Source of the DNA: a virus
DNA: 21,544 nt
Direction: 5' to 3' (one strand)
IMG/VR virus record: IMGVR_UViG_3300036985_001186
Span: 1 to 21,544 of that record
Part shown: piece after piece, positions 1-21,544 of the stretch
Position numbering within the stretch: position 1 is the first letter of the stretch
Layout: every line of letters starts with the position of its first letter
Notes under the pieces: generated by a model
Told to the model about the DNA's origin: nothing
What the model saw: only the letters and a program-made list of their open reading frames with translations
The model's database searches: none
Made by a program: the position numbers and the translations under genes

Positions 1-1693
1 TTGCATTCCAGTCCTTATCATCACCGCTACCGATGTAGCTATTGTAAGGCACAATGCTAATTTTCTTTGGATTGATACGGTCAGGTACAATAGCACAGTT
101 GTGCATCTTAATGACATCATTCACAAAATCAATCTGCCGCATGTCAGGTGCGTTGAGATTGTAAATGAATGTTGATCCATATTTAAACTGTGTGCCGACA
201 AGTTCAATCAATGAACTGCCCAAATCACCTGTGCCTGCTAAAAGTGTAACGGTTCCATTTCCCGCTACAATCCATCCATTATCAATTGGGTCATAATAGC
301 CTAATTCAGTACGAAACTTCAATTGAAAAGTTGTGCTTGCAGTCAAATTTAGACCGTAGTTAAAGTCAACCGTTAAGGCATTTTGATAGAAGTAATCTTG
401 AATATAAAAATCCGTTCCGTTTATCGTAAAATATATAAGTATTCTTGTGTGAGTTGCAGCACCAACATATGCAGTTGTCTGTAAATTGAAAGTAAAATGG
501 AACGTAAATAAACCACCCCCTGGTGTTGTGTATGTTCCTGTTACAGGGTCAAAGTTCGCATTGTTGTCAAATGCTTCCGTGAGCGAATTATAAGTATAGA
601 AAGCAGAAATCTGTCCGCTTGTACTCGGTAGCGTCACATTGGCTGCGTTATAACTTCTGAACGCATACTGACTACCTAAGTCATCGGTATCTAAATAACT
701 TTTATTTATCCAAGGCATGTAATAGCCTGCGAGGATTGTCATAAGTGAACCTGCCTCAAGTTCAAAGCCTGCATCATCAAAGATTTGTTGCAGTAAGTAA
801 TCCCATCTTACAGCAGGTGTAAGGTCAGTAGCGTAAAGCGGCGTGGTACTATCATAAATGCGACGCGTGTTTTGCTGTCCTTGCTCACTCCACAACTGCC
901 CGCGATCCATTAACGCCCATATCCTTTCGCTAGTTCCTAGCGTGACGTTATCATACTTCACAACCTCGTTTAGATTGGGCAGGTCACTTAGCACAGCGAG
1001 CTTCTTTTCACCGATGGACTTGTATAGGTCAGGCGTTTCAGCGTAGAATGCAAGTTCAATCTCGTTGAGTTTGCCCTGCTGCTGGTATATCTTTCGCACG
1101 CGCACGTAACCTTTTGCAATAGGCAGCGTATCAACGCGAATTTCAGCAGGTAGTTTGTAGTGAAAGTAGTTGTTCACACCTCCCGAATAGTTCACATCGA
1201 ATAGCGCACCAAGTGCGAGTTGGTTACGGTCTGTAACCGGGACACGAAACTCACGGCTAAATGCGCCTAACGCTTGGAAGTTGTTGAGGTCAGTGTACTG
1301 CCAGTTCTGCGAGATGCTTTCATTTTCAAATAGGTCGAGGTAAAACTCTTTGTTGCCATTTTGAAAAATTGAGAATTTAAAATAACAGGCAATACCTTCA
1401 ACCAATGAGCAGTTAGCTGAGGCGTTAAAAAAAATAGTAGCTATTCCATCAAAAGAGTTAACAGTCAAAGACGTTAAATAAACATCAGAACCATTGTAAA
1501 AATCAAGCGTTATACCTTCGTCTGCTAGTTGCTGCCAAACTTCATCAGGCAGCACAGGTGTTGGGCCACTTAAACCTATTTTAGTCGAACCGCAATTAAT
1601 ATATCCAGCTTCGGGACATACTGGAAAATCAATCCTGTATTCCGTTAAGACTGGACCGGCTGTATTAACTATTAAACTTACCTCTCCGTTCAT
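1..1693 (-). CDS. Large phage tail protein, 3' end outside window (partial)
   Basis: The minus-strand frame opens with ATG at 1693 and stays open for 564 codons to the window edge, so the C-terminus is missing. The protein starts MNGEVSLIVNTAGP. A segment near residue 110 contains GAFSREFRVPVTDRNQ, and a later one reads MRQIDFVNDVIKMHN; I associate both with large tail-tip or baseplate proteins of Bacteroidetes phages (family memory, not a search). The start lies 2 nt beyond the stop of the upstream 428-aa gene, continuing the tightly packed virion operon. No catalytic motif is visible. The role as a distal tail, hub or baseplate component is inferred from position and style. That it is a real coding region is very likely; the exact function is not secure. 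Confidence 0.85.
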   Translation of the reverse strand, partial: MNGEVSLIVNTAGPVLTEYRIDFPVCPEAGYINCGSTKIGLSGPTPVLPDEVWQQLADEGITLDFYNGSDVYLTSLTVNSFDGIATIFFNASANCSLVEGIACYFKFSIFQNGNKEFYLDLFENESISQNWQYTDLNNFQALGAFSREFRVPVTDRNQLALGALFDVNYSGGVNNYFHYKLPAEIRVDTLPIAKGYVRVRKIYQQQGKLNEIELAFYAETPDLYKSIGEKKLAVLSDLPNLNEVVKYDNVTLGTSERIWALMDRGQLWSEQGQQNTRRIYDSTTPLYATDLTPAVRWDYLLQQIFDDAGFELEAGSLMTILAGYYMPWINKSYLDTDDLGSQYAFRSYNAANVTLPSTSGQISAFYTYNSLTEAFDNNANFDPVTGTYTTPGGGLFTFHFTFNLQTTAYVGAATHTRILIYFTINGTDFYIQDYFYQNALTVDFNYGLNLTASTTFQLKFRTELGYYDPIDNGWIVAGNGTVTLLAGTGDLGSSLIELVGTQFKYGSTFIYNLNAPDMRQIDFVNDVIKMHNCAIVPDRINPKKISIVPYNSYIGSGDDKDWNA

Positions 1694-1694
1694 G

Positions 1695-2981
1695 TTATGT
1701 CCAGTATTCGTTAGCCATTCTTACTTTCAATGTCAAGTTGTATAGCTTGCCATCATACGTTGTCTTTTCCACATACGATGTGTCATCTATGTTCACAGCT
1801 ATGTATGTGCCATCATCATTAATTAAATGCACCTGATTGCTTACAATCAATCCACGTAGGTAGATGAATTCTTGCTGTGTGATATAGTCGGTTGTCACGG
1901 TCAATATGCGCTGCGCTAAGTTAGTACGCTGGTTAAGGCCACGGTCGTTTGCATAGAAGATAGTGGGCGAACTATTGAACAGCGGACGCTTGTAAGTTTT
2001 GCGGTCAACCTCAGTGGTATATTCACTTTTCTTTTTGAAGTTGAAGTATTCGTAACCGCCGCGCGCACCTACCCATGCAAGACGCACGTTAGGCCAATTG
2101 CATTCGCAGTTACCATACACGCACTCATTCCAAAAGATGTAGTCAGCACTCACCTGCCCACCTATTGCGTCAAGTATGCGCACGCGGTAGTATCTCCAGT
2201 TTGGATTAGATGATGGACGTGCAATGAATAATCCTGTGCGATCATTTAGGTTGGCAGGAAATACAGGCAAGCCCTCAATGCTAGTCAAGCCAAAAGTTAT
2301 ATCACTCGCAACAGCAAAACCCGTAGAAGAAATTAGTGTAACTGTTGCTTTAAATGCATCGTTATTACTTAGCCATGAGTCTTCAGTAGGCAAATAGAGT
2401 AGGCCGTAATCTTCTTCACGTACTGCGATTGCAATCTTGCCAGCTGCAATTCCCCAAGTTGCAAAGATGGGCGGGTATTTGGTTGTGACTTGCCTATCAC
2501 TCATAACAAGTGATGTGGCATTAGTCAAGGAAAACTTGACACCTTGCGCACCTGTTTCGGGATTTGGTTTATATCCATCGGTAGGTTGATAGTAAGCATT
2601 AACAGCAATAAAAGTATCACCTAGCACAGTGCTTCCTGCATTCATTGTAAGCACACCCGCAACTATCCAGTATTCCTCTAAGGTTACATTGAATTCATTA
2701 TTACAACTAGTGTCTGAAAGTACACCCGTGTCTAAATTGTGCAGTTGATCACCTTGCGCTTCGCGATTGCGTAGCTGAATGAGTGATTGCACGTCAAAGT
2801 ACAATCTATCATCCATCGCAGGTGAGATGAAAAAGTTATAACTTTCTCCTGTTGTGTTATTATCAATTGTCACACCGTACTGAAAACCGTCTTGTGCAGT
2901 CTCTGTACTTGATGCAACAATCATGAGCTTCTGCCCGCGTGCGCTCCATGTGTACGGCTGGTCCTCGATAGTTATTGCCAT
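1695..2981 (-). CDS. Phage tail structural protein, 428 aa
   Basis: This complete ORF starts MAITIEDQPYTWSARGQ, a beginning I recognise as common among distal tail proteins of Bacteroidetes phages. It is rich in beta-prone segments and has no signal peptide or membrane segment. A cluster of cysteines (ECVYGNCECNW) lies near residues 287-297. The C-terminal part (KKKSEYTTEVDRKTYKRP and after) resembles assembly domains of tail-tip proteins. Its ATG overlaps the stop of the upstream 174-aa gene by one base (TAATG), so translational coupling is likely. A tail-tip or baseplate role is inferred from neighbours; no enzyme motif is present. Confidence 0.8.
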   Translation of the reverse strand: MAITIEDQPYTWSARGQKLMIVASSTETAQDGFQYGVTIDNNTTGESYNFFISPAMDDRLYFDVQSLIQLRNREAQGDQLHNLDTGVLSDTSCNNEFNVTLEEYWIVAGVLTMNAGSTVLGDTFIAVNAYYQPTDGYKPNPETGAQGVKFSLTNATSLVMSDRQVTTKYPPIFATWGIAAGKIAIAVREEDYGLLYLPTEDSWLSNNDAFKATVTLISSTGFAVASDITFGLTSIEGLPVFPANLNDRTGLFIARPSSNPNWRYYRVRILDAIGGQVSADYIFWNECVYGNCECNWPNVRLAWVGARGGYEYFNFKKKSEYTTEVDRKTYKRPLFNSSPTIFYANDRGLNQRTNLAQRILTVTTDYITQQEFIYLRGLIVSNQVHLINDDGTYIAVNIDDTSYVEKTTYDGKLYNLTLKVRMANEYWT

Positions 2982-3505
2982 TATCTAAAGTTTAATAAGA
3001 ATCTTTGTTCAACACCTTTGGCATATGCCGTTAATAATTGCTCGCTGTAATCTTCCCATGTATCATTAATTGCATCTTGATAGTAGTTGATGCCTTCTAT
3101 ACCATTTTCACCAATGCTTTTTGCAATGGCAATAGCAGCGGATTTGATTGCGCTCTCAGTTGACTTGATGAATTCACCCTGTCTATTGCGGAGTTTGAGT
3201 GGTTTGATTTTAATCCACTGCATGATGTCTTTGTATGGTGGTCTTTTTGTTGGATCACCCGGATATGGTTTGCGTCCGTACTCAATCACATCCGCATACC
3301 TGCCCGCATCACCTTTGACAGTAAAGTCAATAGTTGGCTTGTTATAACGTATGCGCAGTTTGTAGGTAAGTGAGTTAAGCAATGTGCCAGACGCAACGCG
3401 GTTGACCACCTTACCACGCACGCGGCGTTTAATACGCAAGTTTGATTGCGCACGCTCTACGACCGTTGCCGCATATTCGTTTAGTAGTGCCTCGTAATCT
3501 TCCAT
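2981..3505 (-). CDS. HK97 gp10-like head-tail/tail completion protein
   Basis: The 174-aa product has a basic N-terminus (NLRIKRRVRGKVVNR) followed by LLNSLTYKLR and VIEYGRKPYP...RPPYKDIMQW. This is the layout of HK97 gp10-type neck or tail completion proteins, in which a 'V/F-E-Y/F-G' strand precedes a P-rich turn and a C-terminal helix. No catalytic residues are expected. It is coupled by TAATG overlaps to the genes on both sides. In lambdoid phages this family acts at the head-tail joint, which fits a neighbour carrying a terminator-like domain. The family call is by motif only. Confidence 0.65.
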   Translation of the reverse strand: MEDYEALLNEYAATVVERAQSNLRIKRRVRGKVVNRVASGTLLNSLTYKLRIRYNKPTIDFTVKGDAGRYADVIEYGRKPYPGDPTKRPPYKDIMQWIKIKPLKLRNRQGEFIKSTESAIKSAAIAIAKSIGENGIEGINYYQDAINDTWEDYSEQLLTAYAKGVEQRFLLNFR

Positions 3506-6309
3506 TACAATACTTCTTCAAATTCAATTATGGACCCCGCCCGTACAGTTAAACCGCCGATACTGGCACATCGGACACGTACAGTTACGGTTCCATTTGC
3601 CGTCGGTCTGATTACGCCATCCGCTGTACATAGACTATTTGCGCCCATTGCTTGATTTGATCCCGAATCGTATGCCGTTTGATTGTTAACAGCGTTAGTA
3701 TTTACAGTATTTGAGGCGGTAAATCTATACACATTGAAAGTCGGTGACGCTGGCCCCGTTAAACTAAATGTGCTTCCCGTGGTTGTAGTGAATGCAATTG
3801 TAGCGCGCCACTTATAAGTCTTGTTAGCTGTAACAGCAAAAGACAAATCAGTAACACTCTCAAAGCCTGTAGTAGCGTTTGTAAATGCCGCCGCTAAAAT
3901 CGCCGTACTTATTGCTAAATCACTTTTAATCTGTGCAAGCGTCAATGCGCTCACTGTGTTATCTGCATTGATACGCAAGTAACGCACAGCACTTGGGTTC
4001 GGCAGTGTCGCAAGGTTAGTACCTACCGTAGTAAGTCCGATGCTGTTTTGCTTACCGTTAAAAGTTGACCAGTCTGCGCTACTTAATGCACCACGATTTG
4101 CAGCACTTGCAGTGGGCAGGTTGAATGTGTGTGTACTTCCTGCGCTACTGATTGCAAAGTCTGTTCCTGCTGTGCCCGTGGCTAGGTTTTGCACCTGCGC
4201 TGTTATGCCATTGATAGCATTAACACCCGTGCTGAGTGTGGTTATCACTTGACTTAAATGCGAATTCTCAGTATGTAATTTAAGCGTGCGACCTGATGTA
4301 GTTACAAATACACGTAATGCAAGTCTATCGGTCAAAGTCATCACTGTCGCGGGTACTGCCAGCGCAGTAAAATATGCGTCTATTGTTGTGCCATTAGTAA
4401 TACCTTCGGGAGTTGCAACGTCCGTAGCTAACAACGTAAATGTGCTGCCATCATACTTGTATAACTCAACATAGAATGAAGGACTGCCACCACTTGATGA
4501 TGCACTAAAATAAAGTTCTAAATTAAAGTTTCCTCCCGGTATTAATAACACATTTGGATCATTGACATCTGTGATGAACTGTGCTATTAATCCATTGCCT
4601 GCTGCATTGGTTCTTGTGAAATCTGTGCCCGCTCCAAATATTGCCGTCTTGCTCATTTGGTAGTAAGTGCTACCACCTATTGTACCCTGATTGATTGAGC
4701 CGTTTAGATAGTAACTAACGGATGAGCCGCCGCCGCTAGTGGTTGGAAAGTTTGCAAGTTGACCATCACCCCGCACGTATTGCGTTGCAAGTCCAGCACC
4801 CGTTACCGCAAGCGTTCCTGATGTGGTAACAGGTGAACCTGTAACATTAAAAGCCGAAGGCATTGTAAGGCCCACGCTTGTAACTGTGCCACTGCCTGCT
4901 GAAATAGTTATATCTCCCGTTGCCGCGTTTGGTGTGACGCCGTTAACCGACAAAGCGAAAACGCCTGTGCCTGATGTGGGAAAATCGATGTTATTTATTC
5001 CAGCGCGTTTGTAGTTTGTGGATGGATCTAAGCCATTATTGCTGTTAATGGTTATCACCCCCTCAGTTCCTGCCCCGTTTGGTTTTAGCTGAGCTAACAC
5101 CTGATTAAGTGCCGTCTTTACTTGAAAACCAAAAACGTTTTGAGTAATGATGCTATTAGTCGTTTCAAATCCTATATCCGTAACCTGCTGTAAATTTTGC
5201 GGAGTTGGTATAGTTGGCTTGTTTAAGATTTGCGCCACGCCACTCACAGCATTCCAGTCTGAATTGACTTGCGCTGCGGGAATGGTTGGCTTATTCAAAA
5301 TCTCCGATACTCCACTTACACTATTCCAATCTGAGTTTACCTGTGCAGCGGGGATGGTAGGTTTGTTCAAGATTTGAGCTAATCCACTTGACGCATTCCA
5401 ATCACTGTTAACCTGCGCCGCTGGTATTGTCGGCTTATTCAATATCTGATAGTCTCCACTCGAAGCATTCCAGTCTACGGGTGATTGACGCAAGCGATAG
5501 CCCACAGCTTGCAGTGTCCAGTACGTTGGGTTAGTAGGATTGATTGCATCGTTGTTAGCTATGCACGCATACACGCTGCCGTTGTACCATACCCTATCAC
5601 CTATCACATACGGATTGCCTAATGCCGTAATGTGGTTTGTGTTGTATTCAGTAGACACGTACACCTGCGGCCCACCTCCACCACTTGCATCAAATGTCAC
5701 CGAGCCATCACCGTTGTCTGTTATTGTAATGTTTGTCCCGGCAACTAAGTCAAGAATGTTTTGAACCGCATTGTCTACGCCGTTGGTGCGAAGTACTATG
5801 CCGATAGGCGAACCACTGCCGCCTGATGATGAACCACCAACAGCCCACACAGCAGGAATGTCACAGGCTGACCAGTCCCACGGAACTTCGAGTTGTAGTG
5901 AGAAAGTCACACCCGTGAGCGTGTTCTTATATTCCTCCATGAATGGTTCAATGACGGGCGGAGTTACCAGCTGCACATCAAATCCAAATAGCACAAGACC
6001 GTTCTTGACTTCTGAAATCAAATCCTGTGCAAGGCGTACGCAGTCGCTAATCACTTCGCGCTGGTATTCTGCCTTTACTTCTTTGTCACGCGGGATGTCT
6101 GCAAAAATGATTTGAAAATCAAACTGCATACCACCGTCGACAGGCTTTATGTTGTTAGGTACAACGTGCATGAATGGATACTGCTCATCTTGATCCATAT
6201 CCGCAAGGTCAATCTGTCCATGCGTGAATCGTTTGATGAGTAAGTGACCTGCGGCAAATGCCTCCAGGCGATTAATCAAAACGTTGTAACTGTAATTGTA
6301 ACTATTCAT
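3505..6309 (-). CDS. Tail/neck protein fused to a tail-fibre-like repeat region, 934 aa
   Basis: Residues 1-152 form a compact domain (MNSYNYSYNVLINRLEAFAA ... VPWDWSACDIPA) that resembles small neck or tail-terminator-like proteins of Bacteroidetes phages, which normally stand alone. A Gly/Ser linker (about 157-168) follows. Residues about 232-266 contain GDRVWYNGSVYACIANN...PTYWTL, similar to CBM5/12-type carbohydrate-binding modules. Residues 279-374 are four 24-aa repeats (DWN...ILNKPTIPAAQVNS). The rest is typical fibre sequence, including GTVTSVGLTMPSAF, ATQYVRGDG and NRGALSSADWSTFNGKQNS. The stop of the frameshifted chaperone product overlaps its ATG (TAATG). Likely role: a virion protein whose C-terminus binds host surface glycans. 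The fusion is seen in sequence; the functions are inferred. There is no frameshift or internal stop. Confidence 0.85.
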   Translation of the reverse strand: MNSYNYSYNVLINRLEAFAAGHLLIKRFTHGQIDLADMDQDEQYPFMHVVPNNIKPVDGGMQFDFQIIFADIPRDKEVKAEYQREVISDCVRLAQDLISEVKNGLVLFGFDVQLVTPPVIEPFMEEYKNTLTGVTFSLQLEVPWDWSACDIPAVWAVGGSSSGGSGSPIGIVLRTNGVDNAVQNILDLVAGTNITITDNGDGSVTFDASGGGGPQVYVSTEYNTNHITALGNPYVIGDRVWYNGSVYACIANNDAINPTNPTYWTLQAVGYRLRQSPVDWNASSGDYQILNKPTIPAAQVNSDWNASSGLAQILNKPTIPAAQVNSDWNSVSGVSEILNKPTIPAAQVNSDWNAVSGVAQILNKPTIPTPQNLQQVTDIGFETTNSIITQNVFGFQVKTALNQVLAQLKPNGAGTEGVITINSNNGLDPSTNYKRAGINNIDFPTSGTGVFALSVNGVTPNAATGDITISAGSGTVTSVGLTMPSAFNVTGSPVTTSGTLAVTGAGLATQYVRGDGQLANFPTTSGGGSSVSYYLNGSINQGTIGGSTYYQMSKTAIFGAGTDFTRTNAAGNGLIAQFITDVNDPNVLLIPGGNFNLELYFSASSSGGSPSFYVELYKYDGSTFTLLATDVATPEGITNGTTIDAYFTALAVPATVMTLTDRLALRVFVTTSGRTLKLHTENSHLSQVITTLSTGVNAINGITAQVQNLATGTAGTDFAISSAGSTHTFNLPTASAANRGALSSADWSTFNGKQNSIGLTTVGTNLATLPNPSAVRYLRINADNTVSALTLAQIKSDLAISTAILAAAFTNATTGFESVTDLSFAVTANKTYKWRATIAFTTTTGSTFSLTGPASPTFNVYRFTASNTVNTNAVNNQTAYDSGSNQAMGANSLCTADGVIRPTANGTVTVRVRCASIGGLTVRAGSIIEFEEVL
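5188..5475 (-). repeat. Four tandem 72-bp (24-aa) repeats within the fibre gene
   Basis: Four in-frame units of exactly 72 bp each encode DWN(A/S)xSGxxxILNKPTIPxxQ and lie end to end. The protein unit is nearly invariant, while the DNA copies differ at many third positions. 'DWN...I.NKP' repeats are common in phage tail-fibre shafts. Confidence 0.9.
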
Positions 6310-7078
6310 TACCTATTTCGTTTTTTACTTTCTATCTTCTGCACCTGCACATAGTCGGCTAAGTATGTCAAGTGCGTAAATACCTCGTATGCTCTACGGT
6401 CTGTGACCATGTCAAACTTAGTTATATCACGGTCGGCTAACACCTCAATGATGTGGAACCATCCGTAGACATCTAAGCCCTCTGGAGTGTATTCATCCTC
6501 GCTGCCTCCGTCACTATCTCCGTTATCTCTTTTGCCAAATAGTCTAGGGAACTGCCGTATAGTTCCCGTTCTAAACTTGAAAAAAAAACCAGCACGTTTA
6601 GCACATGGTCAAGCGTAAGCTTCTTTACATCATCAATGTACCGAGGCACTTTCAAGCTATCATACTTGTCGATGTCATAGCGTCCTGCCCACTTTGCCAT
6701 CACAGGGCGGTATAGGATAGCCATCATCTTGAGCGCGGCATCTGCATTCAACTTGCCATCTTTGTACAAGTTTGTACATGTGCTATCAAGGTCAACATAT
6801 TCGCCGAATGTCATTTGTGTGAGGTCGGGAATAAATCCAAGTTCAATAGCACCAACACGCACCTTGCGCTCAAAGCCATCCGTGCAAAGTTGTATGGCAG
6901 CATCGAACTTCATTATGATTTCATCTATCACGTTTGCCTGTAATAGCTTAATGCTATCCATGTTCTTTCCCGTGATCACTCGCACACGCTCCGACGCATC
7001 GACCGCATTGCAGTAGTCGATGTATTGACCAATAGTCACGGCCTTTGCATTAGCCGCTATGTTCACTCTGATTTTCAT
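6309..7078 (-). CDS. Predicted -1 frameshift fusion product of the chaperone-like gene (256 aa)
   Basis: After codon 166 (...LVFF, ending at 6581) a -1 slip continues as FKFRTG and runs 90 codons to TAA at 6309-6311. The extension contains YGWFHIIEVLADRDITKFD and AYEVFTHLTYLADYVQ, which resembles the 'GW...LA.GDI.KFD...L..LTY..D' C-terminal segment of related phage proteins. It has no start codon near its beginning; the only Met is at 6410. Its stop overlaps the ATG of the next gene as TAATG, the same coupling used by the following structural genes. This is best read as a GT-type tail chaperone made by programmed frameshifting. A miscounted homopolymer is the main alternative. Against that, both the zero-frame tail and the -1 tail look like real protein. 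Confidence 0.75.
6473..7078 (-). CDS. Tail assembly chaperone-like protein, zero-frame product (201 aa)
   Basis: The ORF starts MKIRVNIAANAKAVTIGQYI. It contains TFGEYVDLDS and MMAILYRPVMAKWAGRYDI (about residues 109-155), a pattern I know from a Bacteroidetes phage family thought to act in tail assembly. The C-terminal 35 residues (SSLERELYGSSLDYLAKEIT and after) follow a run of nine T on the coding strand. At this run a -1 shift would give a longer product ending just before the next gene. Such G/GT pairs are typical of tail assembly chaperones in lambda-like phages. The ATG lies 36 nt beyond the DUF5681 stop. No membrane segment or enzyme motif was seen. The coding call is strong; the chaperone role is inferred from the frameshift arrangement and family resemblance. 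Confidence 0.8.
   Translation of the reverse strand: MKIRVNIAANAKAVTIGQYIDYCNAVDASERVRVITGKNMDSIKLLQANVIDEIIMKFDAAIQLCTDGFERKVRVGAIELGFIPDLTQMTFGEYVDLDSTCTNLYKDGKLNADAALKMMAILYRPVMAKWAGRYDIDKYDSLKVPRYIDDVKKLTLDHVLNVLVFFSSLERELYGSSLDYLAKEITEIVTEAARMNTLQRA
6547..6588 (-). promoter_or_regulatory. -1 programmed frameshift signal: U-rich slippery site plus stem-loop
   Basis: The coding strand reads GTT TTT TTT TCA, so the zero-frame heptamer T_TTT_TTT sits at 6587-6581 within a run of nine T (6588-6580). Thirteen nt downstream a perfect 7-bp hairpin forms: GGGAACT (6567-6561), loop ATACGGC, AGTTCCC (6553-6547). The spacer is longer than the usual 5-9 nt. A homopolymeric X_XXY_YYZ site with a downstream stem matches known -1 frameshift signals. 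Confidence 0.75.
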
Positions 7079-7113
7079 CTTGCTGTTGTATTGTAGTTTT
7101 TAATGTGTTTTTG

Positions 7114-7383
7114 TTACAAGTCTGAATGCACTTGAATAATAACCGGGGCTTTTTCATCACCGCTGTGCGTAATGCGTGCCTGTTTTGGTTTGAAGTATTC
7201 AAGTAGCGCAGTGTAATGTTTGATGTATTCTTCATCCTCCATGTCGTTCATAATGCGCATGCACTTGGCTGCGCCTTCTTGCACAAACCAATCACCTAGT
7301 TCATTCCACATTCTTACCTTATCGCTGACCGCACCCTGCGGCCTGCCGTTTGGATTTCCTGATATACCTTTTTCAAATGGCAT
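7114..7383 (-). CDS. DUF5681-type protein, possible terminase small subunit
   Basis: The N-terminus MPFEKGISGNPNGRPQGAVS matches the DUF5681 signature (F-x-x-G-x-SGNP-x-GRP-x-G). In Bacteroidetes phages proteins of this shape and length (89 aa here) are often encoded beside terminase genes and are treated as putative small terminase subunits. The middle is helical and acidic; the end (ITHSGDEKAPVIIQVHSDL) is a short beta-prone tail common in that group. Here it sits in the minus-strand virion operon, about 7 kb from the terminase large subunit, which is on the other strand. The DNA-recognition role is inferred. Confidence 0.65.
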   Translation of the reverse strand: MPFEKGISGNPNGRPQGAVSDKVRMWNELGDWFVQEGAAKCMRIMNDMEDEEYIKHYTALLEYFKPKQARITHSGDEKAPVIIQVHSDL

Positions 7384-7407
7384 GTTGTAAAGTTTTGTTT
7401 ATAACAA

Positions 7408-7869
7408 TTATTTTGGCCCGTGCTGTTCGTTTATCTTGCCGAGCTGCTTTCTGAATTCAGTTATAAGTTCGCGGATGCATGATGCACATGTGGTAGGTTG
7501 TTCACGCTTGCCTGTCATCTGACTAAAAAAACGAAACAGCACCTCGTTATCCTCTTGCGTAATCTTTGGCGCACCGTCTATGCGGTTTATGAATTCACTT
7601 AATGCAAGTATGTCACGCTCGCTCCAGTTCAATGCTGACCATTTGTGAGCTGGGCAGGATGTAAATCTGTACTTTACTTTCAACGACATAAAGCATCCGC
7701 ATAGTTTAATAGGCTCTTTGTAGTACGTTACAAAGTTTTCTTCAGGATCTACTGTGCCGCCTATTAATGGTGTGCCACAAGTGCCCCATGTGTGGTTATA
7801 CCATTTGCACTTTTTACAAATCTCCAGCCGTTCGCGTTGGATGACTGGAGGCACGTTGAAGTTGTACAT
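7408..7869 (-). CDS. Cysteine-rich putative zinc-binding protein, 153 aa
   Basis: Cysteines occur as C18-x2-C21, C31, C57-x-C59, C72 and a C-terminal C-x2-C (TCASC). The segment LEICKKCKWYNHTWGTCG...LCGCFMSLKVKYRFTSCPAHKW is the 'C..C...C...CGC.M..K......CP..KW' pattern seen in small zinc-type proteins of Bacteroidetes phages. Function is unknown; a structural zinc fold is likely. Its start lies 56 nt inside the end of the sigma-like gene, in another frame, so the two are probably co-translated. No alternative Met is available before the first cysteine pair. Confidence 0.7.
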   Translation of the reverse strand: MYNFNVPPVIQRERLEICKKCKWYNHTWGTCGTPLIGGTVDPEENFVTYYKEPIKLCGCFMSLKVKYRFTSCPAHKWSALNWSERDILALSEFINRIDGAPKITQEDNEVLFRFFSQMTGKREQPTTCASCIRELITEFRKQLGKINEQHGPK

Positions 7870-8359
7870 AATTTCTGATTCGTTTTAATGCTCTATGTAT
7901 TGATAGACGCAGGTATGCATTGGGTATGCCTGTGTCGTTGCTTAGTTGTTTGTAGTCAAAGTCAGGTTTTGAGTATAGACGCAGTAGAATGGCATCATGT
8001 TCATTAAGCCGACCGATTGCGCTGTATAAATACTCACCATCTATGAAGTGGCCTAGCCATGTTTCGTCCTGCTGCGCGTCATCTACTGCTTTATCTACCA
8101 CGAATTCGTAGTATTTACGGTAGCGCGTGGCGTAGTCGCTTCTATTACTATGCCATGATAGCCACAGTGCGCGATCAACATACTGTCTGACCTTACCCCT
8201 GCACACTATATCCTCGACATCTTCACGCGGCCTGTCAAGTAGCCGGGTTATTACCTCATGGACTAAGTCACCTGCCCTGTTTTTGTCGTGCGTCAAGCCG
8301 TTAGCCTTCGCCAACCATGAATTGTAATGCCTTGATATTTCAAGACTTACACAATCCAA
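7814..8359 (-). CDS. RNA polymerase sigma-factor-like protein, TTG start
   Basis: The 181-aa product has a region-2-like helix (AGDLVHEVITRLL, about residues 29-41) comparable to the 'AEDLVQEVF' core of ECF sigma factors. A region-4-like helix-turn-helix follows at about 117-162 (RLNEHDAILLRLYS, then DYKQLSNDTGIPNAYL and RALKRIR). No ATG or GTG exists upstream in frame before a stop, so TTG at 8359 is the most likely start. It is the first gene after the minus-strand promoter and heads the virion operon. Control of late transcription is therefore a reasonable inference. A non-sigma HTH protein is the alternative. Confidence 0.65.
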   Translation of the reverse strand: MDCVSLEISRHYNSWLAKANGLTHDKNRAGDLVHEVITRLLDRPREDVEDIVCRGKVRQYVDRALWLSWHSNRSDYATRYRKYYEFVVDKAVDDAQQDETWLGHFIDGEYLYSAIGRLNEHDAILLRLYSKPDFDYKQLSNDTGIPNAYLRLSIHRALKRIRNYVQLQRASSHPTRTAGDL

Positions 8360-8387
8360 TAAAAATAAATGTTAAAATATTAGGTAA

Positions 8388-8412
8388 TTTGTTACACATA
8401 CCATTACATTTG
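8388..8412 (+). promoter_or_regulatory. Candidate Bacteroidota promoter for the early plus-strand genes
   Basis: TACATTTG at 8405-8412 matches TAnnTTTG exactly. The nearest TTTG (8388-8391) is only 13 nt upstream, shorter than the usual 17-23, so the -33 part is weak. It overlaps the divergent promoter at 8420-8451. Confidence 0.5.
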
Positions 8413-8419
8413 TCCCTGT

Positions 8420-8451
8420 CAAAGATAATCAATTTAAAAAATCAAACACAA
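8420..8451 (-). promoter_or_regulatory. Candidate Bacteroidota promoter for the virion operon
   Basis: On the minus strand TATCTTTG (8427-8420) matches the -7 element TAnnTTTG exactly. A TTG (8451-8449) lies 21 nt upstream; a TTTG also lies 15 nt upstream (8446-8443). Transcription would start near 8413 and give a leader of about 55 nt before the TTG start at 8359. Confidence 0.55.
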
Positions 8452-8618
8452 TGGAAAATCCAAGAGACCGTTTTACAGTTACCGAAACAGTGGTAAGCAA
8501 GGTGTACGAAGTCATCGACACTCAAAAAGAATTTAGATACCGTGTCATCATCGGAATGTTTAGAGTTGAGGCCTACATTGATGAGATGTTAAAAATCAGC
8601 GCAGCTCGCAACAAGTAA
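8451..8618 (+). CDS. Small hypothetical protein, 55 aa (first early gene)
   Basis: ATG at 8451 opens a 55-codon frame (MENPRDRFTVTETVVSKVY ... KISAARNK). The leader ATCAATTTAAA, shared with three other gene starts, lies 12 nt before the ATG. The protein is charged and compact, without a membrane segment or recognised motif. As the first gene after the rightward promoter it would be expressed at once on infection, so a host-takeover or regulatory role is possible but unsupported. It is followed by the pseudoknot-like element. Confidence 0.65.
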   Translation: MENPRDRFTVTETVVSKVYEVIDTQKEFRYRVIIGMFRVEAYIDEMLKISAARNK

Positions 8619-8626
8619 AAAACAAA

Positions 8627-8651
8627 GCAGGGGTGCGACTGCTAAACGCAC
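8627..8651 (+). ncRNA. Candidate H-type RNA pseudoknot, copy 1
   Basis: Stem 1 pairs GCAG (8627-8630) with CTGC (8639-8642). The loop holds GTGCG (8633-8637), which pairs with CGCAC (8647-8651) to form stem 2. A second copy lies at 15748-15770, where the first stem-1 pair changes from G-C to A-T on both sides. It sits 8 nt after the 55-aa gene. Function unknown. Confidence 0.5.
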
Positions 8652-8685
8652 TAACTTTAGTAAATCAATAAACACAATAGATAAA

Positions 8686-8979
8686 ATGAAATTCACACTC
8701 CCAATTTTTTACAGCTACAAGATGACCTACAACCGTGTATACGGCATGGTAAACGAAGACATGATACGCATGGAGATTATTCCAAGCGCGGTCAATGACA
8801 AAGGCTGCACCATTGAACAAGACGAAATCGACGAACTGCAACTGTCAGTCTCTATGGCTCGCCTTCAAAGTCAATATGAATTCAAGTATGAGAGCGAAGG
8901 CGTGTTTCATCATCAGTTCATGGTGCATCACCGTGAGATATTCTACACACTATTCCCAGACGCAAGACCAACAATATGA
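8686..8979 (+). CDS. Hypothetical protein, 97 aa
   Basis: The ORF reads MKFTLPIFYSYKMTYNRVYG and continues with a mixed alpha/beta pattern: charged EQDEIDELQLSVSMARLQ in the middle, aromatic and histidine-rich FHHQFMVHHREIFYTLFP near the end. I do not recognise the family. An A-rich leader (AATAGATAAA) precedes the ATG. The stop overlaps the HTH gene start as ATGA, which suggests the two are co-expressed. Soluble; no signal peptide or membrane segment. Confidence 0.7.
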   Translation: MKFTLPIFYSYKMTYNRVYGMVNEDMIRMEIIPSAVNDKGCTIEQDEIDELQLSVSMARLQSQYEFKYESEGVFHHQFMVHHREIFYTLFPDARPTI

Positions 8980-9209
8980 GTAAAGACCGATTAACACTAT
9001 ACATCAACCGTCGGATGGGCAGCAAGTCTGCCCTCCTTCGGGCGATGCAAAAACACGGCGTACCCGTGGAAAGAAAGACCATCTACAACTGGTGCCGTGA
9101 CAATAACAGCATTAAGTTGGAGCAGCTGCAAAAGCTAGCTAAAGCGTTCAAAGTCCCGGTGCATGAATTAGTCAAACAAATAACCATTAAACACGAAGGT
9201 GATGAATAG
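8976..9209 (+). CDS. Small HTH (Cro/CI, XRE-like) DNA-binding protein
   Basis: The 77-aa product carries a helix-turn-helix in SKSALLRAMQKHGVPVERKT, followed by IYNWCRDNNSIKLEQLQKLA and KAFKVPVHELV, the usual XRE fold with its 'L..lA..l.v....L' final helix. It is basic at the start. It overlaps both neighbours (ATGA with the previous gene; 8 nt with the next). Its size and early position fit a Cro-like regulator that could act on the divergent promoters at 8388-8451 or on the palindrome at 16667-16681; neither target is proven. Confidence 0.8.
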   Translation: MSKDRLTLYINRRMGSKSALLRAMQKHGVPVERKTIYNWCRDNNSIKLEQLQKLAKAFKVPVHELVKQITIKHEGDE

Positions 9210-9432
9210 AGAAACAGCGGTTGAATTGTTGGTCGATGCAATACGCGGCCACATAGCAGACGGCACACTAGATGCCATAACTATTAGCAGGGCAAAGATG
9301 ATAGCCAAAGCAATGGAGCGTGAACAGATTGAAAATGCATATGACCAAGGTCATTGTGATTGTTTTCATGGAAAACATAAACAACATAAACAATACTATC
9401 AAGAAACATACAAAGGAGGTAAAGATGAGTAA
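9202..9432 (+). CDS. Small phage paralogue A (KAMEREQIENAYDQG family)
   Basis: The 76-aa protein starts MNRETAVELLVDAIRG and holds KAMEREQIENAYDQG and the C-terminal ETYKGGKDE. Two relatives lie in this window (17592-17810 and 18299-18526). I know this helical family from many Bacteroidetes phages; its function is unknown. ATG 9202 is preferred to the in-frame GTG at 9199 because the relatives also begin Met followed by a charged stretch and ETA. The codons for K-G-G near the end form an AAAGGAGGT ribosome-binding site for the next gene. Confidence 0.75.
   Translation: MNRETAVELLVDAIRGHIADGTLDAITISRAKMIAKAMEREQIENAYDQGHCDCFHGKHKQHKQYYQETYKGGKDE
9414..9419 (+). promoter_or_regulatory. Strong Shine-Dalgarno (AGGAGG) embedded in paralogue A
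   Basis: AGGAGG ends 5 nt before ATG 9425 and is encoded by the Lys-Gly-Gly codons of the upstream gene. Such a full Shine-Dalgarno is unusual in a window whose other starts use A/T-rich leaders. It fixes 9425 as the start of the next gene. The same arrangement recurs at 17794-17799. Confidence 0.7.
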
Positions 9433-9961
9433 CCAACCCACACCACAACAAGTGTACTACATCAAAAAGAACTACGGCAACATCCCCCATCACAAGATGA
9501 CAAAGGCACTTGGTGTTAGCAGCAAGGTTCTATCCGAGTGGTCACGGCTTGCGTTCAATCCGAAAGAGTCAACTAAAAAGTGGCGGCACATCATGCAGAA
9601 TTTGAACTACCTAGAACAGCAGGAGGAACTCGAACGCGAGCTGCTAATGGAGTATCAAATCAAAGATGTGGACAGGTTCAAAAACGTGACCTATCGCAAA
9701 GTGTATAATGCACAGCGCATGTTTTACCTTGTTACAATAGATCATGGCTTCAACTTTATCGTGAAGTTCGATGCACCTGTGCCAATTAACCTAGTCGAGT
9801 ATTCACCGTGGCCTACTGGACATGATGTAAGCGTTGAGCCTTTAGGCCATTGGGAATGGATGGAATTGAAAAACGATTTAACCGTGGTAGAAGTACCTAC
9901 CAATGGTGATTATGTTGGCTTATTTTGGTGCGCAACTAAACAGTTATTACATGAAGCATGA
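9425..9961 (+). CDS. Hypothetical protein with N-terminal HTH-like segment, 178 aa
   Basis: The start at 9425 is set by the Shine-Dalgarno 5 nt upstream; the frame is open further upstream, but that part lies inside paralogue A. Residues about 5-45 (TPQQVYYIKKNYGNIPHHKM, then ALGVSSKVLSEWSRLA) look like a helix-turn-helix of the kind that precedes nuclease or replication domains in phage proteins. The rest (residues 60-178) has no motif I recognise; it contains an aromatic-rich part (YSPWPTGHDV, GHWEWMEL). It overlaps the VRR-NUC gene by 11 nt. DNA binding is a tentative inference. Confidence 0.7.
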   Translation: MSNQPTPQQVYYIKKNYGNIPHHKMTKALGVSSKVLSEWSRLAFNPKESTKKWRHIMQNLNYLEQQEELERELLMEYQIKDVDRFKNVTYRKVYNAQRMFYLVTIDHGFNFIVKFDAPVPINLVEYSPWPTGHDVSVEPLGHWEWMELKNDLTVVEVPTNGDYVGLFWCATKQLLHEA

Positions 9962-10313
9962 TGAAAGTAAAATGCAGCAACGGTGTGTTGAGTGGTTTCG
10001 CTATTCATTCCCTCGCACACTCATTGCTTCCTTCCCTAACGGTGTCTACATCGGTGGTACTCCAGTGCAAAGAGCAAGACGCTGGAACCTTTTAAAAGCA
10101 GAAGGTGCGATGCCGGGAATGCCTGACCTCATGATTTGCATGAGCAACGGGCCATACCACGCACTATTCATCGAGATGAAAACCGAAAAGGGTAAACTTT
10201 CAGAAACGCAAAAAATCGTTCACGCACAGCTAATCAATGCAGGATACTGCGTTAAGGTGTGCAGGTCATTTGAAGAATTCATGACAACAGTCAAAGGTTA
10301 TTTGGAAGCATAG
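9951..10313 (+). CDS. VRR-NUC-type nuclease
   Basis: The 120-aa protein has the small VRR-NUC layout: QQRCVEWFRYSFP, then FPNG (residues 28-31), KAEGAMPGMPDLMI (49-62, with metal-binding Asp59), FIEMKTEKGKLSETQ (E75, K77, Q87) and AGYCVKVCRSFEEF. These are the PD-(D/E)XK core residues. Small stand-alone VRR-NUC proteins in phages are thought to be structure-specific DNA endonucleases, possibly resolving branched DNA. ATG 9951 is chosen; ATG 9972 is a possible later start. A promoter for the following gene overlaps the end of this one. Confidence 0.85.
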   Translation: MKHDESKMQQRCVEWFRYSFPRTLIASFPNGVYIGGTPVQRARRWNLLKAEGAMPGMPDLMICMSNGPYHALFIEMKTEKGKLSETQKIVHAQLINAGYCVKVCRSFEEFMTTVKGYLEA

Positions 10314-10331
10314 ATAATTTACTTATCTTTG
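10301..10331 (+). promoter_or_regulatory. Near-ideal Bacteroidota promoter
   Basis: TTTG (10301-10304), a 19-nt spacer and TATCTTTG (10324-10331) match the TTTG/TAnnTTTG consensus in full. Transcription should start near 10336-10338, a few nt before the 13-codon ORF and the structured region. Confidence 0.7.
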
Positions 10332-10345
10332 CCTTGCTACTCAGT

Positions 10346-10387
10346 ATGAAAACATTTTCAAACCCCACCATTACCGCATTGCCATAA
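10346..10387 (+). CDS. Possible 13-aa leader peptide
   Basis: ATG 10346 opens MKTFSNPTITALP followed by TAA. It lies just downstream of the predicted transcription start, and its codons 7-10 form the left arm of the large hairpin at 10364-10428. Ribosomes translating it would disrupt that hairpin, as in attenuators. No composition bias points to a particular amino acid. Whether it is translated is unknown. Confidence 0.35.
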   Translation: MKTFSNPTITALP

Positions 10388-10428
10388 GCACGACCGTGCG
10401 CTGGGTAGCCTTTGTGTGTAGTGGTGGG
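10364..10428 (+). ncRNA. Candidate structured leader RNA or small RNA
   Basis: CCCACCATTAC (10364-10374) pairs with GTAGTGGTGGG (10418-10428) over 11 bp with one wobble. The enclosed sequence holds a second hairpin, GCAC-GACC-GTGC (10388-10399). The outer stem is followed by an A/T-rich ATTTCATTTTA that runs into the ATG of the methyltransferase gene. It could act as a terminator/attenuator, a regulatory leader or an independent small RNA. I cannot assign a known RNA family. Confidence 0.5.
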
Positions 10429-10439
10429 TATTTCATTTT

Positions 10440-11690
10440 ATGTTACAAGTTAAAAAAGAATTTAAGGATTTAATTCCTGCCTTATTGCCTGATGAATTTA
10501 CTCAGTTAGAACACAACTGCATAAAGCACGGCATACAGGACAGCATCAAAGTATGGAGCGGCTATGTAATAGACGGGCATAACCGTTATGAGATTGCACA
10601 AAAGCACAAGTTAAAATTTGACATTGAAGAACTAAATTTTGAAGACGAGTTAAAGGTTCGTGAATGGATGATTTTAAACCAATTCGGCAGAAGGAATTTG
10701 AGCAACTACCAGCGGTCAATACTTGCATTGCAACTTGAAAATGTTTTTAAGGAAAAAGCAAAAGAAAAACAAAAGGAAGCTGGTGGTGCGGTTCCGCAGA
10801 AATCTGCCGAAGCGCCTGTTGAAACACGCAAAGAACTTGCAAAGGTTGCGCTAGTATCGCATGATACTATTGCAAAGGTCAAACAAATTGAGCAAAAGGC
10901 CTCGCCTGAGATAAAAGCCAAACTAAACACAGGTGAAGTAAGTATTAATCAAGCCTATCAAGAAATTAAGAAGGAAGAAAAAATTGCGCAACGTGAGCAG
11001 AAAAGGCAAGAACTTGAAAGTACAATTGACAACATTGATAGTACAGCAAAATATAATTTTTCCATTGATAATTTACAGCACGGATGGTATAAGGTAAATA
11101 ATCAGTTTTTATATTTTGGCAGTAACACTGATAAAGAGTTTATAGATTTTTTACCTAAGGCTAAATTTGTTTTTGCTGATCCCCCTTATAACGCAGGTGT
11201 TGATGAATGGGACTACAATTTTAAATGGCAATTAGATTATCTACAAGATAAAGCTGATGTGGTTGCTGTAACACCCGGCGGTTGGAATGCTTGCAATTTT
11301 TACAAAGAAACACAGATGAATTACATATGGGAAATGTTTTGCTGGATTAGCAACGGTATGACACACGGTAAATGCGGTTATGCTAATGTGATTAAGACAA
11401 GTATCTTCGGTAGTGTAAAACCTAAAATATCTCAGGACTTTTGGAAAATATCTATTCGAGTAAACGAAACAGAAGACACTCAGCATAAGGGTCGTAAACC
11501 GTATGAATTTATGTTTCACTTATTAGATGTCTTTACAAAAGAATCTGATATTGTCATTGACCCATTTGCCGGTAGCGGCACTACTTTGATTATGTGTGAA
11601 CAAATGAACCGTATATCTTATAATGCCGAAATCAATGAACAATACTGCCGCCTCATTTTTGAGCGTTCCGGTAACGCAGTCAAAATTTAG
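10440..11690 (+). CDS. ParB-like domain fused to DNA methyltransferase
   Basis: The 416-aa protein has a ParB-type N-domain (VIDGHNRYEIAQ, residues 43-54) with following helices (to about 190), then a methyltransferase domain. This has motif IV DPPY at 247-250 and the SAM-binding motif I DPFAGSGTT at 374-382. The order IV before I fits the beta class of amino-methyltransferases, which modify N6 of adenine or N4 of cytosine. Such ParB-methyltransferase fusions are common in phages, where they may protect phage DNA from host restriction. It lies downstream of the strong promoter at 10301-10331 and overlaps the next gene by 68 nt. Target sequence unknown. Confidence 0.9.
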   Translation: MLQVKKEFKDLIPALLPDEFTQLEHNCIKHGIQDSIKVWSGYVIDGHNRYEIAQKHKLKFDIEELNFEDELKVREWMILNQFGRRNLSNYQRSILALQLENVFKEKAKEKQKEAGGAVPQKSAEAPVETRKELAKVALVSHDTIAKVKQIEQKASPEIKAKLNTGEVSINQAYQEIKKEEKIAQREQKRQELESTIDNIDSTAKYNFSIDNLQHGWYKVNNQFLYFGSNTDKEFIDFLPKAKFVFADPPYNAGVDEWDYNFKWQLDYLQDKADVVAVTPGGWNACNFYKETQMNYIWEMFCWISNGMTHGKCGYANVIKTSIFGSVKPKISQDFWKISIRVNETEDTQHKGRKPYEFMFHLLDVFTKESDIVIDPFAGSGTTLIMCEQMNRISYNAEINEQYCRLIFERSGNAVKI

Positions 11691-12240
11691 CACACGATCT
11701 ATTAAAGGTGATGAATTACAGCTATGGTTTATTCAATATCTGAAAAACAACAGGATTGATTTTTTTAATTACGGTATTGAAACTGTTTGTAAGAGTAAAC
11801 GTAATCATCAAAAGCTGATGAATTATGTACACAAAGGCGCAAACTTAATGCGCTTTCATCCTGATATAGTTGTGCTATTAGCAAAGATGCCTTACTGGTT
11901 TGAAATTAAAAACAGTACAGGCATAGAAAAGGCTTGCTGGTTTCGCTATATTGAATTGCAAAGGGTCTATGAGATACCGATTGTATTTGTTTTAAAGAAC
12001 AAGAAGTTATGCAAGTTAGATGATTTGCAATTTAAAACTATGCCTGAGTTTGATGACAAAGCAAACATGTTCGTACCTGTTGAAAATAATATATGGCGTT
12101 GTCCTGATTTGCTAGAAGTTGATGCTAGACAAAAATATTTAGATGCATACTCAGGTAGAACATCAGGCAATACATTTGCCTACATTGATTTCGATGCAAG
12201 CACAATGCATGAGGTCAATGTATTAAATCAATTTAAATAA
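11623..12240 (+). CDS. PD-(D/E)XK nuclease-like protein, 205 aa
   Basis: The segment RFHPDIVVLLAKMPYWFEIK followed by NS fits the PD-(D/E)XK core: the Asp of HPDI, and E-x-K in FEIK. It is followed by ACWFRYIELQRVYEIPIVFV, where a helix and strand usually come next. The start at 11623 overlaps the methyltransferase by 68 nt; ATG 11635 is also possible. No later Met precedes the conserved part. Being coupled to a methyltransferase, it may be a cognate endonuclease or a DNA-processing enzyme; both are inference. Its last codons contain the ATCAATTTAAA leader of the next gene. Confidence 0.65.
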   Translation: MPKSMNNTAASFLSVPVTQSKFSTRSIKGDELQLWFIQYLKNNRIDFFNYGIETVCKSKRNHQKLMNYVHKGANLMRFHPDIVVLLAKMPYWFEIKNSTGIEKACWFRYIELQRVYEIPIVFVLKNKKLCKLDDLQFKTMPEFDDKANMFVPVENNIWRCPDLLEVDARQKYLDAYSGRTSGNTFAYIDFDASTMHEVNVLNQFK

Positions 12241-12245
12241 ACACT

Positions 12246-12998
12246 ATGGCACAAGACCCGGCATTTCTTTTTTACTTCCAAGATTTCTTAGTAGGCACGG
12301 ATGATATGGACAACGATGAAGTTGGTGCGTATATCCGCTGCCTATGCCATCAAGCTGCAAAAGGATGCATAACTGAAAAACATATGATGAAGATATGTTT
12401 AAGACAGGACGTGTACGAAACAGTATCCAGCAAGTTTGTCCGCGGCGAAGATGGCAACTACTGCAACGATCGTTTATCTTCTGAGATTAGCAAGCGTAAG
12501 GCATTTGCTGAATCAAGACGAAACAACAGATTGAAAAAAACATATGATAAACATATGTCAAAGACAATTGACACATATGTTCCACATATGGAAAATGAAA
12601 ATGAAAATGAAAATAAAGATGTAATTAAAAAGACTGCGCGCAAAAAGTTTGTGAAGCCTGATGAGAATGATGTGTACAACCTGATGGGTGAACTGAATTC
12701 AAAAGGCGGTAACTTTCTTACCGATGACAAGTTGGTTAATTTTGCCCGCACCTTTATTGATTACTATGAAGCAAAGGGGTGGGTAGTAGGCAAGTCACCA
12801 ATGAAGGACTGGAGCAGCGCAGTCCGGAATTGGATGCGCAGTGAATGGGACAAAGTAAAAAATCAAAAACAAAACACATATGCAAAACAATCAAATTCAA
12901 CAGCAGACAGCATTGCAAAAGCTGAACAACTTTTCCGCGATGCAGTCGCTATCAGTAACGCACGCGATCAAGCAAGACAAGATAGCACTCCTGCGTAA
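12246..12998 (+). CDS. Replication initiator-like protein (DUF1376-like N-terminus)
   Basis: The 250-aa protein begins AQDPAFLFYFQDFLVGTDDM followed by DNDEVGAYIRCLCHQAAKG. I recognise this as the N-terminal winged-helix-type region of Bacteroidetes phage replication proteins related to DUF1376. A linker with MENENENENK separates it from a C-terminal domain (YYEAKGWVVGKSPMKDWSSA, VRNWMRSEW) that occurs in the same group. The layout resembles lambda O or DnaD-like primosomal proteins, which bind the origin and recruit helicase. The candidate origin at 12538-12635 lies at the linker, as the lambda origin lies within gene O. It overlaps the next gene by 119 nt. Replication role inferred from family and context. 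Confidence 0.75.
   Translation: MAQDPAFLFYFQDFLVGTDDMDNDEVGAYIRCLCHQAAKGCITEKHMMKICLRQDVYETVSSKFVRGEDGNYCNDRLSSEISKRKAFAESRRNNRLKKTYDKHMSKTIDTYVPHMENENENENKDVIKKTARKKFVKPDENDVYNLMGELNSKGGNFLTDDKLVNFARTFIDYYEAKGWVVGKSPMKDWSSAVRNWMRSEWDKVKNQKQNTYAKQSNSTADSIAKAEQLFRDAVAISNARDQARQDSTPA
12538..12635 (+). other. Candidate replication origin: CATATG iterons plus A-rich tract
   Basis: Four CATATG palindromes start at 12541, 12552, 12574 and 12585, at spacings of 11, 22 and 11 bp. The first two are AAACATATG, the others ACACATATG and CCACATATG. They fall in two different codon phases, so a protein repeat does not explain them. An A-rich, strand-asymmetric tract (12590 to about 12635, GAAAAT repeats) follows. 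Single copies also lie at 12381 and 12878. Confidence 0.5.
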
Positions 12999-13575
12999 GC
13001 TGGATAGAACAACTACAAAGGTTAAAATCATGCAGCTCGTGACGCGATGTACGCAATTGCTCAACGTGCAGAACAACATGAACTCAGTACAGATTGAATT
13101 TTGCGCTGAGAATATTCTTGACAAGATGTGGATGTACAGTCTTGAAGATATACAACTGTGTTTAGATCGTGGTGCTATTGGTGAATACGGCACAATCTAT
13201 AACCGCATAGACCCTGCTACTATCCTTGCATGGTTTCCTAAGTATGATGCGCAACGTCAAACTGTAAGCGATGCTATCAATGAAAACAATAAGCAGCACA
13301 ACAACATCTACGAACTGTTTGCACATCCGCAAATCAGCGAAGCCATGCAAGATGTTGTAACAAAAATGGATGCAAAAATGTTACAGACACCGGCACAAGA
13401 ACCAACACGTGAACAGCCGTCACAACTTGAGATAGCGTTGATGCGTGAGTATGATGCGCTGCCACAGTGGGACAACGACATGCGATTCAGAGTGTACAAG
13501 AACAAGCCTTACCAGTTCACAGAGTTCCGCATGGAGCGTTACCGCGAATTGATTGAAGACCAAAATGAATATTGA
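12880..13575 (+). CDS. Replication-associated hypothetical protein, possible helicase loader
   Basis: The 231-aa product contains FCAENILDKMWMYSLEDIQL and CLDRGAIGEYGTIYNRIDP, then ILAWFPKYDAQR. I recognise this pattern ('W.Y.LEDI..C......G.YG..Y.RID') from a protein that often follows the replication initiator in Bacteroidetes phages. Its function is not established; a helicase loader or primosomal partner is a guess from position. The start at 12880 overlaps the upstream gene by 119 nt; ATG 12940 would shorten this to 59 nt and would remove a Gln/Asn-rich stretch. The C-terminus is charged. No Walker motif was seen. Confidence 0.7.
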   Translation: MQNNQIQQQTALQKLNNFSAMQSLSVTHAIKQDKIALLRKLDRTTTKVKIMQLVTRCTQLLNVQNNMNSVQIEFCAENILDKMWMYSLEDIQLCLDRGAIGEYGTIYNRIDPATILAWFPKYDAQRQTVSDAINENNKQHNNIYELFAHPQISEAMQDVVTKMDAKMLQTPAQEPTREQPSQLEIALMREYDALPQWDNDMRFRVYKNKPYQFTEFRMERYRELIEDQNEY

Positions 13576-13578
13576 AAA

Positions 13579-13740
13579 ATGAAACAATACGACATTGCAA
13601 AAGAGAACGTACTACTGCGCAAATTATTTATCTTAGCGGCAAAGAGAAGTATGCGGCCCAGCATGACCGACAACAAAATCATGTGGCTGCTACTCGAAGA
13701 ACTTTACCTGCTAACTGAGAATGACATTTACAAGCTATGA
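13579..13740 (+). CDS. Small hypothetical protein, 53 aa
   Basis: ATG 13579 lies 3 nt after the previous stop and opens MKQYDIAKENVLLRKLFILA, ending ENDIYKL. It is a basic-then-acidic helical protein with no known motif. The stop overlaps the next gene as ATGA. The tight packing with neighbours is the main support for it being real. Confidence 0.6.
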   Translation: MKQYDIAKENVLLRKLFILAAKRSMRPSMTDNKIMWLLLEELYLLTENDIYKL

Positions 13741-13919
13741 CCATTGGTGAACTTTGGGATGCGTTGCAGAATTACCCGGATGATACAGAAGTGTACGTAG
13801 GGTTTATCAACGGCCATAGCATCGACGAAGAACCATTCACAATAGCAGAGATTAGCAACATGCGGGGTAAGATTACAATCGCATTTATGATGGATGATAT
13901 AAACATAATCAATAATTAA
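13737..13919 (+). CDS. Small hypothetical protein (LWDALQNYPDDTEVYV type), 60 aa
   Basis: The start MTIGELWDALQNYPDDTEVY resembles a widespread small phage motif, 'T..EL...L..YPDD.EV.V', found in short proteins of unknown function. The rest forms probable beta strands (KITIAFMMDD). It overlaps the previous gene by ATGA and ends 4 nt before the SSB-like gene. Confidence 0.65.
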   Translation: MTIGELWDALQNYPDDTEVYVGFINGHSIDEEPFTIAEISNMRGKITIAFMMDDINIINN

Positions 13920-13923
13920 ATCA

Positions 13924-14157
13924 ATGAGTAATTACACAATGCAAGAGGGTCAGTTCACCCTATTCAAGAACACACGAACAAACAACAACGCACCTGAGTA
14001 CACGGGTGAAATCATGGTCAATGGTAAGAAGATGCGCCTTGCTGCATGGGTTAAGGAAGGCAAGAGCGGCAAGTTCTTTAGCGGCAAGATGTCCGAGCCA
14101 TTGCCACCACGCACACAAGATGATGATTCACAAGGCACGGGTGATTTGCCGTTCTAA
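13924..14157 (+). CDS. SSB-like protein with acidic C-terminal tail
   Basis: The 77-aa protein has a short beta-rich part (YTGEIMVNGKKMRLAAWVKE, then KSGKFFSGKMSEP) and ends DDDSQGTGDLPF. The acidic tail closing in a hydrophobic D-x-P-F is the hallmark of single-stranded DNA-binding proteins, where it docks replication and repair partners. The body is shorter than a bacterial SSB (about 110-aa OB domain), so this would be a minimal phage version. It sits between replication genes and terL, with its stop overlapping the terL ATG (TAATG). ssDNA binding is inferred from the tail and context. Confidence 0.6.
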   Translation: MSNYTMQEGQFTLFKNTRTNNNAPEYTGEIMVNGKKMRLAAWVKEGKSGKFFSGKMSEPLPPRTQDDDSQGTGDLPF

Positions 14158-15455
14158 TGATTGAGTATCTACCGAAACAAAACGAAGCACTGCGCGTGTT
14201 GGGGAATTCACACCCAGCGCGTGTGGTGCTATTCGGTGGTGCGGCAGGTGGATCAAAATCTTTTATCGGTTGTGCCTGGCAGATTAGCCGACGGTTTAAA
14301 TATCCCGGCACGCGAGGGCTAATCGGTAGGAGCAAACTTGACACGTTAAAAAAGACTACGCTCAAGACTTTCTTTGAAGTGGCACAGATGTTTGGCCTTG
14401 CACCAAATGAACACTACACAATCAACAACCAGACGCACGTGATCACGTTTGCAAATGGCAGTGAGATTATTTTAAAAGATTTATTTGCCTATCCTAGTGA
14501 TCCCGAATTTCACGCACTTGGTGGACTTGAGTTAACAGATGCGTACGTGGATGAGTCGGCACAAGTTAGCAAGCGGGCAATAGACATCTTACAGTCACGC
14601 ATTCGATTTAAGCTAAACCAATACGACTTAAAGCCCAAGATGCTGCTCACATGCAATCCGTCCAAAGGATGGCTTTACAATGAGTTCTATGCACCATTCA
14701 AGAATGATTCACTCCCGGCACATCTTGCATTCATTCCATCGCTGCCAACCGATAACCCACACCTGCCCGAAAGTTATCTTGAAACATTACGCATGCTGCC
14801 CGAAGTGGACAGACGAAGGCTGCTAGACGGTGACTGGGAGTATGATGAATCAATAGACAACATGTATCAATACGACGACCTTGTGCGCTGCTTCCGTGAT
14901 GAAGAAAGCAAAGGTGAAAAGTATATCAGTGCCGACATCGCACGTCTTGGAAAAGATAGAACGGTGATTTGCGTTTGGCATGGTTTGCATCTTATCGAGA
15001 TTCACGAGCTGCGCAAGCAACCCATCACAACCGTTGTAACAAATGTTAGACAAATTTGTGACAGGCATAGCATCAAACTAAGCAATGTAATCTGTGATGA
15101 AGATGGTGTAGGTGGTGGTGTAGTCGATAGCTTAAAGTGTCGGGGCTTCCTTAACGGCGGCAGGGCCAAACAACCAGACCGCTACGTGAATCAGAAAGCG
15201 GAATGCTATTTCAAATTAGCAGAACTCATAGAGCAGAACAAGGTAGTATTCAAGGTTGATCGCTTCCGGGATGTCATCGTGCAGGAGCTGGACATGATAC
15301 GCCGCCGCACGCCCGAAGCCGACGGCAAACTAGCTGTGATAAGTAAAGACGAGATAGCGCGGATGCACGGGAAGTCTCCTGACTACGCAGATGCCATAAT
15401 GATGCGTGTTTACTTCGAACTTTTCCCTAATTACGGCAGCTATTCGTGGGCTTAA
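14157..15455 (+). CDS. terL: Terminase large subunit (TerL)
   Basis: The 432-aa protein has the ATPase and nuclease halves of phage packaging motors. A Walker-A-type loop GGAAGGSKS lies at 27-35, Walker B AYVDES at 129-134 and the coupling motif TCNPS at 165-169. The RNase H-like nuclease acids are Asp260 in SADIARLGKD, Asp314 or Asp316 in VICDEDGVGGG, and Asp409 in SPDYAD. It would cut concatemeric DNA and pump it into procapsids. The Walker A loop has Ser in place of the usual residue before Lys. It is placed among plus-strand replication genes rather than with the virion operon. Length and motifs are complete. Confidence 0.95.
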   Translation: MIEYLPKQNEALRVLGNSHPARVVLFGGAAGGSKSFIGCAWQISRRFKYPGTRGLIGRSKLDTLKKTTLKTFFEVAQMFGLAPNEHYTINNQTHVITFANGSEIILKDLFAYPSDPEFHALGGLELTDAYVDESAQVSKRAIDILQSRIRFKLNQYDLKPKMLLTCNPSKGWLYNEFYAPFKNDSLPAHLAFIPSLPTDNPHLPESYLETLRMLPEVDRRRLLDGDWEYDESIDNMYQYDDLVRCFRDEESKGEKYISADIARLGKDRTVICVWHGLHLIEIHELRKQPITTVVTNVRQICDRHSIKLSNVICDEDGVGGGVVDSLKCRGFLNGGRAKQPDRYVNQKAECYFKLAELIEQNKVVFKVDRFRDVIVQELDMIRRRTPEADGKLAVISKDEIARMHGKSPDYADAIMMRVYFELFPNYGSYSWA

Positions 15456-15508
15456 TAGCTTCTGCAACCCGCGTCATTGCTCATTTTAACAAATTTTAAC
15501 AGTCTACT

Positions 15509-15541
15509 TTTGGTGGGTAATAAGTTACCTGTGTATCTTTG
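15509..15541 (+). promoter_or_regulatory. Bacteroidota-type promoter after terL
   Basis: TTTG (15509-15512), a 21-nt spacer and TATCTTTG (15534-15541) match the consensus. It lies in the 108-nt gap after terL and points to the 58-aa gene at 15564. A direct repeat TTTTAAC-AAA-TTTTAAC lies just upstream (15484-15500). Confidence 0.65.
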
Positions 15542-15563
15542 GCCATCATTAAAACACAAAGCA

Positions 15564-15740
15564 ATGACAAACATTAATTTCAAAGACATCGAGGTAGTTG
15601 ATTGGGACTATTCTCACAAAGATGACCCATCAAGCTACTACATCCTAGAGGCATACATCGGTGATGAACTCGCAACGGATGAACAGATTGACCAAATCAA
15701 TGATGATTACAGTTTAGTTTGGGAGTTAATTTTTAAATGA
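15564..15740 (+). CDS. Small hypothetical acidic protein, 58 aa
   Basis: ATG 15564 is chosen because it follows the promoter by about 20 nt. An upstream in-frame TTG (15477) would start before the promoter. The protein (MTNINFKDIEVVDWDYSHKD ... SLVWELIFK) is strongly acidic and soluble, with no motif I recognise. Like the 55-aa gene at 8451 it is the first gene after a promoter and is followed by the pseudoknot-like element, although the two proteins do not look alike. Confidence 0.65.
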   Translation: MTNINFKDIEVVDWDYSHKDDPSSYYILEAYIGDELATDEQIDQINDDYSLVWELIFK

Positions 15741-15747
15741 AGTAATC

Positions 15748-15770
15748 ACAGGGGTGCGGCTGTAACGCAC
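15748..15770 (+). ncRNA. Candidate H-type RNA pseudoknot, copy 2
   Basis: Stem 1 pairs ACAG (15748-15751) with CTGT (15760-15763). GTGCG (15754-15758) in its loop pairs with CGCAC (15766-15770). It lies 7 nt after the 58-aa gene stop. Compared with copy 1 (8627-8651) the end pair of stem 1 changes on both strands while stem 2 is identical. Confidence 0.5.
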
Positions 15771-15798
15771 AATCTTTAAATCTTAAATCAAAAGCAAT

Positions 15799-15903
15799 AT
15801 GAAAAACACTTCTACCATCCTTCGCTACGTTATCGGCGCACTAATCGTTTTTGCAATTCTTAACTATTGTCAAGAGTTGAATGATTGCCTGATGCGCTAT
15901 TAA
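15799..15903 (+). CDS. Tiny membrane protein, 34 aa
   Basis: ATG 15799 opens MKNTSTILRYVIGALIVFAI, then LNYCQELNDCLMRY. Residues 8-22 form one hydrophobic helix after a positively charged start, so an inner-membrane protein with a short outside tail containing two cysteines is likely. It is preceded by an A-rich leader. Function unknown; position in the early region suggests interaction with the host envelope (inference). Confidence 0.5.
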   Translation: MKNTSTILRYVIGALIVFAILNYCQELNDCLMRY

Positions 15904-15915
15904 TCACTATCTTCG
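15885..15915 (+). promoter_or_regulatory. Weak candidate promoter for the annealing protein gene
   Basis: TTG (15885-15887), 20 nt, then TATCTTCG (15908-15915), one mismatch from TAnnTTTG. The leader ATCAATTTAAA and ATG 15940 follow. Confidence 0.3.
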
Positions 15916-15939
15916 AAACATCAAAATCAATTTAAATTT

Positions 15940-16644
15940 ATGAGTTATCACAAAGACAATCTTGAGGCACTGCAAAAGTTTCAGCAGCTGCTCAACGCGG
16001 AACCTGACCCCGCAGGCGTGGAAGCAACACCCGACAAAAAAGCGTCAACGCTGGTCATTAGCCACATCGAAATGACACTTGATGAAATCTACTTCGGCCA
16101 TTGGCGAACTGAAAATTTTAAGTGGTCTACGATTGCCAATGAAGTACAGGCATCACTGGAACTGGTAGTTACTCACCCAATTTCCGGATTCGAATTAAGG
16201 AGAGTAGGTGCAGCATCCGTAGTCATCATGGTAGATAAGGTTCCCGATGACCTGCGCAATGATCCACAGGCACGCAATGAGTGGGCGTTGAATCCATCGA
16301 ACAAGAAAGCAAACGCAATGGACTTAGCATTTGGTAAACTAAAGACCGAGTGTTTAAAGAACGCTGCGCAAAGTTTGGGCAAAGTGTTTGGACGTGACCT
16401 TAACCGCAAGAACAAGGACGCATACAAGCCGTTCAAGTTGAAGGGCAGTCTAGGGCAGGGCCATGACCAAGATGTAAAGTATGTGCGCGAGCTTATCCAG
16501 CAAGCGACTGAACTTGCACAGCTAAGCAAGATTAGCAAGTCATGCAGTGGCGATGTGCTACATGAGGTCGGTGATGAAATAGAGGCAAAGCGTCAAATGA
16601 TTCTAATGAACCAGGAGCGCGGGCAATTCATAGCGTCCATCTAA
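15940..16644 (+). CDS. Rad52-like single-strand annealing protein
   Basis: The 234-aa protein contains IANEVQASLELVVTHPISGF with a following conserved strand (RRVGAASVVIMV), then NAMDLAFGKLKTECLKNAAQ and SLGKVFGRDLNR (125-156). The second segment matches the 'A...ALK.A...LG..FG..L' helix of Rad52-family annealing proteins. It would coat ssDNA and pair complementary strands during phage recombination. The exonuclease gene follows after 77 nt, giving a Red/RecET-like pair. The first 35 residues look disordered. RecT/Erf-type relatives are the alternative family. Confidence 0.75.
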   Translation: MSYHKDNLEALQKFQQLLNAEPDPAGVEATPDKKASTLVISHIEMTLDEIYFGHWRTENFKWSTIANEVQASLELVVTHPISGFELRRVGAASVVIMVDKVPDDLRNDPQARNEWALNPSNKKANAMDLAFGKLKTECLKNAAQSLGKVFGRDLNRKNKDAYKPFKLKGSLGQGHDQDVKYVRELIQQATELAQLSKISKSCSGDVLHEVGDEIEAKRQMILMNQERGQFIASI

Positions 16645-16666
16645 CTGTTAAAATTTGTTGCAACTG

Positions 16667-16696
16667 TTCGGATATTCCGAATGGTTGCTACATTTG
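16667..16696 (+). promoter_or_regulatory. Promoter with overlapping perfect palindrome (candidate operator)
   Basis: TACATTTG (16689-16696) matches the -7 element. The 15-nt palindrome TTCGGA-TAT-TCCGAA (16667-16681) fills the -33 and spacer region. A bound dimer there would block the polymerase, and there is no good TTTG at the right distance. ATG 16722 follows with the ATCAATTTAAA leader (16700-16710). Confidence 0.5.
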
Positions 16697-16721
16697 ACTA
16701 TCAATTTAAAACACTATAACA

Positions 16722-17486
16722 ATGGAACAAGTATTATTCAGAGCGTCACAACTAGGAAAGTTGATGACCGATGCACGAACCAAAACAGGTCTTAGCGAAA
16801 CAACCAAGAGCGCACTGCTTGAGATTTACGTAGCGAACAAATACAGCCGCTACAAAGAGATGTCAAACAAGTTTATCGAGAAAGGTCTAGCCGTTGAGAA
16901 TGATGCCATAGACATGTGGCGCAGACACCGTGGTGAAATCGTATTTAAGAATGAGCAGATGTTTGCAAATGACTTTATCAAAGGCACACCTGACTTGCTT
17001 ATCAAAGATGATGAGACGGATTTAGTGGTGAACGTGCCCGACATCAAATCATCATGGGACATACACACATTCTTTGATGCTATGACTAGCGACATTAGCA
17101 AAGATTACTATTGGCAAGGTCAAGCGTATTGCTGGTTGACAGGCGCACCGCGTGCAACATTCTGTTACGTGTTAGTGAACGCACCACTTCAAATGATTAA
17201 CGATGAGAAGTACAGACTCGCACGCCGCATGAACTTGATTGATGCACAGTCAGACCCTACCTTTGTAAAAAAAGCACAGCGAATAGAAAAGAATATGATC
17301 TATGACATGGGCAGGTTCTTAGATGAATATCCAGACGCAGACTTGGAAACTACTGAATGGACTTACGACATCCCGGTGCATGAGCGCATCCACGAGAAAG
17401 TTGTTGAGTTCGATACCGATGCAATCGCAAAGCTGCAGGAGCGTGTACCTATGTGGCGTGAATACTTAAATACTCTAGCACTATAA
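16722..17486 (+). CDS. YqaJ/lambda-exonuclease-like recombination nuclease
   Basis: The 254-aa protein carries the PD-(D/E)XK core: IEKGLAVENDAID (Glu53), KGTPDLLI (Asp91), PDIKSSW (Asp107-Ile-Lys109) and YYWQGQAYCWLTG (Gln132/134). This is the order in lambda exonuclease and YqaJ proteins. The third site is D-x-K rather than E-x-K; I recall the same in Bacteroidetes relatives. It would resect double-stranded ends to supply ssDNA for the annealing protein next to it. It probably has its own control from the promoter/palindrome upstream. The tRNA-like gene follows within 7 nt. Confidence 0.85.
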   Translation: MEQVLFRASQLGKLMTDARTKTGLSETTKSALLEIYVANKYSRYKEMSNKFIEKGLAVENDAIDMWRRHRGEIVFKNEQMFANDFIKGTPDLLIKDDETDLVVNVPDIKSSWDIHTFFDAMTSDISKDYYWQGQAYCWLTGAPRATFCYVLVNAPLQMINDEKYRLARRMNLIDAQSDPTFVKKAQRIEKNMIYDMGRFLDEYPDADLETTEWTYDIPVHERIHEKVVEFDTDAIAKLQERVPMWREYLNTLAL

Positions 17487-17492
17487 AAAAAA

Positions 17493-17575
17493 GGGGGTTT
17501 TGCATAATGGTAGTGCGTGGGGCGCGCTTAATCTCATGAATTTCCCAAGTCCAAGTTCGATTCTTGGAACTCCCT
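17493..17575 (+). tRNA. Irregular tRNA, identity uncertain (possible CAT anticodon)
   Basis: The acceptor stem GGGGGTT (17493-17499) pairs with AACTCCC (17568-17574), 7 of 7 with one G-T. The D arm is GCAT/GTGC with loop AATGGTA (contains GG). The T arm is CCAAG/CTTGG with loop TTCGATT, with all invariant bases. Between them the anticodon region is 11-12 nt too long. TGGGG (17518-17522) can pair with TCCCA (17543-17547) and AAT with ATT around the loop CTCATGA (CAT at 17535-17537). This leaves a 7-nt bulge, CGCGCTT, on the 5' side. CCA is not encoded. It may be a functional odd tRNA, a decayed one, or a tRNA-like RNA. Confidence 0.6.
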
Positions 17576-17591
17576 ATAATACTTTAGCACT

Positions 17592-17810
17592 ATGAAAAAA
17601 GAAACAGCAATAGAATGGTTGATTGGTGAATTGAATGGCTATGATGAAGATTGTGAAATCTTTCAAATAGCCAAAGCAATAGAGCGTGAGCAAATTGAAT
17701 CGGCATATACACAAGGATGCTGGGATGAAATAGATGAGAGAATGGAATCCTGTGTAGAAGAATCATGCAAGAGATACTACAACGAAACATACAAAGGAGG
17801 TGAGCAATGA
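17592..17810 (+). CDS. Small phage paralogue B (KAIEREQIESAYTQG family)
   Basis: The 72-aa protein starts MKKETAIEWLIGELNGYDED and carries KAIEREQIESAYTQG and a C-terminal ETYKGGEQ, matching paralogue A (9202-9432) at both ends. The middle is acidic with cysteines (SCVEESC). Function unknown. As in paralogue A, the K-G-G codons supply AAAGGAGG for the next gene, whose ATG overlaps this stop (ATGA). The 18-nt stretch GAAACATACAAAGGAGGT is identical in both paralogues. Confidence 0.75.
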   Translation: MKKETAIEWLIGELNGYDEDCEIFQIAKAIEREQIESAYTQGCWDEIDERMESCVEESCKRYYNETYKGGEQ

Positions 17811-17947
17811 CCACCGACCAACTCAAAGACCACGTGCGCAACAGCATGCAGCACTACTACAACAAAGAGCAAGTTATAGAACTAATCAATAAACTCAAAG
17901 ATGAAAGCAAAAGACAAGGCATGGCAACTGTACTCGAACTATTTTGA
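17807..17947 (+). CDS. Small hypothetical protein, 46 aa
   Basis: ATG 17807 follows AGGAGG by 7 nt and overlaps the paralogue B stop. The product MTTDQLKDHVRNSMQHYYNK continues EQVIELINKLKDESKR and ends VLELF; it looks like a short charged helical protein. Its last 47 nt overlap the next gene in another frame. The strong Shine-Dalgarno is the best support; the family is unknown. Confidence 0.5.
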   Translation: MTTDQLKDHVRNSMQHYYNKEQVIELINKLKDESKRQGMATVLELF

Positions 17948-18176
17948 CATCATCGAGAATGGCAAGCAGGAAGGCAGTCTAATTGAAGTGCATATCAAAG
18001 CAATCAACGCTGCTCTGTACGCCGTAGATGAGGCACTGGTAAACGCACCGCTGGACATCATGCAAGACTTTGACGGCACAGGTGAGTTCTACTCTGTCAA
18101 AGCCTACTACCACCACGTTAAAAACGAAATCTTAAAACTCAATGCGACTCAGCCGAAAGCAACTCAGTCAGTTTAG
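17901..18176 (+). CDS. Hypothetical phage protein (VDE-type), 91 aa
   Basis: The protein MKAKDKAWQLYSNYFDIIEN contains KAINAALYAVDEALVNAP and YYHHVKNEILKL. I recognise this as a member of a small helical family ('AK..A...VDEI......W..VK.EI') often found several times in Bacteroidetes phage early regions; function unknown. It overlaps both neighbours in different frames (47 nt before; 35 nt after). Confidence 0.65.
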   Translation: MKAKDKAWQLYSNYFDIIENGKQEGSLIEVHIKAINAALYAVDEALVNAPLDIMQDFDGTGEFYSVKAYYHHVKNEILKLNATQPKATQSV

Positions 18177-18312
18177 CGTAGATGAATTACGCCTACTGCG
18201 GCACGCCTATCTTGATGATAAGCCAGCAAGCAAGAAAGACTATCACAGCAACTACCGAATACTTAAAAGAATTAGCAACGAAATATTTATCAAACAACAT
18301 GGAACAGGATAA
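18142..18312 (+). CDS. Small basic hypothetical protein, 56 aa
   Basis: ATG 18142 lies within the end of the previous gene and opens MRLSRKQLSQFSVDELRLLR, then HAYLDDKPASKKDYHSNYRI and LKRISNEIFIKQHGTG. It is very basic and helical, which could suit nucleic-acid binding, but no motif is recognised. It is preferred to the alternative reading of this stretch as an N-terminal extension of paralogue C, because this frame reads as a normal charged protein and paralogue C aligns with its relatives only from 18299. Confidence 0.55.
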   Translation: MRLSRKQLSQFSVDELRLLRHAYLDDKPASKKDYHSNYRILKRISNEIFIKQHGTG

Positions 18313-18526
18313 AAAAGAAACGGCACTGCGCACACTTAGCAAGTCACTACGTAAAAGATTTCAAGGGCCAACGGTCAAAATATCATGGATTGAATTAGAC
18401 GCGTTTATGATGAAGGCCCAAACGATTGAGATGACACACATACTCAATGCGTACAATGACGGCTACGCAGATTGTAAAGCAGGATTACCAAACAGAACAG
18501 AAGATGAAAGCAACACTAACGTTTGA
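18299..18526 (+). CDS. Small phage paralogue C (diverged), 75 aa
   Basis: ATG 18299 gives MEQDKKETALRTLSKSLRKR and later MMKAQTIEMTHILNAYNDGY. This parallels the 'ETA...KA.E....NAY..G' skeleton of paralogues A and B. The start at 18299 puts KKETA in the same place as in paralogue B, so upstream in-frame Mets (such as 18182) are not used. The C-terminus (NRTEDESNTNV) lacks the ETYKGG ending. It overlaps the genes before and after. Confidence 0.65.
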   Translation: MEQDKKETALRTLSKSLRKRFQGPTVKISWIELDAFMMKAQTIEMTHILNAYNDGYADCKAGLPNRTEDESNTNV

Positions 18527-18725
18527 TTTAAAGCATGACCAGCACGCCTTTGATTGCGCTGTGAATGGTGTGAAGTACTTTGACATGATTGATGAATTTC
18601 GGCAGCACCTGCGCTCACTTGAAAAGTACCAAGACCTTACAGAAGAACAGTACGATTTAGTTGGCAAGATGCGCGAATGGTTGCATTCGGAATTACTTCA
18701 TGCCGGGATAGCGGATAAGTTTTAA
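18504..18725 (+). CDS. Hypothetical phage protein (MKATLTFDL type), 73 aa
   Basis: ATG 18504 is chosen because MKATLTFDLKHDQHAFDCAV followed by NGVKYFDMIDEF matches a small family I know from many Bacteroidetes phages ('MKATL.F.L..D...F..A..G.KY......D...LR...K'). The earlier in-frame Met at 18447 falls inside paralogue C. Function unknown. It is the last plus-strand gene; its TAA (18723-18725) directly abuts the stop of the minus-strand HEXXH gene. Confidence 0.7.
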   Translation: MKATLTFDLKHDQHAFDCAVNGVKYFDMIDEFRQHLRSLEKYQDLTEEQYDLVGKMREWLHSELLHAGIADKF

Positions 18726-19028
18726 CTATTGCTGCACCTTGCGAAAGCCTTGTTTCCAAAGAAACCTGCCCAATGCTTCACCTTCCGCATCAACCTTTTC
18801 CTCGCTCCACTCAGGCTGGATGTGATGCAGATACTCATGAACAAGTACAATGAGATAGCGCATCGGTGCTAGTGTAGGGTCAATCTCTATCACGTTATTC
18901 AGATACATACCATGCGCACGCTCACGTCCAAGTTTACGATGTACTACTTTCGGATGTTGTTTGCGTTTCATTTGTACTAACTTTGTGGCTTCTATTGTGT
19001 TTATCGCATAGTGTTTAAATTGATGCAT
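18726..19028 (-). CDS. HEXXH putative zinc metallopeptidase-like protein, 100 aa
   Basis: The motif VLVHEYLHHIQPEW places H64-E65-x2-H68 on a probable helix, the zinc-binding site of gluzincin/SprT-like peptidases. Downstream acidic residues (EEKVDAEGEALGRFL) could give the third ligand. The 100-aa size is small for such an enzyme. Substrate is unknown; a role in virion maturation or in host protein cleavage is speculative. It is the last gene of the right-hand minus-strand cluster. A hairpin fills the 27-nt gap before its ATG. Confidence 0.65.
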   Translation of the reverse strand: MHQFKHYAINTIEATKLVQMKRKQHPKVVHRKLGRERAHGMYLNNVIEIDPTLAPMRYLIVLVHEYLHHIQPEWSEEKVDAEGEALGRFLWKQGFRKVQQ

Positions 19029-19030
19029 CT

Positions 19031-19054
19031 AGCCCCCTAACGTGGGGGCTTTTT
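19031..19054 (+). terminator. Rho-independent terminator for plus-strand transcripts
   Basis: AGCCCCC (19031-19037) pairs with GGGGGCT (19044-19050) around TAACGT, followed by five T (19050-19054). The T tract lies on the plus strand only. It sits about 300 nt beyond the last plus-strand gene, between two minus-strand genes. Confidence 0.8.
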
Positions 19055-19055
19055 G

Positions 19056-20141
19056 TTATCTAATCTTTCCGTTCACTATTCGATAATTGCTCACTTCAAA
19101 CTCGCCTGTATCCATGACCTTTACATGTGCGAAGCCGTGGTGGTGTTTGTTGATGGGCAGGTAGTCAGGGTGCAGCTCGCACAGGCACGCCACACTCCAG
19201 CACGTTGTCAACTTCCCGTTGATGTTTGGCTCACTGTGTTCAGATGCCTGGTGATGATGTCCGCACAGCGCATTGTCTTTTGCACGCAAGAACAAACCAC
19301 GTGCGATGTTGACGGGACTAAATACTGATGTGCCTAATTCATGCCCGTGTAGTATTGTAAGATTCCCGGCACGGATGATTTGTTTATCGGGAATGAATGT
19401 GATGTTGAGTTCATCTAGCTTCATCAATGATTCAAAACTGAATTCATTCATGCCTAAAAGGTCAGGTGCATTGCGCATGATGTAGTGGTCATAGCGCACA
19501 TCGTGATTTCCACACTTGTAATAGATCGCTGCATTTGGAAACAACTGCCTCAAAGTTGTCAAGAATTGGCGTGTCATCAATACTTCATGTCCAAAATTGC
19601 GCTTTCTTGGGTCCTTTTCAAAACGACTGATGGCATAGAAGTCTATGATGTCACCGTTTAGCAGTATGGTGTTTACGTCATTTTCAAGCCCGTATTTCAA
19701 CGCAAGTGTGAGCGCAGGTATATTGTGATACGGTACGTGAATATCACCGATTAAAAGGATGTTGTTGTGGTTTATCGGTAACTTGTATGGCTGGTAGTTT
19801 GACTCTTGCGATGGTGGCAGGTCAAGCGGGTTGTGTGCTTCTGGTTTCAACTCACTAAGTATGTCATTGAACTCACTCAGTGAATGCTTCAACTTGTCTA
19901 GCTGCCCGGTAGGCTGCACCATCTTCTTGACTTCGGGCACATGGTCTTGCAACTTAGCAGCACCGAAAGAAACATTTTTCTCTGCACCGAGGTTATGGCT
20001 ACGCCATGTCTGATACATGCGAAAGAATGACTTGAATGAAAGTGGCACGGAGTACTGCTCCATTGCCATTCTCACACGATCACTTACTGCGCCGCTTCCG
20101 TTGTATATCTCTTTGTATACTTCAACATACTTGCTGGGCAT
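19056..20141 (-). CDS. Calcineurin-like metallophosphoesterase, 361 aa
   Basis: All metal-site motifs are present: GDIH (132-135), GDIID (163-167), GNHD (211-214), HGHE (265-268) and GHHH (294-297). The enzyme would bind two metal ions and hydrolyse phosphoesters; its substrate (DNA, RNA, nucleotide or protein) cannot be told. The first 120 residues (VYKEIYNGSGAVSDRVRMAM, then SFKSFFRMYQTWRS) look like a separate, perhaps HTH-type domain. A charged linker rich in K, E and P joins the two. It lies between the lysis genes and the HEXXH gene. Length and motifs are complete. Confidence 0.9.
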   Translation of the reverse strand: MPSKYVEVYKEIYNGSGAVSDRVRMAMEQYSVPLSFKSFFRMYQTWRSHNLGAEKNVSFGAAKLQDHVPEVKKMVQPTGQLDKLKHSLSEFNDILSELKPEAHNPLDLPPSQESNYQPYKLPINHNNILLIGDIHVPYHNIPALTLALKYGLENDVNTILLNGDIIDFYAISRFEKDPRKRNFGHEVLMTRQFLTTLRQLFPNAAIYYKCGNHDVRYDHYIMRNAPDLLGMNEFSFESLMKLDELNITFIPDKQIIRAGNLTILHGHELGTSVFSPVNIARGLFLRAKDNALCGHHHQASEHSEPNINGKLTTCWSVACLCELHPDYLPINKHHHGFAHVKVMDTGEFEVSNYRIVNGKIR

Positions 20142-20151
20142 ATTATTTGTT

Positions 20152-20445
20152 TTATTGTTTAGCTTTCAAGTAGCCTGTAAGCTCCGCGATATTTGCGGAT
20201 ATTAAAGCGTTCTGCTGCTGTATCGCATCAATCTTCCCATCGAGTTTATTGATTGTCTCTTTAGTGTCTATTTTGATTTCATCAATGCGATGATGAATAG
20301 CACTAATTTCTCTTTTGTGATGTGTGTCCATAGTACGCACTGTGATGTTTAGTTTGTCAACGTTTCTTTTTAGTGCATAGTAAAGTCCCGATAGTGAGAC
20401 AGCCCCGGCAACTACGGTCAGCACGTCTTTAGGTTCAATGTTCAT
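20152..20445 (-). CDS. Holin-like or XhlA-like membrane protein, 97 aa
   Basis: One hydrophobic segment near the start (VLTVVAGAVSLSGLYYALKR, residues 8-27) is followed by a coiled-coil stretch (HHRIDEIKIDTKETINKLDG, then KIDAIQQQNALISANIAEL). This topology, together with its place in a lysis cassette, suggests a single-membrane-span holin or accessory such as XhlA. It overlaps the upstream gene by 4 nt (ATGA-type). Function inferred; no pore-forming evidence. Confidence 0.55.
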   Translation of the reverse strand: MNIEPKDVLTVVAGAVSLSGLYYALKRNVDKLNITVRTMDTHHKREISAIHHRIDEIKIDTKETINKLDGKIDAIQQQNALISANIAELTGYLKAKQ

Positions 20446-20897
20446 AGAATTACAAAGTATACAGTTGATATTGCCAGTGCGGATAGCCCAATGCTCAGCA
20501 CTGTGTTGTGTAGTATTAGCTTGCGATTGCGTTTTTTCAAATCCTTTATCTGCATTTCTTTTTCTTGTGCTATTGCCTTTTCAATGGCTTGCTTGTTTTC
20601 GTAGATAGTCTTTAGTGTTTCGTAGCTGTTGGCCTGTATGCCTGTTATCTTGCTGTAATAATGCGTTTTTAACTTTTCAAGTTGGTACAAACTATCTATT
20701 TCCATAGATGTTTCATACCAATACATCATGCTATTGTAGTTTAGATTCATTAGCTGCAGCTCGTAGGTTGTAAGTCTTGGTGTAAAATCCAGACTTGAGG
20801 AGGCTGTCTGACTTTTGGAGCGTTGCGCGAAACTGCTTATCACTACCAGCAGCATCAGAACTAAGGATATTGTATGTCTCATTGCGGTATATTTCAT
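20442..20897 (-). CDS. Spanin-like protein with signal peptide and C-terminal membrane segment
   Basis: The 151-aa product begins with a signal-like segment (RHTISLVLMLLVVISSFAQR, cleavage likely after SSFA). A long helical part follows (LEKLKTHYYSKITGIQANSY, then KAIAQEKEMQIKDLKKR), ending in a membrane span (TVLSIGLSALAISTVYFVIL). An exported N-terminus with a C-terminal anchor is the shape of unimolecular spanins, but there is no lipobox cysteine. Its first 167 nt overlap the upstream gene in another frame, as Rz1 overlaps Rz. Start could be Met1 or Met6. Role in outer-membrane disruption is inferred. Confidence 0.55.
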   Translation of the reverse strand: MKYTAMRHTISLVLMLLVVISSFAQRSKSQTASSSLDFTPRLTTYELQLMNLNYNSMMYWYETSMEIDSLYQLEKLKTHYYSKITGIQANSYETLKTIYENKQAIEKAIAQEKEMQIKDLKKRNRKLILHNTVLSIGLSALAISTVYFVIL

Positions 20898-21150
20898 TGG
20901 TTATTTCTTGACGTTGTATAATCGTGTCGCGCTGCATGGTCAAACTATCAATACGCGAATACAAACAGTCTGCTTTTGCCGTGTTATTCTCAATCACTTT
21001 GTACAAACTGTCATTCATCTTGTACAATCTATCTACTGCCGGGTTGTATTGTGGTTTATTACACCCCTTAAATAGTAGAATAATGACAACGCCTGTTGCT
21101 AAAATGCAAAGCGCGTAGATCAACATTGGATTTATCCTTGCTTTTTCCAT
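20731..21150 (-). CDS. Inner-membrane spanin (Rz)-like protein, 139 aa
   Basis: An N-terminal membrane anchor (PMLIYALCILATGVVIILLF, residues 8-27) is followed by a periplasmic coiled-coil-rich region (VDRLYKMNDSLYKVIENNTA, then IDSLTMQRDTIIQRQEITNE). This is the i-spanin topology. It overlaps the endolysin gene by 19 nt and the next gene by 167 nt. A lysis role is inferred from topology and neighbours; no sequence-level Rz motif exists to test. Confidence 0.55.
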   Translation of the reverse strand: MEKARINPMLIYALCILATGVVIILLFKGCNKPQYNPAVDRLYKMNDSLYKVIENNTAKADCLYSRIDSLTMQRDTIIQRQEITNEIYRNETYNILSSDAAGSDKQFRATLQKSDSLLKSGFYTKTYNLRAAANESKLQ

Positions 21151-21544
21151 CGAGTTATGTGTATGCTTTTAGATAGTGGTCGAATCTTGTAGTATACGCC
21201 GTCACGTGTGCGTGAATCACGCATGCCTTGTTCATTTGTATTGCCTTCAATAGTGCGCACTGAGTACTTGCCTATTTTATCTACGATGCCTGTGTGTGCA
21301 ATATTCTTAAACCTGCCCTTTATGTTTGAATATGCTAGCGTCATCACTAACACATCACCATCATTAAAAGACTTTAAGAACTTGCCGCCATCGAATATCA
21401 CATCTTTGCGATTGTAGGCAGTAGGTGCCCAACCATTTATTGTGTTGACTATTCCACACTCATTCAACATAGCATGCACAAAGTATGCACACCATGCGTG
21501 GCCTTTTTGCCAGCCACTTTCAATCATAAGTGCGGTGAATTGTG
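21132..21544 (-). CDS. CHAP-type endolysin, 5' end outside window (partial)
   Basis: The frame is open to the right edge; an internal Met at 21527 is not taken as the start because the reading frame continues upstream (QFTAL before MIESGW). CHAP/NlpC-P60-like features are present: the catalytic Cys in GHAWCAYFVHAML, the His in NIAHTGIVDKIG and the acidic residue in RTIEGNTNEQG. It would cut peptidoglycan at the end of infection. Spanin-like and holin-like genes follow directly. The N-terminal part, including any signal sequence, is not visible. Confidence 0.8.
   Translation of the reverse strand, partial: QFTALMIESGWQKGHAWCAYFVHAMLNECGIVNTINGWAPTAYNRKDVIFDGGKFLKSFNDGDVLVMTLAYSNIKGRFKNIAHTGIVDKIGKYSVRTIEGNTNEQGMRDSRTRDGVYYKIRPLSKSIHITRWKKQG

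Follow-up and report, generated by a model that had tools for sequence, protein, structure and literature searches.

The window analysed here (21,544 nt, positions 1 to 21,544 of IMG/VR record IMGVR_UViG_3300036985_001186) is a Bacteroidota-type phage contig with two copies of a short pseudoknot on the + strand. The first gene of a rightward operon, a 55-aa ORF ending in TAA (8451..8618, +) without a PHROG match, is preceded by a promoter -7 box of the Bacteroidota type TAnnTTTG, recognized by sequence (TACATTTG, 8405..8412, +, 215 nt before copy 1), and followed by pseudoknot copy 1 (8627..8651, +; CM R1, E=5e-8). This copy has the long form, GCAG-GG-GTGCG-A-CTGC-TAAA-CGCAC, in which stem 1 (S1) pairs 8627-8630 with 8639-8642, the loop GG occupies 8631-8632, stem 2 (S2) pairs 8633-8637 with 8647-8651, and the third loop (L3) is TAAA at 8643-8646. 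A 97-aa ORF (8686..8979, +), an HTH-like regulator ORF (8976-9209) and the remaining operon follow. Copy 2 (15748..15770, +; CM R1, E=3e-6) stands behind a 58-aa ORF (15564..15740, +) that is unrelated to the neighbour of copy 1 and likewise has no PHROG match. Its -7 box, also assigned by sequence, is TATCTTTG (15534..15541, +), 207 nt before the copy and separated by a 21-nt gap from a TTTG at 15509-15512. Copy 2 has the compact form, ACAG-GG-GTGCG-G-CTGT-AA-CGCAC, with an S1 core at 15749-15751/15760-15762, an outer A-T at 15748/15763, S2 at 15754-15758/15766-15770 and AA as L3. The 34-aa ORF downstream (MKNTSTILRY..., 15799..15903, +) has homologues behind the pseudoknot at 13 loci, whose upstream genes are of several kinds. 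The coordinates given to the two elements in the original prediction are correct, and the setting it described is present at both: a TAnnTTTG box, the 55- or 58-aa ORF, the stop, 8 or 7 nt, the element, an A/T-rich gap and an ATG (8686; 15799). Elsewhere the window encodes an N6/N4 DNA methyltransferase with a ParB-like N-terminal part (10440-11690) and a terminase large subunit (14157-15455).

From the window alone the pairing is not significant, and a claim of significance on that basis was rejected: perfect 4+5-bp pseudoknots of this shape are expected by chance about 8 times per strand in shuffled sequence. The pairing is counted significant because the motif recurs in IMG/VR and because both stems covary when the partner strand is left free. 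Both window copies belong to a family of compact H-type pseudoknots with the consensus xCAGGG-RYGCG-N-CUGy-(0-4 nt)AA-CGCRY and a conserved unit of 21-25 nt, in which the unpaired GG and AA and the S2 segment GCG:CGC are strongly conserved across unrelated phages. In the scans for covariation, one stem strand was fixed to a variant and its partner left free, so that pairing was not selected for. The partners of stem 2 are complementary in 155/157 matches. With the stem 2 strand set to ATGCG, the matching T appears in 31/33 matches, and with A, C or G as its second base the scan returns 123 GCGCG:CGCGC and one GAGCG:CGCTC, with no mispair. When the first base of the stem 1 core is anything but C, the 123 distinct matches comprise 74 G:C, 28 A:T and 20 T:A pairs and a single mispair; 122/123 partners are complementary. 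In alignment A2, 97% of cells are paired, against 9-52% for slid structures; its rows had been chosen to have S2 and the three inner pairs of S1, and the partner-free scans are the real test. The H-type order S1a-S2a-S1b-S2b is thereby supported in both stems by decisive covariation.

Further homologous copies that had lost their pairings would have refuted the original prediction; the copies found contain only one mispair among 123 in stem 1 and two among 157 in stem 2. The statement that stem 2 is invariant fails, since the family includes GTGCG:CGCAC, GCGCG:CGCGC and ATGCG:CGCAT. The outer-pair change from G-C to A-T, cited as covariation, is weak evidence for the two window copies because copy 2 has the compact form, in which pairing at the outer position is optional (T:T 38, A:T 37); the long form, however, does show covariation there (G:C 54, C:G 38, G:T 15, A:T 12, T:A 7). 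The length of the loop goes with that of the stem: a stem 1 of three pairs occurs with loop UAA and one of four pairs usually with NNAA, as geometry leads one to expect because the third loop must cross stem 1. In a subtype-like variant, three bases, CAT, separate stem 2 from the second stem 1 strand (e.g. AAGGGGATGCGCATCTTTAACGCAT; L073, L032, L212, L224, L278). The opinion that the element matches no known RNA family holds: the window contains no family at the gathering threshold of Rfam 15, and Rfam against copy 1 at E<=10 yields nothing but a meaningless miRNA match (E=7.5). No database entry or paper was found for the pseudoknot; literature searches returned no description, although most subscription journals were outside their reach and an earlier account is not excluded.

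Scans of IMG/VR with the motif AGGGGTGCGNCTGY..CGCAC and related patterns match at least 119-120 loci in each of three scans. The matches to the first motif have a common layout, in which a stop codon is followed by a few bases, the pseudoknot, an A/T-rich stretch and an ATG. Chance matches among the first 119 listed (e.g. L015, L066, L106) were dropped, an AA-CGCRY end and both stems being required. Altogether, IMG/VR virus contigs and cultured phages contribute more than 350 places with the family; with duplicates removed the count is at least 380, a few of them from cellular genome records. The sample is biased by pattern scanning, and these counts hold among the matches listed; genes are simple ORFs in most loci, and for IMG/VR contigs the host is an inference from promoter type and composition. 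In 257 Gb of cellular genomes the corresponding pattern matches only 7 places; the pseudoknot is essentially a viral element, nearly confined to viruses, and bacterial genomes almost lack it. Short consensus queries in BLAST add phAPEC8-like E. coli phages (S1 as GGAG:CUCC), Klebsiella phage 05F01 (S2 as AUGCG:CGCAU), Microbacterium phage Pumpernickel, Pseudomonas phage PsgM04F, the crAss-like phages cr1_1 and cr50_1, microvirus MG945485, the cluster B mycobacteriophages Vincenzo, Acadian and LilMcDreamy, and Corynebacterium phages BFK20, phi673, phi674 and PSonyx. The hosts span at least three bacterial phyla (Bacteroidota, Actinomycetota and Pseudomonadota), and the carriers include both ssDNA and dsDNA phages. 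A model search of 58 records identifies 1-3 copies in each except one, whose original match is chance-like; most virus contigs that have the pseudoknot carry 1-3 copies, and PSonyx carries four.

The position of the pseudoknot relative to the preceding gene is narrowly set. The analysis took A/T-rich loci whose upstream sequence was long enough and counted the spacing from the stop up to the base with which the three-pair stem 1 core begins. Upstream of 209/219 A/T-rich copies, an ORF of 30 codons or more ends within 25 nt, against 31/219 in the reverse-strand control, and the spacing is 6-9 nt in 169/209. The individual counts are 63, 38, 35 and 33 at 6, 7, 8 and 9 nt and 7 and 11 at 10 and 11 nt, with only 5 below 6 nt; the peak is kept when distinct upstream protein clusters are counted instead (51, 31, 18, 25, 6 and 10 for 6-11 nt). 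The spacer modulo 3 is distributed 103/54/52, and all three frames are used. Among named phages, annotated stops lie 7 nt away in Vincenzo, 6-8 nt in Acadian, 9 nt in phi674 and 7 nt in cr1_1. The distance is 13-65 nt in the microvirus, BFK20, PSonyx, LilMcDreamy, Pumpernickel and cr50_1, and for some of the copies in GC-rich phages it is 12-65 nt.

Typically a promoter is followed by one small gene, the pseudoknot and the remaining operon. Upstream of the A/T-rich copies, the TAnnTTTG box type seen in the window is concentrated at 200-400 nt (0.51 and 0.26 per 100 nt, against 0.07 in the control), and a box lies 100-450 nt upstream in 141/193 copies, compared with 49/193 at 450-800. No TAnnTTTG enrichment occurs downstream of the A/T-rich copies, and the downstream genes lack promoters of their own; transcription must therefore continue past the knot. 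The original prediction regarded the element as conserved and its flanking proteins as unrelated, as the wider sample bears out, with 210 upstream and 182 downstream protein clusters and no family common to all. Upstream genes are mostly without known role; the exceptions include single-strand binding proteins (SSBs; three PHROGs), Erf, a major head protein, a reductase and a sigma factor. Downstream genes of known role are early genes, encoding RecT and Erf annealing proteins, primase, helicase, methyltransferases, Lar, endonucleases and anti-restriction functions. Partners reassort around the knot, with one downstream cluster pairing with 13 upstream clusters. Promoter-plus-small-gene cassettes are also seen swapped before the same knot and the 34-aa (MKNTSTILRY) or a 50-aa (MANKLKTPQEKH) gene, and the place may be a hot spot for small early cargo genes.

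What follows the knot varies, and may be an ATG 6-45 nt on, a tRNA, a tRNA-like structure, a terminator or the stop codon of a convergent gene. In cr1_1, cr50_1 and Pumpernickel, 3-5 nt separate the end of the knot from a tRNA. In locus L037 and four relatives it is borne by a solitary rightward gene, flanked together with its knot on both sides by leftward genes, and the stop codon of the convergent gene touches the end of the knot; a different solitary gene occupies the same convergent place in L078. In L301, three genes of one operon each have a knot behind them, within ~1.6 kb. The copies at convergent ends, before tRNAs and behind successive genes therefore tie the pseudoknot to the upstream stop codon. 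Some GC-rich phages whose copy is 32-63 nt away from the stop have, between stop and copy, a second H-type pseudoknot of distinct structure, which in most cases begins 4-9 nt behind the stop. Six stem 1 and eleven stem 2 sequences occur among its 17 variants, and their pairs are 164 Watson-Crick and 3 G-U; as the variants were parsed manually, the pair count leans towards pairing. Loci with this second knot include L179, L212, L242, L184, L226 and L174, and longer versions then have a hairpin with the loop GAGGAAT. The constant feature across contexts is a knot close behind a stop codon.

Several functions can be set aside. Intrinsic termination, one of three functions proposed in the original prediction, does not fit, since the bases that come next, A or T and mostly ATT, ACA or AAT, form no U-run. 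Control of the translation of the next gene does not fit because copies precede tRNAs or end convergent genes, and a riboswitch was rejected since neither a downstream gene nor an expression platform is common to the loci. The third proposal, RNA stability, fits best. The explanation favoured here, tentatively and at slightly less than an even chance, is that the pseudoknot is a virus-specific 3'-UTR barrier that guards the stop codon and the mRNA 3' end against 3'-to-5' exonucleases. Stable 3' structures are established as obstacles to 3' exonucleases in bacteria (PMC3997798). Under this model, mRNA tails arising from endonuclease cuts, RNase P cleavage or Rho-dependent ends would be attacked by 3'-to-5' exoribonucleases, the knot would resist them, and decay would halt a few nucleotides past it, so that the ORF would retain its stop codon and remain translatable. 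The upstream gene's message, for example that of small early proteins, single-strand binding proteins or capsid, would be longer-lived and better expressed than the genes behind. For copies preceding a tRNA, RNase P would leave the knot at the 3' end of the upstream message with a short tail. What the model adds to the observed structure, covariation, spread, spacing and contexts, namely exonuclease blocking, greater stability and an advantage for the upstream gene, is inferred, without RNA data.

The spacing has a ready place in the same model. Frameshifting pseudoknots have a 5-9 nt spacer behind the A-site codon (PMC7618472), and 6-9 nt is therefore inferred to be the nearest position at which a knot is not opened by a ribosome resting on the stop. 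At less than ~6 nt a terminating ribosome would pull the knot apart, and at more than ~9 nt single-stranded RNA would be exposed between ribosome and knot. Protection of the message end is favoured because the knot tracks the upstream stop while the following feature is arbitrary; behind the convergent-end copies, nothing is left on that strand to regulate. The different knot in the stop-proximal slot of some GC-rich phages implies that being a knot outweighs exact sequence. In addition, the upstream genes of known role include several for abundant proteins (SSB, Erf, major head protein). Against protection, a general 3' protector does not require the promoter-proximal bias, the loop GG, S2 GCG and AA are more conserved than strength alone would need, some GC-rich copies lie far from the stop, and the phAPEC8-like copies follow a tRNA cluster, not an ORF. 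The absence of promoters for the downstream genes, which obliges transcription to run on beyond the knot, also counts against it.

A first rival is antitermination of the put type, in which the knot would bind the emerging host RNA polymerase so that terminators in the remaining early operon are read through. HK022 putL and putR are likewise phage-encoded RNAs acting in cis, conceivably without a protein, and putR lies ~270 nt downstream of the start site of an early promoter (PMC9378689), comparable to the 200-400 nt seen here; the knot follows one small gene, precedes replication, recombination and anti-restriction genes, and has no promoters just downstream. Conservation of RNA polymerase could explain the spread across host phyla, and put-type sites are phage elements. 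However, put comprises two stem-loops of ~70 nt (PMC9378689) without an H-type knot, whereas the pseudoknot is 21-25 nt long, is held at 6-9 nt from a stop codon and occurs also where no gene follows on the strand. Most A/T-rich copies do occupy a put-like, promoter-proximal place before an operon, but the convergent solitary-gene lineage does not. Three copies in a row in one operon, copies so close to a tRNA that RNase P would cut the tether, and the different knot in the stop-proximal slot of some GC-rich phages make this account unlikely as the general role. Rather unlikely, too, is a direct action on the ribosome, by which a knot at the mRNA entry of a stop-bound ribosome would alter release, recycling, readthrough or drift into the next gene. 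Nearly all A/T-rich copies do stand behind an ORF, the spacer feature of readthrough and frameshift stimulators is met, and the drop from 33 copies at 9 nt to 7 at 10 nt matches the 5-9 nt spacer (PMC7618472). These stimulators share the H-type topology, but the phage knot stands behind a normal stop in all frames without a conserved extension. The frames are not conserved, the compact form contains UAA in one of them, and the flanks differ between copies; no readthrough product is selected, and readthrough or frameshifting with an extension product was rejected. Moreover, some copies are too far from a stop to touch the ribosome, and the phAPEC8-like copies do not follow a gene at all. Neither antitermination nor a direct effect on terminating ribosomes is excluded, and both remain open.

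Two further explanations have less in their favour. The strong conservation of the unpaired GG and AA and of S2 GCG:CGC across unrelated phages, the near confinement to viruses and the one to three copies per contig could reflect recognition by an RNA-binding protein of host or phage, or a decoy function that inactivates a defence RNase of the host. Phage mimics of pseudoknot antitoxin RNAs offer a comparison for the decoy idea. This is improbable, as no neighbouring protein family is common to the loci and a decoy needs no fixed distance to a stop codon. The reassortment of partners around the knot might suggest a DNA recombination anchor, a short conserved sequence at module boundaries where genes swap, but compensatory stem changes, coupled stem and loop lengths and a strand-specific position are features of RNA and leave such an anchor very improbable; exchange at the site may be a by-product.

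If the pseudoknot does protect mRNA ends, it would provide a compact part for controlling expression and a phage analogue of viral exonuclease-resistant RNAs (xrRNAs). Both are compact viral pseudoknots in non-coding parts of messages with a proposed exonuclease stop. The xrRNAs of RNA viruses, however, block the 5'-to-3' nuclease Xrn1 by a larger ring fold, whereas the phage pseudoknot belongs to DNA phages, is proposed to block 3'-to-5' decay and has no digestion data behind it. REP elements and terminator hairpins are also 3' structures just behind ORFs that slow 3' exonucleases (PMC3997798), but they are hairpins of cellular genes, unlike this conserved and nearly virus-only pseudoknot. 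It is conceivable, though still short of an even chance, that the family represents a new class of virus-specific RNA, in which a tight pseudoknot at the entry of the terminating ribosome protects the stop codon and the message end, a counterpart of the eukaryotic viral exonuclease-resistant RNAs working in the opposite direction. The pseudoknot is a very small RNA whose covariation is decisive and which recurs among unrelated phages from at least three bacterial phyla, and its fixed distance to the stop codon points to a demand common to phage messages. Carriers include cultured phages of E. coli K-12 and Mycobacterium smegmatis, making a direct test feasible.

Two other structured RNAs adjoin some copies. 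A tRNA-like structure lies ~4 nt behind the knot and before the next gene in seven loci (L009, L047, L074, L087, L100, L293, L309), at about 4094-4170 in L047, counted on the - strand. It has a 6-bp acceptor, no D-stem, a long stem with a pyrimidine-rich loop and a T-arm with a TTCGA loop, ends in 3' ACCA in several loci, and adjoins related genes. ARAGORN and Rfam do not call it where scanned. Identity of the element with tRNA or tmRNA was rejected, as ARAGORN finds none at the copies that precede these structures, which are neighbours of the element and not the element itself. In the phAPEC8-like loci L122, L123, L127 and L128 (~1440-1560), a conserved structured leader (GCCAGCGGTATCTT...) precedes the knot. 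It comes after a tRNA cluster in three of these four loci, and a terminator follows in L122, L123 and L128; the leader is probably an undescribed phage small RNA.

Follow-up and report, generated by a model that had tools for sequence, protein, structure and literature searches.

Phage genes that encode replication initiators may also carry the DNA on which those initiators act, and the question is whether this holds for the gene at positions 12,246 to 12,998 of the viral record IMGVR_UViG_3300036985_001186, in which copies of the palindrome CATATG recur at regular intervals. The record was analyzed from position 1 to 21,544, and this whole stretch of 21,544 nucleotides is hereafter called the window. 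A sequence-only reading had proposed that the repeats, together with an adjoining A-rich tract, form a candidate replication origin built on the plan of the lambda origin.

The lambda O protein comprises a DNA-binding N-terminal part and a helicase-loading C-terminal part. The lambda origin (oriLambda) consists of iterons and an AT-rich tract located in the middle of gene O, and additional iterons lengthen the protein (PMC7466680). In phage SPP1, oriL lies within gene 38, the replisome-organizer gene encoding G38P, and contains repeats and an AT-rich unwinding element (PMC6316719). In the Staphylococcus aureus phage 80alpha, deletion of ORF20 was not complemented in trans, and an origin within ORF20 was inferred (PMC5499656). 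No report on origins associated with DUF1376 was found in the literature searched, which did not cover most subscription papers.

Materials and methods

A first set of relatives was obtained by scanning viral contigs, yielding 79 loci at 41-95% identity. Since the seeds of that scan included the linker peptides HMENENEN and EKHMMKIC, the search was repeated with an N-terminal alignment only, whose seeds lie outside both arrays. In the codon test, synonymous codons were permuted within each gene, leaving the protein and the codon usage unchanged. For the motif-first search, viral contigs were scanned with CATATG-N5-CATATG-N5-CATATG and no protein in the query; homologs were assigned afterwards by profile search. 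The AlphaFold2 model was built on an 89-sequence alignment. The relatives are not phylogenetically independent, and all counts come from related phages.

Results

The CATATG array

The arrangement reported by the sequence-only reading was reproduced in all its details: four CATATG palindromes spaced by 11, 22, and 11 bp (Table 1) occupy codon phases 1, 0, 1, and 0, and their flanks form two pairs (AAACATATG twice and A/C-CACATATG twice) which start 33 bp apart. The claim that all sites lie on one face of the helix holds to within about 2 bp across four turns. The array can be described as five 11-bp steps, the third of which (12563) is degenerate; loci L064 and L074 carry a full CATATG at each of four successive 11-bp steps. 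Three or more copies within 50 bp occurred in none of 300 simulated 21.5-kb windows of the same local dinucleotide composition.

A second 11-bp pair, which the sequence-only reading had missed, lies 160 bp upstream and consists of CATATG at 12381 and GATATG at 12392. The 31 nt around this pair repeat positions 12536-12566 at 87%; because of the 160-bp distance, the two copies stand in different reading frames, which alone points to a signal at the DNA level. The lone CATATG located further downstream is kept in L002, L003, and L005.

Table 1. Features of the initiator locus (positions refer to the window)
Feature	Position	Strand	Basis or remark
Initiator gene, 250 aa, DUF1376-like/primosomal type	12246..12998	+	Pfam, phrog, Foldseek
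Winged-helix-like N-terminal domain, aa 11-73	12276..12464	+	AlphaFold2, pLDDT mostly 90-98
Upstream iteron pair CATATG-N5-GATATG	12381..12397	.	within winged-helix-coding part
Long basic helix, aa 75-96, ..KRKAFAESRRNNR	12468..12533	+	AlphaFold2; proposed iteron-specificity determinant
Iteron 1, CATATG	12541..12546	.	sequence
Iteron 2, CATATG	12552..12557	.	11 bp past iteron 1
Degenerate middle step of 11-bp grid, GACAAT	12563..12568	.	
Iteron 3, CATATG	12574..12579	.	sequence
Iteron 4, CATATG	12585..12590	.	adjoins A-rich tract
A-rich tract GAAAATGAAAATGAAAAT..., encodes ENENENEN, candidate DNA-unwinding element	12591..12635	.	duplex stability
C-terminal helical domain, aa 140-213	12663..12884	+	AlphaFold2; proposed helicase/loader contact
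Lone CATATG	12877..12882	.	overlaps start codon of next ORF
Next ORF, 231 aa, lambda P (loader) position	12880..13575	+	by position only

The initiator-like protein and the A-rich tract

The window protein matches Pfam DUF1376 with E 1e-3 and 19.9 bits, below the cut-off of 30.1, and it is therefore called only DUF1376-like, a name which its structure neighbors support: Foldseek returned phage models annotated as DUF1376, Lin1244/Lin1753-like, Replication protein, and Replisome organizer. Its phrog match is a primosomal protein. A Foldseek search of the PDB with the protein model returned no solved structure at E<=0.001, a family-profile sequence search of solved structures gave no match, and neither did a search of NCBIfam. 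No O-like profile matched the window protein itself, whereas the relatives L358 and YdaU match in their C-terminal parts (phrog_678). Among relatives, C-terminal domains are exchanged, belonging to O-like (phrog_678) or DnaB_2 replication-initiation families. The only match of the following ORF was phrog_35728, of unknown function.

AlphaFold2 predicts a winged-helix-like domain with a short two-strand wing at residues 11-73 and a low-confidence linker at residues 97-139; the winged-helix assignment rests on a model. The proposed position of the array, in the part of the gene coding for the linker of an initiator-like protein, agrees with the model, in which the array encodes a disordered linker between the winged-helix-like and helical domains. 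With no fold to keep, the linker would leave its codons free to carry iterons and a melting tract.

The A-rich tract noted after the array coincides with a weak point of the duplex: no 40-mer of the gene is less stable than the one beginning at position 12592, and in the window as a whole, 12591-12630 falls below 99.87% of 40-mers in stability. Across 114 relatives, the 40 bp following the last CATATG have a median instability percentile of 96 within the gene, and their coding strand is 60% A. Codon choice in the tract is nearly uniform in relatives, with GAA and AAT each used in 99% of cases, compared with 78% and 59%, respectively, elsewhere.

Conservation of spacing in relatives

The sequence-only reading had named conserved spacing despite codon change among relatives as a check, and this is what the comparison revealed, the spacing being kept while codon phase and amino acids change. 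Among 172 non-redundant genes, the 281 distances of up to 40 bp between neighboring CATATG sites comprise 206 of 11 bp, 37 of 12 bp, 24 of 22 bp, 6 of 23 bp, 2 of 24 bp, and six larger ones, with none below 11 bp or between 13 and 21 bp. The sites occupy all three frames, both in the linker (159/128/39) and in the N-terminal part (43/53/57). The upstream pair is present in 89 of the 114 genes with linker CATATG pairs (null mean 10.4, maximum 17). The array was also recovered with the N-terminal seeds, in contigs from Bacteroidota, Clostridia, Bacilli/Acholeplasma, Saccharibacteria, and others.

Synonymous shuffling of 36 non-redundant genes gave a mean of 6.7 and a maximum of 15 exact 11-bp pairs in 500 shuffles, compared with 43 observed. 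In the window gene alone, the two CATATG pairs at 11 bp were reached by 26 of 500 shuffles and the three [CG]ATATG pairs by 3 of 500, a modest result because the gene's own peptide TYDKHM..TYVPHM fixes part of the sequence. It is the family-wide test that is decisive. Histidine preceding methionine is encoded by CAT in a ratio of 52:1, compared with 71:52 elsewhere.

These data bear on the possibility that the repeats are a by-product of peptide repeats (HM, TY, ENEN), arising from selection on the protein or from slippage. The tract does encode ENENEN, and L059 contains in-frame 12-bp HMSxHMSx repeats; however, sites that occupy each of the three frames while their spacing on the DNA stays constant, a signal destroyed by synonymous shuffles, encoded residues that differ among relatives, and the absence of any structure there in the AlphaFold2 model leave this explanation with very little probability. 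For the iterons, the codon tests refute it. Slippage may still have shaped the tract, where it could help to explain the repeat itself, though not why it lies beside the array. Elsewhere in the window, positions 5147-5377 contain in-frame repeats (QVNSDWNASSG..ILNKPTIPAA) within a 934-aa structural protein encoded at 3505-6309.

Motif-first searches and locus specificity

The CATATG motif alone led to the same gene family. At least 120 stretches matched, and among the 80 loci listed, 65 carry the array inside a homolog of the window protein, and 69 have one no more than 1.5 kb away. With the spacing changed to 10 bp, the motif matched 14 stretches, none with a homolog of the window protein. 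GATATC at 11-bp spacing was dropped as a negative control: it matched at least 120 stretches, and about 70 of the 80 listed lie, by eye, in a second replication-protein family, identified as replication initiation O-like. As GATATC found this O-like family, another palindrome cannot serve as a negative control, whereas the 10-bp spacing remains valid.

Of 32 phage records between 28 and 49 kb long, 29 contain the 11-bp pair, and they contain it at the initiator locus alone, except for a record in which the gene is present twice and an extra pair at a distance of 0.4 kb; the control, a reversed pattern, matched nowhere in the 32 records. Record G012 (L504/L505) has two copies of the initiator gene, approximately 28 kb apart, each with a CATATG array.

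Members of the second family (L201-L280, e.g., L278:1370-2083) begin with MRIKNWxKFQHFKDRxPPW... and have the linker DDIxxISxxYQDDxxETETETE; GATATC at 11-bp spacing is followed by a purine-rich tract, that is, the same plan with another palindrome. The cultured Xanthomonas phage PBR31 (L532) has three GATATC at 11 bp, and Limnohabitans phage DC33 (L531) has two. CATATG arrays with 11-bp spacing also occur in L081, L120, and L142 in a different protein (..KGGRPTKDN..VGLGAYEKHMDTICKPYGF..) which does not match the initiator profile and may represent another initiator family.

Other iterons and the basic helix

The sequence-only reading would have been refuted by relatives encoding the same protein without phased repeats. 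Relatives lacking CATATG are not such counter-examples, because many carry a different phased palindrome in the same positions. In sister clades, TGCCNNGGCA or TACCNNGGTA occupies this position, and the basic helix preceding the linker is then invariably another one as well; one of these clades (L017-L049) retains the same C-terminal part but has lost the CATATG array and carries TGCC-N2-GGCA repeats instead, in both the linker and the upstream position. A search for out-of-frame repeats identified TACC-N2-GGTA at 11 bp in L358 and L382, CAATTG at 11 bp in L377, and CCCACGGG at 23 bp in L388.

The helix before the linker follows the iteron. SRxxN was found in 112 of 114 CATATG genes, the other two having neither motif and none having QR..W, and QR..W was found in all 14 TRCC-N2-GGYA genes, none of which has SRxxN. 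On the winged-helix tree, the iteron class switched at least three and at most six times. The helix motif goes along with the iteron in each supported switch; with only three supported, the sign test is non-significant (p=0.25), as three pairs are too few. The clearest case is the pair L097 and L146, in which the first 220 bp are nearly identical and the C-terminal domains closely resemble each other, but helix and linker iterons differ; these were replaced together, the old CATATG array being left upstream.

The diversity of palindromes also concerns the idea that the phage's own methyltransferase targets the CATATG clusters, or that these are otherwise related to modification or restriction. 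CATATG is indeed a palindromic hexamer, and an N6_N4 methyltransferase is encoded 0.6 kb upstream. Nevertheless, this idea was dropped as hardly tenable: the hexamer is neither enriched nor avoided in the window (10 found compared with 8.6 expected), L014 has the array, yet no methyltransferase is encoded between its nuclease and initiator genes, and other clades have other palindromes in the same place. The enzyme of the window (10440-11690) is a 416-aa protein with a terminal N6_N4 methyltransferase domain and an N-terminal part of ParB-like appearance; it is absent from that place in L014.

Escherichia coli Rac ydaU

E. coli K-12 ydaU (L335:11512-11577) contains three TGTTYRAACA palindromes at spacings of 33 and 23; they are the only ones in 22 kb, all lie in the linker code, and none of 2000 shuffles reached three. 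Like the window gene, ydaU encodes a DUF1376 N-terminal domain and has linker-coded palindromic iterons followed by an A-rich stretch; it differs in its iteron, in its wider spacing, and in an only distant protein similarity, and its C-terminal domain is O-like. E. coli ydaU alleles recombine near the linker: that of strain AR_0006 combines the Rac C-terminal part with another N-terminal part and another repeat, AGCGTTAC. The Rac prophage has an active origin, oriJ (PMC3945230), and we infer that oriJ is the ydaU TGTTYRAACA site.

Discussion

We consider it likely that the array marks a replication origin of the lambda/SPP1 type embedded in the initiator gene. The observed arrangement has the sequence-level features of a lambda-type embedded origin, since repeated palindromic sites conserved as DNA lie inside an initiator gene, in the code of its interdomain linker (residues 97-139, unstructured in the model), beside an AT-rich tract of low stability. 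The reading rests on the 11/12-bp spacing conserved across codon phases, on a pair count which synonymous shuffles never approach, on a motif-only search which leads to the initiator family, and on the clustering of the 11-bp pair at one locus per phage record, a near-exclusivity to the gene which, like the DNA-level conservation, is a direct observation. It rests further on the duplex weak point after the last CATATG with its near-total use of GAA and AAT, on the observed joint switching of iteron and basic helix, and on the domain plan and the family matches of relatives. The earlier proposal of a candidate origin thus gains support from the spacing kept across codon phases, the linker location, and the O-like and DnaB_2 domains of relatives, while binding, melting, helicase loading, and the start of replication remain inferred.

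According to the mechanism we propose, the 250-aa protein would use its winged-helix domain and basic helix (..ESRRNNR) to bind CATATG steps spaced one turn apart, building a compact nucleoprotein array over approximately 50 bp of its own gene. The adjoining A-rich tract would then open, and the C-terminal domain, on its disordered linker, could bring the host helicase or its loader to the opened DNA. The upstream pair, 160 bp away, would be bound by the same protein, perhaps for looping or regulation.

GC skew was set aside as an origin marker, being suggestive in relatives and absent in the window. The skew step at the array had a median percentile of 0.85 in 18 records (4-kb flanks), a weak effect, and a percentile of 0.42 in the window, where the site therefore does not stand out; the record itself is only a fragment of 21.5 kb.

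The array could also be a genuine binding site of the window protein, or of a repressor, which serves autoregulation of the operon rather than initiation of replication. A protein bound at the upstream pair, less than 160 nt into the gene, could block transcription, and the lone CATATG covers the start codon of the next ORF. We regard regulation as an improbable sole function, although not one to be disregarded, given that both arrays lie inside coding sequence, that the main array is joined to a conserved A-rich tract of low stability, that the protein groups with primosomal, O-like, and DnaB_2 replication families, and that the plan equals those of oriLambda (PMC7466680) and SPP1 oriL (PMC6316719).

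The preferred reading, an origin embedded in the initiator gene, places the locus beside known systems. The lambda-like plan suggested earlier is borne out, in that palindromic iterons and, after them, an AT-rich tract lie midway through the initiator gene, as in oriLambda (PMC7466680), including that of Stx phages. Lambda, however, has four imperfect inverted repeats of approximately 19 bp, whereas in the window the palindromes are hexamers with a period of 11 bp; a second array, in the code of the DNA-binding domain, likewise sets the window apart from lambda; and the window protein lacks an O-like match, unlike lambda O, with the C-terminal parts of some relatives matching phrog_678. SPP1 oriL similarly lies inside a replisome-organizer/initiator gene, but SPP1 has two distant origins, unlike our reading of the window. 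Embedded origins are a known kind; relative to the literature searched, what looks new is the compact 11-bp array, the layout with two sites, and the exchangeable cassette of helix and iteron.

As to that cassette, we propose that DUF1376-like initiators carry an exchangeable unit of helix and iteron, in which the helix reads the adjacent palindrome and a joint swap shifts origin specificity, the two-site layout being part of the origin; we judge the chances for and against this proposal to be even. The pairing of helix and iteron amounts to a recognition code that can be tested directly, and with E. coli Rac ydaU the reading becomes testable in a laboratory strain.

DUF1376 is still a domain of unknown function in Pfam. 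On the reading favored here, the arrays would mark the origin and a DNA-binding role of DUF1376-like genes in Bacteroidota, Clostridia, Bacilli, Saccharibacteria, and others, the binding being inferred, and low-complexity linkers such as HMENENEN and YQDD.ETETET would be explained as DNA signals, not as protein features. If the proposed cassette is real, phages could change their origin specificity in one step, leaving the gene otherwise unchanged.
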